Positions 1 through 64,000 of a DNA stretch of 64,000 nucleotides are shown one piece after another. The translations under genes and the position numbers were made by a program. Every line of letters starts with the position of its first letter. Position 1 is the first letter of the stretch. The DNA is taken from positions 310,001 through 374,000 of the forward strand of contig NZ_VHIN01000022.1 in assembly GCF_009805585.1 (NCBI RefSeq), read 5' to 3'. The notes below the pieces were generated by a model. The model ran no database searches. It saw only the letters and a list, made by a program, of their open reading frames with translations, and was not told where the DNA came from. The DNA comes from Glutamicibacter sp. JC586. GTDB lineage: Bacteria; Actinomycetota; Actinomycetes; Actinomycetales; Micrococcaceae.

Positions 1-1
1 T

Positions 2-280
2 CGCGGGCAAGGCCTGGGAACCCCCATTCTGAAGGAATTGTGCGCCATGGTCTTCAAGGAATACCCGGAGATCGTTCGATTCGAGGGCCAAACCAGAGAA
101 GACAATATTGCGATGCGCAAGGTGTTCCATAAGGCGGGTTTCCTCAAGGAAGCCCACTATCGGATGAGTTGGCCCGTCGAGGATGGTACAAGACTGGCAT
201 CGGTCGCCTACGCAATTCTCCGCCAGGATTGGGAGTCCGGCGAATCGACCAGCTTCGACTGGTACGACTTGGAAATCTGA
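2..280 (+). CDS. GNAT family N-acetyltransferase (C-terminal part, cut by window edge)
   Basis: The open frame runs in from the window edge. It carries the acetyl-CoA pyrophosphate-binding loop of GNAT enzymes, R-G-Q-G-L-G-T, in its first residues, before an internal ATG at position 38. This is followed by the usual N-x-x-M-x-x-x-F-x-K-x-G-F segment (NIAMRKVFHKAGF) and a C-terminal strand (AYAILRQDW). Only motif A and the C-terminal half are visible, so the ATG at 38 is not the true start. The protein should transfer an acetyl group from acetyl-CoA to a small amine or a protein; the substrate cannot be told. It reads toward the DinB gene on the opposite strand, with a 16-base gap. Confidence 0.8.
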   Translation, partial: RGQGLGTPILKELCAMVFKEYPEIVRFEGQTREDNIAMRKVFHKAGFLKEAHYRMSWPVEDGTRLASVAYAILRQDWESGESTSFDWYDLEI

Positions 281-296
281 CTTCGCGCTCAAGATT

Positions 297-770
297 TCAT
301 GTGGCGGGGCGGCACAAGAAATCTCGAGTGATTTCCAAATGCCCCAGATGCTGGCAAAGCTCTTCGTAGACATGCATGAGGACGCCTTCGCAGGTGGCCA
401 TCCAATATTCGATCTCGCGACCCGGTGGCAAGGCCGCGGGAGATTGGTGCAATTCGGTGCGCGAAATGTCTGCAACGAATGCTGTTCTGGTTTCGGACGC
501 GAGATTCAACGCGTCGGGCTTGGCCAATTTCGCGCTAAACTCAGCGTTCCGATCACGGGGGACTGTGATGCCGAGATTCACTGTTGAAGACCAGCGACGC
601 ATCATGCCGCAACAGTGCAACAGAATCTGCACCGGAGAATTGCTGCCTTCTATCGGCGAGCAACTATTGATCACTTCGTCTGGAATATCGTTGACGGTCT
701 CGAAGAGCTGGTCAAACTTTTCAAGTACGAGTTGAACGAGAATCTGATCGTTCGGTGCCGATGAATTCAT
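297..770 (-). CDS. DinB-superfamily protein
   Basis: The 157-residue protein has the length and four-helix layout of DinB/YfiT-type proteins. The C-terminal motif YEELCQHLGHLEITRDFL matches the conserved E-x-x-x-H-x-G-x-L helix that supplies a metal-binding histidine, and a second candidate ligand lies in LLHCCGMMRRW near residue 52. In actinobacteria many members of this fold use mycothiol or another thiol in transferase or isomerase reactions; the actual substrate is unknown. It stands alone between a GNAT gene on the other strand and the HutD-like gene upstream on the same strand. The start ATG at 770 is the only good in-frame choice. It is more distantly related to the maleylpyruvate-isomerase-like protein at 2656. 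Confidence 0.75.
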   Translation of the reverse strand: MNSSAPNDQILVQLVLEKFDQLFETVNDIPDEVINSCSPIEGSNSPVQILLHCCGMMRRWSSTVNLGITVPRDRNAEFSAKLAKPDALNLASETRTAFVADISRTELHQSPAALPPGREIEYWMATCEGVLMHVYEELCQHLGHLEITRDFLCRPAT

Positions 771-956
771 GCCCCGAGTCTAGACGAAAGCTAGCGTTGC
801 CATGGGCACAAGGCAGAACCACGAGATACACCCGCCAGAACAGGTTGAAAGAAGTCCTCATTGCGGGTGCTTCTTCTTTCGGGCCGTGGCGAACCTGGTC
901 ATCGATGGAAATAGCAGGTAGAAAAACCACAACGTCCCGGACCACCTAGGCATCAA

Positions 957-1514
957 CTAATTGGTGTCGGAGCCCCAAGGGATCAAAGTTGCACGAAGAA
1001 AACGTCCCTCAACGGTTATCGATGCATCTGTAGGAACCACGAGTGCATCCAATCGGGCAAGATCTTCATTCTCAACTCGACAGGTGTTGTCCAATGCCAC
1101 GAGGATTGTCACCGCGTAGTTGCCCGAGATCTCGCTGAGCGAGTTCTCCGTGGAGACGCTAGCCTGCCATTTCTTGCCGAGGAACATCAAGTTCAGGGCC
1201 TGAAACCCAACTCCGAGGGGTGCAACGGAAACCTCATCGTCGCCAGCAAACGCTATGTGCTCACCTGCATGGAGACGATGCGTCTGGCCACCAATGGTCA
1301 GGTCTATCTCGCCAGGCCCAAGTGCTACCTGAATCCGCTGAATTCCAGAATATTGGCTGTAGGGCTGAGACTGAGAAATTTCAGCGACGCTTACTTTCCA
1401 AGTCCACTCACCGAGTGCATCCGAATCACTGAGGAGGGTACGCGATACTCCCTTGCCGTTCTTCCAAAGCTGGGCAGAAAGATTTGCATATCGAACAACG
1501 AGCAATTCGTGCAT
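957..1514 (-). CDS. HutD/Ves family cupin-like protein
   Basis: The N-terminal block LWKNGKGVSRTL followed by W-x-W-x-V-S-V-A-E-I and a GIQRIQV strand is the signature of the HutD/Ves family, a double cupin fold. Family members are often encoded with histidine-utilisation genes, where they are thought to limit formylglutamate; here the imidazolonepropionase gene lies far away at 14.9 kb. ATG 1514 is chosen because GAGGAAG lies about ten bases upstream. A TTG at 1532 would start inside that ribosome-binding site. Length is about 185 residues, normal for the family. Family membership is firm, the physiological role is inferred. Confidence 0.8.
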   Translation of the reverse strand: MHELLVVRYANLSAQLWKNGKGVSRTLLSDSDALGEWTWKVSVAEISQSQPYSQYSGIQRIQVALGPGEIDLTIGGQTHRLHAGEHIAFAGDDEVSVAPLGVGFQALNLMFLGKKWQASVSTENSLSEISGNYAVTILVALDNTCRVENEDLARLDALVVPTDASITVEGRFLRATLIPWGSDTN

Positions 1515-1648
1515 AGCGGTAGGCTTCCTCAACGTTCACGTGGCTTTGAAGGTCATTTTGCCATCCGAGTTCTGGCCCGCTTCAATTCGTGACGGCACGA
1601 AGGGCGCTTTTCTGCCGTCCGTTCCAAACGGAAGATTAGGATTGAACG

Positions 1649-2560
1649 ATGAGCCACGCACCCGCCAACAAATCAGCCATGCCCGACGCTGAAGTCGCGA
1701 TTGATCTGAAGTTGGTGCGCGAGTTGATAACAACACAAGCTCCGCAATGGGCCCATGAAGACATTACCTACCTGGCCACTGGCTGGGACAACGAGGTCTA
1801 TCGCCTCGGAGATACCTTGCTGATCCGTTTGCCCCGGCGACAGATGGGGGAGGAGATCGGTGTCAAAGAGCGCCGTTGGCTCCCTCTGTTGGAAAGGGAC
1901 ACCGGCGTGGATATTGGCCTGGCGATCTTTGAAGGCCAGCCCACCGCAAGCTACCCTTTTACCTTTTCAATTTGCCGCTACGTTCCTGGAACTAGCGCTG
2001 CACAACTAGCGCGCCAGGAGCGCGATGGATATGCGGAAGAATTCTCGGGGCTGCTGCGGGATCTTCATCAACCTGCAAGTTCACCGGAACCGCGAAGCAG
2101 CTTTCGCGGTTGTGCCCTGGCGCTGCTGGATACACGGACTCGCGAGCAAATCTCGAATTTGGAATCACCGTTGCAGCCCGGAGCTCTGGCGCTGTGGCAG
2201 GAAGCGTTAGGGGTCGAAGCGTACATGGACGCCCCAGTGTGGCTGCATGGTGATCCGCATCCACATAACACCGTAGTTGGCGAACAGCCGCGGCATCCCA
2301 GTGTCTCGCTGGTTGATTATGGGGACCTATGCGTTGGTGATCCTGCCTCGGATCTGGGTATGTTTTGGATGCATTTCAGTCTGGAAGGGATCACTAAGGC
2401 TTTCGAGAGCTACGGTATCGCGGAGGGCAGCCCAACGTGGAAACGCGCGAGGGGTTGGGGGCTGCGGTATGCGATGTTGACCGCAAATCTTGGCACTGAT
2501 GATCTTCTAGGCATTGTTGGACGAGAGGCCTTGGAGGTGCTTCTTGGTAGTTCCGAGTAG
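1649..2560 (+). CDS. aminoglycoside phosphotransferase-like (APH/ChoK) kinase
   Basis: The 303-residue protein has the APH/choline-kinase fold. The Brenner-type catalytic loop W-L-H-G-D-P-H-P-H-N lies near residue 200 and the metal-binding segment L-V-D-Y-G-D about 20 residues later, followed by DPASDLGMFWM. The N-terminal lobe shows GWDNEVYRLGD and IRLPRR, which fit the nucleotide-binding strands. It should phosphorylate a small hydroxyl-bearing compound with ATP or GTP. Whether this is a drug or a metabolite cannot be read from the sequence, and calling it a resistance gene would be unsupported. An AGGA lies just upstream of the ATG. It is a single gene between HutD and the mycothiol-isomerase-like gene. 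Confidence 0.8.
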   Translation: MSHAPANKSAMPDAEVAIDLKLVRELITTQAPQWAHEDITYLATGWDNEVYRLGDTLLIRLPRRQMGEEIGVKERRWLPLLERDTGVDIGLAIFEGQPTASYPFTFSICRYVPGTSAAQLARQERDGYAEEFSGLLRDLHQPASSPEPRSSFRGCALALLDTRTREQISNLESPLQPGALALWQEALGVEAYMDAPVWLHGDPHPHNTVVGEQPRHPSVSLVDYGDLCVGDPASDLGMFWMHFSLEGITKAFESYGIAEGSPTWKRARGWGLRYAMLTANLGTDDLLGIVGREALEVLLGSSE

Positions 2561-2655
2561 GTCCAGAAGCACTCCATTTGGGGCGTCCCAGACCGTAAGC
2601 TAAATCCAAACCAAGCAACCCAGTGCTGTCTAATCTGGTCAATGAGAGGACCGTC

Positions 2656-3282
2656 ATGGATCTCGAGAAAAATCCGAGCCTTGCTGCACAATTGTGCCTC
2701 GAATCCCACAAAGAGCTACTGGAGCATTTAGCTGGCCTCAGCGACGTGAGCATGCAACGAGACAGCAAATTGCCTGGTTGGTCCGTGGGCCATGTGCTGA
2801 CGCACCTTGCTAGAAATGCTGATGCACATGCACGGCGTCTTGAAGGAGCCCTGAATGGCGAGGACCTTCCCAAATACGCGAATGGTGCCGAGCAGCGTCG
2901 CCAAGAAATTGAGGATGGTGCGCGGAATTCAGCTTCTGAAATCTTGGCGGACCTTGAAGTGAGCATTCATCGTTTAGACCGTCTTCTTGAGCAAAGTGAA
3001 CAGGCTGAATGGCCTAACGCAGATTTCATGGGCGGCGGGCACTACGGGGTTGGAGGTTGCCCGGCGCATCGCCTGCGAGAAGTGCAGATGCATCTTGTAG
3101 ATCTTGGACTGGGATACTCGCCAAGCCAGTGGCCCGACGAATACGCAGCGTGGGATCTTGGCAATCTACTGGCCACTGTTCCCGAACGTTTGGCAAGCGT
3201 GGAAGCGCGTACCGAGCTTATTGCATGGTTAGCCGGACGTGGACCATTAAGCAAGGGATTCACGTTGGATCCATGGGGTTGA
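2656..3282 (+). CDS. maleylpyruvate isomerase family mycothiol-dependent protein
   Basis: The sequence K-L-P-G-W-S-V-G-H-V-L-T-H-L-A-R-N-A-D-A is the hallmark of the mycothiol-dependent maleylpyruvate isomerase N-terminal (DinB-fold) domain. A second histidine-bearing helix follows in HRLREVQMHLVDLGLGY near residue 140. These histidines bind the divalent metal in known members. A C-terminal region of about 50 residues ends in ELIAWLAGRG, as in the family. ATG 2656 is preferred to the upstream codon at 2623 because GAGAGGA precedes it. Members isomerise maleylpyruvate or detoxify electrophiles using mycothiol, the actinobacterial thiol. No gentisate-pathway genes are nearby, so the substrate is open. 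Confidence 0.85.
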   Translation: MDLEKNPSLAAQLCLESHKELLEHLAGLSDVSMQRDSKLPGWSVGHVLTHLARNADAHARRLEGALNGEDLPKYANGAEQRRQEIEDGARNSASEILADLEVSIHRLDRLLEQSEQAEWPNADFMGGGHYGVGGCPAHRLREVQMHLVDLGLGYSPSQWPDEYAAWDLGNLLATVPERLASVEARTELIAWLAGRGPLSKGFTLDPWG

Positions 3283-3321
3283 GCTGCTCTGCCTGCAAAG
3301 GCTGAAGCATTCCCAAGCCAA

Positions 3322-3999
3322 TTACTTCAGCGTGAGAAGGCCCGGCAGCTGATCCATATTCGTGAACACTTTGGTTGCGCCGGCCGCCAAGAGTTTCTCT
3401 TCGGTGCTGCTGATGGGTCCACCCGGGCAGTAACCGAAGACTGTGGCTCCGGCTGCAACGCCAGCGGTCACACCCGTGACCGTATCTTCGACGACCGCTG
3501 CCTGACGCGGATCAATGTCCAAGCCGGCGGCGGCTGCTAGATACACATCGGGCGCTGGCTTGCTTCGTGCATATTCCATACCGCTGTAGACCTGGTTGCC
3601 GAAATATGGCGCCATCTTGGTAATGGAAAGCTGCATCTCTACTTTGGTGCGATCAGCTCCTGTCGCGCACGCAATCTTGTTGTCATACAGGCCAGCAACT
3701 TGAGCCACCGCCTCCAAGGCACCGGGAATGGCAGTCAGGTTTTCGCGCAATGCGACATCGCGGCGCTGTCTGAATTCGGCGATCCATTGTTCGTCAATGC
3801 GGAATCCGGTATTCGCCAGGATTGGTTCCCATTGATCTTTCAACGCCTTGCCGATGAAGATTCTGATGCAGTCTTCTTGGCTGATGTTCCAGCCCAATTC
3901 CATGAGCATCTCGCGGAGCACTGCGTTCGTGATGGACTCGGAATCAACCAGTACGCCATCGCAATCAAAGAGCACAGCGGAAAATTTTGGACGCGACAA
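3322..3999 (-). CDS. HAD-superfamily hydrolase, beta-phosphoglucomutase-like
   Basis: Motif I, F-D-C-D-G-V-L-V-D-S, lies at residues 11-20 and contains the nucleophile and acid/base aspartates. Motif II is the threonine/serine of ACATGAD, motif III is the lysine of R-S-K-P-A-P-D, and motif IV is VVEDTVTGV. The alpha-helical cap after motif I is the C1 type seen in phosphoglycolate phosphatase and beta-phosphoglucomutase. It is a cytosolic phosphatase or phosphomutase of 225 residues on a small phosphorylated sugar or related compound. It stands convergent with the preceding gene and 31 bases downstream of the MarR gene. Confidence 0.85.
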   Translation of the reverse strand: MSRPKFSAVLFDCDGVLVDSESITNAVLREMLMELGWNISQEDCIRIFIGKALKDQWEPILANTGFRIDEQWIAEFRQRRDVALRENLTAIPGALEAVAQVAGLYDNKIACATGADRTKVEMQLSITKMAPYFGNQVYSGMEYARSKPAPDVYLAAAAGLDIDPRQAAVVEDTVTGVTAGVAAGATVFGYCPGGPISSTEEKLLAAGATKVFTNMDQLPGLLTLK

Positions 4000-4030
4000 G
4001 TTTGACCCTTCGTGCAGGCTCGGCGAGCGG

Positions 4031-4477
4031 CTAGGCGACAGAGAACTCGTGGAGAATGCGGGCCAGCGGCGCCAGTTCGGGCTGCTCCTCTGCCTGCTTC
4101 AATACGCGTTCCAAGGTGGCGTCGTGAATGGGCTTGGCCTTCTGATACAGCTCGTGGCCGATCGCGGTGAGCTCGGTGTAAATGCCGCGCCGATCATCGG
4201 CACACAGCACGCGTGAGAGCAGATTGCGATCTTCCAGCCGGGTGACCAGGCGCGTCGTTGCGCTGGGGCTCAGGGCTGTGGCACGGGCCAACTGCGCCAT
4301 ACGCATATGCCAGCCATCCTGCCGGTTCAAGGCGTCCAATAATGTGTACTCGACCACAGAAAGTCCAGCCTGGGCAGTTAGGTCTTTTTCAAGTGCAGCA
4401 TCGATTAAACCGTGCAATGACGCCAAAGTGCGCCATCCACGAGCACGGATTTCGACAGCATTATCTGCGATTCCCAT
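4031..4477 (-). CDS. MarR family transcriptional regulator
   Basis: The winged-helix core is clear: LSVVEYTLLDAL, then LARATALSPSATTRLVTRLEDRNLLSR (recognition helix) and the wing CADDRRGIYTELTAIGHEL. ATG 4477 is preferred over an in-frame ATG at 4537 because TTGGAGGAACTC lies directly before it. That choice leaves an intergenic region of 114 bases to the divergent MFS gene, which contains an inverted repeat suited to a MarR dimer. With the longer start the repeat would fall inside the coding sequence. It probably represses the divergent MFS-aldo/keto reductase operon and itself, with relief by a small lipophilic or phenolic ligand; this is inferred from context. Confidence 0.85.
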   Translation of the reverse strand: MGIADNAVEIRARGWRTLASLHGLIDAALEKDLTAQAGLSVVEYTLLDALNRQDGWHMRMAQLARATALSPSATTRLVTRLEDRNLLSRVLCADDRRGIYTELTAIGHELYQKAKPIHDATLERVLKQAEEQPELAPLARILHEFSVA

Positions 4478-4511
4478 GAGTTCCTCCAAAAATACTTGCT
4501 TGCGCTGGTTA

Positions 4512-4561
4512 GTTGCGTGTGCAACGATAGTATCCATCGCGCAATAACAAGCGTGTGCAAC
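4512..4561. promoter_or_regulatory. candidate MarR operator region (inverted repeat plus direct repeat)
   Basis: GTTGC-GTGT-GCAAC at 4512-4525 is an inverted repeat with five-base arms. Its right part, GCGTGTGCAAC, recurs exactly at 4551-4561, 36 bases further on. Both copies lie between the divergent MarR and MFS genes, where a repressor would cover both promoters. The repeats are seen; the regulator assignment is inferred. Confidence 0.5.
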
Positions 4562-4591
4562 TAATTTATCTAGTCTATCAGGAGTAACGCT

Positions 4592-5773
4592 ATGCCGCTC
4601 GGTCTTATTGCGTTGGCTATCGGTGCCTTTGGTATCGGGCTTACAGAATTTGTCATCATGGGCCTGTTGCCAGACGTCGCTAACGACTTCGCTGTTAGCG
4701 AGGCCGCTGCAGGCTGGCTCATTTCGGGATACGCGCTGAGCGTAGTGGTTGGAGCCCTGGGCCTGACCGCAGCAACTGTTCGTTTGCCTCGCAAGCCAGT
4801 GCTTGTTGGCCTGCTGGTTCTGTTTATCGTGGGCAATTCACTCACCGCACTGGCCTCAACCTACGAAGTGGCCATGATCGGCCGCGTGATCGCCGCCCTA
4901 TGTCATGGCGCCTTCTTCGGTATTGGTTCGGTTGTCGCCTCCGACATGGTTCCAGCCAATAAGAAAGCCGGCGCTATCGCCATCATGTTCACCGGCCTGA
5001 CCGCTGCCAACGTCCTAGGCGTTCCTTTTGGCACCCTGCTTGGGCAGCACTCCGGCTGGCGATCCACCTTCTGGGCAATCTCCGGTATCGGCGTTCTGGC
5101 CTTGGTCGGAATCCTTGTGTTGGTTCCGGCTATTAAGCACGCAGCCGAAGGAATCTCCCTGCGTAAAGAACTCGGTGCCTTCACCTCCTTGCAGGTCTGG
5201 CTGTCCTTGGCTGTCACCATTCTGGGTTACGGCGGTATGTTCGGTGCCTTCACCTACATCGCCTACACGCTGACCGAAATTACCGGCTTCAGCGCAACCA
5301 CCGTGCCTTGGCTGCTGATGCTCTTCGGCGTAGGCCTCTTTGTTGGTAACTGGATTGGCGGTCGCATGGCCGATAAGAGCATCGACCGCACCCTGCTCTT
5401 CTTCATCTCGGCTCTGCTGGTCGTCCTTGTCCTCTTCGGATTCTTCGCGAGCAACCCGATCGCCACCGTCATCGCCTTGCTGCTTATGGGCGGCTTTGGC
5501 TTCGGTACCGTTCCCGGCCTGCAAAGCCGCATCATGCAGTACGCCGGAAACGCGCCAACCTTGGCCTCGGGCGCAAACATCGGTGCCTTCAATGTTGGCA
5601 ACGCATTAGGTGCCTGGGCCGGTGGCCTGGGTATCGCAGCAGGCCTCGGCTACACCTCGCCGATCTGGATTGGTGCACTGATCACCCTCGTGGCGCTGAT
5701 TGTCATTCTTGCCGCCATGGGCTTGGCCAAGAAGGCCTCGGCATCGGCACCTCAGCTAGTTCCAGCTAGCTAA
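4592..5773 (+). CDS. MFS transporter, DHA1 (drug:H+ antiporter-1) type
   Basis: The 393-residue protein is very hydrophobic with about twelve predicted membrane segments. The first, IALAIGAFGIGLTEFVIMGLLPDVA, followed by AAGWLISGYALSVVVGA, is typical of the AraJ/YdhP/PbuE branch of DHA1 exporters. The motif GRVIAALCHGAFFGIG and the C-terminal repeat with GNWIGGRMADKSIDR are also characteristic. It should export a sugar, purine or drug-like compound in exchange for protons. CAGGAG lies upstream of the ATG. It is followed after 45 bases by an aldo/keto reductase, so the two probably form an operon controlled by the divergent MarR regulator. Confidence 0.88.
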   Translation: MPLGLIALAIGAFGIGLTEFVIMGLLPDVANDFAVSEAAAGWLISGYALSVVVGALGLTAATVRLPRKPVLVGLLVLFIVGNSLTALASTYEVAMIGRVIAALCHGAFFGIGSVVASDMVPANKKAGAIAIMFTGLTAANVLGVPFGTLLGQHSGWRSTFWAISGIGVLALVGILVLVPAIKHAAEGISLRKELGAFTSLQVWLSLAVTILGYGGMFGAFTYIAYTLTEITGFSATTVPWLLMLFGVGLFVGNWIGGRMADKSIDRTLLFFISALLVVLVLFGFFASNPIATVIALLLMGGFGFGTVPGLQSRIMQYAGNAPTLASGANIGAFNVGNALGAWAGGLGIAAGLGYTSPIWIGALITLVALIVILAAMGLAKKASASAPQLVPAS

Positions 5774-5818
5774 TCAATAGTTTTCCTCAGTCCCTCAACC
5801 AATTTTTAGGAGTTAGAC

Positions 5819-6649
5819 ATGACTACTGCTATCCCAACCATCACCCTGAACAACGGCGTTGAAATGCCTCAGGTAGGTTTCGGAGTCTTCCAAGTTCCCA
5901 ACGAGGAGACCACTGCTGCGGTGAACGCAGCGCTCAAGGCAGGCTACCGCAGCATCGACACCGCTGCCATCTACGGTAACGAAGAAGGGGTCGGCAAGGC
6001 TCTGGCGCAGTCCGGTATTGCCCGCGAAGAATTGTTCATCACCTCCAAGATCTGGATCGCAGATATGGGATATGAGCAGACTCTAGAAGCCTTCGAAGCA
6101 AGCCTTGAGCGCTTGGGTCTGGACTACTTGGACCTTCTGCTGATTCACTGGCCAGCTCCAGAAAAGGACCTGTATGTGGATACTTGGAAGGCTTTCGAGA
6201 AGCTTTACGCCGACAAGAAGATCCGTGCCATTGGCGTTTCGAACTTCCAGCCAGAGCACCTGAACAAGCTGATCGCTGAAGGAACCATCGTTCCAGCCGT
6301 GCACCAGGTTGAGCTGCACCCGGCTCTGCAGAACCGCGAAGTGATCGCTGCCAACGCCGAGCACGGTATCGTCACCGAAGCATGGAGCCCACTGGCTCAG
6401 GGCGCAATGCTGACCGACGAAACCATCCTCGCCATCGCAGAAGCCCACAAGGTTTCTGCGGCACAGGTCATCCTGCGCTGGCACCTGCAGCAGGGTCGCG
6501 TGATCATTCCAAAGTCGGTCACTGAGTCCCGCATCATCGCCAACCTTGACCTGTTCGGTTTTGAGCTGACCTCCGATGAGCTGGCCAGCATCGATGCGCT
6601 TGATCGTGATGGTCGTACCGGTCCAAACCCTGACACCTTCAACGGCTAA
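5819..6649 (+). CDS. aldo/keto reductase (AKR5C, 2,5-diketogluconate-reductase type)
   Basis: The 276-residue NADPH-dependent reductase has the complete catalytic tetrad, Asp47, Tyr52, Lys77 and His110, in SIDTAAIYGN, ITSKIW and LLLIHWP. The cofactor-binding end of the barrel is visible in IPKSVTESRIIANLDLF. The family reduces aldehydes and ketones, including 2,5-diketo-D-gluconate and methylglyoxal. TAGGAG lies before the ATG. It follows the MFS gene and ends in a clear hairpin, so the pair may detoxify and export a reactive carbonyl; the pairing is seen, the role is inferred. Confidence 0.9.
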   Translation: MTTAIPTITLNNGVEMPQVGFGVFQVPNEETTAAVNAALKAGYRSIDTAAIYGNEEGVGKALAQSGIAREELFITSKIWIADMGYEQTLEAFEASLERLGLDYLDLLLIHWPAPEKDLYVDTWKAFEKLYADKKIRAIGVSNFQPEHLNKLIAEGTIVPAVHQVELHPALQNREVIAANAEHGIVTEAWSPLAQGAMLTDETILAIAEAHKVSAAQVILRWHLQQGRVIIPKSVTESRIIANLDLFGFELTSDELASIDALDRDGRTGPNPDTFNG

Positions 6650-6665
6650 CAGCATGGCACTAGCG

Positions 6666-6693
6666 AAGCCCGCTCTCAATTGAGGGCGGGCTT
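6666..6693 (+). terminator. intrinsic terminator after the aldo/keto reductase gene
   Basis: AAGCCCGCTCTCAA is followed directly by TTGAGGGCGGGCTT, so the two arms pair over 14 bases with one G-T pair and turn at the centre. It begins 17 bases after the stop codon and lies just before the end of the convergent LysR gene, so it may serve both strands. Confidence 0.8.
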
Positions 6694-6703
6694 TGCTCGT
6701 TAA

Positions 6704-7609
6704 CTAGCCCGTAACCAGTTGCTGCACGGCCGTGCGAATAGCTTCAATAACGTCATTGATGGTGCTTCGGTGTAGATGCTCTGCCCGGAGTAAAATGTCG
6801 ATTTGTCGACCAGAATTTAGCCCCTTAATTGGTCGTAAAGTCACCGACTTATCGAGGGTCTTTCTGGCGGTGAACCTCGGTAGAATTCCAAGGCAATCGC
6901 CGGCTTCAACGAGCGCCCCGGCGGTCGCGTAATCGTTGACCCGGTGCTCGATATTTGGTGCCTTGCCGGCCAGGGCGGCAATAGTTTCCAGCACATCGGC
7001 GGGGGAGTAGCCAGGGCGTGAAACGACCCACCGCTCGTCGATAACCTGCTGTGGGGTGAGCTGCTCGAATCTAGCCAGTGGATGATCCTGATGGATGGCA
7101 ATGTCCAGTGGTTCGAAAGCCAACGGGATCACGGTGATGCGGTCTTCTGGCCATGGTGAGGTATGCGGCATGCGGTGGGCCAACACCAGATCATAGGTCG
7201 AGGTGAGCGCAGGGAAATCGTGTTGGGAAACATCCTCATCAAAGAAGTGCAACGGAGGCAACTGGGCCTCCGGCAATGCGAGCAGCGGCGCAAAAATAGT
7301 TTGTCCGATGGAATGGAATCCAGCGATCTTGATCGGAACATTCTTATCTTGCTCTACGGTACGAATTTTTGCTGAAGCTTCGGCCAATGTTGAAGCAACG
7401 GAGGCCGCTGCGGACGCGAGCAGTTTGCCTTCGGACGTCAATACCAAGCGCCTGCCGTCTTTCTGGGTCAGGGGTGTAGAGAACCCCCTCTGCAATTGAG
7501 TCAGGTGCTGGGAAACGGCCGACGGGGAGACGAAAAGCGCCTTCGCCACCGCGTTGACGCTGCCTAGATCCGCCAGTTCTCGCAGAATCCGTAGCTGATG
7601 TAATTCCAT
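6704..7609 (-). CDS. LysR family transcriptional regulator
   Basis: Residues 1-60 form the LysR helix-turn-helix (MELHQLRILRELADLGSVNAV, then AKALFVSPSAVSQHLTQLQ). The remaining 240 residues are a periplasmic-binding-protein-like effector domain (VPIKIAGFHSIGQ through RQIDILLRAEHLHR). At 301 residues the length is normal. It is divergent from tdh-kbl with a gap of 133 bases, the usual position for a LysR regulator of its neighbours, so threonine catabolism is a plausible target. The alternative target, the convergent MFS-reductase pair, already has a MarR gene. Confidence 0.87.
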   Translation of the reverse strand: MELHQLRILRELADLGSVNAVAKALFVSPSAVSQHLTQLQRGFSTPLTQKDGRRLVLTSEGKLLASAAASVASTLAEASAKIRTVEQDKNVPIKIAGFHSIGQTIFAPLLALPEAQLPPLHFFDEDVSQHDFPALTSTYDLVLAHRMPHTSPWPEDRITVIPLAFEPLDIAIHQDHPLARFEQLTPQQVIDERWVVSRPGYSPADVLETIAALAGKAPNIEHRVNDYATAGALVEAGDCLGILPRFTARKTLDKSVTLRPIKGLNSGRQIDILLRAEHLHRSTINDVIEAIRTAVQQLVTG

Positions 7610-7742
7610 GAAGTAAATGCTAAATCAAGAGATCAGTGATTCGCGCTTCTTCTAATATATTTTCTCTTCGCATGTGGTGCGACACTGGAAGCAACACAGT
7701 CCGTCGTGTGTGAACCCGACGGCCATCTCCAAAGGATCACGC

Positions 7743-8795
7743 ATGAAAGCACTGTATAAGTCCGGGCCACACGCTGGGCTGGAACTCGTGGACCGACCAG
7801 AACCAGAAGTCGGGGTGCACGATGTAAAAATCCGTGTCATGACCACCGGAATCTGCGGAACCGATCTGCACATCGAAGCCTACGATGACGCAGCCAAAGC
7901 CATTCTCAATACCCCATTGGTTCCGGGGCACGAGTTTTACGGTGAAGTTGTTGAAGTCGGTTCCTTCGTTCACGGCGTTAAAGTCGGCGAACGCGTCTCC
8001 GGCGAAGGCCACGTGGTCTGCGGGATCTGCCGCAACTGCCGCGCCGGGCGCAAACAAATGTGCATCAATGTCGACTCGGTCGGCGTTCAGCGTGATGGTG
8101 CCTTCGCCGAATATGTGGTGATCCCCGAAAGCAACGTGTACGTTCACCGCGATGAACGCATCACCCCACTGCTCGGCGCGATCTTTGACCCCTTTGGCAA
8201 CGCCGTGCATACCGCCTTACAGTTCCCGATGATCGGTGAAGATGTCCTCATCACCGGAGCCGGACCCATCGGTCTGATGGCCGCCGCAGTGGCACGCCAT
8301 ATTGGAGCCCGCAAGATCGCGATTACCGATATCTCGGATCAACGCCTCGAACTGGCCCAGGCTATGGGCGTGGATCTAACGGTGAATGTCGGCACCACCC
8401 GCATCAACCAAGCCCAGCGTGAGCTGGGCATGGTCGAAGGCTTTGACTACGGCATGGAAATGTCCGGCCACGCAAGCGCCCTACCCGAGATGATCGAGAA
8501 TATGAATCACGGTGGCAAGATCTGCATGCTCGGCCTGCCTAGCTCCTCTATCGATATCAACTGGGGCAAAGTGGTCACCCACATGCTCACCCTTAAGGGC
8601 ATCTACGGCCGCGAAATGTTCGAGACCTGGTACGCAATGAGTGCCATGCTCACTTCTTCGGAACTCATGCGCGAACGCATCTCTTCGGTGGTCACCGACT
8701 TTGTGCCAGCCACCGACTGGCAAGCCGGATTTGAAGCCGCCCGCGGCGGTCACGGCGGCAAGGTCGTGCTGGACTGGACCGTTTTCGCAAGCTAA
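7743..8795 (+). CDS. tdh: L-threonine 3-dehydrogenase
   Basis: This 350-residue zinc-dependent medium-chain dehydrogenase has the catalytic-zinc cysteine at residue 38 ([10 protein letters not shown]), the GHEFYGEV segment, and the structural zinc cluster in [15 protein letters not shown]. The NAD-binding fingerprint [10 protein letters not shown] follows. [10 protein letters not shown] is close to that of known Tdh enzymes. It oxidises L-threonine to 2-amino-3-ketobutyrate with NAD+. The adjacent kbl gene completes the conversion to glycine and acetyl-CoA, which supports the name. ATG 7743 follows AAAGGATCACGC; the frame is open further upstream but homology starts here. A small hairpin CCGTCG...CGACGG sits at 7701-7722 in the leader. 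Confidence 0.93.
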
Positions 8796-8839
8796 TTACG
8801 CAGGCTAAGAATTTCTCGCACCAACAAGGAGCACTCCCT

Positions 8840-10039
8840 ATGTACACCGATCTCAAAGACCACCTGGCCGCGGAACTCGACGAGCTGAAGACCTCCGGGC
8901 TGTTCAAAGCCGAACGCCACATTGACTCAGCCCAGTCTGCCTCCATCATGGCCGGCTCGCTGGGCGCCGAGGCCCGCCAGGTCTTGAACTTTTGCGCCAA
9001 TAATTACCTGGGCCTGGCAGATAACCAGCAGATCATCGACGCCGCGAAGTCGGCCATGGACGAACGTGGTTTTGGTATGGCCTCGGTGCGCTTCATCTGC
9101 GGCACCCAGGATGCACACCTTGAGCTGGAAGCCAAGCTATCCAAGTTCCTGGGCACCGAAGACACCATCTTGTTCTCCAGCTGCTTTGATGCCAACGGCG
9201 GAGTCTTCGAATCGCTCTTCGGCAAGGAAGATGCCATCATTTCCGATGCGCTGAACCACGCCTCGATCATCGACGGCATCCGCCTGTCCAAGGCCGCCCG
9301 CTTCCGCTACGCCAACCAGGACATGAATGATCTGGAAACCCAACTTCAGGCCGCAGCAAAGCTCAACGACGGGGCAGGCGCACGCCGCACCATCATCGTC
9401 ACCGACGGCGTGTTCTCCATGGACGGCTACCTCGCCCCACTTGAAGCCATCTGCGATCTGGCCGAAAAGTACGGCGCGCTGGTTATGGTCGATGACTCCC
9501 ACGCGGTGGGCTTCATGGGCGCAACCGGTGCCGGAACTCCAGAGCACGCAGGGGTCTCGGACCGCGTGGACATCTACACCGGCACTTTCGGTAAAGCCCT
9601 GGGCGGAGCCTCCGGCGGCTATGTGTCAGGTCGCGGCGAAATTGTTGCCATGCTGCGCCAGAAGGCCCGCCCATACCTTTTCTCCAACTCACTGGCACCA
9701 TCGATCGTGGCCGCCACACTCAAGGCATTGGACCTCGTGGTGGGTTCAAATGACCTGCGCGAAAAGCTCTTCGAGAATGCAGCGCTCTTCCGCCGCCGCA
9801 TGAGCGAAGAAGGATTTGAACTGCTTGAGGGTGAGCACGCGATCATCCCGGTGATGTTCGGCGATGCCATCAGGGCAGCCGAAGTAGCTGCCAAAATGCT
9901 CGACCAGGGCGTATTTGTCACTGCCTTTAGCTACCCGGTGGTGCCCAAGGGCGCGGCCCGCATCCGTGTCCAGCTCTCCGCCGCGCACTCGGCGCAGGAC
10001 ATTGAAGCCTGTGTCCAAGCATTTGTTGCCAGCCGATGA
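8840..10039 (+). CDS. kbl: glycine C-acetyltransferase (2-amino-3-ketobutyrate CoA ligase)
   Basis: This 399-residue enzyme belongs to the alpha-oxoamine synthase family of fold-type I PLP enzymes. Motifs are [13 protein letters not shown] near residue 53, [10 protein letters not shown] near 220, and [14 protein letters not shown] near 250, where the lysine forms the Schiff base. It cleaves 2-amino-3-ketobutyrate with CoA to glycine and acetyl-CoA. Its placement 44 bases after tdh distinguishes it from BioF-type paralogues; a true BioF lies at 47.5-48.7 kb. AAGGAG precedes the ATG. Confidence 0.94.
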
Positions 10040-10108
10040 AGCTGTAGGCTAACTGCCGACGTGTTTCAATAGAAATTACGTTTCGGCACAACCAAAGGCG
10101 GAGGACTG

Positions 10109-11125
10109 ATGGCGACAAGGGATGATGTGGCGCACCTAGCCGGAGTTTCTCCCAGTACCGTGTCCTACGCAATCAGTGGTCGTCGCACCATCTCGGATGC
10201 CACCAAGGCCAAAGTCCTAGCGGCCATGCGGGAGCTGAACTACACCCCGGATGCGTTTGCCCAGGGCCTGGCCGGCGCACGTCGCGGTATCCTCGCGTTG
10301 CACTTTCCCACCAGTGTCGACGGCTACTCAAGTACCGAATTCGAGTACGTCACCGCGGCCATGGAGCGTGCCCGCACGCTGGGCTATCACATGCTGCTGT
10401 GGTCAAATCCGATGACCGACGTGATGGGACTGGAGAGTCTGGTCGGCCAGAAGTTGGTGGCTGGGGTGTTGATGATGGAAGTGTCAATCAACGATCTGCG
10501 CTTTGGCGTATTACGCCGAGCCAAGGTGCCCTTTGCTTCCATCGGTCGACCGGATGACAGCGACGACGTGTCCTACGTGGACAACGATTTTGCCGAAGCC
10601 GGCCGCATCGCGGTGGAATATCTCGCCGGACTTGGGCACAGCTCGATCATGTACATCAACGTCTCGGAGGAAGACCAGCAAGCCGGAAATGGTCCTGCCA
10701 TCCGCACCGCCAGGGCGATCAGTGACGCAGCGCGCGAATACGGTGTGCAGATGCAGGAAGTCCCGGTAGAAAACAATGCCCGCGGTGGCCGCGAGGCGTT
10801 GGAGGCCTACCTGAAAATGGATCCACGGCCTACCGCCGTGCTGGCCCTGAAGGAATTTGCTACCGCCGGTTTTGTCAACGCTGCGGTCATGGCTTCGCTA
10901 CGCATCCCCGAAGATCTTTCGGTGATTGCCTTGGGCGTGGGGGACCGCTCGGCAGAGATGGTTGCCCCGGCGCTGACCACCGTCGCTCCTTCGGGGGAGC
11001 AGATTTCCCATGCCGCGGTCGATGCCCTAGTGCAGCAAATTGAGGGGCGTACCACCGGTGTGGTGCAGAAACTGATCGCCCCGATTATGAGCGTTCGAGA
11101 AAGCTCGGGCCCGGCCCCGCAGTAG
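10109..11125 (+). CDS. LacI family transcriptional regulator
   Basis: The N-terminal helix-turn-helix MATRDDVAHLAGVSPSTVSYAISGRRTIS is classic LacI, with the hinge helix (MRELNYTPDAFAQGLAG) by residue 55. The sugar-binding domain of about 275 residues follows (YVDNDFAEAGRIAVEYLAGLGH, then VIALGVGD). GGAGGA lies before the start. It is directly upstream of a sugar ABC importer on the same strand and most likely represses it in the absence of the sugar. It could share a transcript with kbl, which ends 69 bases earlier, but the functions differ. Confidence 0.88.
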   Translation: MATRDDVAHLAGVSPSTVSYAISGRRTISDATKAKVLAAMRELNYTPDAFAQGLAGARRGILALHFPTSVDGYSSTEFEYVTAAMERARTLGYHMLLWSNPMTDVMGLESLVGQKLVAGVLMMEVSINDLRFGVLRRAKVPFASIGRPDDSDDVSYVDNDFAEAGRIAVEYLAGLGHSSIMYINVSEEDQQAGNGPAIRTARAISDAAREYGVQMQEVPVENNARGGREALEAYLKMDPRPTAVLALKEFATAGFVNAAVMASLRIPEDLSVIALGVGDRSAEMVAPALTTVAPSGEQISHAAVDALVQQIEGRTTGVVQKLIAPIMSVRESSGPAPQ

Positions 11126-11163
11126 TGGGCGCGCGAAATTTATGGACAGTTTTGCCACAGGTG

Positions 11164-11193
11164 TTGACGCGCGTCGATGATCTAGGTCACTAT
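11164..11193 (+). promoter_or_regulatory. candidate promoter and LacI-type operator before the ABC importer
   Basis: TTGACG at 11164-11169 resembles a -35 hexamer. It overlaps the perfect ten-base palindrome GACGCGCGTC at 11166-11175, which has a central CG as LacI-family operators do. A weak -10 (CACTAT) follows about 18 bases on. The palindrome is visible; its role is inferred from the LacI gene just upstream. Confidence 0.35.
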
Positions 11194-11256
11194 TGAGGGG
11201 ATCACTCGTGCCAGGCCATCCTTGCCGGTCAGGCACTTCTCGACGTGGAGGGCATC

Positions 11257-12618
11257 ATGAAGAAAACGAAACGCGGTCTGAAGCTCGCGCCGGCCATCTC
11301 TGTAGCAGCAATCAGCCTGCTGCTCGCCGGCTGCTCCGGTGGCGCCGACCCTAACGATCCCAATGCCGGCGGAGGAAGCGCCGCACCTTCTGTCGGCACG
11401 GCAGACGGAGTTGTTGACATCTACGGCCCGGTGACCGGCACCGAAGCTCAGCTGCTCGAAAAGTCCTGGGCCAAGTGGTCCGAGGAAAACAACATCAAGA
11501 TTCGCTACACCGGCGATAAGAACTTTGAATCCCAGATCGGCATCAAGGTCCAGGGTGGCGACACCCCGGACCTGGCCGTCTTCCCCCAGCCAGGCCTGCT
11601 GCAGGCCACCGTGGCCCAGGGCAAGGTGCAGAAACTTCCCGAAGGCGTCCAAACCCAGCTGTCAAACAACTGGTCCGAAGACTGGCAGAACTACGGCAAG
11701 GTTGATGGAGTCCAGTACGGTGTGCCACTGATGGCCAACGTTAAGGGCTACATTTGGTACTCGCCAAAGCAGTTTGAAGAATGGGGCGTGAGCGTTCCGA
11801 AGACCTGGGATGAAATGACCAACCTGGGCACCGAGATCTCGAAGAAGACCAACAAGCCTGCCTGGTGCGCCGGCTTTGCCTCCGGTGAAGCTTCGGGCTG
11901 GCCAGGCACCGACTGGATCGAAGACGCCGTGCTACGTCAGGCCGGCACCGACGCCTACGACAAGTGGGTTGCCGGAGATCTGGAATTCACCTCACCAGAA
12001 ATCACCAGCGCTTTTGACTCCGTGGGCAAGATCCTGCTCGATCCCAAGCAGGTCAACGCAGGCTACGGCGACGTAAAGTCGATCAACTCCACCGCCTTTG
12101 GTGATGTTGCCACCGCAGTTGCCAAGGGCACCTGCCCACTGACCCACCAGGGTTCCTTCCTCGAAGGCTACTTCGCGGAATCGAAGAACGCCGATGGTAA
12201 GACGGCTACCGTGGGACCTGACGGAGACGTCTGGGCCTTCGTCGCCCCTCCAGCCAAGGCCGATGATCCCGTCTCCGTTGTTGGTGGCGGCGAATTTGTC
12301 GCAGCCTTCTCCAACGATGAGGAGACCGCCAAGGTTCAGGAATACATAGCCAGCGCGGACTGGGCGAACAGCCGCGTATCCCTCGGTGGCGTGATCTCGG
12401 CGAACTCGGGCCTTGACCCGAAGAACGCCAGCAGCGATCTTTTGCGCAGCGCCGTGGAACTGCTCCAGGATCCAAACACCACCTTCCGCTTCGACGGATC
12501 TGACCTGATGCCAAAGAGCGTCGGTTCGGACTCCTTCTGGAAGGGCTTGGTTGACTGGGTCGACGGCAAGTCCACCGAAGAGGTGCTGAAGAATATTCAA
12601 GCAGGTTATGACTCCTAG
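11257..12618 (+). CDS. sugar ABC transporter substrate-binding lipoprotein (AglE/GgtB type)
   Basis: The 453-residue protein has a lipoprotein signal peptide: basic MKKTKRGLK, a hydrophobic stretch, then the lipobox LLAGC. A low-complexity GGADPNDPNAGGGS linker follows the lipidated cysteine. The mature part has features of group 1 extracellular solute-binding proteins (TGDKNFESQIGIKVQGGDTPDLAVFPQPGLL and later WPGTDWIEDAVLRQAG). The resemblance is to alpha-glucoside and glucosylglycerol binding proteins. ATG 11257 follows GTGGAGGGCATC; an ATG twelve bases upstream has no such site. It should bind an oligosaccharide or glucoside outside the membrane and deliver it to the two permeases encoded next. 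Confidence 0.9.
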   Translation: MKKTKRGLKLAPAISVAAISLLLAGCSGGADPNDPNAGGGSAAPSVGTADGVVDIYGPVTGTEAQLLEKSWAKWSEENNIKIRYTGDKNFESQIGIKVQGGDTPDLAVFPQPGLLQATVAQGKVQKLPEGVQTQLSNNWSEDWQNYGKVDGVQYGVPLMANVKGYIWYSPKQFEEWGVSVPKTWDEMTNLGTEISKKTNKPAWCAGFASGEASGWPGTDWIEDAVLRQAGTDAYDKWVAGDLEFTSPEITSAFDSVGKILLDPKQVNAGYGDVKSINSTAFGDVATAVAKGTCPLTHQGSFLEGYFAESKNADGKTATVGPDGDVWAFVAPPAKADDPVSVVGGGEFVAAFSNDEETAKVQEYIASADWANSRVSLGGVISANSGLDPKNASSDLLRSAVELLQDPNTTFRFDGSDLMPKSVGSDSFWKGLVDWVDGKSTEEVLKNIQAGYDS

Positions 12619-12686
12619 TCACCACCTGGTTCGTCGTCAACGGCCGGGACTCCCGGCCGTTGACGTGATTGTAGGAGCCTAAGACC

Positions 12687-13826
12687 ATGTCTGAATTTTT
12701 CCAGTGGCTTGCCGGTGTGCCACCGCTGGGCCAGATCCCGATCGTACTGCTAGCTTTTGCAGTCCTGATCGCCGTGATCCTCGCCTTTGTTGAGGTCGCC
12801 ACCAAACGTGGCCGTGCCTTTAACATCGTTCGTTTACTTGCCGCCGTGCTCGTCCCGGTCATCATTTTGCTAGCACTAGGGCTGTACAACTCGGTGATGT
12901 GGGTAGCCGGCATCGCGGCCGTTGCCGGCGCAATCCTGTTCTACTTTGATCGCCGTTCGCGCGACGGTGCCGGCTCGCTGCTACAACTGAGCGGCTTCCT
13001 GGCTCCGGCCATGGCCTTGTTGGCAATTGGCCTGATCTATCCGACGATCCGCACCGCCATGAGTGCCTTCATGGCCAATGATGGTTCCGGGTTTGTGGGC
13101 CTGGCCAACTTCGCCTGGGTCTTCACCAGCCCTGATGGCCTCACCGCGCTGCTGAACACCCTGGTCTGGGTCTTGGTCGCGCCGATCGTATCGACCATCG
13201 TCGGCCTGGCCTACGCGGTGTTCATTGATAAGTCCCGCGGCGAGAAGTTCTTCAAACTCCTAGTCTTCATGCCCATGGCCATCTCCTTTGTCGGCGCATC
13301 GATCATCTTTAAGTTCTTCTACGACACCCGCCAGGGCGAACAGATCGGTGTACTGAACGCGATCATCACCGCCTTTGGCGCCAAGCCGGTTGACTGGTTG
13401 GGACTTGAACCTTGGAACACCCTGTTCCTGGTGATCATCCTGATCTGGACGCAGTCAGGTTTTGCGATGGTGATCCTCTCGGCCGCCATCAAGGGTGTAC
13501 CAGCCGAACAGCTCGAAGCTGCCGCGCTAGATGGCGCCAGCCCATGGCAACGCTTCACCAATGTCACCCTGCCGGGCATCCGTTCCTCGGTGATCGTGGT
13601 GCTGACCACCATCTCGATCGCCTCGCTAAAGGTCTACGACATTGTTTCCTCGATGACCGGTGGCCGCTCGGACACCACGGTGCTCGCCTTCGAAATGGTT
13701 CGCCAGTTCCAACTCGGCGCACGTACCGGGTACAGCTCGGCCCTTGCGGTGATCCTGTTCATCCTGGTCTTGCCGATCATCATCTACAACGTGCGTCAGC
13801 ACAAGAAGCAAAGGAGCATCCGATGA
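12687..13826 (+). CDS. sugar ABC transporter permease (AglF type)
   Basis: This 379-residue membrane protein has several N-terminal membrane segments before the usual six of MalF-type permeases. The ATPase-coupling EAA loop reads EAAALDGASPWQRFTNVTLPGI, about 100 residues from the C-terminus. The extended N-terminus is typical of the AglF/GgtC branch associated with alpha-glucoside uptake. The stop overlaps the next permease start by four bases (ATGA), indicating translational coupling. It forms half of the membrane channel, with the ligand supplied by the upstream lipoprotein. Confidence 0.9.
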   Translation: MSEFFQWLAGVPPLGQIPIVLLAFAVLIAVILAFVEVATKRGRAFNIVRLLAAVLVPVIILLALGLYNSVMWVAGIAAVAGAILFYFDRRSRDGAGSLLQLSGFLAPAMALLAIGLIYPTIRTAMSAFMANDGSGFVGLANFAWVFTSPDGLTALLNTLVWVLVAPIVSTIVGLAYAVFIDKSRGEKFFKLLVFMPMAISFVGASIIFKFFYDTRQGEQIGVLNAIITAFGAKPVDWLGLEPWNTLFLVIILIWTQSGFAMVILSAAIKGVPAEQLEAAALDGASPWQRFTNVTLPGIRSSVIVVLTTISIASLKVYDIVSSMTGGRSDTTVLAFEMVRQFQLGARTGYSSALAVILFILVLPIIIYNVRQHKKQRSIR

Positions 13827-14770
13827 GCGCCGTGGGTGAATCATCTCGTCGCCTGCTCAAGGCCACCGAACAAACCAGCGGCAAGCTGCGCAAGGCGACC
13901 ACCTCCCGTGGTGCGACCATCGCAGCCTTCATCATCGCCGCCATCTGGACCATCCCGACCTTTGGTCTTTTTGTCTCATCCTTTAGACAGGCCGATGACA
14001 TCAAGACCACCGGCTGGTGGACCGCGCTGGCTAACCCCTCGTTTACGCTGGATAACTACGCTCAGGCTTTCACCTCGGGTGATAGCTTGCCACTCTCCAA
14101 AGCGTTTTTGAACTCGTTGGTCATCACCATCCCGGCAGCTATTGTGCCGATCATCCTGGCAAGCCTGGCCGCCTATGCTTTCGCCTGGATCAACTTCAAG
14201 GGCCGCAATACGCTCTTTGTGATGGTCTTCGCGCTGCAGATTGTTCCGATCCAGATGGCCTTAGTGCCACTGCTTCAGCTGTTCTCCGATGGCGTGAAGA
14301 TCGGCGGTCTTTACATCCTGCCCGGACTAGGTGTTAACGGTCTGGATGGAGCCTATGCGAAGGTGTGGATCGCGCACACGATCTTTGCATTGCCGCTGGC
14401 GATCTTCATGTTGCATAACTTCATCTCTGAAATCCCCGAGGAAGTCATTGAGGCTGCCCGAGTGGACGGCGCCGGGCACGGCAAGATCTTCGCGCAGATC
14501 GTGTTGCCACTGTCGATGCCGGCCATCGCGTCTTTCGGCATTTTCCAGTTCCTCTGGGTGTGGAATGACCTGCTGGTCGCCACGGTCTTCACCTCTGGCG
14601 CAGGACTGCCGATCACCAAGGCGTTGCAGGACTTGTCCGGAACCTATGGACAATCCTGGGAGCTGCTCACCGCTGGTGCGTTCATCTCGATGATCATTCC
14701 ATTGGTGGTCTTCTTCGCCTTGCAGCGCTACTTTGTGCGTGGCCTGCTGGCCGGTGCCACCAAGGGCTAA
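13823..14770 (+). CDS. sugar ABC transporter permease (AglG/MalG type)
   Basis: The 315-residue protein has six predicted membrane helices and the EAA motif EAARVDGAGHGKIFAQIVLPLSMPA about 100 residues from its end, as in MalG-type permeases. AGGAGCATCCG precedes ATG 13823, which overlaps the upstream stop. The frame is open well upstream, but that part has no permease character. It pairs with the preceding permease. No ATP-binding subunit or glycosidase follows; the operon ends in a strong hairpin, so the ATPase must be encoded elsewhere, as with the shared MsiK-type ATPases of actinobacteria. Confidence 0.9.
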   Translation: MSAVGESSRRLLKATEQTSGKLRKATTSRGATIAAFIIAAIWTIPTFGLFVSSFRQADDIKTTGWWTALANPSFTLDNYAQAFTSGDSLPLSKAFLNSLVITIPAAIVPIILASLAAYAFAWINFKGRNTLFVMVFALQIVPIQMALVPLLQLFSDGVKIGGLYILPGLGVNGLDGAYAKVWIAHTIFALPLAIFMLHNFISEIPEEVIEAARVDGAGHGKIFAQIVLPLSMPAIASFGIFQFLWVWNDLLVATVFTSGAGLPITKALQDLSGTYGQSWELLTAGAFISMIIPLVVFFALQRYFVRGLLAGATKG

Positions 14771-14785
14771 AACGCGGTTGACCCC

Positions 14786-14821
14786 CAGCAAGGGCCTCGG
14801 ATTTTTCCGGGGCCCTTGCTG
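14786..14821 (+). terminator. intrinsic terminator of the sugar importer operon
   Basis: CAGCAAGGGCCTCGGA and TCCGGGGCCCTTGCTG pair over 16 bases around a TTTT loop, with a single mismatch-type pair. It starts 15 bases after the stop codon. The T-run after it is weak (GCGTTTG), so it may also stabilise the 3' end. Confidence 0.75.
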
Positions 14822-14861
14822 CGTTTGAAACTGCTGGGTTTGAATCTGTTGCGTCTGAAAT
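14817..14861 (+). repeat. three imperfect 15-bp tandem repeats
   Basis: TGCTGCGTTTGAAAC, TGCTGGGTTTGAATC and TGTTGCGTCTGAAAT lie head to tail at 14817, 14832 and 14847. The first unit overlaps the last bases of the preceding terminator stem. They fill the short gap before hutI. No function is evident. Confidence 0.7.
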
Positions 14862-14921
14862 CCCGGATCAGAAAAGAGCGAGGCGAGCCACAAGTTTTAT
14901 CCAAGCCAGTAGGCTCATCCC

Positions 14922-16112
14922 ATGGCTACAACCTTGTTGACGAATATCGGGCAACTAACCACCGTTGATGCGTCTTCACGCGTGGTGGAGAACGCGGCGG
15001 TGCTGATCGAGAACGAGCAGATCGCGTGGATTGGCTGCGCATCCGATGCGCCACAGGCCGCTACTGTCACCGATCTCTCCGGCAAGGCTGTCCTGCCTGG
15101 CTGGGTCGACTCGCATAGCCACCTGATCTTTGGGGGAGACCGCGCCGAAGAATTTGTCGCCCGCATGGCTGGCGAATCCTATGCCGCCGGAGGCATCGCG
15201 GTGACCACCGCAGCCACCAGAAACCTCAGCAACGAACAGCTCACCAATCTAGTCGCTACTCGTCGGCACGAGGCCCTGCGCATGGGAACCACCTGGATGG
15301 AAACCAAAACCGGCTACGGTCTGGAGATGGCTGAGGAGATTCGCCATGCACAGCTAGGCCGCCGGCTAGTCGACACCCTGACCTTCCTCGGTGCCCATCT
15401 GGTACCCGCAAATTCCAACGCCGATGAGTACACCGACCTCGTCGCCGGTCAGATGCTGGAAGCAGTAGCCGAGCACATCGACTTTGTGGATGTCTTCTGC
15501 GAACGTGGCGCCTTCAATGAAGAGCAATCCCGTCGAGTACTACACGCCGCCCAGCAGAAAAACATCCCCAGCAAAGTCCACGGAAACCAGTTGGGCCACG
15601 GACCTGGCGTCAAACTGGCCGTTGAGTTCCACAGCCATTCGGTGGATCACGTCAACTACCTTGAAAATTCTGATTTCCAGGCGCTCGCCGGAAGCTGGAG
15701 CAACTGGGAGAGCACGTCCAGAACGGGGAAGCGCGGAACCGTCGCCACTTGTTTGCCCGCCTGCGATTTGTCCACCCGGCAGCCTTTGGCCCCAGGTCGC
15801 GAGCTATTGGACGCCGGGATACCTATCGCGCTGGCGAGCAATTGCAATCCCGGCACCAGCTACACCAGCAACATGAACTTCGCGGTAGCTACCGCGGTGC
15901 TACAAATGAACCTGACGCTTGCCGAAGCCATCGAGGCAGCCACTTATTCGGGAGCGCTGGCCCTCGGCGTCCAGGACCAGGTCGGGTCCATCGAAGTTGG
16001 CAAACGCGCAGACCTGCACGTTCTTGATGCGCCAGTGGCAGCGCACCTGGCCTACCGTCCCGGGATGAACCTGACTCACAGCGTGTATCGGGCGGGTCAA
16101 CTGGTGCGGTAA
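14922..16112 (+). CDS. hutI: imidazolonepropionase
   Basis: The 396-residue amidohydrolase shows the first metal motif as DSHSHLIFGGDRAEEF, the substrate-binding motif KVHGNQLGHGPG, and the C-terminal HLAYRPGMNLTHSVY. It opens imidazolonepropionate to formiminoglutamate in histidine breakdown. Two features differ from the better-known Bacillus enzyme: a segment of about twelve residues between ALAGS and TVATCLP (GSWSNWESTSRTGKRG), and Asn in place of the metal-binding Asp before CNPGTSYTS (ASNCNPG). I believe related actinobacterial enzymes share these, so this is probably a lineage trait. The other hut genes are not here; a HutD-like gene lies 13 kb away. Confidence 0.88.
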   Translation: MATTLLTNIGQLTTVDASSRVVENAAVLIENEQIAWIGCASDAPQAATVTDLSGKAVLPGWVDSHSHLIFGGDRAEEFVARMAGESYAAGGIAVTTAATRNLSNEQLTNLVATRRHEALRMGTTWMETKTGYGLEMAEEIRHAQLGRRLVDTLTFLGAHLVPANSNADEYTDLVAGQMLEAVAEHIDFVDVFCERGAFNEEQSRRVLHAAQQKNIPSKVHGNQLGHGPGVKLAVEFHSHSVDHVNYLENSDFQALAGSWSNWESTSRTGKRGTVATCLPACDLSTRQPLAPGRELLDAGIPIALASNCNPGTSYTSNMNFAVATAVLQMNLTLAEAIEAATYSGALALGVQDQVGSIEVGKRADLHVLDAPVAAHLAYRPGMNLTHSVYRAGQLVR

Positions 16113-16144
16113 GGCTGATTCAATGAGATCTGGCATGAAGGGCA

Positions 16145-16543
16145 TTAACCATTAGAGCCATGATCCAGCTTCTTCCACAGTCGGTCGCGTTCTGCGCCCG
16201 TCATTGGATTTGCTTCAAATCTGGCTTCGGCTTGCGTTTTTGGATCGTCGACTAGAACGTAACCATCTCGAAGCTCGTTCACGGTGTACCAGCCCGGTCC
16301 ATAGTCTTCCTCGACAAGATCGTGCTGACCGTCGGCCCAATGGGTCTGCCACCAAAGGCACTCTTGTTTCTCCCATAAGAAGGGGAAAGAGCGCATGATG
16401 CTCACCGAAGTAGTCAGCCACCCACGGACTTGACCATCGAGAGTGAGCTCCCAGACCGAGTCCCGGAAAATATCCAGCTCTGGATCTCGTGTCCAATCGC
16501 TCTCATTGAACCACTTGCCTAGCCAACGCATGGCAACAATCAT
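16145..16543 (-). CDS. hypothetical protein, tryptophan-rich
   Basis: I do not recognise this 132-residue protein. It is rich in Trp and acidic residues (WLGKWFNESDWTRDPELDIFRD, QECLWWQTHWADGQHDLVEED, GPGWYTVNELRDGYVLVDD), has no signal peptide or membrane segment, and looks like a small soluble globular protein. A second ATG twelve bases downstream (16531, MRWLGKWF) is an equally good start, and neither has a clear ribosome-binding site. It is convergent with hutI and lies 28 bases upstream of the methyltransferase gene start region on the same strand. Composition and codon use look coding. Confidence 0.6.
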   Translation of the reverse strand: MIVAMRWLGKWFNESDWTRDPELDIFRDSVWELTLDGQVRGWLTTSVSIMRSFPFLWEKQECLWWQTHWADGQHDLVEEDYGPGWYTVNELRDGYVLVDDPKTQAEARFEANPMTGAERDRLWKKLDHGSNG

Positions 16544-16571
16544 GGCGGAGGCTCACTGCCTGTAAAATTAC

Positions 16572-17204
16572 TTATGATGGCAAGACAAAGATGCCATCTG
16601 GCTTGGTAAAACCCGTTCTTTTCTGGGTTTTGGCGTACATGCTGACGCACCAATCGGCTGAGAAATCAAAAGTAGATAGGTGCCAATCTGAGAATCGTCC
16701 TACTAGCCGCAATTGTGATCGCTCAAGCAACTCGTCTTGTTGCTCCGTTCCACCTCTAGCTACTGCGCTTGTTCCAATGACTAACACGCCTGAATCACTC
16801 AGTAGCAGTTGAGCCACGGAGAACAATCCCGCGAACTCTTCTGCGGGCAAGAATGCTGGAACGTTTCCCGCAAGAACGATGGCTTCAAAACTAATCGGTA
16901 GTCCACACGCTCGAAGAGTTTCCAAGTTCAGCTCCCCAGCACCAAGTTGCCTAAACCAAGTATCGTCAAATAGCTCACCGGCGACCTCCAGAACCTGCTG
17001 CGTTGGATCGATGCCGAATGCCTGATGTCCTCGTTGGCGTAGCGCATTGACCGTATTGCCGATGCCGCAACCGATGTCGAGAATTCTCGAGCCCCGTGGG
17101 CATAACATATCAACGAATCGTGCTGCAGTCTCAAGATCCGTTCCCGCCATAGTCAGGTTGCGCATCTTAATTGCGTAGGAATCGTAGTCCTTGCTAACGC
17201 TCAT
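16572..17204 (-). CDS. class I SAM-dependent methyltransferase
   Basis: The SAM-binding motif I is RILDIGCGIGNTVNALRQRGH, followed by the acidic end of strand 2 in FGIDPTQQ. Later strands are visible as FEAIVLAGNVPAFLP (motif IV position) and SDSGVLVIGTSA. This is the Rossmann-fold methyltransferase type 11/25 layout at about 210 residues. ATG 17204 (MSVSKDYDSYA) is chosen because family members start close to this point; an ATG at 17258 adds 18 residues without homology. The substrate cannot be inferred. It is divergent from tpx. Confidence 0.8.
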   Translation of the reverse strand: MSVSKDYDSYAIKMRNLTMAGTDLETAARFVDMLCPRGSRILDIGCGIGNTVNALRQRGHQAFGIDPTQQVLEVAGELFDDTWFRQLGAGELNLETLRACGLPISFEAIVLAGNVPAFLPAEEFAGLFSVAQLLLSDSGVLVIGTSAVARGGTEQQDELLERSQLRLVGRFSDWHLSTFDFSADWCVSMYAKTQKRTGFTKPDGIFVLPS

Positions 17205-17302
17205 GCTGGCAAGTATTCCATGCGCCAGCCAACCCGCGACTTGTTTCCGCGCGTTCATCTAAAATCTGGCAGTGAAATAGGCATTCGTGATAAACAAGAA
17301 CC

Positions 17303-17800
17303 ATGGCTAATACTGCTTTCAAGGGAACTCCCGTACAGACCATTGGTGAACTGCCAGCCGTAGGCTCGCAGGCTCCATCATTCACCCTCACCGACACCGA
17401 CCTTGCGGACCTGACTAGCGATTCGCTGGCTGGCCGTCGCGTTGTCCTGAACATCTTCCCATCGGTTGATACCGGCGTCTGCGCTGCCAGCGTTCGCCGC
17501 TTCAACGAACTGGCTGCCGGCCTGGATAACACCACCGTTGTGTGTGTTTCCGCTGACCTGCCATTCGCACTGGGCCGCTTCTGCGGCGCAGAAGACATCG
17601 AGAACGTCTCGGCTGCTTCGGTTTTCCGTTCGGACTTCGGTTCGGACTACGGCGTCACCCAGGTTGACGGTCCACTAGCAGGCCTACTGGCCCGCTCGGT
17701 CATCGTCCTGGACGAGACCGGCAAGGTGATTTACACCCAGGTCGTTCCTGAGATCACCACCGAGCCAGACTACGATGCAGCAATCGCAGCCCTGAGCTAA
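17303..17800 (+). CDS. tpx: thiol peroxidase (atypical 2-Cys peroxiredoxin)
   Basis: The 165-residue protein matches Tpx along its whole length. The peroxidatic cysteine lies in [20 protein letters not shown] near residue 60 and the resolving cysteine in [13 protein letters not shown] about 34 residues later. It reduces hydrogen peroxide and alkyl hydroperoxides using thioredoxin. It is a single gene closed by a strong terminator. Confidence 0.95.
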
Positions 17801-17829
17801 ATCTTCCTTGCATCGGCGACGATGCGCCG

Positions 17830-17866
17830 AAATGCCCACCCGAGCACGATGCTCAGGTGGGCATTT
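17830..17866 (+). terminator. intrinsic terminator after tpx
   Basis: AAATGCCCACC and GGTGGGCATTT form an eleven-base stem, and the interior continues pairing as GAGCA with TGCTC. The downstream arm ends in TTTT. It starts 29 bases after the tpx stop codon. Confidence 0.88.
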
Positions 17867-17948
17867 TGCGTTTTCAACGCGTTCGAGAAAAGTGATGTTT
17901 CGCTAAATCCTGATCGACGAAGACAACGCGAGGGATCATCATCAAGTG

Positions 17949-18383
17949 CTAATTCGCAGTTGAGGCAATTGATACCTTAAGTTCGTGTCCTTGCAACTCG
18001 CTCGTGACGAAAGTGAGCGAACTTGAGTAGCCGTTAAGAGAAATCTGTTCGCGGACTTTCGCGCCTTCAATTGTGCAAGGCACGCTGATTTCTCCGTTCT
18101 CTTTTTCATCATCGCTTTGCCATGCGATGGTGGACAACTTATCTTTGCCCGAGCATTCGAGCGCAATCGTATAGTCGCCGCCGCGGAGCGGAATAGCAAG
18201 GGAGATATTCTGGTCCTCTTGTTCAACTACCGTGCTGATGGCAGCCAGCTCGTGGTCTTGCAACGGCATCATCGACTCCGTAGCTGCCGTTCCCGCGCTG
18301 CTGGAATCGCTGGCAGAACAACCGGTGAATGCCATTGAAGCTCCTACGATGATCGTGAGAGCGAATGCATGTTTCAGTGTCAT
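17949..18383 (-). CDS. putative secreted lipoprotein
   Basis: The 144-residue protein begins with a lipoprotein signal: MTLKHAFALTIIVGASMAFTGC, the cysteine being the lipidation site, followed by a Ser/Ala-rich linker (SASDSSSAGTAATES). The mature domain is mostly predicted strand with two cysteines (IALECSGKD and ISVPCTIEG) that could form a disulfide bridge. GAGGAGAAAC lies just before the ATG. I cannot assign a function. It is the last gene of a minus-strand group behind the two phosphotransferase-like genes. Confidence 0.7.
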   Translation of the reverse strand: MTLKHAFALTIIVGASMAFTGCSASDSSSAGTAATESMMPLQDHELAAISTVVEQEDQNISLAIPLRGGDYTIALECSGKDKLSTIAWQSDDEKENGEISVPCTIEGAKVREQISLNGYSSSLTFVTSELQGHELKVSIASTAN

Positions 18384-18396
18384 AGTTTCTCCTCGG

Positions 18397-18546
18397 TTAG
18401 GAAGCTACGACTCGAAACTGGACTCCGGTTGGGGAGAAAACTGTTCCTGAGCCGCTCGAGGTTTTAATTCCCGCGGTGTACTTGCGCCATTTGAAGATAT
18501 AAAAAGTGCCTTGAGGGCGTGCCACGTACATCTGACGCGAGTTCAT
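18397..18546 (-). CDS. possible small protein of 49 residues
   Basis: An open frame starting MNSRQMYVARPQGTFYIFKW and ending SPTGVQFRVVAS lies 13 bases upstream of the lipoprotein gene on the same strand. The second half is Gly/Ser/Thr-rich and beta-prone. The frame stays open upstream to 18654, overlapping the end of the phosphotransferase gene. There is no clear ribosome-binding site, so it may be only a leader or a non-coding gap. Confidence 0.3.
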   Translation of the reverse strand: MNSRQMYVARPQGTFYIFKWRKYTAGIKTSSGSGTVFSPTGVQFRVVAS

Positions 18547-18604
18547 TTTAGATACCAACTCTAAGCATAACCCTGCGGCAAAGCCTCCTGTGCCTGCGAG
18601 AAGC

Positions 18605-19498
18605 CTATAGATCCTGCAGCAGGATCCGAACCCTATTGAGGAATACACTGGCAAGTTCTTCGTTCGGGCTCACCGAGGTGAAAACACCGGCCAGCATGAG
18701 AGCAGCATCCAGACGCAGCACCGCCCAAGCGGTCGTGGACTCATCGATGGTTCCGCCATAAGCACGGTAGCCGGCAAGGATGTCCATGTAGTCCAGAGCG
18801 TTTTCTGGTATCTGAGCGTATTCGCGAATACGCGCCATCTCGAGTTCTGGAGCAGCAGTGAGTGCGTTGCTCCAATCAAACAATGCCCGCGGTTCACCGG
18901 CAGCCACACGAATGTTCTGCCGGCGAATATCCAGATGCAGCTGGCTGACCCGGTGCAACGAACGTTGGAGCACCTTGGCCAGATGAGTTGGTTTAGGCAA
19001 GGCTGGCAGCTGATGATCGGTAATAATTCTCGAATGACGATCACCGATGCGCTGAGCCAGATAATCATAGATATCCGGGCATCGGGCTACTTCACTAGCT
19101 AGTGGCTCAACCTGGTGCATCTTGGCCAGGACAGCTCCCAACGCCTGCTGGTTTACCGGCGTCTGGTCGTCGTCGATAACTTCGGTGACCAGCACCGAAT
19201 ACCCGCCTTGATCCACCAGCTCCGTCGGATTCGCAGAGGGCACACCATGCCCTAAGGCCCAGGCGCTGAGCCTCAGTTCTTTGCATTGGAGCTCCAAAGC
19301 CTGAATTCCTGGATTATTCATGGTGTCAAAAACACGTGCGCGCGGTACGCGGTAGCCTTCACGCCGTGTCTCTGCCCTCGCGCTGAAAAACAGGAACTCC
19401 ACGCCTGCACCCAATAGCCTCAGGTCGTGCGCTCCACGATTCAGCGCGAGCTCTTCCGCTGCTTGCTGCGGGGAAGTGATCTGGGAATTGAACGTCAA
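18605..19498 (-). CDS. phosphotransferase-family protein, diverged
   Basis: The 297-residue protein has an APH-like catalytic loop H-L-D-I-R-R-Q-N near residue 195 and a metal-binding DWSNA segment about 18 residues later; the usual HGD of the family is HLD here. A helix-rich C-terminal lobe follows. It overlaps the end of the next upstream kinase-like gene by four bases, which suggests translational coupling. Sequence similarity between the two products appears low, so the pair may form a heterodimer or handle related substrates; this is inference. Confidence 0.7.
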   Translation of the reverse strand: MTFNSQITSPQQAAEELALNRGAHDLRLLGAGVEFLFFSARAETRREGYRVPRARVFDTMNNPGIQALELQCKELRLSAWALGHGVPSANPTELVDQGGYSVLVTEVIDDDQTPVNQQALGAVLAKMHQVEPLASEVARCPDIYDYLAQRIGDRHSRIITDHQLPALPKPTHLAKVLQRSLHRVSQLHLDIRRQNIRVAAGEPRALFDWSNALTAAPELEMARIREYAQIPENALDYMDILAGYRAYGGTIDESTTAWAVLRLDAALMLAGVFTSVSPNEELASVFLNRVRILLQDL

Positions 19499-20355
19499 AC
19501 GAGAACAGCTTCCGCCGCATTCAGTATCCGCGGACCGATCTTGCGCATGAGTTTGCCCATCTTTGGGTTATCGGTGCGCGAGAGGGTATCTGAAAGCCGT
19601 TCCAAACTCATCAAACCCAGCCAGATCTTCGCACGGCGGGCTTCGTCCGGATTTGGCGCAATCAAGTCCACCATCTTCAGCCCATGCCACAGGCTCAGGT
19701 ATGCGGTGTTAAGCGCAGGATCCCAAGCCGCGGCCAGATCCCAGTCCAGAATGCCAATCAGTTCTTCGCCAACCCAGTGCATATTGTGCCCGGCCAGGTC
19801 TCCATGAACTAGTGCCGGGGGCACCTGTGCCAACTCATCAAGCTGTGCCCACAGGCTTCTGGCCGCTGGGCGCAGTTCATCGGGCAGTGCGTCGTAGCAC
19901 TGCTGCTGGCGTTCTTCGGTCCATGGGCCGCGGAAGGCAAATGGTTTGGCCAGGTGATCGCTGATGGGTTCCAACGGAATCTCAGCAAAGTCCTTGACTA
20001 CCTTGCCCAGCACCTGCGGATCTCCATAGTGCGGTTCGTGGGCACTGCCTGGAATGAATGACATCGCCACCGAACTCAGTCCATCAACGCTCAGGATCTG
20101 AGAGATGGCCACCGGGATCTGGTAATCCAACTGGCTTTCGAGGCGGTCCAGAAGGTCCAAGGTGCGCGGCATCTGCTCGGTAGCTTGCGGCGTGCGTGCC
20201 ATGCGAATGACTGCCTGCGGGTTGGCAATGATCACCTTGTGGGACTGCCCGCCCTCGTTTACTGCCGCGTCATCCCATGAGAGATCGGGGCAAAGCTGGC
20301 GGGCAATCTGCAATTCTTCATTGGTGGCAGGTCGGCTCACTGGCACTCTTCTCAT
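19495..20355 (-). CDS. aminoglycoside phosphotransferase-family kinase
   Basis: The 286-residue protein shows the catalytic loop L-V-H-G-D-L-A-G-H-N near residue 187 and the metal site G-I-L-D-W-D-L-A about 15 residues later, both complete. The N-lobe contains GGQSHKVIIANPQAVIRMAR. Close family members phosphorylate small hydroxylated compounds; the substrate is unknown. It is the first gene of a minus-strand cluster with a second phosphotransferase, and divergent from the CPBP protease gene. Confidence 0.8.
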   Translation of the reverse strand: MRRVPVSRPATNEELQIARQLCPDLSWDDAAVNEGGQSHKVIIANPQAVIRMARTPQATEQMPRTLDLLDRLESQLDYQIPVAISQILSVDGLSSVAMSFIPGSAHEPHYGDPQVLGKVVKDFAEIPLEPISDHLAKPFAFRGPWTEERQQQCYDALPDELRPAARSLWAQLDELAQVPPALVHGDLAGHNMHWVGEELIGILDWDLAAAWDPALNTAYLSLWHGLKMVDLIAPNPDEARRAKIWLGLMSLERLSDTLSRTDNPKMGKLMRKIGPRILNAAEAVLV

Positions 20356-20436
20356 GTAGCTTGCTGGCGGTCTTGATCTCAGGCTATCGCAGGTTTGCCA
20401 CGCGCTTCCTCAGTACGCGCAAAGCCAGATCAGCCT

Positions 20437-21219
20437 ATGATCGAAAACGTGAATGCTGAACAAATTGAGCAGAAAGCAACCCGCAAGACCCTCAGGTTTG
20501 AGGTCGTCTTGGTACTTGCGTTGTCCTTGGGCCAAAGTGCGGTGTATTCGATCCTGAGTTTGGCCGACAAGCTCACCCGCGGGCCACTGCGCGAACAAAC
20601 TACCTCGCTGAATAATCAGCTGAGCAACCGCGAATTTTTCGACTTCAGCTACCAGCTGCTCGACATTATTTTTGCTTTGGTGCCGGCGCTACTGGCCCTC
20701 TACCTGATGAAACGTAGCACCGGTCGCGGTATCCACGAGATCGGTATTGACCTGCGGCGGCCAGGCAAGGACGCTTTGCTTGGTGCTGGACTGTTCCTAG
20801 CCATGGGACTTGGCACCCTTGGCGTGTACGCCGCCGGTCGAGCACTGGGCATTACTACGGCGCTGTCCGCGGCCAACCTAGGGGATTACTGGTGGAGCGT
20901 GCCGATGCTCTTGCTCTCGGCGGTGCGCCATGCGGTGCTCGAAGAAGTACTGATGCTCGGCTTCCTTTTCACCTACGCGAAGAAGCTGAACCTCGGATTA
21001 TGGACCACCATCATTTCTTCGGCGGTGATTCGCGGTAGCTACCACCTGTATCAAGGTCTGGGGCCAATGATCGGCAACTTGCTCATGGGTGTGGTTTTTG
21101 GCTGGGTCTATCACAAGTACGGCCGAGTGATGCCGCTGGTGATCGCGCACTTCCTGCTAGACGCCATCGGCTTTGTTGGGTACGCGCTGATTGGCCCGGC
21201 CATCGGGATCGGGAGCTAG
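20437..21219 (+). CDS. CPBP family intramembrane glutamic endopeptidase (CAAX protease-like)
   Basis: The 260-residue membrane protein has about seven predicted helices. The CPBP/Abi motif 1 appears as VLEEVLMLGFLF near residue 168, with the di-glutamate; the usual Arg of EExxxR is replaced by a hydrophobic residue. Motif 2 is IRGSYHLYQG near residue 203 and motif 3 is VIAHFLLDAIGF near 238. Family members cleave substrates within the membrane or protect against bacteriocins. ATG 20437 is chosen since the frame upstream carries no homologous sequence. Confidence 0.82.
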   Translation: MIENVNAEQIEQKATRKTLRFEVVLVLALSLGQSAVYSILSLADKLTRGPLREQTTSLNNQLSNREFFDFSYQLLDIIFALVPALLALYLMKRSTGRGIHEIGIDLRRPGKDALLGAGLFLAMGLGTLGVYAAGRALGITTALSAANLGDYWWSVPMLLLSAVRHAVLEEVLMLGFLFTYAKKLNLGLWTTIISSAVIRGSYHLYQGLGPMIGNLLMGVVFGWVYHKYGRVMPLVIAHFLLDAIGFVGYALIGPAIGIGS

Positions 21220-21235
21220 CACCTAAACTGTAATA

Positions 21236-21655
21236 ATGCAGATTTCCGAGCTGAGTACCCAGCAGATTTCCGGCGCTGTGGCGTTGTGGGAGCGCACCGG
21301 GCTGACGCGGCCCTGGAATGATCCCTACGCCGATGCCAGGCGCGCTCTGGAAACCTCCACCTCCACTGTGCTGGCCATAATCGAGGATGAAAAGGTTATC
21401 GCCACCGTCATGGTTGGCCACGACGGTCACCGCGGTTGGCTCTACTACGTGGCCGTGGATCCTCGACGCCAAGGCGCGGGCCTGGGGAGGAAGATGGTTG
21501 AAGCCGCAAGCGACTGGCTCACCGAGCGGGCTGTACCTAAGGTCCAGCTGATGGTGCGCAACGAAAACAAGGCCGTGCTCAAGTTTTATCAGCGATTGGG
21601 TTTTGAGGACCAAAAGACTGTGGTCTTGGGCAAGCGCCTGGGTGCTAAATCTTGA
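21236..21655 (+). CDS. ypeA: GNAT family acetyltransferase YpeA
   Basis: The 139-residue protein matches the YpeA group closely: LWERTGLTRPWNDPYADARRAL at the N-terminus, VGHDGHRGWLYYVAVDPRRQG in the middle, then the acetyl-CoA loop RRQGAGLGRKMV, and a C-terminus ending LGKRLG. Its acetyl acceptor is not known even in E. coli. It starts 16 bases after the CPBP protease gene, so the two are probably cotranscribed. Confidence 0.9.
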   Translation: MQISELSTQQISGAVALWERTGLTRPWNDPYADARRALETSTSTVLAIIEDEKVIATVMVGHDGHRGWLYYVAVDPRRQGAGLGRKMVEAASDWLTERAVPKVQLMVRNENKAVLKFYQRLGFEDQKTVVLGKRLGAKS

Positions 21656-21673
21656 TTCCAGCGCATAAAAAAT

Positions 21674-21705
21674 GGTAGGTGGGGACGCCATTGTCCCCGC
21701 CTACC
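21674..21705. terminator. bidirectional terminator between convergent genes
   Basis: GGTAGGTGGGGAC and GTCCCCGCCTACC form a 13-base stem with one G-T pair around a six-base loop. An A-run (AAAAAA) to its left gives a T-run on the minus strand for the glyoxalase-like gene, so it may end transcription from both sides. Confidence 0.72.
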
Positions 21706-21725
21706 AACGTACTACAACACCCGCG

Positions 21726-22370
21726 TCACAAAACTACTGGACCATTTTCGGTTTCGAAGGTGACGGTCATGATTCCCGGGGTGCCATTAGGCGCCTCGTA
21801 GTCCATGGTCACCGCGCCGAGGTGCACATTTTCGGGTTGTCCCAACCATTCCAACACACGTTCACGTGAGCCGGCAATGGTGATCTCGCTGATCGCCCCG
21901 GTCGGCTCCAAAGCCTTGGACGGGTGAAGATCCTTGGCCTGCTCGTCCCAGGAAATTAGGTACGGGCACTGTGGATCGGCGATCAAACCTTTAATGCCGA
22001 TCTGCTGCCAGGTCAGCTCCCGGCCATCGGGGAATTTGCGGTTACCCGGAACCGATTTGCGACCCAGGCGGTCTTCGGCGCCCGATAGATCGTCCACCGA
22101 AACGCACCAGCCCATCCAGCCGCCGCCAAGCTCCGAACGAGCTCGTACCGCCTGACCGAAGGGGGCCTTGTCGCTGGCCGGGTGATTGAGTACTTCGACG
22201 ACCTCAAGATACTGGCCGTGCTTGAGTGGGAAGATGACATTGCGCGTCCCGAACCGAGGATGCACGCCTCCCTTAACGAACTCCAAACCCAAGGCCTCGG
22301 AGATTCTTTGCGCGGTTGGCAGCAGCCCGTCAGGGCCGCAGGCATAACTTACGTGATCTAGCCTCATCAT
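21726..22370 (-). CDS. VOC-superfamily glyoxalase-like protein
   Basis: The 214-residue protein starts with the glyoxalase/VOC strand MRLDHVSYACGPDGL, typical of the Glyoxalase_3 type. The GVHPRFGTRNVIFPL and GQYLEVVEVLNHPA segments contain the usual His/Glu metal-ligand candidates. A second beta-alpha module is visible at ISEITIAGSRERVLEWLG. The substrate is unknown; this family is not the classical glyoxalase I. Two adjacent ATGs make the start uncertain by one residue. It is convergent with ypeA. Confidence 0.8.
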   Translation of the reverse strand: MMRLDHVSYACGPDGLLPTAQRISEALGLEFVKGGVHPRFGTRNVIFPLKHGQYLEVVEVLNHPASDKAPFGQAVRARSELGGGWMGWCVSVDDLSGAEDRLGRKSVPGNRKFPDGRELTWQQIGIKGLIADPQCPYLISWDEQAKDLHPSKALEPTGAISEITIAGSRERVLEWLGQPENVHLGAVTMDYEAPNGTPGIMTVTFETENGPVVL

Positions 22371-22539
22371 GATGCCATCATGGCAACATGTGATGGCAGT
22401 CTCTACTTAGGCCAGCCTAATTTGCAAGTGGCAATCGAATTCTCTGCGACAAAATCGCCGATGCCGCGAAATATGACCGATTGAGACCCCGTGCCCGCTG
22501 TCATATTGCAAAAATCTTCGGTTTTCGGGCACACTAGAA

Positions 22540-22670
22540 ATAGGTCATGAGTCCCAGTAACAAGCCCCGGCTTACTGGGCGGCAACCCTCCAACCGCGGT
22601 GGGGTGCCCCGGGTGAAGACCTGGCCCTTAGCCGTACAAGGCGACTAAGGACAAGCGCGGGTAACCCTGG
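22540..22670 (+). ncRNA. SAM-IV riboswitch
   Basis: The aptamer core matches the actinobacterial SAM-IV consensus: AGGTCATGAGT opening helix P1, paired with GACCT at 22618-22622, then CAAGCCCCGGCTTACTGG, GGCAACCCTCCAACCGC and GGTGGGGTGCCCCGGGTGA. A further hairpin, CCTTAG with CTAAGG at 22626-22650, gives the extra downstream stem that distinguishes SAM-IV from SAM-I. It lies about 80 bases upstream of metY and should turn off metY-metX when S-adenosylmethionine is plentiful. How it acts is not clear: GAAGAC (22670-22675) and GTCTTC (22702-22707) could form the switching stem. Confidence 0.92.
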
Positions 22671-22750
22671 AAGACCTCTCGATCGGGCTCTTCTCATCGG
22701 TGTCTTCTTAGTGGTCTACCCCAAAGTCACAGAACTATTTGGAGGAAACC

Positions 22751-24109
22751 ATGAGCAACAACTGGTCATTTGAAACCCGTCAGATCCACTCCGGACAGAC
22801 CCCCGATCCGACCACCGGGGCACGCGCCCTTCCGATCTTCCAGACCACATCCTTCGTTTTCCCGACAGCAGAAAGCGCCGCAGCACGTTTTGCGCTCCAG
22901 GAACTGGAGCCGATCTACACCCGCATCGGCAACCCAACCACCGATGCGGTGGAAACCCGGATCGCCGATCTTGAAGGTGGCGTTGGCGCACTGTTGCTGG
23001 CTTCGGGCCAAGCAGCCACCACTTTCGCGATCCTGAACCTTGCCGAAGCCGGCGACCACCTGGTGGCCAGCCCAAGTTTGTACGGCGGCACCCAGAACCT
23101 GCTTAAGCACACCCTGAAGCGTCTGGGCATCGAGGTCAGCTTTGTGGCCGACCCGGATAACCTGCAGGATTGGCGCGACGCGGTTCGCCCAAATACCAAG
23201 GCCTTCTTCGGCGAAACCATTTCCAACCCACGCCAGGACGTGTTGGATATTGAAGAAATCGCCAAGATCGCCCACGAAAATGGGGTGCCGTTGCTGGTGG
23301 ATAACACCCTAGCCACCCCGTACCTGATCCGCCCGATCGAGTTCGGTGCCGACATCGTCATTCACTCGGCGACCAAGTTCCTTGGCGGTCATGGCAATGC
23401 GATCGCCGGGGTAATCGTGGATTCGGGCAACTTCGACTTTGCCAAAGATCCAGAACGTTTCCCCGGTTTTAACACCCCGGACGAGTCCTATAACAACTTG
23501 GTTTTCGCCCGCGATTTGGGTGTGAACGGGATTCTCGGCGCCAACCTGGCTTACATCCTCAAGGCGCGTGTGCAGCTGCTGCGTGACCTGGGCTCCGCGG
23601 TCTCGCCGTTCAACGCGTTCCTGATTGCCCAGGGTTTGGAAACCCTGTCCTTGCGTGTTCAGCGCCACGGTGAAAACGCCCGTGAGGTCGCCAATTGGTT
23701 AGAAGCCCGCACCGAGGTGCAGAAAGTGGCTTATGCGGGGCTGGCCTCGTCGCCATGGTTTGAACGTGCCAAAAAGTACTCGGAACACGGTGCCGGTTCG
23801 GTGATCGCCTTTGAGCTGGCCGGCGGTGCTCCGGCAGGTCAGGCCTTCGTGAATGCGCTGGAATTGCACTCCCATGTGGCCAACATCGGTGATGTTCGCT
23901 CGTTGGCCATTCACCCGGCGTCCACCACCCACGCGCAGCTTTCCGAGGCCGATCAGATCGCCGCCGGTGTCAGCCCGGGCTTAGTCCGCATCAGCGTCGG
24001 ACTAGAAAATATCAAGGACATCCTGGCCGATTTGGAGCTAGGCTTCAACGCGGTGGCAGAACTTGAAAATTCGGCTCCAGATAATAAGGAATTGCAGGAA
24101 ACGCTCTAG
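22751..24109 (+). CDS. metY: O-acetylhomoserine sulfhydrylase
   Basis: The 452-residue enzyme belongs to the Cys/Met-metabolism PLP family. The N-terminus WSFETRQIHSGQTPDPTTGARALP, the GGTQNLLKHT segment and the PLP-lysine motif HSATKFLGGHGNAIAG are typical of MetY, which is longer than MetB/MetC. It forms homocysteine from O-acetylhomoserine and sulfide. ATG 22751 follows GGAGGAAACC, so a TTG twelve bases earlier is not used. The SAM-IV riboswitch upstream and metX two bases downstream fix its role in methionine synthesis. Confidence 0.95.
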   Translation: MSNNWSFETRQIHSGQTPDPTTGARALPIFQTTSFVFPTAESAAARFALQELEPIYTRIGNPTTDAVETRIADLEGGVGALLLASGQAATTFAILNLAEAGDHLVASPSLYGGTQNLLKHTLKRLGIEVSFVADPDNLQDWRDAVRPNTKAFFGETISNPRQDVLDIEEIAKIAHENGVPLLVDNTLATPYLIRPIEFGADIVIHSATKFLGGHGNAIAGVIVDSGNFDFAKDPERFPGFNTPDESYNNLVFARDLGVNGILGANLAYILKARVQLLRDLGSAVSPFNAFLIAQGLETLSLRVQRHGENAREVANWLEARTEVQKVAYAGLASSPWFERAKKYSEHGAGSVIAFELAGGAPAGQAFVNALELHSHVANIGDVRSLAIHPASTTHAQLSEADQIAAGVSPGLVRISVGLENIKDILADLELGFNAVAELENSAPDNKELQETL

Positions 24110-24111
24110 GT

Positions 24112-25263
24112 ATGCCATCCATTGCAACCAATGAAGACACAGTGACCACCGAAAATACGCAGCTCACCCACGGCCAAGACGGCATGATGCGCCGTAGCGC
24201 CGTGGGGGAGTACCACTTCGAATTTGGGGGCTACCTGCCACAGGTTCAGCTCGGATTTGAAACGTGGGGCACCCTGGCCGCCGACGGCTCCAATGCGGTC
24301 CTGGTGATGCATGCACTGACCGGCGATGCGCACGTCGCCTCCGGAGACAGCGCAACGGCTGGCTGGTGGGACTCATTTGTGGGCCCCGGGGCCACGGTCG
24401 ACACCAACAAGTACTTCGTTCTTGCCGTGAATATGATCGGCGGTTGCAATGGATCTACCGGGCCTGCCAGCCTGGATGAACATGGCCAGCCCTACGGCTC
24501 ACGCTTTCCCTTTGTCACCATCAAGGATTCGGTGCGCCTAGAATCGCGCCTTGCTGCCCAACTGGGAATCACCTCTTGGCATGCGGTGATTGGTGGTTCC
24601 ATGGGTGGAGCGCGAGCCCTAGAGTACGCCGTTGAATTCCCTGAGCAGGTGAAAAACCTGGTGGTGATGGCTTCCAGCGCCCAAGCCACCGCGGAACAGA
24701 TCGCCTTCGCGCAGGTGCAGACCCAGTCCATCAGGCTGGATCCGCACTTTGCCGGCGGAGATTATTACAACACCGATGCGCGTCCCGATGCCGGGCTAGG
24801 CCTGGCCCGGCGTCTGGCGCACATCACCTATCGCTCTGAGTCGGAGCTTGAAGCCCGGTTCGGTCGCAGCGCACAACCCGGCGAACAGCCCACTGGGATC
24901 CTCGAAGGGCCACGTGGCCGGTACCAGATCGAAAGCTACCTAGACCATCAGGCCAGCAAACTGGCCCACCGCTTTGACGCCAACAGCTATCTACTTCTGA
25001 CCGAGGCGCTGATGAGTCACGATGTGGCCCGTGGCCACGGCTCGCTGACCTTAGCGCTGGCACGACTGGCACAGACGAACGTAGTTGTTGTCGCTGTCAC
25101 CTCGGACCGGCTGTACTTCCCTGAGCAGTCGCACAAGCTGGCCGCAGCGTTGCCAACACCGGTGCCGGTGCACTTCATCGAGTCGCCGATCGGACATGAT
25201 GGGTTCCTCACCGATGCGCACCAGCTCGAAGGTGTTTTGCGCAGCCAGGTTTTTGATCGCTAG
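24112..25263 (+). CDS. metX: homoserine O-acetyltransferase
   Basis: The 383-residue alpha/beta-hydrolase-fold acyltransferase carries the nucleophile elbow G-G-S-M-G-G, the aspartate in VTSDRLYFPEQS and the histidine in IGHDGFL. The family signature NMIGGCNGSTGPAS is clear. It acetylates homoserine using acetyl-CoA for the adjacent MetY. The start lies two bases after the metY stop; an in-frame GTG further in is possible, but the alignment begins near residue 20 either way. It is cotranscribed with metY under the SAM riboswitch. Confidence 0.94.
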   Translation: MPSIATNEDTVTTENTQLTHGQDGMMRRSAVGEYHFEFGGYLPQVQLGFETWGTLAADGSNAVLVMHALTGDAHVASGDSATAGWWDSFVGPGATVDTNKYFVLAVNMIGGCNGSTGPASLDEHGQPYGSRFPFVTIKDSVRLESRLAAQLGITSWHAVIGGSMGGARALEYAVEFPEQVKNLVVMASSAQATAEQIAFAQVQTQSIRLDPHFAGGDYYNTDARPDAGLGLARRLAHITYRSESELEARFGRSAQPGEQPTGILEGPRGRYQIESYLDHQASKLAHRFDANSYLLLTEALMSHDVARGHGSLTLALARLAQTNVVVVAVTSDRLYFPEQSHKLAAALPTPVPVHFIESPIGHDGFLTDAHQLEGVLRSQVFDR

Positions 25264-25279
25264 TTACAAGCGCTAAAAA

Positions 25280-26137
25280 CTACTGCGCGCTGTCGCCGGC
25301 GCCCAGGGAATCGTTGGGCTTAGAAGTGGTAAATGGTGTGGCCGACGGGCGCTTTGCGGTGATTCCGTCACCCGAGGACTGGTGACGCAGGCGGCGCAAT
25401 ACCCACGGAGCCAAGTGCGTGCGTGCCCACTGCAGATCCTCGATGCGAGCTTCGCGCCAAGTGCGCAAATCCGGAATCGGCTGAACCGTGGTGTCCAGCG
25501 TGTGCTCAACATTCAACGCGTCCAGCGCCATCGCGGCGATGCGTTGGTGCCCCAGCGGCGAGAAGTGCAGGCGGTCCGGCGCCCACATTTGTGGCTGGTG
25601 CAGTTCGCGCAGCGCCCACATGTCGGCGACGACCGCATCGTGGCGCGCGGCCACGGTGCGGATGTTCTCGTTATAGATCGCGACCTTGCCACGGATGCTT
25701 CCCAGCACCGGAGTATCACGAATATCCGGCCCGGTGACGATCAGCAACGTCGCGCCGGACGTGCTCAGTTTTGCTACTGCGTCATCAAGTATGTCGGCGA
25801 TCTTATCCGGATCCCCGCCCGGTCGCAGCACATCATTACCGCCCGCGCACAGCGAGATAAGATCTGGCTTGAGCTCGATCGCTGGTTCTAGCTGTTCGTC
25901 GACGATCTGCCCGATTAGCCGACCGCGGATCGCCAAGTTTGCGTAGGCAAAGTCAGGGACCGAGGTGCTTAGCTCCTGAGCCAAACGGTCTGCCCAGCCA
26001 AGATGCGCACCAGCATTGGCTGGATCCGGATCGCCGATTCCCTCGGTGAACGAATCGCCCAAGGCGACATAGCGGCGCCATGGGTGCAGGTTCTTTTCGG
26101 TGGAGTTGGTCGTTTCTAAGTCAAAGTCTTTAGGCAC
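25280..26137 (-). CDS. SGNH/GDSL hydrolase
   Basis: The 285-residue protein has the four SGNH blocks: VALGDSFTEGIGD near residue 30 (nucleophile Ser), IRGRLIGQIV (Gly), LCAGGNDVLRPG (Asn), and DRLHFSPLGHQRIA (catalytic Asp and His). There is no signal peptide, so it is probably cytosolic, acting as an esterase or lipase-like hydrolase on small esters. The C-terminal 80 residues are basic, then charged and polar, without homology that I can place. It is convergent with metX. Confidence 0.87.
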   Translation of the reverse strand: MPKDFDLETTNSTEKNLHPWRRYVALGDSFTEGIGDPDPANAGAHLGWADRLAQELSTSVPDFAYANLAIRGRLIGQIVDEQLEPAIELKPDLISLCAGGNDVLRPGGDPDKIADILDDAVAKLSTSGATLLIVTGPDIRDTPVLGSIRGKVAIYNENIRTVAARHDAVVADMWALRELHQPQMWAPDRLHFSPLGHQRIAAMALDALNVEHTLDTTVQPIPDLRTWREARIEDLQWARTHLAPWVLRRLRHQSSGDGITAKRPSATPFTTSKPNDSLGAGDSAQ

Positions 26138-26201
26138 AATTCATATTGTTACCCTATGGTAACCATCCGTCAATCAACCTCAAGGATGATCTATGCCACC
26201 G

Positions 26202-26600
26202 CTAGCTTTTCAGCGCATCTAGGCGGGCCTGCGCGTATTCATCGCTGGAGATCACTCCACGCGATCGCAACTGATCAAGTTCGGCCAACTTCGCTTCAAT
26301 ACTCTTTGCCGGTGCTAGCACTTGGGACTGAGCCAACCGCGCCGCCATATCGGTCTGCAAGGTTAGCGGGTCCAGCCCAGCGCTCTTGGCCTTCTGATAA
26401 TTACGCACCTGCGCGTAAATAATAAAGACCACCGCGGCCACGAAGATCACTAGGAAAATGCCGATCAGCCACGGCATGAGCGCAAGGGCCGTGTCAATAA
26501 AAGTTGAGCCGGTGGATGGTGTCTCATCGATGAAACTAAGGTCGTCGATCTGACTCGGGTCGATCTGTGAGTAATCCTCTATGACTTCGAAACTATTCAT
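26202..26600 (-). CDS. membrane-anchored SHOCT-domain protein
   Basis: The 132-residue protein has an acidic N-terminus, one membrane helix (ALMPWLIGIFLVIFVAAVVFIIY, residues 38-62) and a C-terminal SHOCT motif: LAELDQLRSRGVISSDEYAQARLDAL. SHOCT motifs are short helical modules found at the ends of many bacterial membrane proteins and probably mediate oligomerisation. No catalytic feature is present. It stands alone beside the GDSL hydrolase gene. Confidence 0.8.
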   Translation of the reverse strand: MNSFEVIEDYSQIDPSQIDDLSFIDETPSTGSTFIDTALALMPWLIGIFLVIFVAAVVFIIYAQVRNYQKAKSAGLDPLTLQTDMAARLAQSQVLAPAKSIEAKLAELDQLRSRGVISSDEYAQARLDALKS

Positions 26601-26750
26601 GGACCCTTGCTCCGGTATGTGTTTGTGAAATGACCTGATGAACTTGTCTTTCCACTAGTCAAGCATCGAAGCATTTAAACGCGTAGTGCCGAATCGAAAA
26701 TTTACCAATTTGCAACCAAGAGTTGTGTAGGGCGCTTTGGTGCAAGAATT

Positions 26751-26810
26751 CTTGTATCAACCCATTGACACAAGGTGTAGTTGTTGCTTGTATTAGTCCA
26801 TTGATACAAG
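26751..26810 (+). promoter_or_regulatory. two 24-bp palindromic operators over the promoter of the membrane protein/GntR operon
   Basis: CTTGTATCAA-CCCA-TTGACACAAG (26751-26774) and CTTGTATTAG-TCCA-TTGATACAAG (26787-26810) share the same 10-4-10 layout and lie 36 bases apart centre to centre. TTGACA at 26765-26770 in the right arm of the first is a perfect -35, and TGTATT in the left arm of the second lies 18 bases later as a -10. A repressor bound here would cover the promoter. The GntR gene at the end of the same operon is the obvious candidate. Confidence 0.75.
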
Positions 26811-26848
26811 AGGAGCTGAATCGGGCTCCCTGCCCGAAAGGACCGACC

Positions 26849-27913
26849 GTGAGCAACTTGATTCTGATCGTTGCACTACTTGGGTTCGCTGTTGTGCTTT
26901 TAGTTCTGCTGCGTATTGGCCTCTTGCCGCATCGACGAATCAGCGTGATCGATGCGATGCCAGTTAAAGAGGCCGATCGGGCGCTGGCCGAACGCATCTT
27001 GAGAGCACTTCGTGCTCGTAATCTGTCCGCTCTTATTCTCGGGGTGATCGGAGTCGTGGCGGCAGTCCTAATTCATCAGGCGTTTATCACTTCCGGCGGT
27101 CTGGTATTGGTGGCTGCCCCTGCGGGAATTTGGGTCTTGGTCGTGCTGGTGTTGCTGTGTTGGCCGATTCCCTTCGAAGCATCTGAACGGCAACTCGGCG
27201 AAAAGGGTCCCGCTAGTGCATCGTTGGTACCTCGAACCACGCGAATGTTCGGTCCTGCATGGGGGCTTGTTGTTCCAATCGTTCTATTCTCGGTTGCCCT
27301 GGTGGGAATTCTCGGCGCGGGGGTGCTTTCCTCCGTGGATGATCGTGGCCGTTACAGGCAGATCGACTATCAAACTGTCACCTCTTCGGTGGTGGATGGC
27401 AACATGATCGTCACTGACAACTTGGTTGGCCAAGCTTCAGCGGGACCTTTTCCAGGGTGGTATTACACAGTGCCTGTCGTAGTTCTGCTGGTTGCTGGTC
27501 TCGGACTGACCTTGTTTGCGCTTTTTGGTAATGCCCGCCGTCCAAGTTTGCGTAACCCAGGACTGGCCGAATTTGATCATGTAGTTCGCACCCACAATGG
27601 ATATGTTCTGAGCTCGGGCTTTAGTGCTTTCCTTTGTCTGCAGATGGTTCCGTTGCTTTCGATGGCGGCAACGGTCGTGTACACCATGGCGTCTAATCAC
27701 ATATATACCGTGGGGCAAAAGATGGACGATGGCTCAACCGGTGGGGTTGTTTACGACCCGTGGCAAGTTGCCTTCGCCTGGTCGCTCGGGGGGCTTGCCG
27801 TCCTGCTGCTTATCGTTGGAATCTTACTGTTGGGCTATTTAGTTGCCTGGGTAGCGGTAGCCTATGGGGCAGGTTCCAAAAAATGGCAGCGTCGGGTTGG
27901 GGCGTCGGCGTGA
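26849..27913 (+). CDS. multi-pass membrane protein of unknown function
   Basis: The 354-residue protein has about eight predicted membrane helices (SNLILIVALLGFAVVLLVLL, LSALILGVIGVVAAVL, then pairs up to LLLIVGILLLGYLVAWVAVAY). A 60-residue loop in the middle faces one side (DDRGRYRQIDYQTVTSSVV). I do not recognise a family. GTG 26849 follows GAAAGGACCGACC; the frame upstream runs through the operators and cannot be translated. Its stop overlaps the GntR start by four bases. As with YtrA-type operons, it could be part of a permease or stress-response membrane module, but no ATPase is encoded next to it. Confidence 0.75.
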   Translation: MSNLILIVALLGFAVVLLVLLRIGLLPHRRISVIDAMPVKEADRALAERILRALRARNLSALILGVIGVVAAVLIHQAFITSGGLVLVAAPAGIWVLVVLVLLCWPIPFEASERQLGEKGPASASLVPRTTRMFGPAWGLVVPIVLFSVALVGILGAGVLSSVDDRGRYRQIDYQTVTSSVVDGNMIVTDNLVGQASAGPFPGWYYTVPVVVLLVAGLGLTLFALFGNARRPSLRNPGLAEFDHVVRTHNGYVLSSGFSAFLCLQMVPLLSMAATVVYTMASNHIYTVGQKMDDGSTGGVVYDPWQVAFAWSLGGLAVLLLIVGILLLGYLVAWVAVAYGAGSKKWQRRVGASA

Positions 27914-28272
27914 TCGTAATTGACCCAGCCAACCAAAATGGTCCCTCCGAGCAGATCAGGGCGCAGATCGCCGCGTTGATCTACAGTGGTGCGCTGGCCG
28001 AAGATACAAAGCTGCCTACGGTGCGCCAGCTTGCAGGAGACCTCCGTGTGGCAACAGGGACCGTCGCCAGAGCATATAAAGAACTTGAAGCGGCAGGGAT
28101 GGTGCGTACGGGACGGGCCAACGGGACCAAAGTGAACGCGGGTCAAACGCTAGAGTCACCATTACTGGCTGAAGTTCGGGATCTAACTCTCGATGCGCAA
28201 AGGGCGGGCCTGGGATTGGAAGAGCTTCAAAAAATGGTTGAGGCAGCCTGGAATTCATCGATATCGCAGTAG
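27910..28272 (+). CDS. GntR family regulator, YtrA type (short)
   Basis: The 120-residue protein begins IVIDPANQNGPSEQIRAQIA and contains the GntR winged helix LPTVRQLAGDLRVATGTVARAYKELEAAGMVRTGRANGTKV. Only about 40 helical residues follow, which is the mark of the YtrA subfamily, which lacks a large effector domain. It starts with GTG overlapping the membrane-protein stop (GTGA). It probably binds the two 24-bp palindromes upstream of the operon and represses it. The signal that releases it is unknown. Confidence 0.85.
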   Translation: MIVIDPANQNGPSEQIRAQIAALIYSGALAEDTKLPTVRQLAGDLRVATGTVARAYKELEAAGMVRTGRANGTKVNAGQTLESPLLAEVRDLTLDAQRAGLGLEELQKMVEAAWNSSISQ

Positions 28273-28450
28273 GCGACCACCTGAACTTGCCAACTGGGAA
28301 GAGTTCGAACGAGCTCACTGAAAGCTCGAAATGCTTCTGTCTGGCCATGTTGTTGACAGCAGTCTCAGGGTTAGAACTAGCTTTCGAATCTAATTCCACA
28401 GTGAGTAGATAAGTAGTACAAATTGTCGGTACTCGGTGGGAAAATTGATC

Positions 28451-30010
28451 ATGAGCTATCCAAGAAACGAAGAAGAATACGACGATGAAAATCGTCTCCC
28501 GCTGCGCCCTCCAGGCACTCGCAAGGAATCCCACGTGGACTCCTCGTTCGCTAATCAGCTCGATCACCAGATGTACAACGGTCCGGCCAAAAAACTGATT
28601 GATGAGCTTTACAACGCTGGGCCCGTAGATGGTCCGGGAGACGCACTGATTCGTCTTCAGAAAATTGGGAAGTTGCGAAGTTCGGTTGACGCGCTAACGG
28701 CCACGCTGTTGGCGGACTCGGTGGAACAAGTCAACCAATCATTCGCTGACATGATGGCAGTGCAACAAGCAAACTCACCTCAGGAGTACCTGGAAGCTCA
28801 GCGGAGTGCTGAATTCTATGGTGTTGATCCGGGCGATGACGAGACGATCAATTCCAATTTCATAGCTGAAGCGGCCGTTGCTCTTCGCGAAACTCCACAG
28901 AAAGTTAGCCACAGAATGTTTGTCGCCAAGGGGCTTCGACACGTCTGTACTAACACCCTCACCGCCTTGGCCGCAGGTGACATCACCGAGAAAGCTGCAC
29001 ATGACATCGTTAGGTTTTGTCAGGATCTCACGCCGGAACAGGTTAGCGTCATGGAAGAGAAGCTACTAGAAGCGGCCAAGACGGCTAGCGACAGCACTAT
29101 CTACCAAAAGGCAAAGCGATTCCACGACCGGATGAACCCAGAGGCGGCAGCGTCACGCCATGAGAAGTCCGCACAATCAAGGAAAGTCACTGAATGGTAC
29201 GACGCACACGGCATGGGCACCTTGAAGCTTTATCATCGAGCCGACGTCATTAAAGCTCTCTCTAGTACGTTGCGTTGGGTGGCAAATCAGAATAACGATC
29301 CGCAAGACACTCGAACCACAGATCAGTTACTGGCGGATGTTTATTCAGATGCCTTGGTCCACGGATGGCCCGGTTCTGAAGGAACGCCGTTGAAGCCAAG
29401 ACTGTCCATTACAATTCCTGCTTTGGATATGTTGGTCAATCCAGATAAGACGTTGGCTGATTTGGAAGGCTACGGGCCTATTCCGGTATCTCTGGCATTG
29501 GAGTTGGCAAAAGACGCACCGTCCTTCCATCGCGTACTCACGGACCCTTGGACCGGAGCTGTCATTGACGTTGAACGCAGGAACTATCGCCCAACTCAGG
29601 GTTTGAAAGATCTTCTGAGATTGCGGGATGTCCATTGTTGTTTCCCGGGGTGTCGACGTAGTGCTGATCGATCTGAAATTGACCACATCGATGACTGGGC
29701 TCATGGCGGGAAGACTGAGCGGGAAAACACTCACCTACTCTGCAAACAGCATCAAATGTTCAAGCACGCGTTGGGGTGGAAGGTCGTTGCGCGGGCGGAT
29801 GGAACCAAGGAATGGGTTACGCCCCACGGACTGAAAACCATTATCACTCCGGAGAGCATGAACCTAGTCGTCCGACCGGGCGGTACCGAAGATCGCGATC
29901 GGAGCTCCACCGAATCTACAGCGGAACCTTCGGTGCGGATGACTCCGGATATCAATCGGGTCCTAGGATATCCCATGGATCTTGAGCATCCGGAAACAGA
30001 AGCAAGCTGA
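28451..30010 (+). CDS. DUF222 / HNH endonuclease domain protein
   Basis: The 519-residue protein carries a long helical DUF222 region (roughly residues 60-330) and a C-terminal HNH nuclease motif: CCFPGCRRSADRSEIDHIDD, then HGGKTERENTHLLCKQHQ. The four cysteines and histidines fit a zinc-stabilised HNH fold with the catalytic His in SEIDHIDDW. Proteins of this type are multicopy in Micrococcaceae and mycobacteria; their role is not established. Base composition is lower in G+C than in many neighbours (28 of 60 in the sample at 29221-29280). The gene directly precedes the repeat array at 30036. An ATG (28451) is taken as start. Confidence 0.85.
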   Translation: MSYPRNEEEYDDENRLPLRPPGTRKESHVDSSFANQLDHQMYNGPAKKLIDELYNAGPVDGPGDALIRLQKIGKLRSSVDALTATLLADSVEQVNQSFADMMAVQQANSPQEYLEAQRSAEFYGVDPGDDETINSNFIAEAAVALRETPQKVSHRMFVAKGLRHVCTNTLTALAAGDITEKAAHDIVRFCQDLTPEQVSVMEEKLLEAAKTASDSTIYQKAKRFHDRMNPEAAASRHEKSAQSRKVTEWYDAHGMGTLKLYHRADVIKALSSTLRWVANQNNDPQDTRTTDQLLADVYSDALVHGWPGSEGTPLKPRLSITIPALDMLVNPDKTLADLEGYGPIPVSLALELAKDAPSFHRVLTDPWTGAVIDVERRNYRPTQGLKDLLRLRDVHCCFPGCRRSADRSEIDHIDDWAHGGKTERENTHLLCKQHQMFKHALGWKVVARADGTKEWVTPHGLKTIITPESMNLVVRPGGTEDRDRSSTESTAEPSVRMTPDINRVLGYPMDLEHPETEAS

Positions 30011-30035
30011 CTGATCCAGCTCTAACGGTTCTTGG

Positions 30036-30451
30036 GTGAACATATTTTTCGTTCACTAAGTAGGTTTCTATCACCCATCATCACGCATCCGGCAACAGCG
30101 TTCAGGCTGTGAGCCTTAGGCTTTTGCGTCCAAGGACGGCTAGCGTGTTCAGATCATTTTCTTCATGAGCCGAAGTGAACATATTTTTCGTTCACTGCAC
30201 AGATCCCATTCACCGTAAACACGTATACAGGCAACAGCACGGAAGCTGCGAGCCTCATAGTTTCACGTCATGGGTGAGCTGGCGCCACTGGGCATTTTCG
30301 ACGCAAGATGAAGTGAACATATTTTTCGTTCACTAAGCACGTTTAAGGTAATGGTGCTGAAGAGGGAAACCTTGGCTTTTCACGCCTGCCACAAGCTAGT
30401 GCGTCTGGATAGTTCTGGTCTTGGTCTGAAGTGAATATATTTTTCGTTCAG
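30036..30451. repeat. degenerate tandem repeat of about 138 bp carrying a 21-bp palindrome (four copies)
   Basis: A 21-base element with arms GTGAAC and GTTCAC around ATATTTTTC occurs at 30036-30056, 30175-30195 and 30313-30333 identically, and at 30431-30451 with two changes. The starts are 139, 138 and 118 bases apart. The spacers are themselves related: GGCAACAGC occurs exactly 55 bases, and GAGCCT exactly 75 bases, after the core start in units one and two. Unit three looks like the same unit with about 20 bases missing. The array fills the whole gap between the DUF222-HNH gene and the esterase gene. No open frame fits it. Function unknown. Confidence 0.85.
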
Positions 30452-30468
30452 CCGATACGCTTGGAATC

Positions 30469-31119
30469 ATGACTTCATACGAAACAGCTCCGGTCGCAAT
30501 CATCTCCCGCAACGACGATTCCCGACTCGGCACCCCGTTGCTAGTCTTCCTGCATGGGTATGGCTCCAATGAGCAAGACCTGATGGGTCTGTCTCGGTAT
30601 CTTCCTGAGGAATTCACGTATCTGTCCGTGCGCGCACCCTTGAAGGCTGGACCGGGTTACAGCTGGTTCCCTTTAACGCAGGACATCGATTATTCGACGG
30701 AAGCGGTGGGTCAAAGCGTGCAGGCGCTCTGGTCACTTCTGCAGCCCTTGAGTGAACAGCATTCGTCGATTACTTTGCTCGGCTTTTCGCAGGGGATGGC
30801 CATGGCCACCTCGCTGGCACGCTACCAACGTGATTCGATCAAGGCGGTGGTCGGGCTTTCAGGATTCGCCGTAGAGCCACGCGATCTGCAGATGTTCGAC
30901 GATCGTAAACTAGTTGGATCGCCGTTGCCAATGTTCTGGGGACGAGATCTTGCGGACCCGGTCATTACTCGCGACAAAATTGCTTACACCTTGGAATGGA
31001 TTTCCAAGCACGTTGAGCTAACCAGCGAAACTTACCCGCAGATCGGGCATTCGGTCAGTATGGAAGAACTGGGAGACGTCAACGCATTCCTCAAAAAGAC
31101 CGTGCTCGAACAGTATTAA
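30469..31119 (+). CDS. phospholipase/carboxylesterase-type alpha/beta hydrolase
   Basis: The 216-residue protein has the oxyanion region FLHGYGSNEQDL, the nucleophile elbow LLGFSQGMAMA (Ser near residue 107), an aspartate in DLADPVI and the histidine in YPQIGHSVS. This is the layout of acyl-protein thioesterase and carboxylesterase YpfH-type enzymes. It probably hydrolyses small esters in the cytosol. It starts 17 bases after the last palindrome of the repeat array, so its promoter must lie within the array or further upstream. Confidence 0.87.
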   Translation: MTSYETAPVAIISRNDDSRLGTPLLVFLHGYGSNEQDLMGLSRYLPEEFTYLSVRAPLKAGPGYSWFPLTQDIDYSTEAVGQSVQALWSLLQPLSEQHSSITLLGFSQGMAMATSLARYQRDSIKAVVGLSGFAVEPRDLQMFDDRKLVGSPLPMFWGRDLADPVITRDKIAYTLEWISKHVELTSETYPQIGHSVSMEELGDVNAFLKKTVLEQY

Positions 31120-31350
31120 CTACCGCGCAGAAGCGACCTTCACGCATTCTCCGTTGACGCAGACGATGTCGCCGGGGCGAATCTGCGCACCACGTCGGGT
31201 GTCGACCGCGCCGTTAACGGTAACGACGCCTTCGGAAATAAGCTCCTTGGCGTGGATGCCATCTTCGGCGAGGGACGCCAGTTTAAGCAACTGGCCCAAG
31301 CGGATGGATTCGTCGCGGATTTCTAGGTCAAAAGCTTCGTTGGCACTCAT
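31120..31350 (-). CDS. S4 RNA-binding domain protein
   Basis: The 76-residue protein consists of little more than an S4 domain: IRLGQLLKLASLAEDGIHAKELISEGVVTVNG followed by RRGAQIRPGDIV. S4 domains bind structured RNA; small single-domain members of this type (YbcJ/RlbA-like) are linked with ribosome assembly. It ends one base after the convergent esterase gene stop codon. Single gene on the minus strand. Confidence 0.85.
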   Translation of the reverse strand: MSANEAFDLEIRDESIRLGQLLKLASLAEDGIHAKELISEGVVTVNGAVDTRRGAQIRPGDIVCVNGECVKVASAR

Positions 31351-31530
31351 GGCTTCTATTCTTCCCTATAACTGGTGCTGCTCAAGTCCACGGTATCTAA
31401 GAGCGGGGAAATTCACTTTCGCGTTACCCGGATTCGCTTAGTCTCTAGGCCGCGGAAACGATACCCTTGAACGGTATGTATTTTTCTACGGACCGCAACC
31501 AGCGGCCTCGTAATTTCCATTGGAGTTGAT

Positions 31531-32916
31531 ATGGCGCCACAGTCCAAGCTAGACCAGGTAATTTCCCTCGCAAAGCGTCGAGGATTCGTTTTCCAGGCTG
31601 GTGAAATTTACGGTGGTTCCCGTTCCGCATGGGATTACGGACCCCTGGGTACCGAACTAAAAGAGAACATCAAGCGCGAGTGGTGGCAGAACTTTGTTCG
31701 CGGACGCGAAGACATGGTGGGTCTAGACTCGTCGATCATCTTGCCAAAGGCCGTTTGGGAAGCATCGGGGCACGTTGCTACCTTCACTGATCCGCTGGTT
31801 GAATGCATCCAGTGCCACAAGCGTCACCGTCAGGATCACCTGATTGAAGCCTTCGAAGCAAAGAAGGGTCGTCCTGCTAAGGATGGAATGAGCGAGATCG
31901 CTTGTCCTGATTGCGGCACCAAAGGTCAGTTCACCGAACCGCAGAACTTCTCCGGTTTGATGAAGACCTTCCTGGGCCCAGTGGATACCGAGGCAGGTCT
32001 GGCCTTCATGCGTCCAGAGACTGCACAGGGGATCTTCGTGAACTTCGCCAACGTGCTCACCGCCTCGCGCAAGAAGCCACCATTTGGCATCGGCCAGGTT
32101 GGTAAGGCCTTCCGTAACGAAATCACCCCAGGTAACTTCATCTTCCGTACCCGCGAGTTCGAACAGATGGAAATCGAGTTCTTCACCGCACCAGAAGATG
32201 CTCCAAAGTACTTCGATCAGTGGGTCAAGGACTGCTGGGCATGGTTCCTGGATCTGGGCATCAAGGAAGAGAACCTGCGCCAGTTCGACGTGCCAGAAGA
32301 TGAGCGTGCACACTACTCGGCCGGCACCATCGACTTTGAATACCGCTTCGGTTTCCAGGGTTCGGAGTGGGGCGAGCTGATGGGTGTCGCTAACCGTACC
32401 GACTACGATCTCTCCTCCCACGCCAAGGCCTCGGGCGCCGAGCTGTCCTACTTCAACCAGGCCAGTGGCGAACGCTACACCCCCTACGTGATCGAGCCTT
32501 CCTTCGGTTTGACCCGTTCGATGATGGCGTTCTTGGTGGATTCCTACACTGAAGATGAAGCACCTAATACCAAGGGCGGGGTGGATAAGCGCACCGTGCT
32601 CAAGCTGGACCCACGTCTGGCACCGGTGAAGGCCGCCGTGCTGCCGCTGAGCCGCAACGAGAACCTCTCGCCAAAGGCTAAGGCACTGGCTTCCGAGCTG
32701 CGCAAGCGCTGGAACATCGACTTTGATGATGCCGGTGCGATCGGCCGCCGTTATCGTCGCCAGGATGAGATCGGCACCCCGTTCTGCATCACCGTTGACT
32801 TCGATACCCTGGATGATCAGGCCGTGACTATTCGCGAACGCGACACCATGGCGCAGGAACGCGTTTCCCTCGACCAAGTCACCGCCTACCTTTCCGAGCG
32901 TCTGAACGGAGCCTAG
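31531..32916 (+). CDS. glyS: glycyl-tRNA synthetase (alpha2 type)
   Basis: The 461-residue class II synthetase matches the single-subunit type. Evidence: [24 protein letters not shown] at the N-terminus, motif 2 around [23 protein letters not shown], the zinc-binding [12 protein letters not shown] with [10 protein letters not shown], and motif 3 in [17 protein letters not shown]. The C-terminal anticodon-binding domain begins near residue 365. It charges tRNA-Gly with glycine. A GNAT gene follows after six bases. Confidence 0.97.
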
Positions 32917-32922
32917 AGCCCG

Positions 32923-33846
32923 ATGAACGAACTGGAATTTCGTAGCTGGCGCAATGGGGATGACCTAGAACTGCTGCAGGTTTTTGGTGATCCGCGCTCG
33001 CCGCAGGCCCATCAGGACCGTACGATGTTGCGCGAAAATAGCGATGCGCCGTTTTCCCGCACTTTGGTGGCCAGCGTTGATGGTGTGGCCATCGGCGCGG
33101 GCGTGGTTTTCGCTTCTTCGCTGCACCCGCAACGTTTGTGGTTGTACGTTGAAGTAGCTGCCGAACAGCGCCGCAGTGGCGTAGGTACGGCACTGGTCGC
33201 GCAGCTGCGCAAGGCGATCCCTGCCGATCAGGCGCAGCAGCTCAAGGCTCGTTACACGGTGACTGCCGGTGACCCGGCCACCGCGGCAGCAGGATTCTGC
33301 AAGTCCTTGGGGCTGAGCGAAATTCAGGTCTCGCGAGATGTTATCTTGGAGCCCGGAGCCCTAGCTGAGCCGGTTTTTGATACCAACGATCGGGTCATCG
33401 AGGAGCTGTCCACCGGCAGTGTTGAGCTGACCAAATTGGTGATGGACTTCTATAACTCGGTGCACGAGTCCTGGGACCCAGCCAAAATGACCGTGGGTTC
33501 GGCGCAGCGCATGTTGCTCGACGAACACACCTCAGCTCAGGCTGCCTTGGTGCTACGCGATAAGCCCAAGCGCGAAGGCGGTATTCCGCTGGCCTTTGCC
33601 GTGAGCTACGTTCCGGCCCGCGAGGATGCGCCATCGGATGTTTTGGTGGGGCATAACCCCGCTTTGTCCGATGAGGAGGTAGCCGAAGCGGTCCGCGACA
33701 TGGTTGCCATGCTGATCTATCAATACCCGGTGAAGGTGGAAGTGGACTCTTCGATGTTCATTCTGGCTTCGCTGATTGATGCGCTGGCAGGCGTTGAGCA
33801 GGCCACGGTCATTTCGACAACGCATATTGTGGCTAGCGACGCCTAG
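32923..33846 (+). CDS. tandem GNAT acetyltransferase
   Basis: The 307-residue protein has two GNAT-like halves. The N-terminal half has LYVEVAAEQRRSGVGTALVAQL, a full acetyl-CoA loop (residues 84-105). The C-terminal half (from about residue 165) lacks a clear loop: AFAVSYVPAREDAPSDVLVGHNPALSDEEVAEAVRDMVA. This two-half layout is common in mycothiol-synthase-like and other actinobacterial acetyltransferases. The substrate is unknown. It is probably cotranscribed with glyS, six bases upstream, and closed by a hairpin. Confidence 0.82.
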   Translation: MNELEFRSWRNGDDLELLQVFGDPRSPQAHQDRTMLRENSDAPFSRTLVASVDGVAIGAGVVFASSLHPQRLWLYVEVAAEQRRSGVGTALVAQLRKAIPADQAQQLKARYTVTAGDPATAAAGFCKSLGLSEIQVSRDVILEPGALAEPVFDTNDRVIEELSTGSVELTKLVMDFYNSVHESWDPAKMTVGSAQRMLLDEHTSAQAALVLRDKPKREGGIPLAFAVSYVPAREDAPSDVLVGHNPALSDEEVAEAVRDMVAMLIYQYPVKVEVDSSMFILASLIDALAGVEQATVISTTHIVASDA

Positions 33847-33861
33847 AAGCTGCCGCACGTG

Positions 33862-33887
33862 ATGGGACCCGGTTATCCGGGTCCCAT
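33862..33887 (+). terminator. intrinsic terminator of the glyS-GNAT operon
   Basis: ATGGGACCCGG and CCGGGTCCCAT pair perfectly over eleven bases around TTAT. It begins 16 bases after the GNAT stop codon. T-rich sequence (TGCTTTACC) follows. Confidence 0.85.
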
Positions 33888-33917
33888 TGCTTTACCTGCT
33901 GTTCGCTTTACTGACCT

Positions 33918-35129
33918 ATGCTCGTATCCATGCATACAGCGCACGATCATCGCGGCACGGCCACAGAAGTGTTCCGCGCCTTCTTCAAGCTCGGAGTCAC
34001 CTCCTTTGGCGGACCGGTGGCCCACTTGGGGTATTTCCGCGACGAGCTGGTGGTCAAGCGCCGCTGGGTTGATGAATCGCAATACGCCCAATTGGTGGCG
34101 CTGAGCCAATTCCTGCCCGGTCCGGCTTCCAGCCAGGTCGGTTTCGGATTGGGGCTGCAGCGTGCCGGATGGCGCGGGGCGCTGGCAGCGTTCCTGGCCT
34201 TCACGCTGCCCTCCGCCGTGCTCATGGCGGCGATCGCCTTCGGCGCTTCGATGTTCACCACGCCGCTGGGAGCCTCTGTGATCGCCGGGCTGAAGATCGT
34301 AGCGGTGGCGATCGTGGCCCAAGCGGTGATGGGCATGGCCAAAACCCTGGCCCCGGATAAGTCCCGAGCGCTGATCGCGGTGCTGGCCGCCGGATCGGCG
34401 ATGCTCATCGGCGGGGCGGCCGGCCAGCTGCTGGCCATCGTGGCCGGGGCAGTGGCCGGATACTTCTTCTGCCGCGCACCGGGCAGCGCGCTGGATGGCG
34501 TCCTGGATATCGGGGTCAAGCGCTCGGTCGGGATCTGGTGCCTGGGCATCTTCGCCTTGCTGCTGGCGGGGTTGCCGCTGATCGCCGCGGCCACCGGGGC
34601 GCCGGTGCTGCAGATGATCGACGCGTTCTACCGGTCGGGGGCGCTGGTCTTCGGCGGCGGGCATGTGGTGCTTCCGCTGCTGCATAGCGAGCTGGTCGAC
34701 CCCGGGCTGATCACCGAGGACCAGTTCCTCACCGGCTACGGCGCGGCCCAGGTCATGCCCGGCCCGCTGTTCACCTTCGCCTCTTATCTGGGAGTGCTGT
34801 CCCATGGGGGAGCAGGTTCCATCCTCGGGGCGGCGATCGCGCTGGCGGCGGTCTTCCTGCCCGGGTTCCTGCTGCTCGCCGGGGCGCTGCCCTTCTTTTC
34901 GCGCCTGGTCGCTTGGCCGAAGGGGCAGGCGATGATGCGCGGGGCGAATGCCGCGGTAGTGGGCATCCTGGCTGCCGCCCTCTACGATCCGGTGTTCACC
35001 ACCTCGATCCACAGTCCGCAGGCATTTGTGCTGGCCCTGCTGGGTTTTGTGCTGCTGGCTGTGTGGAAGATCGCCCCGTGGCTGGTGGTCGTTCTCACCG
35101 TGATTTTGGCGGTAGTGCTGGGGGCTTGA
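33918..35129 (+). CDS. chrA: chromate transporter ChrA
   Basis: The 403-residue membrane protein consists of two homologous CHR domains. The first has FFKLGVTSFGGPVAHLGYF and LSQFLPGPASSQVGFGLGLQRAGWRG. The second has FYRSGALVFGGGHVVLPLL and GYGAAQVMPGPLFTFASYLG. This is the long-chain ChrA type, which exports chromate. Base composition is higher than in its neighbours: 43 of 60 bases are G or C at 34621-34680, against 31 of 60 in the GNAT gene at 33421-33480. No chrB or reductase gene is next to it. A second ATG four codons in is a possible start. Confidence 0.92.
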   Translation: MLVSMHTAHDHRGTATEVFRAFFKLGVTSFGGPVAHLGYFRDELVVKRRWVDESQYAQLVALSQFLPGPASSQVGFGLGLQRAGWRGALAAFLAFTLPSAVLMAAIAFGASMFTTPLGASVIAGLKIVAVAIVAQAVMGMAKTLAPDKSRALIAVLAAGSAMLIGGAAGQLLAIVAGAVAGYFFCRAPGSALDGVLDIGVKRSVGIWCLGIFALLLAGLPLIAAATGAPVLQMIDAFYRSGALVFGGGHVVLPLLHSELVDPGLITEDQFLTGYGAAQVMPGPLFTFASYLGVLSHGGAGSILGAAIALAAVFLPGFLLLAGALPFFSRLVAWPKGQAMMRGANAAVVGILAAALYDPVFTTSIHSPQAFVLALLGFVLLAVWKIAPWLVVVLTVILAVVLGA

Positions 35130-35175
35130 CGAAGATCTCAGTTACGCGCGGGCGGAAATCGGCAATAATAGATAG

Positions 35176-36360
35176 GTGACGACCCTGACTGATGCGCCGA
35201 ATGACACTCCCACCTTGAAGCTGCCACCCTTGCAGCTGGGCAAGCTCACCATCGATACCCCGGTGGTTCTTGCGCCCATGGCCGGGGTGACTAACCGCGC
35301 CTTCCGCCGGCTGTGCCGCGAATACGGCGGCGGGCTGTTCGTCACCGAAATGGTCACCGCCCGTGCCCTGGTGGAACGCAACCCGGAATCCTTGCGCATC
35401 ATCTCGCACGACCCGGATGAAGAAATTCGCTCCATCCAGATCTACGGCGTGGACCCGGGCACCGTTCGTGCTGCGGTACGCATGGTCGTGGATGAAAACC
35501 TGGCCGATCACGTGGACTTGAACTTCGGCTGCCCAGTGCCCAAGGTGACCCGCAAGGGCGGCGGCTCGGCCCTGCCATGGAAGACCGACCTGTTCACCTC
35601 GATTATCGAGGCCGCCACCTCTGAGGCCGCCAAGGGCGATATCCCGCTGACCGTGAAGATTCGCACCGGCATCGACAAGGACCACCTGACGTACCTAGAG
35701 TCGGCCAAAATCGCCCGCGATCACGGCGCTGCGGCCGTCACCCTGCACGCCCGCACCGCCGGTCAGTACTATGCCGGGCACTCGGACTGGGATGCGATCA
35801 CCACCCTGCGCGAAGCCATGGATGACCTGCCGGTACTGGGCAATGGCGATATTTTCAGCGCCGAAGATGCGATCAATATGGTCGAACAGACCGGCGCCGC
35901 CGGCGTGATGGTGGGCCGCGGTTGCCAGGGACGCCCATGGATTTTTGGCGACCTTCAGGCAGCCTTTGAGGGCCGCGCGGATCGCTTCCGCCCTGGCGTA
36001 CGCAAGGTGGCCGACACCGTGTACCGCCATGGTCAGCTGCTCACCGAGTTCTTCGAGGACGAGGGCAAGGGCATGCGTGATATCCGCAAGCACATTGCCT
36101 GGTACTTTAAGGGCTACCCGGTGGGTGGGGAAATCCGCTCGCAGCTGGCCCAGGTGCCGTCTTTGGCGGTCCTTCGTGAGCTGCTCGATCAGCTAGATCT
36201 AGACCTTCCGTACCCGGGTGATGCCGCCGAGGGTACTCGTGGCCGCGCCGGTCACCCGAAGAAGACCCACGTGCCCGACGGTTGGTTGGATAACCGAGAG
36301 ATGTCCGATGCGCACCGCGAAATGATCAAGGCCGCAGAACTGGATATTTCCGGAGGCTAA
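35176..36360 (+). CDS. dusB: tRNA-dihydrouridine synthase
   Basis: The 394-residue FMN-dependent enzyme has VVLAPMAGVTNRAFRRLCREYG at the N-terminus, the catalytic cysteine segment LNFGCPVPKVTRKGGGSAL, the lysine in VKIRTGID and GVMVGRGCQGRPWIF near the FMN phosphate. It reduces uridine to dihydrouridine in tRNA D-loops. It begins with GTG at 35176. It opens the dusB-dgt-dnaG run, an order common in actinobacteria. Confidence 0.94.
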   Translation: MTTLTDAPNDTPTLKLPPLQLGKLTIDTPVVLAPMAGVTNRAFRRLCREYGGGLFVTEMVTARALVERNPESLRIISHDPDEEIRSIQIYGVDPGTVRAAVRMVVDENLADHVDLNFGCPVPKVTRKGGGSALPWKTDLFTSIIEAATSEAAKGDIPLTVKIRTGIDKDHLTYLESAKIARDHGAAAVTLHARTAGQYYAGHSDWDAITTLREAMDDLPVLGNGDIFSAEDAINMVEQTGAAGVMVGRGCQGRPWIFGDLQAAFEGRADRFRPGVRKVADTVYRHGQLLTEFFEDEGKGMRDIRKHIAWYFKGYPVGGEIRSQLAQVPSLAVLRELLDQLDLDLPYPGDAAEGTRGRAGHPKKTHVPDGWLDNREMSDAHREMIKAAELDISGG

Positions 36361-36413
36361 CCGTTGGCGGTGGATAACCCGCGCACGCCAAAAAAGTCAC
36401 TAGACTAGGACAC

Positions 36414-37697
36414 ATGACTCAGATTCCCGGATACACCGACGCCGATGCGCAACGGTGGGTGCCCGAGCCAGCAAAGAAGTCCTACCGCACTGCCTTTGAG
36501 CGAGATCGTGCCCGGGTGTTACATTCGTCGGCACTGCGCCGGTTGAGCGCTAAGACCCAAGTGGTCGCTCCCAACCAGAACGACTTTGTGCGCAACCGGC
36601 TCACCCACTCGCTGGAAGTGGCTCAGGTGGGCCGCGAATTAGGCGCCGCGCTGGGCTGTGATCCGGACGTAGTTGATACCGCCTGTTTGGCGCACGATCT
36701 GGGCCACCCGCCCTTTGGCCACAATGGTGAGAAGGCGCTGGATAAGCTCGCGGCAGATATCGGCGGCTTTGAAGGTAATGCGCAGACCCTACGCCTGCTG
36801 ACCCGGTTGGAAACCAAGACCTTTAGGCACAACGGGCATTCGGCCGGGCTGAATCTCTCGCGCGCTTCGCTGGATGCTGCCTGTAAGTACCCGTGGTTGA
36901 AGGCCGATGCCCCTGAGGCCAACGGCAAAAAGACCAAGAAGTTTGGCGTGTACCAGGACGATGCCCCGATCTTCAACTGGTTGCGTAATGTGCCTGAGGC
37001 GGCCGCCGGTGTGGTGTGCATGGAAGGCCAGGTGATGGATCTGGCCGATGACATCTCCTACTCGGTCCACGATGTGGAGGACGCCATCGTTGGCGGGCAA
37101 CTGCAGCTGCGTTGGCTTAAGCAGGATGTACCGCGCGATCGTGCCCTGCAGGTCACCCGGGATTGGTATCTTCCGGCGACCGATGAGGCACAGATTGAAG
37201 CGGCCCTGCGTCGGTTAGAAGCCAGCGATGAATGGGTCTCGCACTTTGATGGTTCGCGCCGTTCCATGGCCGGCCTGAAGGATATGACCAGCCAATTCAT
37301 TGGGCGTTTTGCCGCCGCCGCGTTGGAGGCCACCCGCGAACGCTACGGGACTGAGAATTTGACCCGCTACAACGCGAGCCTGATGGTGCCGGAAGAAACC
37401 GTGAACGAAATTGCGGTGATGAAGGGGATCGCGGCCAGTTACGTGATGACCTCCGAGGTGCGTCAGCCGCTCTACCAGGATCAACGAGCACTGCTCAGCG
37501 AATTGGTGGGGCTCTTGATGGAGACGGGTAAGGATAATTTGGAGCCGATCTTCGCTGCTGACTGGGAAGATGCGGCCGACGAGGCTGGTCAGCTACGCGT
37601 AGTGATCGACCAGGTCGCCTCGCTCACCGACGTTTCGGCCACCGAGTGGCATTCATATCTGGTCAAGGGCGAAGCCCCTGAAGCACAACTGTTTTAG
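36414..37697 (+). CDS. dgt: deoxyguanosinetriphosphate triphosphohydrolase-like protein
   Basis: The 427-residue HD-domain enzyme has its metal-binding histidines and aspartates in RNRLTHSLEVAQVGRELG and ACLAHDLGHPPFGHNGEKAL, and the remaining aspartate in DLADDISYSVHDVEDAI. It releases triphosphate from dGTP or other dNTPs and so helps to control nucleotide pools. The position directly before dnaG is conserved in actinobacteria. The stop is nine bases before dnaG, so the two are cotranscribed. Confidence 0.93.
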   Translation: MTQIPGYTDADAQRWVPEPAKKSYRTAFERDRARVLHSSALRRLSAKTQVVAPNQNDFVRNRLTHSLEVAQVGRELGAALGCDPDVVDTACLAHDLGHPPFGHNGEKALDKLAADIGGFEGNAQTLRLLTRLETKTFRHNGHSAGLNLSRASLDAACKYPWLKADAPEANGKKTKKFGVYQDDAPIFNWLRNVPEAAAGVVCMEGQVMDLADDISYSVHDVEDAIVGGQLQLRWLKQDVPRDRALQVTRDWYLPATDEAQIEAALRRLEASDEWVSHFDGSRRSMAGLKDMTSQFIGRFAAAALEATRERYGTENLTRYNASLMVPEETVNEIAVMKGIAASYVMTSEVRQPLYQDQRALLSELVGLLMETGKDNLEPIFAADWEDAADEAGQLRVVIDQVASLTDVSATEWHSYLVKGEAPEAQLF

Positions 37698-37706
37698 AAG
37701 GGAATC

Positions 37707-39584
37707 ATGGCAGGGCTGATCAAGCGTGAAGATATCGACGAGGTACGTAATCGTACCGACCTGCGCGAGGTCGTCGAATCCTATGTCACGCTCAAATCCG
37801 CGGGCATCGGCTCGTATAAAGGCCTATGCCCATTCCATGACGAGCGCAGCCCTTCCTTCCACATCCGCCCTCAGCTAGGCACCTTCCACTGCTTCGGTTG
37901 TGGCGAATCCGGCGACGTGATCGCCTTCATTCAGAAAATGGACCACTCCTCGTTCACCGAGACCGTGGAAGTGCTGGCGGCCCGGATTAATTACGAGCTG
38001 CACTACGAGGATGGGGGACCGGGCCCGCGCCGCGAGGACTACGGCAAGCGTCAGCGCTTGGTAGACGCGCATAAGATCGCCGAGGAGTTCTTCCGCGCAC
38101 AATTGGCCACCGAAGAAGGCACCGCAGGTCGCGAGTTTTTAAGCGGTCGCGGTTTTGATGCTGAAGTCACCGAGCAGTTTTGTGTAGGTTACGCCCCCAA
38201 AGGATGGGATGCGCTGCTCAAACACCTGCGCTCCAAGGGATTTAGCGATGAGGAGCTAAAACTCACCGGCATGTTCTCCGAGGGCAACCGGGGGATTTAC
38301 GACCGCTTCCGTGGACGGGTGATGTGGCCGATCCGCGACCTATCCGGGGCGACTATCGGTTTTGGTGCTCGCAAGCTGTACGAGGACGACCAGGGCCCGA
38401 AGTACTTGAATACCCCGGAGACTTCGCTGTATAAAAAGTCGCAGGTGCTCTATGGCCTGGATCTAGCCAAAAAACAGATCTCCAAGGACCGCCAGATTGT
38501 TGTGGTCGAGGGTTATACCGATGTGATGGCCTGCCACCTTGCAGGGATCAAAACCGCGGTGGCTACCTGCGGTACCGCCTTTGGTACCGACCACATCAAG
38601 ATCGCTCGTAGGTTGCTTCAGGATGATGGGACCGGAGGCGAAGTAGTGTTCACCTTTGATGGCGATGCGGCCGGGCAGAAAGCCGCGCTGCGCGCCTTCG
38701 AGGAAGACCAACGCTTTATCGCTCAGACCTATGTCTGCGTGGAACCAACTGGGGCTGATCCCTGTGATCTGCGTCTGCACCGCGGGGACGAGGCAGTGCG
38801 CGAGCTCATCGCACTTAAGCGTCCGCTGTTCGAATTTGCGATCCGCGCCGAGCTGAAAAAGTTCAACCTGAATACGGTTGAAGGTCGCGTGCAGGCCTTG
38901 CGCCAGACCGCGCCGATCGTTGCGCAGATCCGTGACTCGGCGATCCGTCCGGCCTACGCGCGAGAGCTGGCCGGCTGGCTGGGCATGAACAACGAGGACG
39001 TCAACCGCTCGGTGGGTGCATCGATCAAACGTGCCCGGCTGCCCAAGAATGCCGAGCAGCAGATGCCGGTTCCGGCACAGGGCACCGAGCAGCCCGTGGC
39101 TGCGCCGGCTTTTGAACGCCCGGATCACCGCGACCCAGTGATGCGCCTGGAGCGCCAGGCCCTGGAAGTAGTTATCCAGCAGCCACAGCGTCTGCAGGAC
39201 GAGCAGTGGCAGGCCTTCTACGAGGCACGGTTCATGGCACCGGCCCATTCGGCGGTGCATGACGGAATTGTTGCTGCTTCCAGCGCCGGAGCTTCGGCCA
39301 CCTCGTGGGTAGAAGTGATCCGAGATGAAGTGCCGGAGCAGCTACGTAGCTTTGTTTCTGAGTTGGCGGTGACCAGTATTCCTGCCTCGGATGAGCACAG
39401 CCTGAAGCGTTATTGCGCGGACATCATTAATGGTTTGATTGAGCTTCAAATCACACACCGGAAGGCTGAGCTGATCGGTCGGTTGCAGCGCGCCGAGATG
39501 GAACCGGAAGGCGAGGAATACGCCCAGATCAACCGGGAATTAATGGAGCTGGAGATGCGCCGGAGAATCCTGCGCGGCACCTAA
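37707..39584 (+). CDS. dnaG: DNA primase
   Basis: The 625-residue primase has the N-terminal CHC2 zinc finger (CPFHDERSPSFHI, then HCFGCGESGDVIAF, residues 36-70), the RNA-polymerase domain with EVLAARINYELHYE, and the TOPRIM core in VVVEGYTDVMACHLAG and FTFDGDAAGQKAALRAF. The C-terminal DnaB-interacting domain is helical and preceded by a Pro/Ala linker near residue 460. It makes the RNA primers for replication. AAGGGAATC precedes the ATG. Confidence 0.97.
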   Translation: MAGLIKREDIDEVRNRTDLREVVESYVTLKSAGIGSYKGLCPFHDERSPSFHIRPQLGTFHCFGCGESGDVIAFIQKMDHSSFTETVEVLAARINYELHYEDGGPGPRREDYGKRQRLVDAHKIAEEFFRAQLATEEGTAGREFLSGRGFDAEVTEQFCVGYAPKGWDALLKHLRSKGFSDEELKLTGMFSEGNRGIYDRFRGRVMWPIRDLSGATIGFGARKLYEDDQGPKYLNTPETSLYKKSQVLYGLDLAKKQISKDRQIVVVEGYTDVMACHLAGIKTAVATCGTAFGTDHIKIARRLLQDDGTGGEVVFTFDGDAAGQKAALRAFEEDQRFIAQTYVCVEPTGADPCDLRLHRGDEAVRELIALKRPLFEFAIRAELKKFNLNTVEGRVQALRQTAPIVAQIRDSAIRPAYARELAGWLGMNNEDVNRSVGASIKRARLPKNAEQQMPVPAQGTEQPVAAPAFERPDHRDPVMRLERQALEVVIQQPQRLQDEQWQAFYEARFMAPAHSAVHDGIVAASSAGASATSWVEVIRDEVPEQLRSFVSELAVTSIPASDEHSLKRYCADIINGLIELQITHRKAELIGRLQRAEMEPEGEEYAQINRELMELEMRRRILRGT

Positions 39585-39637
39585 GGTGCCGATTTTGCAT
39601 TAGCGAGATTCTTCGGTAAAGTTATATCTCGTTGCAT

Positions 39638-39710
39638 TCCTCCATAGCTCAATTGGCAGAGCATTCGACTGTTAATCGAAGGGTTACTGGTTCAAGTCCA
39701 GTTGGAGGAG
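39638..39710 (+). tRNA. tRNA-Asn (GTT), copy 1
   Basis: The 73-base cloverleaf has acceptor arms TCCTCCA and TGGAGGA, discriminator G, a D-arm with AGCTCAATTGGCAGAGC, the anticodon loop CTGTTAA giving anticodon GTT, and a T-arm with GGTTCAAGTCC. CCA is not encoded. It is identical to the copy at 59518-59590, including the 10 bases directly upstream. Confidence 0.97.
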
Positions 39711-39716
39711 CTTACA

Positions 39717-39754
39717 AAAAGATCCCGGCTCGCGAAAGCGAGTCGGGATCTTTT
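39717..39754 (+). terminator. terminator after tRNA-Asn copy 1
   Basis: GATCCCGGCTCGC and GCGAGTCGGGATC form a 13-base stem (one G-T pair) closed by a GAAA tetraloop, flanked by AAAA and TTTT. It starts within ten bases of the tRNA end. Confidence 0.9.
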
Positions 39755-39758
39755 GTTT

Positions 39759-40586
39759 TCACTCAACAGGATCCCACAGGCGCCGTGATTCCACGTACCA
39801 GAAGTAGGCGAACAGCCCGATTTGGAACCACTCGACGATGAACAAGGCTTCATCAACGCCGGCGATTACCAGGATCGGCCAGGCGATCAAACCCAGCGCC
39901 ATCAGTGTAAGAACGACGCGATAGCGGTTCGGAGTACCGCCGCTGGTATCCGCCGGGCACATAGACGCGTGGCCCAAGTGGCTGGCAATGGCGATGCCCA
40001 TGGAGAAGATCAGCAAAAACGCCGCGCTGGCATGGACCCACGCAAAAGTCTTTCCTTCGATGGCCCTGAAGAGCAGCAGCACGACAAACACGGCGAGCAG
40101 GCCGGTGCTGATCCCGCCCAAGATCTTGGTCAAGGAGCTATGGGCCAGGGCCTTATGAGGGGAACGACTGGTTTTAACCCCCAACCAGACAAATGCTGCG
40201 CTCACCACCAACACGGCAATGATCGCAACGCGAACCGAGAGGATCAATTTGCTTTGGTCCCCAGGGGAAAGCGTGGAGAGTGTCTCGCCGAGTTTGGTGG
40301 GAACCAGCGCGACGAACATGGCGTAAAACCCCGCCAAATTCAGTGCATAGTCCTCCAGCTCTTCGCCGCTGTACACCACCAGCAGGGCACCGGTGGTCAC
40401 CAACATGGCCACAAACAGATCTCTGGCAGGACCCAGATAGTAGGAACTGAGCGAGTCCTCGATGCGGTGGTTGACCAAGCCGTAAATGATGATTGCTACG
40501 ACCAAGAGCAAAGGAACCACGAGCAGCATGAGGCGCACATAGCGCAGGGTATCGCGACCTTGAGAACGTTCTGCTGTGGTGTGCAT
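39759..40586 (-). CDS. multi-pass membrane protein of unknown function
   Basis: The 275-residue protein has about eight predicted membrane helices. The conserved block is SLSSYYLGPARDLFVAMLVTTGALLVVYSGEELEDYALNLAG (positions 33-75), which resembles the S-I-S-x-Y-Y-x-x-x-x-R-D-x-F-V-G motif of a widespread uncharacterised bacterial membrane-protein family related to DUF998. The C-terminus DEALFIVEWFQIGLFAYFWYVESRRLWDP fits the same family. The function is not known. ATG 40586 (MHTTAERSQ) is preferred to 40643 because homology and hydrophobicity begin after it. Confidence 0.75.
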   Translation of the reverse strand: MHTTAERSQGRDTLRYVRLMLLVVPLLLVVAIIIYGLVNHRIEDSLSSYYLGPARDLFVAMLVTTGALLVVYSGEELEDYALNLAGFYAMFVALVPTKLGETLSTLSPGDQSKLILSVRVAIIAVLVVSAAFVWLGVKTSRSPHKALAHSSLTKILGGISTGLLAVFVVLLLFRAIEGKTFAWVHASAAFLLIFSMGIAIASHLGHASMCPADTSGGTPNRYRVVLTLMALGLIAWPILVIAGVDEALFIVEWFQIGLFAYFWYVESRRLWDPVE

Positions 40587-40702
40587 ACAAGCATTCTGTA
40601 ACGAAGGTAGTGAATCTGAGAAGGAGGCTTGCCCAGTGGACACAGTTATTCAGGAATCCTGATGGTGGGCGCATGAGGAAAGTTATTTGCGCTCCAGCGT
40701 AG

Positions 40703-41077
40703 TTACAGCACGTAGCTGGCGATCAACTGCGACAGGGCACGGATATCAACTTTGCCCTTGAACTCCAAGCGAACCTTGCCCAAAGAGCTGAACCAAAGAT
40801 CTAGTTCCGCATCGAGGTCGAAGGTTCCTGCCGTCTCGACGGAGAAGGACTGGACTTTTGAATAGGGCAGCGAGGTGTAGTCGCGCTTCTTGCCAGTCAT
40901 TCCTTGGACATTAACTGCAATGAGACGCTTGTTGGTGAAAACCACGTAGTCGCGAGCACCCTTAAAAGCGGCAAGCAGTTCTTCGCCGTTCACCAACATG
41001 GGCATGATTTCTGGTGCGACCTGTGCAAGATCCCAAGGGCCCAACTTGAAGACGGAGGAATTATTAAAATCGATCAT
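40703..41077 (-). CDS. bacterial PH-domain protein
   Basis: The 124-residue protein corresponds to a single bacterial pleckstrin-homology domain (PF08000 type). Its typical centre is FKGARDYVVFTNKRLIAVNVQGMTGKKRDYTSLPYSKV, and it ends with the amphipathic C-terminal helix. Members are small cytosolic or membrane-associated proteins whose ligands are unknown. Single gene, minus strand. Confidence 0.85.
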   Translation of the reverse strand: MIDFNNSSVFKLGPWDLAQVAPEIMPMLVNGEELLAAFKGARDYVVFTNKRLIAVNVQGMTGKKRDYTSLPYSKVQSFSVETAGTFDLDAELDLWFSSLGKVRLEFKGKVDIRALSQLIASYVL

Positions 41078-41184
41078 GTCCTACAGCTTAGTGAGACTGG
41101 GGGACAAGATAGATACAGTTCAGGCGTGCTGCCGAATCCATGCGGTGTGGAGAAAACAGCACGCCTGATTCTGAACCCTCGTGG

Positions 41185-41622
41185 CTAGAGTTCGATAGCG
41201 GTCACGGCTCGAACTGCGCGAGCTGCCTCGGCACCCTTCTTCAGGAAGTGCTCGAAGTAGAAGTTCTGGTGTTCATCGTTGGAGTGGAAATGATGCGGGG
41301 TCAGGCTCACCGAGAAGGTTGGAACATCGGTATCCAGTTGGACACGCATCAGCCCATCAACTACTGCTTGGGCGACAAAATCGTGGCGGTAGATGCCGCC
41401 GTCGACCACCAATGCGGCGGCAACAATCGCATCATACTTTCCGGTCTTTGCAAGACGCTGAGCCTGAAGTGGCATTTCGTAGGCGCCCGGGACGCTGATG
41501 GTACTGATGGTGTAGTCGGTGCCAGACGCGTCGATGTCGGCGGTGAATCCGGCCAGTGCCTGATCAACGATATCTGCGTGCCAGCTTGCTTTGATGAAGG
41601 CGACCTTCAGCGCTTTGGACAT
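41185..41622 (-). CDS. ribH2: 6,7-dimethyl-8-ribityllumazine synthase, type 2
   Basis: The 145-residue protein resembles the decameric RibH2 type of Brucella and Mesorhizobium: FIKASWHADIVDQALAGF at the N-terminus, SVPGAYEMPLQAQRLAKTGKYDAIV, DGGIYRHDFVAQAVVDGLM, and LTPHHFHSNDEHQNFYFEHF. It joins an aminouracil to a butanone phosphate in the last-but-one step of riboflavin synthesis. No other rib gene lies close, and I see no FMN riboswitch upstream, only GGGAGA before the ATG. Copies of this type are often additional to the RibH of the main rib operon. Confidence 0.88.
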   Translation of the reverse strand: MSKALKVAFIKASWHADIVDQALAGFTADIDASGTDYTISTISVPGAYEMPLQAQRLAKTGKYDAIVAAALVVDGGIYRHDFVAQAVVDGLMRVQLDTDVPTFSVSLTPHHFHSNDEHQNFYFEHFLKKGAEAARAVRAVTAIEL

Positions 41623-41801
41623 GTCGTTCTCCCTGCGTAGTCATGTTTATGAGGTCTTTGTTCCAAGCCTAGCGCTGGGGGACTTGATGGCTTAATGGTC
41701 CTTCGACGTTGCGTAACTATTGCGCCACAGTACGTCGCAAATAAGCAGGGCAGATCCGCCGTCAATGCTGTATGCCTCAGAACAGTGTGCCTGACATATC
41801 C

Positions 41802-42101
41802 CTAGTCCTGCAGGAAGCCGGTGGCAGGATTTATGTCTGCGAGAAATTCGCGGATGACTGCTTCGTGCTGTTCGACGGTCGGAGCCTGATCAGTGCCGAG
41901 AGCGCTGAACCCATATCCATCATTAAGTCCGGAGATCCACGTGTAATGGACTGAAGCATGGCTCGTCGAGCGGACGGAAAATATCTCGCCATCTACCGTC
42001 AGCCGCAGATCATCGTCACCGCTGAGCCCCGGAGCGTTCTGTACTTCCACCGGTAATGGTCCGTAGCTGAAGCTCTCCCCGGGTACTTTCCTCTTACTCA
42101 T
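41802..42101 (-). CDS. hypothetical protein with a conserved SGxNDGYGF motif
   Basis: The 99-residue product (start at ATG 42101, MSKRKVPGESFSYGPLPVE) has a beta-rich body with the segment HYTWISGLNDGYGFSALG. A W-x-S-G-x-N-x-G-Y-G-F motif like this occurs in small actinobacterial hypothetical proteins as I recall them. There is no signal peptide or membrane helix. Its function is not known. It lies immediately downstream of a decayed gene fragment on the same strand. Confidence 0.6.
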   Translation of the reverse strand: MSKRKVPGESFSYGPLPVEVQNAPGLSGDDDLRLTVDGEIFSVRSTSHASVHYTWISGLNDGYGFSALGTDQAPTVEQHEAVIREFLADINPATGFLQD

Positions 42102-42157
42102 GGACCGAGTGTAGCCTGGCACAGATACCGGAAATGGTTGAGATAGGACCAACCTAG

Positions 42158-42325
42158 CTAGAAAGCCAGATAGTTGAGCACCGATTCGATCGTATGTTCT
42201 TCCTGCTAGCCGCCTGGTTGGATAGATACGGTCAAAAGGATAATATCTACTGCCGCGATGGTTTCATCTTTGGCTATGTTCAAAGGATCTAAATCGGGCT
42301 CTTCATTTATGTGAGACCTGGATTT
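42158..42325 (-). pseudogene. decayed 3' fragment of an LLM flavin-dependent oxidoreductase gene
   Basis: Reading the minus strand from about 42325 gives KSRSHINEEPD, then AKDETIAAVDIILLTV, an in-frame TAG at 42206-42208, then HTIESVLNYLAF and a stop at 42158-42160. This aligns with the C-terminus of the intact LLM protein encoded at 43423-44445: GKSYAGEPD, AEDEAIAAADTLLLTV, and HVIESVLKYVA. The fragment lacks the N-terminal 85 per cent, which is replaced by the Abi gene. It is a relic of a second copy of this gene. Confidence 0.8.
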
Positions 42326-42330
42326 CGTAG

Positions 42331-43317
42331 TCACTTATTCCAGAGTTCGAGTTTCGTCCAACCCACGGGGACGCCCAGCGACTGAACCGTCAGCGCATGC
42401 GAGGACGGAAATTGCTTCAACAAGTCACTAGCGCGTTTGATCCATCCGCAGTCAGGGTCAACCGATTGCAAGAGGTATGCGATCACTGCCAACGCGTTGT
42501 AGGTCCCAAAGTCTTGCTTTGGGGCGTCAGCCGCCCGAAGGTGGTCAAGCATAGGAATCGTCCCGTTTGGTGGTCTGGAAGGCGCGTTCTGTAACTTTCG
42601 ATTGAACAATCGTGCATGATGAGCCGCTACGTTGCGAACATAATTCAAGCTAGCAAGCCAGCTGGTCATTGTCTTCTTTTTGGGTACACCGAACGCGACC
42701 GCGAGTTCTTCGGCGTCCTTCTGGCGCATTCCTCGGTAGAGTGTTGAAAGATGCCCCAGTTCGAGTAGCTCGGTGAGGGCCCAAATCGGCATGCGATCGT
42801 CGTACTTGTCGCGAAAATGCGAGACGACTTGTTCATCGGAACTGTCTCGGCGCGCTTTGACGCGATCCAGCCACAGGACGTGTTTGCTGGGGCGCGGGTC
42901 TTGGCTATCGGTACTTTGACTTGTGAATGAGCTGTCGAAGCAATCGGCGTTTTCGTAGGCGAAGGCCGAGGTACGTCCCAAGATGTAGCCTGTCTGCATT
43001 CGGATGTCGACTTCGATGCGCTCTACGCCTTCCAGAACCAATAGCCGCAAGTGACGGTCAAAATCAATTATGTCCTCGGCATGGCTCAGAGCGGTACCTG
43101 GACGGTATCTGCCCAACAAGCGGGTGCGCTCGCGACCATCATTCCCTATGTATCGTTCCGACTCTAGGAAGGGGTAAAGATAACCGGTGAGTCGATAGTA
43201 GCCGACCGCTTGCAAGACTGAAATCGCGTGGGAGTGGTCCTCGATTCTAAGTCCCCGTGCGACCAATCGGTCGATCTGTTGTTCTAGGGACAGCCACTTT
43301 TTCGCATACTCAGTCAT
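42331..43317 (-). CDS. Abi family abortive-infection protein (AbiD/AbiF-like, HEPN)
   Basis: The 328-residue protein matches the Abi_2 family along its length: SLEQQIDRLVARGLRI and LQAVGYYRLTGYLYPFLE at the N-terminus, FDRHLRLLVLEGVERIEVDIRM in the middle, MPIWALTELLELGHLSTLYRGM, and NYVRNVAAHHARLFNRKL near residue 235. The last contains the R-x4-H motif of HEPN ribonucleases. Such proteins stop phage growth, probably by cleaving RNA when triggered, and some act in toxin pairs with RNA antitoxins. No partner gene is visible. The gene lies between an intact LLM gene and the 3' fragment of another, which suggests insertion by recombination. Confidence 0.88.
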   Translation of the reverse strand: MTEYAKKWLSLEQQIDRLVARGLRIEDHSHAISVLQAVGYYRLTGYLYPFLESERYIGNDGRERTRLLGRYRPGTALSHAEDIIDFDRHLRLLVLEGVERIEVDIRMQTGYILGRTSAFAYENADCFDSSFTSQSTDSQDPRPSKHVLWLDRVKARRDSSDEQVVSHFRDKYDDRMPIWALTELLELGHLSTLYRGMRQKDAEELAVAFGVPKKKTMTSWLASLNYVRNVAAHHARLFNRKLQNAPSRPPNGTIPMLDHLRAADAPKQDFGTYNALAVIAYLLQSVDPDCGWIKRASDLLKQFPSSHALTVQSLGVPVGWTKLELWNK

Positions 43318-43422
43318 CAGCTCTCCTGCGGAAAGAAAATCAGTCCGCGCCTAAAGGCAACGGACTGATCATGATGAACTCATTGTAACATCATTGTTCT
43401 CTGGGAAGCACTCTCGGTTTAT

Positions 43423-44445
43423 CTAGCGCCAGCCGAGCTGTGGAGCCACATACTTAAGTACTGACTCGATGACATGTGCGTTGTATTCGACGCCCAACTG
43501 GTTGGGCACGGTCAGCAATAATGTGTCTGCAGCGGCGATGGCTTCATCTTCTGCTAGCTTTTTTGCCAGTTCGTCGGGTTCACCGGCGTAGGACTTGCCG
43601 AAAACTGCGCGCGTCTTTTCGTCGATGTTGCCGATCTGGTCTGAGCTGTAGCGGTCGCGGCCAAAGTACTGCCAGTCGCGCTCGTCGGTCAGGGCGAAGA
43701 TGCTGCGGCTGACTGAGACGCGTGGCTCGCGCTGGTGGCCGGCTTCCTTCCATGCATCACGGTAGAGCTGAATTTGTTCGGCTTGCTGAACGTGGAAAGG
43801 CTTGCCCGATTCGTCGTCTTTTAAGGTGGAGCTTTGCAAGTTCATGCCAAGTTTGGCAGCCCAGACCGCGGTGGCGTTGGAGCCCGAACCCCACCAAATG
43901 CGCTCGCGCAGACCTGGCGAATGCGGTTCGATACGCAGTAGCCCAGGTGGATTGGTGAACATTGGGCTGGGGCTAGGTTCGGCGAAGCCCTCACCGGTGA
44001 GCACTTCGAGCAGTCGTTCGGTGTGGCGGCGGCCCATGTCGGCGTCGGATTGGCCCGGCTCGGGTTCAAAACCGAAGTGGCGCCAGCCATCGACGACCTG
44101 TTCGGGTGAGCCACGGCTGATGCCCAACTGAAGGCGACGGTTAGAAATGAGATCTGCAGAACCCGCATCTTCGGCCATGTACAACGGGTTCTCGTAGCGC
44201 ATGTCGATGACACCGGTACCAATTTCGATGCGGTTGGTTTTAGCGCCAATGGCAGCCAACAATGGGAACGGTGAGGCGTACTGCTGGGCGAAGTGGTGGA
44301 CACGGAAGTACGCGCCGTCTGCCCCGAGTTCTTCGGCTGCCACTGCTAGGTCGATGGCCTGCAACAAGGCATCCGAGGCGTTGCGTGTTCCCGATTGCGG
44401 ATGGTCGGTCCAGTGGCCGAATGACAAGAATCCGATGTTCTTCAT
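43423..44445 (-). CDS. LLM class flavin-dependent oxidoreductase
   Basis: The 340-residue protein has the luciferase-like monooxygenase features: IGFLSFGHWTDHPQSGTRNA at the N-terminus, EELGADGAYFRVHHFAQQYASP, EIGTGVIDMRYENPLYMAEDAG and LQLGISRGSPEQVVDGW. It should use FMNH2 or F420H2 with a small organic substrate; the family is broad. It lies upstream of the Abi gene, and a second copy survives only as a fragment at 42158-42325. Confidence 0.88.
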   Translation of the reverse strand: MKNIGFLSFGHWTDHPQSGTRNASDALLQAIDLAVAAEELGADGAYFRVHHFAQQYASPFPLLAAIGAKTNRIEIGTGVIDMRYENPLYMAEDAGSADLISNRRLQLGISRGSPEQVVDGWRHFGFEPEPGQSDADMGRRHTERLLEVLTGEGFAEPSPSPMFTNPPGLLRIEPHSPGLRERIWWGSGSNATAVWAAKLGMNLQSSTLKDDESGKPFHVQQAEQIQLYRDAWKEAGHQREPRVSVSRSIFALTDERDWQYFGRDRYSSDQIGNIDEKTRAVFGKSYAGEPDELAKKLAEDEAIAAADTLLLTVPNQLGVEYNAHVIESVLKYVAPQLGWR

Positions 44446-44484
44446 GCTTGAAGCAACAAGCGGTATCGGTTGCTTATTCCGGTG

Positions 44485-44766
44485 TTAGTTCTGGGCGAGT
44501 TGGACCGCGCGAGTCGCGGTGTCTTGTTGGTTTAGCGCCAACCAAATTTCATCCAGCGAGAGATTCAGTACCCCTGCGACGGCGGCGATGGTGGAAAAAG
44601 CGGGAGTAGGCACTCGTCCGGTTTCAATTTTCCGCAGAGTCTCGGGGGAGAGGCCAGCTTCGAGAGCGATCTCAAGAATGGTGCGTTCACCGCGGGCACG
44701 TCGCAGGATCGATCCGAGGATCTTTCCTTGTTCAAGTTCGTTGGCAGTGAGCGGTAATCTGACCAT
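44485..44766 (-). CDS. XRE family helix-turn-helix regulator
   Basis: The 93-residue protein has an XRE helix-turn-helix, LGSILRRARGERTILEIALEAGLSPETLRKIETGRVPTPAFSTIAAVAGVL, and a short helical tail. It has no effector domain. It starts just upstream of the divergent methionine aminopeptidase gene. A perfect -10 hexamer, TATAAT at 44773-44778 on the minus strand, lies six bases before the ATG, so the transcript probably has no leader. The palindrome overlapping that hexamer is its likely binding site. Confidence 0.87.
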   Translation of the reverse strand: MVRLPLTANELEQGKILGSILRRARGERTILEIALEAGLSPETLRKIETGRVPTPAFSTIAAVAGVLNLSLDEIWLALNQQDTATRAVQLAQN

Positions 44767-44775
44767 AAGAAAATT

Positions 44776-44805
44776 ATAGTACCGGTACTATATGACCGGT
44801 ATAGT
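44776..44805. promoter_or_regulatory. perfect 16-bp palindrome overlapping two divergent leaderless promoters
   Basis: ATAGTACC-GGTACTAT at 44776-44791 is a perfect palindrome. A second inverted pair, ACTATA with TATAGT, overlaps it to 44805. The minus-strand TATAAT (44773-44778) ends six bases before the XRE ATG. The plus-strand TATAGT (44800-44805) ends seven bases before ATG 44813 of the aminopeptidase. Both spacings fit leaderless transcripts, common in actinobacteria. No -35 hexamer is clear. Confidence 0.65.
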
Positions 44806-44812
44806 TATTGGC

Positions 44813-45595
44813 ATGATTGAAATTCTTACGCCTGCAGAAGTGGACAAAGCCCGCGAAACCGGCCGATTGGTCGGCACTATTCTTGCAACGCTCAAAGAGC
44901 GAGTCCAAGTTGGTACCAACCTACTGGAAATTGATCAGTGGACCAAGGAAATGATCTTGGAAGCAGGTGCCGAATCCTGCTACGTGGACTACGCCCCGGC
45001 CTTCGGTAACGGTCCCTTTGCGCACTATATCTGCACCGGAGTTAATGACGCGGTACTGCACGGTCTGCCACGCGATTATGCATTGGTTGAGGGAGACCTG
45101 CTGAGCCTAGACTTGGCGGTTAAGCTCGGTGGCATCGCTGCCGACGCGGCGATTAGCTTTGTGGTGGGGGCTGAAGGAACCGACGAAGATCGCAAGCTCA
45201 TTGAGACCACCCAGCGTGCCCTGGCCGCAGGTATTGCCGCGGCTGGACCGGATGCCAAGATCGGCGACCTTTCCTACGCTATGGGTTCGGTGATCAAGGC
45301 TGCCGGATACAAGGTCAATATGGAATTTGGTGGGCATGGCATCGGCTCAACCATGCACCAAGATCCTCATGTATCCAATGATGGTCGCCCCGGACGCGGC
45401 TATAAGCTACGCCCAGGGCTATTACTGGCGCTGGAGCCATGGATTATGACCAACACGGATCGACTGATTGTAGATAAGGACGGGTGGACGCTGCGTAGCT
45501 CCACCGGCTGCCGAACCGCGCATACCGAACACACCATCGCCATCACCGAAACCGGGGCAGAAATTCTGACCCTGCCTCGCGACCTGTCGGCCTAA
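44813..45595 (+). CDS. map: type I methionine aminopeptidase
   Basis: The 260-residue metalloprotease removes the initiator methionine. Metal ligands are visible in order: the aspartates in LLSLDLAVKLGGIAADAAISF, the histidine in GGHGIGSTMHQDPHV, and the glutamates in LEPWI and the final TEHTIAIT segment. The histidine in HGLP is the substrate-binding residue. ATG 44813 is preferred to 44792 because it fits a leaderless start seven bases after TATAGT. Bacteria often have more than one Map; this one is linked with a regulator, so it may be an accessory copy. Confidence 0.9.
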   Translation: MIEILTPAEVDKARETGRLVGTILATLKERVQVGTNLLEIDQWTKEMILEAGAESCYVDYAPAFGNGPFAHYICTGVNDAVLHGLPRDYALVEGDLLSLDLAVKLGGIAADAAISFVVGAEGTDEDRKLIETTQRALAAGIAAAGPDAKIGDLSYAMGSVIKAAGYKVNMEFGGHGIGSTMHQDPHVSNDGRPGRGYKLRPGLLLALEPWIMTNTDRLIVDKDGWTLRSSTGCRTAHTEHTIAITETGAEILTLPRDLSA

Positions 45596-45617
45596 GCAGA
45601 GGCAAGGCGGCTGCCGG

Positions 45618-46316
45618 TTACCGATCTAGGACGCTGGCGACCCGGTGCAACACGCTGTGGCTGCCGGCGGGATCCGCCACCAGATTCGCGGGCAGTGCCC
45701 CGGCGAAGTGCCAGCCGCAGCTAACGGCCATCTGCCGCAAGTTCTCCAGATACCGGGCGTGCAGGGCCGAGGGCTGCGCCGGATAGCTGCCCAGCAATAG
45801 CGTCCCGTGATCAAAGCCGCGCGCAAGACAGGCCTCCAAGGTCAGCATGCTGTGGTTCAAGGTGCCCAGATCTGGTCGAGCCACCACCACGAGCTCCGCA
45901 CCGAGCGCTGCGGCGAGATCCGCAATGTTTTGCCCCTGCGCGGTCAGCTCCACAAGTAGCCCGCCGGCACCTTCGACGAGCACCACATCGTGGCTGTCCG
46001 CCATTTCGAGGATCCGCTGCACATGGCTGTCCAGACTCGGCAGGGCTAGCGCAGGATCCAATCCGGCGCACCGGGCCGCGTCCGCCGGTGCCATGGGTTC
46101 GGCTAAGCGCACACCTTCGGAAACCGTCAGCTTCTCGGGATGCCCCAGCCAGCGGGCCACGTCCAGCGCGTCGCCGGGTACCTGGCCCTGCACCCCGGTT
46201 TGGGCAGGCTTGTAGATGGCCACGCTTTGCCCGTGCTGCAATGCTCTGGCCGCCAGCACGGCTGTGGATACGGTCTTGCCAACTTCGGTATCGGTTCCTG
46301 TGATGACTTGGATCAT
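45618..46316 (-). CDS. bioD: dethiobiotin synthetase
   Basis: The 232-residue ATP-dependent enzyme has the P-loop TGTDTEVGKTVSTAVLAA at the N-terminus, the KPAQTGVQ segment (substrate lysine), VVLVEGAGGLLVEL, and VARPDLGTLNHSMLTLEA. It closes the ureido ring of dethiobiotin. It overlaps the end of the P450 gene by four bases and is the last gene of the bio operon. Confidence 0.94.
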   Translation of the reverse strand: MIQVITGTDTEVGKTVSTAVLAARALQHGQSVAIYKPAQTGVQGQVPGDALDVARWLGHPEKLTVSEGVRLAEPMAPADAARCAGLDPALALPSLDSHVQRILEMADSHDVVLVEGAGGLLVELTAQGQNIADLAAALGAELVVVARPDLGTLNHSMLTLEACLARGFDHGTLLLGSYPAQPSALHARYLENLRQMAVSCGWHFAGALPANLVADPAGSHSVLHRVASVLDR

Positions 46317-47494
46317 GGGTGCCTCAATTCATCCGGGTAGCGGCAGAACACCGCATCCGGGGCCTGGAAAGATAATGAGTAGCCGAATCGCACGGGCTTC
46401 GGATCGGCCGCAAGTGCCGGCAGAAGTTGCGCAGTTTCGGCGAGGATCAATTCAGCTTCCATCCGGGCTAACCCGGCGCCGAGACAACGGTGGATACCGT
46501 GTCCGAAGGCCAGCGAGGCATCAGCGGCGGTGCCCAGCTCTCCTCCGGACAGGCGCAAGACCAGTTCGTCCCCGGCCTGGAACTCCTGGTCACCGAGCCG
46601 GATGGCGCTAGTGGCAATCCGCCGCCAGGTCGGCACCGAGGAAGCCCGGGAAAGCACCTCGTCTACCAGCTGTCGCGCCGAATCCATGCCCGTGTCCGGG
46701 TGGGCCAAGGCGCTCCAGCGATGATCGCGAAGGCCTGCGTGCAATGCGGTGGAAATGAGCATCGAGGTGGTTTCCTGCCCGGCGATGCCCAGGAAATAGG
46801 CCAGGGAGCGCAATTGCCGCTCGCCAATCCCGGTCCGGCGCAGCTGAGCGCAGAGATTTTCGTCATCGCGTTGCACCGCCTCATGCACAGCACCGTCCAG
46901 CCAGGCATAGTATTGGGCTGCGCTGCGGGCCAATTCCAGCTGTCGTGGCTCTTCGGGCCAGCCCCAGAACAGCTCCAGAGAATCCTGGCTCCAGGCCTTC
47001 AAGCTGCTGCGCGGCGGCACCGGGAGTCCGATCATTCGAGCCATGATTTCCACCGGGATCACCGCAGCCAGCTCGGTGCCCAGATCCAGAACCTCGCCTC
47101 GGCGCAGTCGGGTATCCAAGCCGGCGCAGATTTCGCGCACCCGGGTCCGGATCTGCTCGCGCTGGGCGCGAACCTTGGCCGGGCTGAAGAATCCTGCGGT
47201 AGTCCGCCGCACCGACAGATGCTCCGGTCCCGAGGCGCTGGCCAGCACCTCGGGTAACGCGAATTTCACCCGACTTAAAATGCGTAGCGCCGCCGGGGCA
47301 AGGGGCACCGCGGTGGCCAGCGCATTGGCGGGGGAGAAGTGCTCGGGTCGGGCCAGGATGGCGCGCACCGTCGCAGGGTCCTCGATACTCCGGTAGCGCC
47401 GGTTGATGGCGGCCGGGTAGGCGGCCGGCAAGTCACCTGCCAGCGGGGCCTGGTCCAGGGCGCTCGCCGTAGCGGCATAGGGACAGTTCATCAA
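46313..47494 (-). CDS. cytochrome P450 inside the biotin operon
   Basis: The 393-residue soluble P450 has the heme-binding motif FGHGIHRCLGAGLARME, with the cysteine near residue 336, and the I-helix AGQETTSM near 238. The K-helix position reads VDEVLSRASSVPTWRR: where E-x-x-R is expected, E-V-L-S-R places Ser at the arginine position and Arg one residue later. It overlaps bioF and bioD by four bases each, so it is an integral member of the operon. In Bacillus, the P450 BioI cleaves acyl chains to make the pimeloyl precursor. The same role is an attractive inference, and no bioC or bioH is nearby. G+C is high (45 of 60 bases at 47401-47460). Confidence 0.85.
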   Translation of the reverse strand: MMNCPYAATASALDQAPLAGDLPAAYPAAINRRYRSIEDPATVRAILARPEHFSPANALATAVPLAPAALRILSRVKFALPEVLASASGPEHLSVRRTTAGFFSPAKVRAQREQIRTRVREICAGLDTRLRRGEVLDLGTELAAVIPVEIMARMIGLPVPPRSSLKAWSQDSLELFWGWPEEPRQLELARSAAQYYAWLDGAVHEAVQRDDENLCAQLRRTGIGERQLRSLAYFLGIAGQETTSMLISTALHAGLRDHRWSALAHPDTGMDSARQLVDEVLSRASSVPTWRRIATSAIRLGDQEFQAGDELVLRLSGGELGTAADASLAFGHGIHRCLGAGLARMEAELILAETAQLLPALAADPKPVRFGYSLSFQAPDAVFCRYPDELRHP

Positions 47495-48663
47495 TCCTCC
47501 TCGGCGATGGTTCGAGCCACCGTATGGATGGCAATTTCAAGTTCCGGTCCCTGGTGCTGGGCATGGGCGGTGAGCCTCAACCGGGAAATCGAGTCGGGCA
47601 CGCTGGGCGGGCGGAAGCAGGCCACAGCAATGCCCGCGGCCGCCAGCTTGGCCGTTGCCCTGAATGCCGCGGCGGAACTGGACATCCGCACCGAGTGGAC
47701 CGCTCCAGCCCCGGCGTCTACGCGGTCAGCCAGATGCGAATAACTGCGCAACTGCTCGAAAACCAGCAGCGCATTGGACTGCAGGGCAGCTAGCCGCTCC
47801 GGGGTGGCCAAGCGCAGTGCGGCCAGTGCCGCGACCGCGGCCACAGGGGACAGCCCCGTGTCGAAGATGAAGGTGCGCGACGCGTTGACCAAGTGCTCAC
47901 GCAGCGCCTGGGCACCAGGTCCGCCCAAGAGTACGGCACCGCCCTGGGAACCCAGCGCCTTGGACAAAGTGGCGGTGGACAGTACATGCGAAGCACCAGC
48001 CAGCCCGGCCGCGTGAACCGCCGAACCCTGTGGCGTGGCGGCCAGCGAATGGGCTTCGTCCACTAGCAGTAGGGCACCGTACTGCGCGCACAATGCTGCC
48101 AGCTCGGGCAACGCCGAGGCGTCCCCGAAGACCGAATAGACGGATTCGACCACCACCAGCACCCGCGGCTTGCCCTGCGGATCCTCACGGTTGGTTTGTA
48201 GCAGGCGGGTGACATCTGCGAGGTCGTTGTGCGCAGCGGTAGCCACCGCGGATGCCGAAAGCTTGGCGCCATCGATTAGGCTGGCGTGCGCATGCGCATC
48301 GAGGATGAACAGACTGCCCGGACCACCCAGGGCGCTGAGCGCCCCCAGATTGGCGGTGTAGCCGCTGGAGAAAACCAGCGCCGCTTGCCGGTGGGCGTAG
48401 TCGCATAGCCCGGCTTCTAGCTCCCGGTGCACAGCGGAAGTTCCACCGGCCACCCGGCTGGCACCGGCGCCCGCGCCGTGCTCCAGCGCGGCATCGGCCG
48501 CGGCTTGGCGTACCTGCCGGTGCGCGGACAAACCCAGGTAGTCGTTGGACGCCAGATCGAAGACCCGGCACTTGAGACTATCGTTGCGCTGCAGGCCGCG
48601 CCGTTCGCGCACTCGTGCTCGGGTGCCCAGCCAGGCCTCCCAGTGTTCAGCGGGCTCAGCCAT
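47491..48663 (-). CDS. bioF: 8-amino-7-oxononanoate synthase
   Basis: The 390-residue PLP enzyme of the alpha-oxoamine synthase family has DLASNDYLGLSAHRQVRQA, the VDEAHSLAATPQGS segment and the PLP-lysine motif TATLSKALGSQGGAVLLGG. It joins pimeloyl thioester with alanine. It overlaps both neighbours (P450 by four bases, bioA by eight), so the operon is translationally coupled. The related kbl at 8840 is distinguished by its tdh partner. Confidence 0.93.
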   Translation of the reverse strand: MAEPAEHWEAWLGTRARVRERRGLQRNDSLKCRVFDLASNDYLGLSAHRQVRQAAADAALEHGAGAGASRVAGGTSAVHRELEAGLCDYAHRQAALVFSSGYTANLGALSALGGPGSLFILDAHAHASLIDGAKLSASAVATAAHNDLADVTRLLQTNREDPQGKPRVLVVVESVYSVFGDASALPELAALCAQYGALLLVDEAHSLAATPQGSAVHAAGLAGASHVLSTATLSKALGSQGGAVLLGGPGAQALREHLVNASRTFIFDTGLSPVAAVAALAALRLATPERLAALQSNALLVFEQLRSYSHLADRVDAGAGAVHSVRMSSSAAAFRATAKLAAAGIAVACFRPPSVPDSISRLRLTAHAQHQGPELEIAIHTVARTIAEED

Positions 48664-50020
48664 GGATTTGTTCCAGCGCGCCGATCAGACTCCGGCCTAG
48701 GGCGGCGATGTCGCTGGGGGTGCTGGTGTACGGAGGCATCACATAGGCCAGGTTTCGGAAGGGCCGCACCCACAGTCCGCGGTCCACCGCGGCCTGGGTC
48801 AGTGCCGTTACGTTCACGGGCCCGTCGAGCTCGATGGCCCCAACCCCGCCGAGTACCCGCACATCCGTTATGCGGTCAAGCTGCGTGGCGGGAGCCAGTG
48901 CGGAGCGCAACCCGGATTCCAAGGCGGCAACCTGGGTGCGCCACGGTTCCTGGCCCGGGGAATCTGTTCCCGGAGCGCCGGTGAGCAGATCGAGTGAGGC
49001 GCAAGCCACTGCGCAGGCCAGTGGGTTGCCCATGAAGGTGGGACCATGCAGCAGTGCGGCCCCGGTGCCACCGCGGCCGGAGGCCAGGGCCGAGGTGATT
49101 CTGGTGGTGCAGAGCATCGCGGCCAGCGTGAGGTAGCCTCCGGTCAGGGCTTTTCCCACGCACATGATGTCCGGTTCGATCCCGGCATACTGCACCGCGA
49201 ACAGTTCCCCGGTGCGCCCGAAACCGGTGGCGATCTCGTCGGCGATCAGCACCAGGTCGTACTCATTAGCCAGCCCGCGCAGGATCCGCAGCGCCGCCGG
49301 GGCGTAGATGCGCATGCCTCCAGCTCCCTGCAGCACCGGCTCGCACACGATCCCGGCCAGTTGGGAAGCGTGCGCTGCAATAAGGCGGCGGGTTTCTTGC
49401 TCCCACTGCTGCATCGCAGATTCGCTCTGCTCCCAGCCACCTTGCTCGGTGCGGCGTGCCGCCGGCGGCTTGGGCAGGAATACCTGCGTGGTGGCCAGCG
49501 GAGCGAATGCTGCATGCATGCCATCCACTGGGTCGCAGATGCCCATGGTCGCGAAGGTATCCCCGTGGTAGCCGCCGCGCAACGCTGCGAAGCGGTGCCG
49601 TCCTGAGCGGCCTTTGGAATCCTGATATTGCAAGGCGAGCTTTAGTGCCACCTCAACGCTGATCGACCCGGAGTCGGCCAGAAACACATGGCGCAGCCCT
49701 TCGGGTGCTATAGCGACCAAGCGTTCGGCCAGTTCGATTGCCGGACGGTGGGTCAACCCGCCGAACATCACGTGGCTGAATCGCTCAAGCTGCCCGCGCG
49801 CGGCGGCATCCAGCACCGGATTGCGGTAGCCGTGCACCGCGGACCACCATGAGGACATGCCATCGAAGACCTCACGGCGTTCGCCCCGGGCATCTTCCAA
49901 GACCAGCCGGGTGCCGCGTGCTTCGGTGACCGCATAGCTGGCTCCGGCATCCAGCGGAGCATAGGGGTGCCAGAGCAGCCCGGCATCCCGGGCGAGCAAG
50001 TCCGGTTCGGTGGCGATCAT
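48656..50020 (-). CDS. bioA: adenosylmethionine-8-amino-7-oxononanoate aminotransferase
   Basis: The 454-residue class III aminotransferase has [69 protein letters not shown], and the PLP-lysine in [11 protein letters not shown], followed by [19 protein letters not shown]. These are typical of BioA. It makes 7,8-diaminononanoate using SAM as amino donor. It overlaps bioB by four bases and bioF by eight. Confidence 0.95.
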
Positions 50021-51249
50021 GCGTTCGGGATCTGCTGCGTCCCGGCACCGCGGCGGCGCAACACCGGCTCAGAGTCGGCAGGGCCGCAGCCCGAAGACCC
50101 GCTGCCGCAGGCAGGGGCTGCATTCGCAGAGCAGCAGGATCCGCTGCACCCGCTGACCTCGGCATTGCCCGCATCTTCCGGTTGGCGCGAAGCATGGGCC
50201 GCGGCCTCACCCAGCGCTTGGGCGAGGCCGGCGGGGTTCCGACCCTCTTGACCCAGCACCACAAAACCGGCATCGGCGATCATGGCCAGATCGGTTTTCG
50301 CGTCTTGTCCTTCGCTGGTCAGGTAGTCGCCGAGGAACAGCGAATTGGCAACTTCCAGGGCACTGGCCTGCAGGGAACGCAGATGCATTTCGCGTCCGCC
50401 GGCCATCCGGAGTTCCTTGTCTGGGCAGGCTAATCGCACTACGGCTAAGATCCGCAGACAGGCCAGCGGGGTTAAGTTCCACGTGCCTTCCAGAGGGGTG
50501 CCGTCAAAAGGCATCAGGAAGTTCACCGGGATGGAATCGGCATCCAAAGCGCGCAAGGCGAAAATTGCCTCAACCAGCTGCTCAGCGGTTTCGCCCAGTC
50601 CCACGATGAGCCCCGAGCAGGGGGAGAGGCCCGCAGACTTGGACTGCTCAACCGTGGCGACGCGCTGATCGAAGCTGTGGGTGCTGCAGATTTCCGGGTA
50701 AAGAGACTCGGCTGTATTCAGATTGTGGTTATAGGCATCGACGCCGGCGGTTTTGAGTCGCTGGGCCTGGCCCTCTTTCAGGATGCCCAGGCATGCGCAT
50801 ACCTCAACCTGAGGGTGCTCCTCCTTTAATGCCCCAATCATCGTTGCGACGCGGTCAACATCCCGGTCCGTTGGGCCTTTGCCCGAGGCAACCATGCACA
50901 CTCGTGAGGCACCGCCGGCGATACCCAAGCCGGCTTGGTGTACCGCCTCTTCGGGCTTGAGCCAGGTGTACTTCAGAATTTCGGCCTTGGAACCCAGCCG
51001 CTGCGAGCAATAGGTGCAATCTTCGGGGCACAATCCCGATTTCAGGTTCACCAGGTAATTGACTTTGACCGTATTGCCGAAGTGCTTGCGCCGCAGCATT
51101 CCGGCGGCGCTGACAAGCCTAGAGGTAGCGGAATCAGCAGTGGCCAGCAGCTCCAGCGCTTCTTCGGCGTTGAGCTCATGGCCCTGCTCGATTCTCGTGG
51201 CCAGTTCGGTGAAATCGATCGTGGTGGTGTGCCGCGGGGAGATGCTCAT
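50017..51249 (-). CDS. bioB: biotin synthase with a cysteine-rich C-terminal tail
   Basis: The 410-residue radical-SAM enzyme has the cluster motif CPEDCTYC near residue 78 and the segments [27 protein letters not shown] and [19 protein letters not shown]. It inserts sulfur into dethiobiotin. It is longer than the usual 320-350 residues: the last 45 residues or so form a tail, [18 protein letters not shown] then SGCG, with five cysteines. It is the first gene of the bio operon, and two inverted repeats with TGAAC...GTTCA lie upstream. Confidence 0.95.
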
Positions 51250-51298
51250 GGGTTCCTTCGCCTTGTACCTTGGCCGCCTAAACTGAAGCGGTTTCGAC

Positions 51299-51313
51299 TT
51301 GAACGGTGTTCAA
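51299..51313. promoter_or_regulatory. candidate BioQ-type operator before bioB
   Basis: TTGAAC-GGT-GTTCAA is a perfect 15-base palindrome about 50 bases upstream of the bioB start. TGAAC-N3-GTTCA is close to the TGAAC-N3-GTTAC motif reported for the TetR-family biotin regulator BioQ of corynebacteria. A second copy of the same core sits at 51348-51360 in the centre of a large hairpin. Confidence 0.6.
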
Positions 51314-51330
51314 TACGACACTAATGTACA

Positions 51331-51377
51331 CGAAAAAGTCCCTGCATTGAACATTGTTCAATGCAGGGACTTTTTCG
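51331..51377. terminator. 47-bp perfect palindrome: des operon terminator with a BioQ-like core
   Basis: Arms of 22 bases (51331-51352 and 51356-51377) pair perfectly around ATT. The outer part, CGAAAAAGTCCCTGCA, gives a GC-rich stem closed by A and T runs, the layout of a bidirectional intrinsic terminator. The inner part TTGAAC-ATT-GTTCAA repeats the BioQ-like site at 51299. It lies about 65 bases after the desCD stop and about 80 bases before the bioB start. Confidence 0.8.
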
Positions 51378-51442
51378 GAGCTGACTGAAAATTATCTCGC
51401 CACACGATTACTGTGCGACGTGGTGCAATTTCTTGTTGAGTG

Positions 51443-53791
51443 CTAGTTGACGCTTCGAACTACCACCGTCAACGGGTTCTCCAAATCGCCGGCGTAGAGC
51501 AGACCACCGGACTGGTCGGTGAGATCGAGCATCTGTTGATTATTGCGTAGCTGCAACCGGTTCAGGCAGGAGAGCGGGAAGGAAGTTTCGAAAAGTCCCA
51601 AGGCATCAAAGTCCAGCGCGAATTCCGGGTGCTCATCACGATAAGCCAGAAGTCGATCGGCAACAACTTTCCAGAATTCGTCCTGCGCCAAGAGGCCTTC
51701 TCGGTCCAAGAGCGGGGCTAAGAAACGGAAGAAGGAATCAAAGACATCGGTAAAGACCGAGAGTACCGGATCCCCACCGGTGCGCACGCGACGGATTTCA
51801 TCGGGCAACTCAACCCGGTCGGAAAGTACCGCGATCTCCTCGCCCAAATCCTTCAGGAGCACTTTCTTCACGACGCCGTTCTCAAGAATCATGATCACGT
51901 TCTCACCATGTGGCATGAATACTAGGTCATAAGCGGTCAGGCAGTGAACCAACGGAACCAAGTAAGCATCAAGATACTGCGAAAGCCAATTACTTGGTTC
52001 TATGCCGCTTCGCCGAATCAATGCAGCGGCGAAAGAACAACCTTGGGCATCAACATGCAAGAGGCTGGCCATCGTGGCCAATTTCTGGTCCTCTTCAAGC
52101 AGGCTGATCGGCGATTCACGCCATAGGGCAGCCAGCATTTTGCGTTGTGGTGCGCTCTTGGACGTAGCGGCTTCAAATTGCGGGTTGCGGTAACCGACGG
52201 CAGCGATTTCGCGCAGTAGCGCCACCGGTTGGGTGGAAAGTACCCGGTCCTTCTCAAAGAGCTCACCAAGCCACTGGTTGATGGCAGGGGTGACCTTCAT
52301 ATATTCGGCACTTAACCCGCGCATGAATCCCATATTGAGGATCGACATCGCAGTCTTCACGTAGTGGCGGGTCGGGTCCGAGAGATTAAAGAAGGTGCGG
52401 ATCGACTGCTGTGCTTGATACTCGTCGGAACTAGTACCAAGCCAGACGAGCTTCTTGCGGGCAATGTCGTTGGCGAAGGTGATGGCTAGCCGATTTTCCC
52501 ATTGCCAAGGGTGAACAGGAATGAAGATGTAGTCCGCGGTGGATACTCCGGTTCCGGTCAATTCAGCGCTCAAGAGGTTGTTAAGGCGTTGGCGTTCGGC
52601 ATGATCCAACTGATCCTCGAGCAACGAGTCGTAATCTAGGGTGTCGATGGAGTCGAACTGCGCTCGGGATGTGTGTGCAGCAACCCAACCAAGATTTAGC
52701 GCCGCACCGGTTTCAGGAGCATAACGCAGGTAGTCGCTGCGATCCACACCCATTCGACCATTGTTGGCCACAAAGCACGGGTGGCCTTCTGTCATGGAGG
52801 ATTCGATCAGCTGGAAGGACTGCGCCGCGGTGCCGGGGAACTGGGCCAGTGCAGCGGAATCGTGGGTGGTGTGCACCTGCTTATAACAGTGACTGGACAG
52901 CGTGGAGCCAAGCTCTTCTAAGTAGGTGGGCAACTGTGCTTCGGCGAGTGTGAGCTCCTGACTAAAGAGCGTGACAAAGTCGATCACGTCGACGTCCGAA
53001 GGCTGCCACGAACCCTGGACAAATTTTTCGTGCACGATGCTTTCGGGATCCACCAGCCAGTGATTGAGCTGGTACCTTGAGGCGGTAAAACGGTAGCGAT
53101 GGCTATCTTTTTGCAGTGAATAGCTCTCTTCGCCATGTTCCACCGGGTCTAACAAACGTTCGTGCGAGAACTCGCCGAGGGCTTTGGCCAAGACGTGGCG
53201 GTTGGCGATTTCCCATCGTTCAGGGCTGAGGAAGGAGGAGCCCAAAGCACGCCCGGTTGCGGCTTCAAACTCGTTGCGGGTACAGATTGAGAGCAATGCG
53301 GCCTTGGTTGATCCGTCGGCTTCGGTCAGTTGGATCGGACGAATTGCGCGGAATCCTACCCGAGCGTTGAGCGCATGGATGGCCTTGTTACGTGCGTCGG
53401 GTTCAACGATGATGCGTTCGATACCTGGCTGAGCGAAGGCGTGTTGGATCGCGTCAGTCATGGCTTCCAGGGTAAAGCCCGGTTGCGGCTGATCGCTGGC
53501 GGGAGCCAAGAAGTGTAAACCGCGATCGCCACGCACATAGTTGTAGGCCGCAGCCAGCGGGGAAGTAGCCGGATCGTAGAGCTCGACGAGGAACCGCGGG
53601 GTGCCGGTGCTATCAAGACCGAGCAATACCTCATAATCAGCGGTGGCCAGAAGGCTGCTGTATTCGTCAGCGATTTGTGTCTTCGTCGCGGTGGGCATGC
53701 CCCAGAAGGCGGCGTGTTCGGTAGCGATCCATGAGTGCAGCAGGTCCGTGTCCTGTGGCAGAGCGACAGAGCGGAAAGTAAACGTGGTCAT
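51443..53791 (-). CDS. fused siderophore acyltransferase/NIS synthetase (DesC-DesD type)
   Basis: The 782-residue protein fuses two enzymes. Residues 1-190 are a GNAT-type N-acyltransferase (FRSVALPQDTDLLHSWIATEHAAFWGMPTA and PGIERIIVEPDARNKAIHALN). Residues 200-782 are an IucA/IucC (NIS) synthetase with EGHPCFVANNGRMGVDRSDY, PVHPWQWENRL and FMPHGENVIMIL. In the desferrioxamine pathway the first acylates N-hydroxycadaverine and the second condenses the units with ATP. In Streptomyces these are separate genes, desC and desD. ATG 53791 lies 13 bases after the upstream monooxygenase stop; the frame upstream is not homologous. Confidence 0.92.
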   Translation of the reverse strand: MTTFTFRSVALPQDTDLLHSWIATEHAAFWGMPTATKTQIADEYSSLLATADYEVLLGLDSTGTPRFLVELYDPATSPLAAAYNYVRGDRGLHFLAPASDQPQPGFTLEAMTDAIQHAFAQPGIERIIVEPDARNKAIHALNARVGFRAIRPIQLTEADGSTKAALLSICTRNEFEAATGRALGSSFLSPERWEIANRHVLAKALGEFSHERLLDPVEHGEESYSLQKDSHRYRFTASRYQLNHWLVDPESIVHEKFVQGSWQPSDVDVIDFVTLFSQELTLAEAQLPTYLEELGSTLSSHCYKQVHTTHDSAALAQFPGTAAQSFQLIESSMTEGHPCFVANNGRMGVDRSDYLRYAPETGAALNLGWVAAHTSRAQFDSIDTLDYDSLLEDQLDHAERQRLNNLLSAELTGTGVSTADYIFIPVHPWQWENRLAITFANDIARKKLVWLGTSSDEYQAQQSIRTFFNLSDPTRHYVKTAMSILNMGFMRGLSAEYMKVTPAINQWLGELFEKDRVLSTQPVALLREIAAVGYRNPQFEAATSKSAPQRKMLAALWRESPISLLEEDQKLATMASLLHVDAQGCSFAAALIRRSGIEPSNWLSQYLDAYLVPLVHCLTAYDLVFMPHGENVIMILENGVVKKVLLKDLGEEIAVLSDRVELPDEIRRVRTGGDPVLSVFTDVFDSFFRFLAPLLDREGLLAQDEFWKVVADRLLAYRDEHPEFALDFDALGLFETSFPLSCLNRLQLRNNQQMLDLTDQSGGLLYAGDLENPLTVVVRSVN

Positions 53792-53804
53792 AAAGTCAGT
53801 GTCC

Positions 53805-55151
53805 TTAGACGTGCGAGTTGACGGGGGAGGCGGTGGGCAAATTGGCAAGTTCAGCGGCGCCAAATTCTTGGAAGGCGATGCGCTCTTCCACCGGGTACAC
53901 CTCGCGTCCGGCGATGCGATTGATAATGACCGAATTGCGGTAGGCACCCATGCCCAGATCCGGCGCGGTGAAACCGTGCGTGTGAAGCTCGGCGTTCTGC
54001 ACGAAGATGTCCTGCGCTAGGCCGATGGAGTATTGACGGTCCACGTTGAATCGGCCATCGGTGAGGTAGTCGATGCGCTGGCTGATTCCGTTGAGGAAAT
54101 CGGGAACCCCGGCCCGGTAGCCGGTAGCTAAGACCAGGTTGTCGACCACAAAACTCAGCTGCTCATCGGTGCGTTCATGGTGCAAATGCACGTTGATGCC
54201 CTGATCGGCGGCGGTGAAACTCGTTGCTGCGCACCCGGTGCGTAGATGCACATTGGTGGGGCCGTTGATGCTGAGCTCGTAGAGCTCTTCGTGGATCTGG
54301 TTAATCAGATCTGCGTTAATGCCCTTGTAGAGTCCCTTTTGTTCGGCATTGAGCTGATCGCGTTTGGCCATCGGCAGGGAATGGAAATGATCAATATATT
54401 CGGGCGAGGTCATTTCCAAGGTGAGCTTGGTGTATTCCAACGGGAAGAACCGCTCGGAGCGGGTGGCCCAGATCAGGTGGTCTTCGTCCTTCTTGCTATG
54501 CAGCAGATCGAGAAAAACCTCCGCGGCACTTTGTCCGCTACCGATTACGCAGTGCACTTGATCACGAGAATCGACGGTGGAAGAGCTCAACAGCGATTCA
54601 CGTTCAAAGAGGTACCGGCCCGAATGAATGATTTGGCCATTTTGGGCCGCGTTTTCGGCGATAACCGGTGGCATATAGGGCTGGGTGCCGGTGCCCAGTA
54701 CCAGCTTGTCGGCGCTGAAGTGGCTTACTCCTTCTTCGGTCAACACCGAAAGGTGATAGCATCCGTCGCGGTATTCAGAATCTAGAACGCGGTGAGAAAA
54801 CCGGACGCTGGGAAGGTTTTCTGCGGCCCACGCGAGATAGTTGGAGTACTCTTGGCGCAGCGCATAGAAGTCTTCGCGGATATAGAACGGGTAGATTCGT
54901 TGCGTCGCCTTGAGATAATTCAGGAACGAGTACTGATTTGTCGGATCTGCCAACGTAACAAGGTCAGCCATGAAGGGAACCTGAAGGTGGGTACCAGGCA
55001 ACATCATGCCCGGATGCCAGATGAATTCTTCGCTGGCCTCAAGCACAGCAACACGGAGGTCTTCGACACCGTCGGTCAGTGCCGCGAAACCCAAATTGAA
55101 GGGTCCAGCACCGATGGCGATGACGTCGAAATGTTGACTTGGCTGGTTCAT
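53805..55151 (-). CDS. desB: lysine/cadaverine N-monooxygenase
   Basis: The 448-residue flavoprotein has the FAD-binding GAGPFNLGFAALTDG, EFIWHPGMMLPGTHLQVPFMADLVTLADP typical of L-lysine 6-monooxygenases, the NADPH motif VIGSGQSAAEVFLDLL, and ATGYRAGVPDFL. It N-hydroxylates cadaverine (or lysine) for hydroxamate siderophores. ATG 55151 overlaps the decarboxylase stop by one base (TAATG), and GGAGAG lies ahead. It is the second gene of the des operon. Confidence 0.93.
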   Translation of the reverse strand: MNQPSQHFDVIAIGAGPFNLGFAALTDGVEDLRVAVLEASEEFIWHPGMMLPGTHLQVPFMADLVTLADPTNQYSFLNYLKATQRIYPFYIREDFYALRQEYSNYLAWAAENLPSVRFSHRVLDSEYRDGCYHLSVLTEEGVSHFSADKLVLGTGTQPYMPPVIAENAAQNGQIIHSGRYLFERESLLSSSTVDSRDQVHCVIGSGQSAAEVFLDLLHSKKDEDHLIWATRSERFFPLEYTKLTLEMTSPEYIDHFHSLPMAKRDQLNAEQKGLYKGINADLINQIHEELYELSINGPTNVHLRTGCAATSFTAADQGINVHLHHERTDEQLSFVVDNLVLATGYRAGVPDFLNGISQRIDYLTDGRFNVDRQYSIGLAQDIFVQNAELHTHGFTAPDLGMGAYRNSVIINRIAGREVYPVEERIAFQEFGAAELANLPTASPVNSHV

Positions 55152-56674
55152 TATTTCTCTCCGGTGGTGAGTTCGGCCAGGATCTGGGTGCCGATGCGGC
55201 AAATGGCATCGAGGATTTCGCTGACGTCAGACAGGGTCGTGTTCGGATTAAGCAGGGTGAGTTTGAGTAGTCTCTTACCCTTGATGGTGGTGGCCGCGAT
55301 CATGGCTTCACCACTGGAATACAGTCGCTGACGGATTTGATTGGCCACGGCGTTATGCTCACTCAGCGTCAGTGGGTGCTCCGGGTCTTCAAATGCGAAG
55401 ACCAAAGTGCTTAGTTGTACGTCGGTCACCAGATGTAGCTGGGAGCGCATGGCAACTTCTTGTTGCGCGTCCTCGGCCAGCGCGATGACCTGATCAAACA
55501 TCGCCCCGAGGCGCGCGGCCCCCAAGGAGCGCAGGGTGACCCATAATTTCAGCGCGTCAAAGCGGCGGGTGGTTTGCAAGGACTTGGAAACCTGATTTGG
55601 GGTAGCTGCTGCTTCGGCAGCTGGGTTCAGATATTCGGCATAGTGAGCGATCGATTCAAAACTCGATGCGGATTTGACTAGTAGCGCGCTTGAGCCGATG
55701 GGCTGGAAGAAGGACTTGTGATAATCCACGGTGACCGAGTCTGCTTGCTCAATTCCATCCAACCTGTGACGGTGACGTTCCGAGAGCAGGAGACCGCAGC
55801 CGTAGGCGGCATCCACATGGAACCAGGCATCAAATTCGTTGGCGATCTGGCGTAGTTCGGGCAGAGGATCAATGGCGCCAAAATCGGTCGTGCCACTGGT
55901 GGCTGAGATCGCCATCGGCACCAATCCGCCTTGCACATCTTCCACGATGCGGGTTCTCAGCGCATGGGCATCCATGCGGTGCTGAGCGTCGGTAGGGATG
56001 GCCACTGCAGCGTCGTAGCCCAGGCCGAGAAGCATTGCCGCGTTGCGGATAGAGAAGTGGGCGTCTTCGGAGCAGTAGATCCTGAGGTTTGCTAGCCGCT
56101 CGGGCAAAGATCCTTGAAGTTTAGCCGTGGCGGTGTTGCGCGCGATGAGCATCGCCTGCAGATTGGACTGGGTGCCACCGGAAGTGAATATTCCGTCGGC
56201 CTGAACAGGATCATAACCGATGAGCTCAGCGGTAAAGTTGACCAGTTTCCGTTCGATGAGCGTTGCCCCGGCGCTCTGGTCGAAGGTATCCATCGAAGTG
56301 TTGATGGAGGTGACGAAGTTTTCTGCCACAACCGCCGGGATAACCACAGGGCAGTTCAGATGGGCGGCATATTTTGTGTCGTGAAAATACACGGCGTCGT
56401 TCAAATAGAGGTCATCAAGCTCAGCCAATGAATCCGCGGTGCTGCCCAATGGGAGAGTCAGATCAACCTGATTGATCTTGCTAGCCAGCTGCTCTGGACT
56501 TGGACCAGTCGTCGGGGCATTGACTGTCGCAAATTTGGTGGCAACGGAAGCTACAGCGTTGCGGGAGTCGTTTTCATAGATTGCCGCGGTGTCCGAGCAC
56601 AGCAGTGCTTCGTCATAGAGTGGCAACGGAACATCAGGGAATTGCAGGGTAGGTAGTGAAGTACCCAAGAGCAT
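55151..56674 (-). CDS. desA: PLP-dependent lysine decarboxylase of the siderophore operon
   Basis: The 507-residue group II decarboxylase has YAAHLNCPVVIPAVVAENFVTSINTSMDTFDQS, SGGTQSNLQAMLIARN, WFHVDAAYGCG, and the PLP-lysine DYHKSFFQPIGSSALLV. It makes cadaverine from lysine. ATG 56674 (MLLGTSLP) is chosen because the longer frame to 56713 begins with a GTG inside the iron box. GAGGAGC lies one base before this ATG, so the in-frame TTG at 56668 is possible too. It is the first gene of the des operon. Confidence 0.92.
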   Translation of the reverse strand: MLLGTSLPTLQFPDVPLPLYDEALLCSDTAAIYENDSRNAVASVATKFATVNAPTTGPSPEQLASKINQVDLTLPLGSTADSLAELDDLYLNDAVYFHDTKYAAHLNCPVVIPAVVAENFVTSINTSMDTFDQSAGATLIERKLVNFTAELIGYDPVQADGIFTSGGTQSNLQAMLIARNTATAKLQGSLPERLANLRIYCSEDAHFSIRNAAMLLGLGYDAAVAIPTDAQHRMDAHALRTRIVEDVQGGLVPMAISATSGTTDFGAIDPLPELRQIANEFDAWFHVDAAYGCGLLLSERHRHRLDGIEQADSVTVDYHKSFFQPIGSSALLVKSASSFESIAHYAEYLNPAAEAAATPNQVSKSLQTTRRFDALKLWVTLRSLGAARLGAMFDQVIALAEDAQQEVAMRSQLHLVTDVQLSTLVFAFEDPEHPLTLSEHNAVANQIRQRLYSSGEAMIAATTIKGKRLLKLTLLNPNTTLSDVSEILDAICRIGTQILAELTTGEK

Positions 56675-56698
56675 GCTCCTCAGATAGGATCGAAAGTA

Positions 56699-56717
56699 TT
56701 TGGTCAGGCTCACCTAA
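56699..56717 (-). promoter_or_regulatory. DtxR/IdeR iron box upstream of desA
   Basis: TTAGGTGAGCCTGACCAAA on the minus strand matches the 19-base iron-box consensus TTAGGTTAGGCTAACCTAA at 15 positions. It lies about 25 bases before the desA start and just after a TAGAAT -10 hexamer (56722-56727, minus strand). A ferrous-iron-loaded DtxR/IdeR repressor would block des transcription here. Confidence 0.85.
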
Positions 56718-56992
56718 CAAGATTCTATTAACAACACAAAGTAATTAGTTAATGCAAGCCGAGTAACTCGGCGCTATGCGAAAATGCGATTTTTCGACAT
56801 CTTGCGCGACTGAAGTATCTACTGTGATAAATTGACCCCTGACCTGATATTTGAAGCTTCATCTATTTCAGTTCAAACGCTTCATGCGGAGGAAAATCCT
56901 CACGTTAGCCAATTTCCTAGTTTCGCTAATCGGTTGATTGTGCAGTTGTATCGAATTGCATAAGCTCAGGCGAAAGAAACTAGGAGGCGCTT

Positions 56993-58261
56993 GTGGCAGC
57001 GAATGAGCTTGCAACTATCAGCCGTAGCCAACGGCATTTGGTTGCTTCGAATGCCACCGATGCTGCCGGGCGAAGCCTGAGCGACATCACCATTGAATTA
57101 CTCTTTGTTGGCACCTTGGGCGCTAGTGCAATGCAAATGGGGTTGCTGAACACCCTGGGGTCTCTGGCGTTCGTTTTATGCGCTATTCCGGCCGGCCATT
57201 GGGTGGATAGGTACTCTGCCCTGCGGATGCTACGCATTGGCCTATCGGGGAAAATTACACTTCTGTTTTGCCTGATGGTGCTCGCGTTTAGCGGTCAGAT
57301 GAGTATTGGAATCGGGCTTCTGCTTTGTACGCTGCTCGGGGCTTGCAACGTATTTTCTGAAACCGCACAAACCTCAGCGGTACCGCGAATCATCGGAGCT
57401 GATCCCAAAACTCGAACTGCCAGCATTAGCAAGCTCATCGCTCGGCTTAGCGCTGCAGATCAATCGATGACGGTGATCATTCCGGCGCTCGCCGGAACCG
57501 GGTTCACGCTTTTGGGCGCACCGGCATTGCTTGGCGTATCGCTGGCTCTTGCCATCTTTGCGCTACTACTCGCAGTACGCATTCGCCCTCATCTTGCTGG
57601 GATCAGGGAAAGCTCGAATGTAGCCGAGGCCCGAGCAGGTACCAAAGGCAAGAGGGAAGTGTTCGCCGGTGTAAGTCATCTGCTTCAACACCGTGAACTA
57701 CGAATGACGACGTTTGTCGTGGGCCTTTCCAACCTCGGTTTGGCGATGGGATCTTCGGTGGAAGCTATCTTCATCATCAAAGACCTAGGCTTCGGCGAAT
57801 TTGGATTTGGACTCTATGCTTCTTTAGCAGGCGTCGGCGGTCTGATCGGAGCTCTGCTGGCCAGTAGGGTTGTGGTACGATATTCCGCCCAAGAATTGTT
57901 GTTCAGTATGACCTTGGCCCAGATGGTCCTGGTGGCCGTGCTCGTAGTGGCCGCCTTCACCAATGAATTTTGGAGTATCGCTCTCGTGGCGTTACATGCA
58001 CTGGGGTGGGGCAGTGCGACGCTGCTATTTAATGTCTCCGCTTCGAGCTGGCTGGTGGAAATCGTTCCAGAGAAACTTCTGGGTAGAGTCCTGAGCGCAC
58101 GACGCCTTTTTACCTTTGGCGCGATCCCGCTGGGTAGTCTGCTCGGTGGTGTACTGGGAAGTGGCTTCGGAACGGTAGTGGCGCTCACTGGTTGGGGTGT
58201 TGCTGCCCTAGCCGCGTTGCTTTGCTGCAGTTGGAGCATGGGTCTTCGGCCAAGACGCTAG
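56993..58261 (+). CDS. MFS transporter, EntS-like (probable siderophore exporter)
   Basis: The 422-residue protein has about twelve membrane helices and belongs to the MFS_3 type (FVGTLGASAMQMGLLNTLGSLAFVLCAIPAGHWVDRY, and later MTTFVVGLSNLGLAMGSSVEAIF). MFS_3 includes EntS, the enterobactin exporter. It starts with GTG at 56993 after AGGAGG. It is divergent from the des operon across 280 bases, so siderophore export is a good guess. I do not see a second iron box facing this gene. Confidence 0.85.
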   Translation: MAANELATISRSQRHLVASNATDAAGRSLSDITIELLFVGTLGASAMQMGLLNTLGSLAFVLCAIPAGHWVDRYSALRMLRIGLSGKITLLFCLMVLAFSGQMSIGIGLLLCTLLGACNVFSETAQTSAVPRIIGADPKTRTASISKLIARLSAADQSMTVIIPALAGTGFTLLGAPALLGVSLALAIFALLLAVRIRPHLAGIRESSNVAEARAGTKGKREVFAGVSHLLQHRELRMTTFVVGLSNLGLAMGSSVEAIFIIKDLGFGEFGFGLYASLAGVGGLIGALLASRVVVRYSAQELLFSMTLAQMVLVAVLVVAAFTNEFWSIALVALHALGWGSATLLFNVSASSWLVEIVPEKLLGRVLSARRLFTFGAIPLGSLLGGVLGSGFGTVVALTGWGVAALAALLCCSWSMGLRPRR

Positions 58262-58303
58262 GCTGGAAAACATTGGATCCGAAAATTTAAGGCAACCGCG
58301 CAC

Positions 58304-59374
58304 GTGAAACTAGTTATCGACGCCCGATATACCCGCATCACCCACCATGACGGAATTAGTCGCTATACCGCAGGACTGATTGCCTCAGCGAGCAAGCTCG
58401 CTGACGTCACCATGCTGATCAACGACACGCGCCAGTTGGCGATGCTCCCTGAGGTTCCATATTTGAAGGTGAGCGCACCAACGAGCGTGTTAGAACCATT
58501 GGTCGCACTGCAGATCAATAAGCTCAAGCCCGATGTTGTCTTTTCGCCGATGCAAACCATGGGTACGATTGGGCGAAAATTTCCGGTAATCCTCACCCTG
58601 CACGACCTGATTTACTATGCGCATCCGCACGCGCCTAAGTTCTTGCCTGCGCCAATTCGTGCTGGCTGGTTCCTTTTCCATCAGGTTTATTGGCCGCAGC
58701 GGTTCTTGCTTAATCGTGCCGATGCGGTGGCTACTGTCTCGAACACCACCGCAGATCTCATGCGCCAACACCGACTGACCAAAAAACGCATCGGTCTGGT
58801 ATCAAACGCTCCTTCCGGAAATTTTGCTCGCCGAAACCCGGCAGAACAGCCCAAGAAAACCCTGCTCTACATGGGCTCCTTTATGGAGTACAAGAACGTT
58901 GAAACCCTGCTTCGTGGCATGGAGTACCTACCTGAATTTGAACTTCACCTGCTGAGCGGTATTAACGGTCAGCGTCGAGAAGAGCTCGTGGAACAGATTC
59001 CTGAGGGCGCCAGCGTGGTGTTTCACAACGGGGTCAGTGACGATGAATACGAGCAATTGCTCAGTGAATGCACCGCGCTGGTCACTCTCTCCAGAGAAGA
59101 AGGCTATGGGCTACCTCTTGTTGAGGCCATGAGCATGGGCACTCCGGTGGTTGTCACCGATATGCCAATCTTTAAAGAAGTTGCTCAAGACGCTGCCCTT
59201 TATGCCCATCCTGATGATGCGCAAGAATTCGCTGCTCAGGTTCGAAAATTGGGTGAGCGATCAGTGTGGGATGACTATTCGCGCCGCGCCGTTCAACGCG
59301 CAGAGTTTTACTCTTGGGAACGCTCTGCGCAACAACTGTTGGACTTGGCGGAATATGTGTCAGATCACAAATAA
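58304..59374 (+). CDS. GT4 family glycosyltransferase
   Basis: The 356-residue GT-B enzyme has MKLVIDARYTRITHHDGISRYTAGL at the N-terminus, VFSPMQTMGTIGRKFPVILTLHDLIYY, ADAVATVSNTTADLMR, the nucleotide-sugar domain starting with LLYMGSFMEYKNVETLLRGMEYL, and the E-x7-E motif in SREEGYGLPLVEAMSMGTPVV. This is typical of retaining GT4 enzymes. The acceptor may be a lipid or cell-wall glycan; nothing adjacent says which. The start is a GTG 42 bases after the MFS gene, so it may be cotranscribed with it. Confidence 0.88.
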   Translation: MKLVIDARYTRITHHDGISRYTAGLIASASKLADVTMLINDTRQLAMLPEVPYLKVSAPTSVLEPLVALQINKLKPDVVFSPMQTMGTIGRKFPVILTLHDLIYYAHPHAPKFLPAPIRAGWFLFHQVYWPQRFLLNRADAVATVSNTTADLMRQHRLTKKRIGLVSNAPSGNFARRNPAEQPKKTLLYMGSFMEYKNVETLLRGMEYLPEFELHLLSGINGQRREELVEQIPEGASVVFHNGVSDDEYEQLLSECTALVTLSREEGYGLPLVEAMSMGTPVVVTDMPIFKEVAQDAALYAHPDDAQEFAAQVRKLGERSVWDDYSRRAVQRAEFYSWERSAQQLLDLAEYVSDHK

Positions 59375-59517
59375 TGATTCCTCGGCGTTGGTGTCGACGA
59401 GGGCCTGAATAGCAGAGGAAATCGTGGAAAATTTGGGGGTAAATCTGCTTCCTGAGCGTTGGAGCTCACCGATTTGAAAACCTGACTTGGCCAGTGCTAA
59501 AGTATTACTCGTTGCAT

Positions 59518-59590
59518 TCCTCCATAGCTCAATTGGCAGAGCATTCGACTGTTAATCGAAGGGTTACTGGTTCAAGTCCAGTTGGAGGAG
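59518..59590 (+). tRNA. tRNA-Asn (GTT), copy 2
   Basis: Base-for-base identical to the tRNA at 39638-39710, including anticodon GTT and the ten upstream bases TCGTTGCATTC. The flanks beyond that differ. It has its own terminator. Confidence 0.97.
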
Positions 59591-59597
59591 CTCATTG

Positions 59598-59635
59598 AGG
59601 CCTCGATCCGTTTGAAACGGATCGAGGCCTTATCT
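59598..59635 (+). terminator. terminator after tRNA-Asn copy 2
   Basis: AGGCCTCGATCCGTTT and AAACGGATCGAGGCCT form a perfect 16-base inverted repeat separated by one G, so a loop of TTTGAAA is realistic. A T-rich tail (TATCTTTTT) follows. The sequence is unrelated to the terminator of copy 1. Confidence 0.9.
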
Positions 59636-59640
59636 TTTTG

Positions 59641-60609
59641 CTATCGCTTGGCCGAGATCCGGCGCATCTTCGGAACCCAACATGAGACGCGCTGCTGATA
59701 AGTCGTAAATTCTTCGCCGAAATTTTCTCGCAGATTAGCTTCTTCGGCCGGACGTATTAGCCAATTCCACAGCAGCGATCCAACTAGCGCGTACGCAACA
59801 ACGAGCCATGAGCCCAAGATCAGCCCCACGGCAACGCCCTGAGTGATTCCTGCAACGGCCATGGGATTACGCACGAACGCGTAGGGCCCGGAGATCACCA
59901 ATTTTCGAGGCATTGCTGATGGCAACGGCGTGCCTTTGCCCCGAGCTGACATGGTCAGGGCGGACCAAATCCCGAGAGCACTGGCCAAGAGTAAAAGGAC
60001 TAGTCCGAGGACGAGCAAGGTCATCGAGCCCTCGAGAGAAATTTCCAATCTCCGTTCGACCACCACAATGATTCCCGGAATGACCGCCAAAAAGAGCGTC
60101 CAAAAGACCAGGAGCTGCTTCACTGTGCGCCTTAGGTTACCGTGAACATCGGTGGGCGGAGCGCTACAAAAAGCAAAAGGACCGTGCAGCAAATATTCGG
60201 TGGGAATTCTCCCAAGCACTAACTGGAACGCAGAAAATGTCGAACAAAATGCGGAAGCAATCATGAGTAGCGCACCCATGCCGGCAGTTCGAGTAATCAG
60301 AGAGTAGGCGAACAGCGAAACGGTGACGAGCAGAATCCACGGCAGAACAATCCAAACGAATCTGCGCCAACCGAATGCCAATAGCAATGAACCAACTACA
60401 AAAAGAGGCACATCCATCCAGACCAGTACCCCAGGATTTAGCCCCCCGAGAGTCGAAACGCGGATGCCTTCGACGGTGAAGACCATAATCCACCAGGCTG
60501 CGCCGGCAAGCGCCTGAAGCAAGAAGAAGAGTCGTGACCAATCAAATGGCTGAGCTAGTGAGAATCGAGCGGGGTTTGCCGAGGGTTCCGTATTTGCTGC
60601 ATCAGCCAT
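59641..60609 (-). CDS. isoprenylcysteine carboxyl methyltransferase-like membrane protein
   Basis: The 322-residue protein has about eight predicted membrane helices. The C-terminal part has VISGPYAFVRNPMAVAGITQGVAV and RPAEEANLRENFGEEFTTYQQRV, the conserved region of ICMT/PEMT-type membrane methyltransferases, which bind SAM there. The N-terminal four helices are not part of the usual domain. The substrate (a lipid or a small molecule) is unknown. ATG 60609 (MADAANTEPS) is preferred; the upstream extension is not membrane-like. Confidence 0.82.
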   Translation of the reverse strand: MADAANTEPSANPARFSLAQPFDWSRLFFLLQALAGAAWWIMVFTVEGIRVSTLGGLNPGVLVWMDVPLFVVGSLLLAFGWRRFVWIVLPWILLVTVSLFAYSLITRTAGMGALLMIASAFCSTFSAFQLVLGRIPTEYLLHGPFAFCSAPPTDVHGNLRRTVKQLLVFWTLFLAVIPGIIVVVERRLEISLEGSMTLLVLGLVLLLLASALGIWSALTMSARGKGTPLPSAMPRKLVISGPYAFVRNPMAVAGITQGVAVGLILGSWLVVAYALVGSLLWNWLIRPAEEANLRENFGEEFTTYQQRVSCWVPKMRRISAKR

Positions 60610-60699
60610 GTAGTTCAGCCTACGCGACCCATGGTAGAACGTTAGGCGTCCATCAAAGGGCATCCGTTTGCGACTTCGGATTCTGCAGTTGCATTGCAA

Positions 60700-61089
60700 A
60701 CGACCGTGAATAGGCTGACGTAGTACCGAATAGTGCCGAGCGTAGCTACCACCAGAGCACCATCCGTTGTAGCCGATCGCCGGATAATTGGCTTTCTACC
60801 AATCGTGAAAGTCCTGAAAAATTCTTCAGACACAATGCAATTCGGGCAAGTTCTTAGTGCGGGGAAGCCATCAGCGTTTGAAAACTATTTTTAAGTGGTT
60901 TCTTCGCATCGGCTGGATCTCCTATAACCTCAGGTGATTAGACGATAGACTTTCGAATCGTTAACAGTTACACCCAGAGCATGAGATTGAGCTATGGGTT
61001 TTACGCCTGAAGACTGAGTCGTTCAAGGTAACCGGAATGTTAGCGTAAGTTATATCCGGTTGCTGCGCGATCGAGAATATGGAGAAACC
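60700..61089. other. gap of 390 bases without a convincing gene
   Basis: No frame here looks coding, and no known RNA was recognised. Just before the Holin-X gene, CCGGA and TCCGG (61041-61068) bracket a TTATAT-containing stretch that may be its promoter. Confidence 0.4.
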
Positions 61090-61929
61090 ATGACTGAAGC
61101 TGAATCGACGCAAGCTGACGAAAGCCTTAAGTCGAGCGTGAAAAGTGCTAAGTCGCAGGTTGATGGCCTCAAGGAGCTTGTTCCCCAACAGCTTTCTGAT
61201 GAAGTCAAACTTGCAACTACGGTACTCAAGGGCAAAGGAATCAGCCTAGGCACGGCCGCAGCACTCGCGGGTGCAGCAGTGGTCGTGGTTCTGCTTTTTG
61301 TTATTGCCGTCGTAGTTACCTTGGTTAACGTTCTGGCCATCTGGTTGCCCGGATGGGCTGCCGCTTTGATTATTGCCGGGTTCTTCCTACTAGTCGCCGG
61401 AATTTTGGGATTGGTTGGATACGCGAAGGTCAAGAAGGCTCTTCCGTTGAAGCCGGAAGCAGCAATCCGCGGTCTCCGCCATGACTTCGGCGTTCTCAAG
61501 GACGGTAGCGAGTTCGACGTGACCACCCTGGACGAGCCAATGAAGAAGAAGTCTGAGGATGACGAAGGCAAAGACAAGAAGAAGGAACCAAAGCCACCGG
61601 CACCAAGTGCCGACGAGCTCATCCTTCGTACCCGTCGCCGTCGCCGTCAGATTCAGGCTCTGCGAGACAACTTGGGTGAGAGCGTTCAAGCGCCACTGGC
61701 CAAGATCGACAAGGTACGTACCTTTACGCAGAACGCAGGAGACAAGGTTTCCGGTGCAGCTGCCAAGGCTCGTGGATTCGTCCGACCTGCGTCTTCGTCT
61801 TCCGAAGATCAATCGGAGGCTGACAGAGCCAGTGGTAAACGACTAGAGCAAGCACGCCCTTACGTAGTGATCGCCGGTTCCACGGTGGCACTCGGGGCTG
61901 TAATCCGCGCTTTATTCAAGCGCTCCTAA
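61090..61929 (+). CDS. Holin-X-type (PF07332) membrane protein
   Basis: The 279-residue protein has two adjacent membrane helices (LAGAAVVVVLLFVIAVVVTLVNVLAIWLPGWAAALIIAGFFLLVAGILGLVG, residues 58-110), a charged linker rich in Lys/Asp/Pro (residues 155-175), a basic patch TRRRRRQIQALRDN, and a C-terminal hydrophobic segment. This is the layout of the putative actinobacterial Holin-X family. The name does not imply phage lysis; the host function is unknown. GGAGAAACC precedes ATG 61090. Confidence 0.78.
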   Translation: MTEAESTQADESLKSSVKSAKSQVDGLKELVPQQLSDEVKLATTVLKGKGISLGTAAALAGAAVVVVLLFVIAVVVTLVNVLAIWLPGWAAALIIAGFFLLVAGILGLVGYAKVKKALPLKPEAAIRGLRHDFGVLKDGSEFDVTTLDEPMKKKSEDDEGKDKKKEPKPPAPSADELILRTRRRRRQIQALRDNLGESVQAPLAKIDKVRTFTQNAGDKVSGAAAKARGFVRPASSSSEDQSEADRASGKRLEQARPYVVIAGSTVALGAVIRALFKRS

Positions 61930-61938
61930 GTTTTCTAC

Positions 61939-61985
61939 TGACGGGGCGGTGCAACAGCGCCTGGGCGAGTGGGACCGTCCCGTCA
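61939..61985 (+). terminator. hairpin between the Holin-X and DMT genes
   Basis: TGACGGGGCGGT and ACCGTCCCGTCA pair over twelve bases with one G-T pair, across a 23-base loop. There is no T-run after it, so it may be a weak terminator or an RNA-stabilising stem. Confidence 0.5.
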
Positions 61986-62018
61986 TATAAGAACAATTTA
62001 GGCTAGAAAGGCACTGAC

Positions 62019-62930
62019 ATGGTTTGGATCGCTATTGCAGCGGCACTATGCAGTGCCTTTTGTCTTGCCTTCGGCGCCCATTTCCAGTCCAAAGCGGTAC
62101 GCAAATCTGTGGACGGGCTGGAACTGACGCTGAAGAATGCAGGAAAAGTCGCCAGTAACAAGGTCTGGATGGCCGGTTTGTTGCTGATGATCCTAGGCAT
62201 GTCGCTCAACGTCTTTGCTTTAGCCAGCGCGCCACTGACCGTGGTGCAGCCTATCGGCGCTATTGCGCTTGTCGTCACTGCCGTAGTGAATGCCAAAGAA
62301 ACCAAGATCTCGATGAATCGTCCTACGGTGATGGCGATACTGAGCTGCATGATCGGCTCTGTGGGTTTTGTGCTGTTGGCGGTCACCGCAACAAATAGCA
62401 ACCATGCCGTCACCGAAGAACAGTCTCACTTGATCGAATTGATCCTCGCCGGGGTGGTAGTAATCGTGGGGTTGGCCACGGTGCTGTTCCACCGCAAGCT
62501 GGTTGCGATCTTCTTTATTATCGGCGCCGGAGTGCTCTTTGGGTTTGTTGCAGTGTTGGTCCGAACCATTGCGGTCGCGGTGCTGGGCATCGGAAACAGC
62601 AACTTCTTGCAGCTTCCATGGATTGCTGGAATCGCCGTGGTGGTCGCTGGCCTACTGGGTTCATATTTTGTGCAAAAGGCCTACTCAAAAGGACCTCCGG
62701 AACTTGTTATTGCCGGATTGACGGTTATTGATCCGATCATCGGAATAGCCATCGGAGCAAGTATTTTGGGTGAGTTGCGTCCGGATGTGCCGCTAATTGT
62801 TTCGGTGCTGATGGTCGTTGCTGCCGGCTTTGCGATTGTCGGAGTGGTTGCTCTTTCTCGCTACCACCCGGATGTGATCGAGCGTCGGAACCAATCCGAG
62901 GCTGAGGAAGAACTGCAAGAGCCCAAATAG
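62019..62930 (+). CDS. DMT-superfamily (EamA/NIPA-like) transporter
   Basis: The 303-residue protein has nine or ten predicted membrane helices. VWIAIAAALCSAFCLAFGAHFQSKAVRKS at the N-terminus, LALASAPLTVVQPIGAIALVVTAV near residue 70, and KGPPELVIAGLTVIDPIIGIAIGASILGELRPD near 225 are typical of DMT proteins of the NIPA/EamA type in actinobacteria. The substrate may be magnesium or a metabolite. GAAAGGCACTGAC precedes the ATG. It is followed after about 55 bases by a glycosyltransferase gene. Confidence 0.83.
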   Translation: MVWIAIAAALCSAFCLAFGAHFQSKAVRKSVDGLELTLKNAGKVASNKVWMAGLLLMILGMSLNVFALASAPLTVVQPIGAIALVVTAVVNAKETKISMNRPTVMAILSCMIGSVGFVLLAVTATNSNHAVTEEQSHLIELILAGVVVIVGLATVLFHRKLVAIFFIIGAGVLFGFVAVLVRTIAVAVLGIGNSNFLQLPWIAGIAVVVAGLLGSYFVQKAYSKGPPELVIAGLTVIDPIIGIAIGASILGELRPDVPLIVSVLMVVAAGFAIVGVVALSRYHPDVIERRNQSEAEEELQEPK

Positions 62931-62985
62931 ACTAAACCTACAGACTTTTCATCCAACCAAAATTTGTGAACGACTAAGGATGCCC

Positions 62986-64000
62986 GTGGCCGAGGAAAAA
63001 CCACTGACCATTGTCATTGCAGCTGACACTTATCCGCCAGACGTCAACGGCGCAGCGATGTTTTGCTATCGGTTAGCTACCGAAATGCACGCCCGTGGAC
63101 ATCGGGTTCATGTACTGGCAGTACGTGGTGACAAGGGGAAGACTTTCACCGAAATTCGCGATGAGGCGATTATTCATCGCCTTGAATCGCATTCGGTTCC
63201 AACCCACGAGTACTTCCGTATCGTATTCCCCTGGGAAGCCAATCGGCAGATCGACAAGCTACTGAACGATATTAAACCTGACGTCATTCACGCACAGAGC
63301 CACTATATGATCGGCCAGCGTGCTATCGGATGGGCCAAGAAAAATAGGGTGCGCTCGGTGGCGACGAATCACTTTATGCCCGAAAATCTAGATCCGTTTC
63401 TTCCCTTCCCACGATGGTTCAAGCGCATCGTTGCGCATAACTCGTGGAAGGACATGGGCAAGATTTTTGGCCGTGCGGATGCAGTGACAACTCCAACTCC
63501 GCTGGCTGCCAAAGCGATGCGCGAACGAGCTAAGCTGATGAACGTCATGCCGTTGTCTAACGGTATTGAAGTGGGCAATTATGAGTTGGCCTCGGGGGAG
63601 CAGATCGTCAAAAACGATTTCCCCACGATTCTCTTTGCCGGTCGCCTGGCCGTTGAGAAGAACATCAACGAGCTCATCGAGGCACTACCGCTGATGACCC
63701 ACGTGCCCGACGCCATTATTGAAATCGTCGGTGGTGGGGAGCAGCGAGTCCACTTGGAGAAAATCGCGGACGAGCTACAGATTCGAGACCGTGTCCGTTT
63801 CCTAGGCCATGTGAGCGACGAGGAACTTCGCCAGGCTTATTTACGGTGTGACGTTTTCTGCCAGCCAGGTACCGCAGAGCTGCAGTCGTTGGTCACCCTT
63901 GAAGCGCTTTCGGCCTCCAAGCCTGTGGTGCTGGCCAACGCGATGGCCCTGCCGCACCTGGTGGACGAGGGCGTGAACGGGTACATGTTCAAGCCAGGTG
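62986..64000 (+). CDS. GT4 family glycosyltransferase (3' end beyond the window)
   Basis: The frame is open from here to the window end (about 338 codons). It starts MAEEKPLTIVIAADTYPPDVNGAAMFCYRLATEMHARGHRVHVLA, typical of GT4 (mannosyltransferase-like) enzymes. It continues with VIHAQSHYMIGQRAIGWAKK, ATNHFMPENL, DAVTTPTPLAAKAM, and ILFAGRLAVEKNINELIEALPLM. The E-x7-E motif region shows QPGTAELQSLVTLEALSASKPVVLA. GTG 62986 has AAGG at a proper distance; ATG 62980 overlaps that site. Actinobacterial enzymes of this type act in phosphatidylinositol mannoside, glycolipid or glycan synthesis; the acceptor is not known here. Confidence 0.87.
   Translation, partial: MAEEKPLTIVIAADTYPPDVNGAAMFCYRLATEMHARGHRVHVLAVRGDKGKTFTEIRDEAIIHRLESHSVPTHEYFRIVFPWEANRQIDKLLNDIKPDVIHAQSHYMIGQRAIGWAKKNRVRSVATNHFMPENLDPFLPFPRWFKRIVAHNSWKDMGKIFGRADAVTTPTPLAAKAMRERAKLMNVMPLSNGIEVGNYELASGEQIVKNDFPTILFAGRLAVEKNINELIEALPLMTHVPDAIIEIVGGGEQRVHLEKIADELQIRDRVRFLGHVSDEELRQAYLRCDVFCQPGTAELQSLVTLEALSASKPVVLANAMALPHLVDEGVNGYMFKPG

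Follow-up and report, generated by a model that had tools for sequence, protein, structure and literature searches.

In the window analysed here, a single stretch of 64 kb, an array of AT-centred palindromes lies immediately 3' of a gene encoding a DUF222-HNH protein, and this link between gene and array recurs in the genus and is nearly restricted to one clade of DUF222-HNH genes. We interpret the array as the cis partner of the gene that precedes it, such that the gene and its 3' array would form a recurrent, probably mobile or self-maintaining unit, a reading to which we assign a probability of about one half. The genus sample comprised 18 genomes, from Glutamicibacter and from strains labelled 'Arthrobacter', including the genome from which the window comes (G000).

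The array spans positions 30036-30451 and consists of three exact copies of the core GTGAACATATTTTTCGTTCAC and a fourth copy with two changes, all on the forward strand. Copy 1 (30036..30056) is located 25 bp past the stop codon of the HNH gene, copy 2 (30175..30195) aligns with the second copy of orthologous arrays, copy 3 (30313..30333) is identical to the first two, and the altered copy 4 (30431..30451) lies 17 bp ahead of the ATG of an esterase gene. The arms GTGAAC and GTTCAC flank the centre of the core, which gives the layout GAAC-N9-GTTC; an asymmetric centre kept the window copies from being picked up by a palindrome scan with 10-bp arms. The start-to-start spacing of the four cores is 139, 138 and 118 bp, and the spacers between them measure 118, 117 and 97 bp. 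Dinucleotide shuffling of the window, repeated 100 times, gave no core match. The rest of the G000 genome contains one further site within 3 mismatches of the core, inside an ORF of another contig, and no dispersed copy of the window's arm type. The positions given for the four cores in the initial annotation are confirmed, and the exact core, for which that annotation had asked about scatter, is not scattered across its own genome.

The spacers are 61-64% identical to each other while three of the cores are identical, in agreement with the earlier observation that the core is kept as the spacers diverge. The alignment scores, each set against the maximum from 100 shuffles, are 87.5 vs 59 for spacers 1 and 2, 60.5 vs 56 for spacers 1 and 3, and 52.5 vs 52 for spacers 2 and 3. 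Spacers 1 and 2 are homologous and about 36% diverged, and the alignments point to a decayed tandem array with a fixed core, clearly so for units 1 and 2.

The DUF222-HNH gene (28451..30010, forward strand) likely starts at the ATG at 28451, the listed ORF beginning with the GTG at 28436. Its product matches the Pfam families DUF222 (1.2e-17, 64.6 bits, cut-off 24.4) and HNH (1.2e-4, 22.6 bits, cut-off 21.4), and the residues of the HNH region are largely invariant in our alignment (A1). The PHROGs matches are to HNH endonuclease families only, and sequence searches of the PDB yielded only weak matches, the best being the HNH part of a Cas9. No transposase family was among the Pfam matches of the protein, and PADLOC and NCBIfam gave no match. 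Six DUF222 matches were detected in G000, and 5-11 in each of the other 17 genomes.

Directly ahead of the gene is a promoter-like element of the PafBC (DNA-damage) type, TGTCGG-N10-GAAAAT (28424..28445, forward strand), the sole match to the strict pattern when both strands of the 64 kb are considered, a looser pattern giving 5. The PafBC promoter form is TGTCGG-N10-TANNNT in the available part of PMC8151990, so that the window element departs from it in the first base of the -10 hexamer, a position at which our strict pattern permitted G or T. The recA gene of the same genome is preceded by TGTCGG-N10-TACTGT, which fits that PafBC form, and in addition by the SOS-box-like TCGAACATCTGTTCGG. 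Among the genes of the clade described below, 18 of 28 have the strict motif and 21 of 28 the loose one. The motif is present also in L086 and L089, the two deepest-branching of the 15 nearest relatives, and absent from the other 13, and so is not private to the palindrome-bearing clade; these counts have no bearing on the link between gene and array. Judging by the element, the HNH gene is probably damage-inducible.

A first survey with a relaxed palindrome search turned up arrays elsewhere, and the DNA 3' of 90 of the 141 DUF222 matches was read. A tree was built from 76 DUF222 proteins, leaving out two encoded at contig ends (L081 and L093); in it, 26 DUF222-HNH genes form one clade with support of 99/96. 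A fixed scan of the 700 bp downstream detected AT-centred palindromes 3' of 24 of these 26 genes (50 sites in 18.2 kb). One of the 24, L079, has its only site at +665, where it resembles sites of sister genes; setting it aside gives a fairer count of 23 of 26. The two genes without a scanned site, L099 and L130, narrowly miss the criteria of the scan. Among the 15 nearest relatives, the same 700-bp scan found 4 sites in 4 genes, each located beside gltX at +650 to +668; we read these gltX-adjacent palindromes, and that of L079, as a coding coincidence. Downstream of the 47 other DUF222 genes, the fixed scan found no palindromes in 32.9 kb. Within the clade, the coding sequences contain none in 42.5 kb, the upstream regions contain one in 26 kb, and the downstream stretches read backwards, as a control, contain 2. 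The orientation is mildly biased, with 50 sites vs 36 on the other strand. The first scanned palindrome lies at +21 to +33 after the stop codon in 19 of the 24 genes, the remaining first sites being at +1 (L095), +77 (L092), +560 (L120 and L124) and +665 (L079); a looser scan of L120 and L124 placed sites at +239 and +395/396. The proposed link to the neighbouring DUF222-HNH gene thus recurs in the genus, and arrays are found in relatives, another point on which the initial annotation had called for a check.

The nearest DUF222-HNH relatives (L072-L078, L083, L085, L098 and L183-L187) lack an array just after the gene and precede what we take to be an SRP-RNA-like sequence and a gltX-like gene, several of them presumably having a tRNA-like end upstream. 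At 15 more distant DUF222-HNH loci in other genera, no such array was found by eye within 500 bases or by a hairpin search of 700. In L250 (1370-2020, G011:C1), a clade gene is followed by a seven-copy array with spacings that alternate near 72 and 95 bp, a higher-order tandem duplication. In L243 (2690-2780, G000:C20), two more palindromes of the form TGACGGA..TCCGTCA lie past the first GTGACGG palindrome and have a less AT-rich centre; the AT centre is therefore not obligatory.

The upstream flanks of the clade genes fall into 10 clusters (28 genes) and the downstream flanks into 10 (26 genes), which amounts to about nine combined contexts because the upstream clusters split the esterase locus and the downstream clusters split others. 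The window's esterase gene (30469..31119, forward strand; an alpha/beta-hydrolase, Pfam Abhydrolase_2) is a flanking host gene outside the unit and has a homologue in all 18 genomes. By coordinates, a DUF222 match adjoins it in 7 of these (G000, G002, G004, G010, G012, G014 and G016), and palindromes are likewise present in all six genomes other than G000 that have a DUF222-HNH gene beside the esterase. Across the intergenic alignment of these seven genomes, the first two copies keep the same register although their arms differ, the second copy of G014 being degenerate. It is the HNH gene, not the esterase, to which the array belongs. An operator for the esterase, one form of the multi-site operator suggested initially, is not favoured, since such palindromes accompany the HNH gene also where its neighbours are different. 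Given the position of copy 4, a side effect on esterase expression is possible.

The array begins just past the HNH stop codon, so that the HNH transcript might enter it, and the hairpins of its units could then terminate transcription, make the mRNA more stable, regulate it, or yield small RNAs. We consider such an RNA element unlikely as the explanation of the array, although parts of the data are RNA-like. RNAalifold predicted two hairpins on 11 of the 26 first units, with a score of -8.6, whereas 200 column shuffles averaged -0.3 and none of them was as low; these 11 units were picked by eye from two subclades, and column shuffling is a weak control. The second hairpin occurs at the same place in these 11 units, with changes of the G.U type (C-G to U-G and A-U to G-U), but 15 of 500 pair shuffles scored at least as high in covariation. 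In the window, the corresponding stem, GGCAACAGC..GCTGTGAGCC (30091..30115, forward strand), a possible terminator, has an internal mismatch, and a similar hairpin in the homologous spacer 2 occupies 30230..30254 on the same strand. Rfam gave no match up to E 5.

The palindromes themselves look different. A looser scan yielded 60 copies, two of them doubtful (L099 at +269 and L101 at +300), and many are imperfect. Their outer TGA/TCA pairs, and the next two arm pairs are Watson-Crick in 74 of 120 cells, with several pair types, only 5 of the other 46 cells being G.T. Where the arms fail to pair, the opposed bases are for the most part A.A, A.G or C.T, not G.U, and the T run is within the palindrome instead of past a stem. 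The right half was fixed by the scans, and its better conservation therefore carries no weight as evidence. Overall, the pattern of arm pairs points more to a DNA dyad recognised by a protein than to a stem in RNA. The idea of a repeated RNA element is accordingly not favoured for the palindrome and holds to some extent for the second hairpin of some units.

If the palindromes are read as DNA, the reader could be an unlinked host regulator or nucleoid protein, the sites of which merely chance to accompany the clade. The sites are dyad-symmetric and AT-rich, and single copies are dispersed elsewhere; in seven loci (L218, L223, L227, L239, L246, L252 and L257), a dispersed palindrome near position 1501 is the tip of a long terminator-like hairpin. 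This reading appears improbable to us: the palindromes are nearly restricted to one gene clade, and their arms are lineage-specific, differing even between the paralogues of G000 (GTGAAC at C19, GTGACG at C20), both of which a single regulator could hardly read. The palindromes could instead be passive REP- or MITE-like repeats without a function, carried along with the gene and kept uniform by duplication and gene conversion. The homology of window spacers 1 and 2, the higher-order repeat in G011 and the dispersed copies in G003 and G017 are all compatible with this possibility, which nevertheless seems to have a low probability, given that the cores are identical despite the divergence of the spacers and that the position of the first copy is retained across lineages.

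The dispersed copies were sampled with an exact-pattern search of the 18 genomes, which returned 117 sites (0 in the backward control), labelled by hand as 50 array, 6 solitary-array and 61 dispersed; a relaxed pattern gave 0-19 matches per genus genome. After 15 dispersed sites with fewer than four of the five outer pairs were dropped, 26 of the remaining 46 have a half-site dinucleotide in common with the arrays of their own genome, compared to a mean of 11.0 under permutation of genomes, with 26 reached in 0.38% of the permutations, a test that leans on the related G003 and G017 (21 of the 46 sites), uses hand labels and ignores kinship.

The unit is present or absent at conserved intergenic sites of the genus. 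G001 encodes two DUF222 genes that are 96.8% identical over 1292 bp and have different left flanks, both reaching contig ends; the block that they share begins about 75 bp ahead of the ATG, with no palindrome at this start edge. Gene conversion could explain the identity. The flanks of one of these copies, on contigs C10 and C12, line up collinearly with an unbroken region of G005, roughly 170 bp long, that lies between homologous genes and contains neither a DUF222 gene nor an array, a filled/empty pair that constitutes one comparison and includes an inferred contig join in G001. Loss could explain the empty site, and G009 at the same place has kept the array and lacks the gene. Arrays without a DUF222 gene in the surrounding 13-14 kb are found also in L103 (6790-7080, G017:C5) and L104 (6090-6400, G003:C20), where either the gene was lost or the array spread.

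As the partner of the HNH gene, the array most likely provides predicted dimer-binding sites for the adjacent HNH protein, and perhaps cleavage sites; the initial suggestion of a nuclease target or recombination site may also hold. A structure model of the protein is good only for residues ~41-100 and 131-230. When residues 75-230 were compared with VIA-align, the first nine rows were Noc/ParB/Spo0J DNA-binding domains (Z 9.2-7.1 over 92-103 residues). For helical models VIA advises caution under a Z of about 13, a level that none of these rows reaches, and the entries ranked immediately below them are designed helical repeats (Z 7.0). The best Foldseek E for the model was 0.44, hhalign against 29 ParB regions scored 13.8 vs 13.3 for a reversed control, and neither the ParB N-terminal nor the HTH_ParB Pfam domain was found in 10 A1 members at E <=10, a search in which the HMMER filters drop most weak matches. 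Folding the N-terminal part from its single sequence gave a model of too low quality for use (mean pLDDT 47). A ParB/Noc-like DNA reader is thus a lead only.

The mechanism that we propose for the unit is as follows. DNA damage would turn on the HNH gene through the PafBC-type promoter, a dimer of the protein would bind the palindromes via an N-terminal helix-turn-helix-like domain, and the HNH domain would nick or cut the bound sites or DNA nearby. Repair would then copy or convert the element and keep the palindromes matched to the protein, and the sites might also restrain the nuclease or its expression. In a further-reaching version, which we consider rather unlikely, a damage-inducible HNH nuclease would recognise a private array and use breaks there for self-copying or maintenance, the specificity of the protein and the arms would co-evolve, and the unit would be a selfish element of two parts, a non-HUH counterpart of RAYT/REP with a ParB/Noc-like reader.

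DUF222-HNH genes are repeated in this genus, and the family includes 13E12 of M. tuberculosis. Neither an earlier description of a gene-palindrome unit nor a tested molecular function of the DUF222-HNH family was found in the available parts of the open-licence papers among the matches listed. Through the private DNA partner of this clade, the family gains a concrete substrate that can be tested, namely 21-bp sites, and the protein/site pairs across lineages offer a natural series for the study of shifts in DNA-binding specificity.

Two known systems do not fit. The LexA SOS box is GAAC-N4-GTTC, compared to GAAC-N9-GTTC for the window palindrome. CRISPR-like arrays have uniform, unrelated spacers and Cas genes, whereas the window spacers measure 118, 117 and 97 bp, two of them are related, and the four neighbouring proteins scanned have no match to a Cas family. 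A closer likeness is to REP/RAYT (TnpA-REP) systems, in which the adjacent gene encodes a tyrosine (HUH, Y1) transposase, replaced in the window unit by DUF222-HNH: a gene of a nuclease family lies beside lineage-specific palindromes, and some dispersed copies match the arrays of their own genome. The available parts of the REP literature (PMC2817692, PMC3733652, PMC8266576) describe such palindromes, which number >100 per genome (PMC2817692), unlike the few-copy window core (four plus one within 3 mismatches), which forms a tandem array 3' of the gene. With ParB-parS and Noc-NBS, the unit has dyad-symmetric sites in common, and Noc/ParB domains rank first for the model, but its protein contains an HNH domain and lacks sequence-profile support or a ParB Pfam domain. 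The half-site arrangement of parS also differs from that of the window palindromes. A change of specificity in ParB/Noc is covered in the available part of PMC7383237. The 13E12 proteins of Mycobacterium tuberculosis (REP13E12) likewise combine DUF222 with HNH and are encoded by several genes per genome. In the available parts of the respective papers, DUF222/REP13E12 is noted as repetitive in M. tuberculosis (PMC10589994), the RecA-dependent mitomycin-responsive genes include five putative HNH endonucleases (PMC8151990), and 13E12 HNH genes are assigned to a hypothetical SOS-linked repair system (PMC4181829); these parts mention no palindrome partner, whereas the window gene has both a 3' array and a promoter that resembles the PafBC type. 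By analogy, the best explanation of the gene and its array appears to be a REP/RAYT-like or Noc/NBS-like unit.
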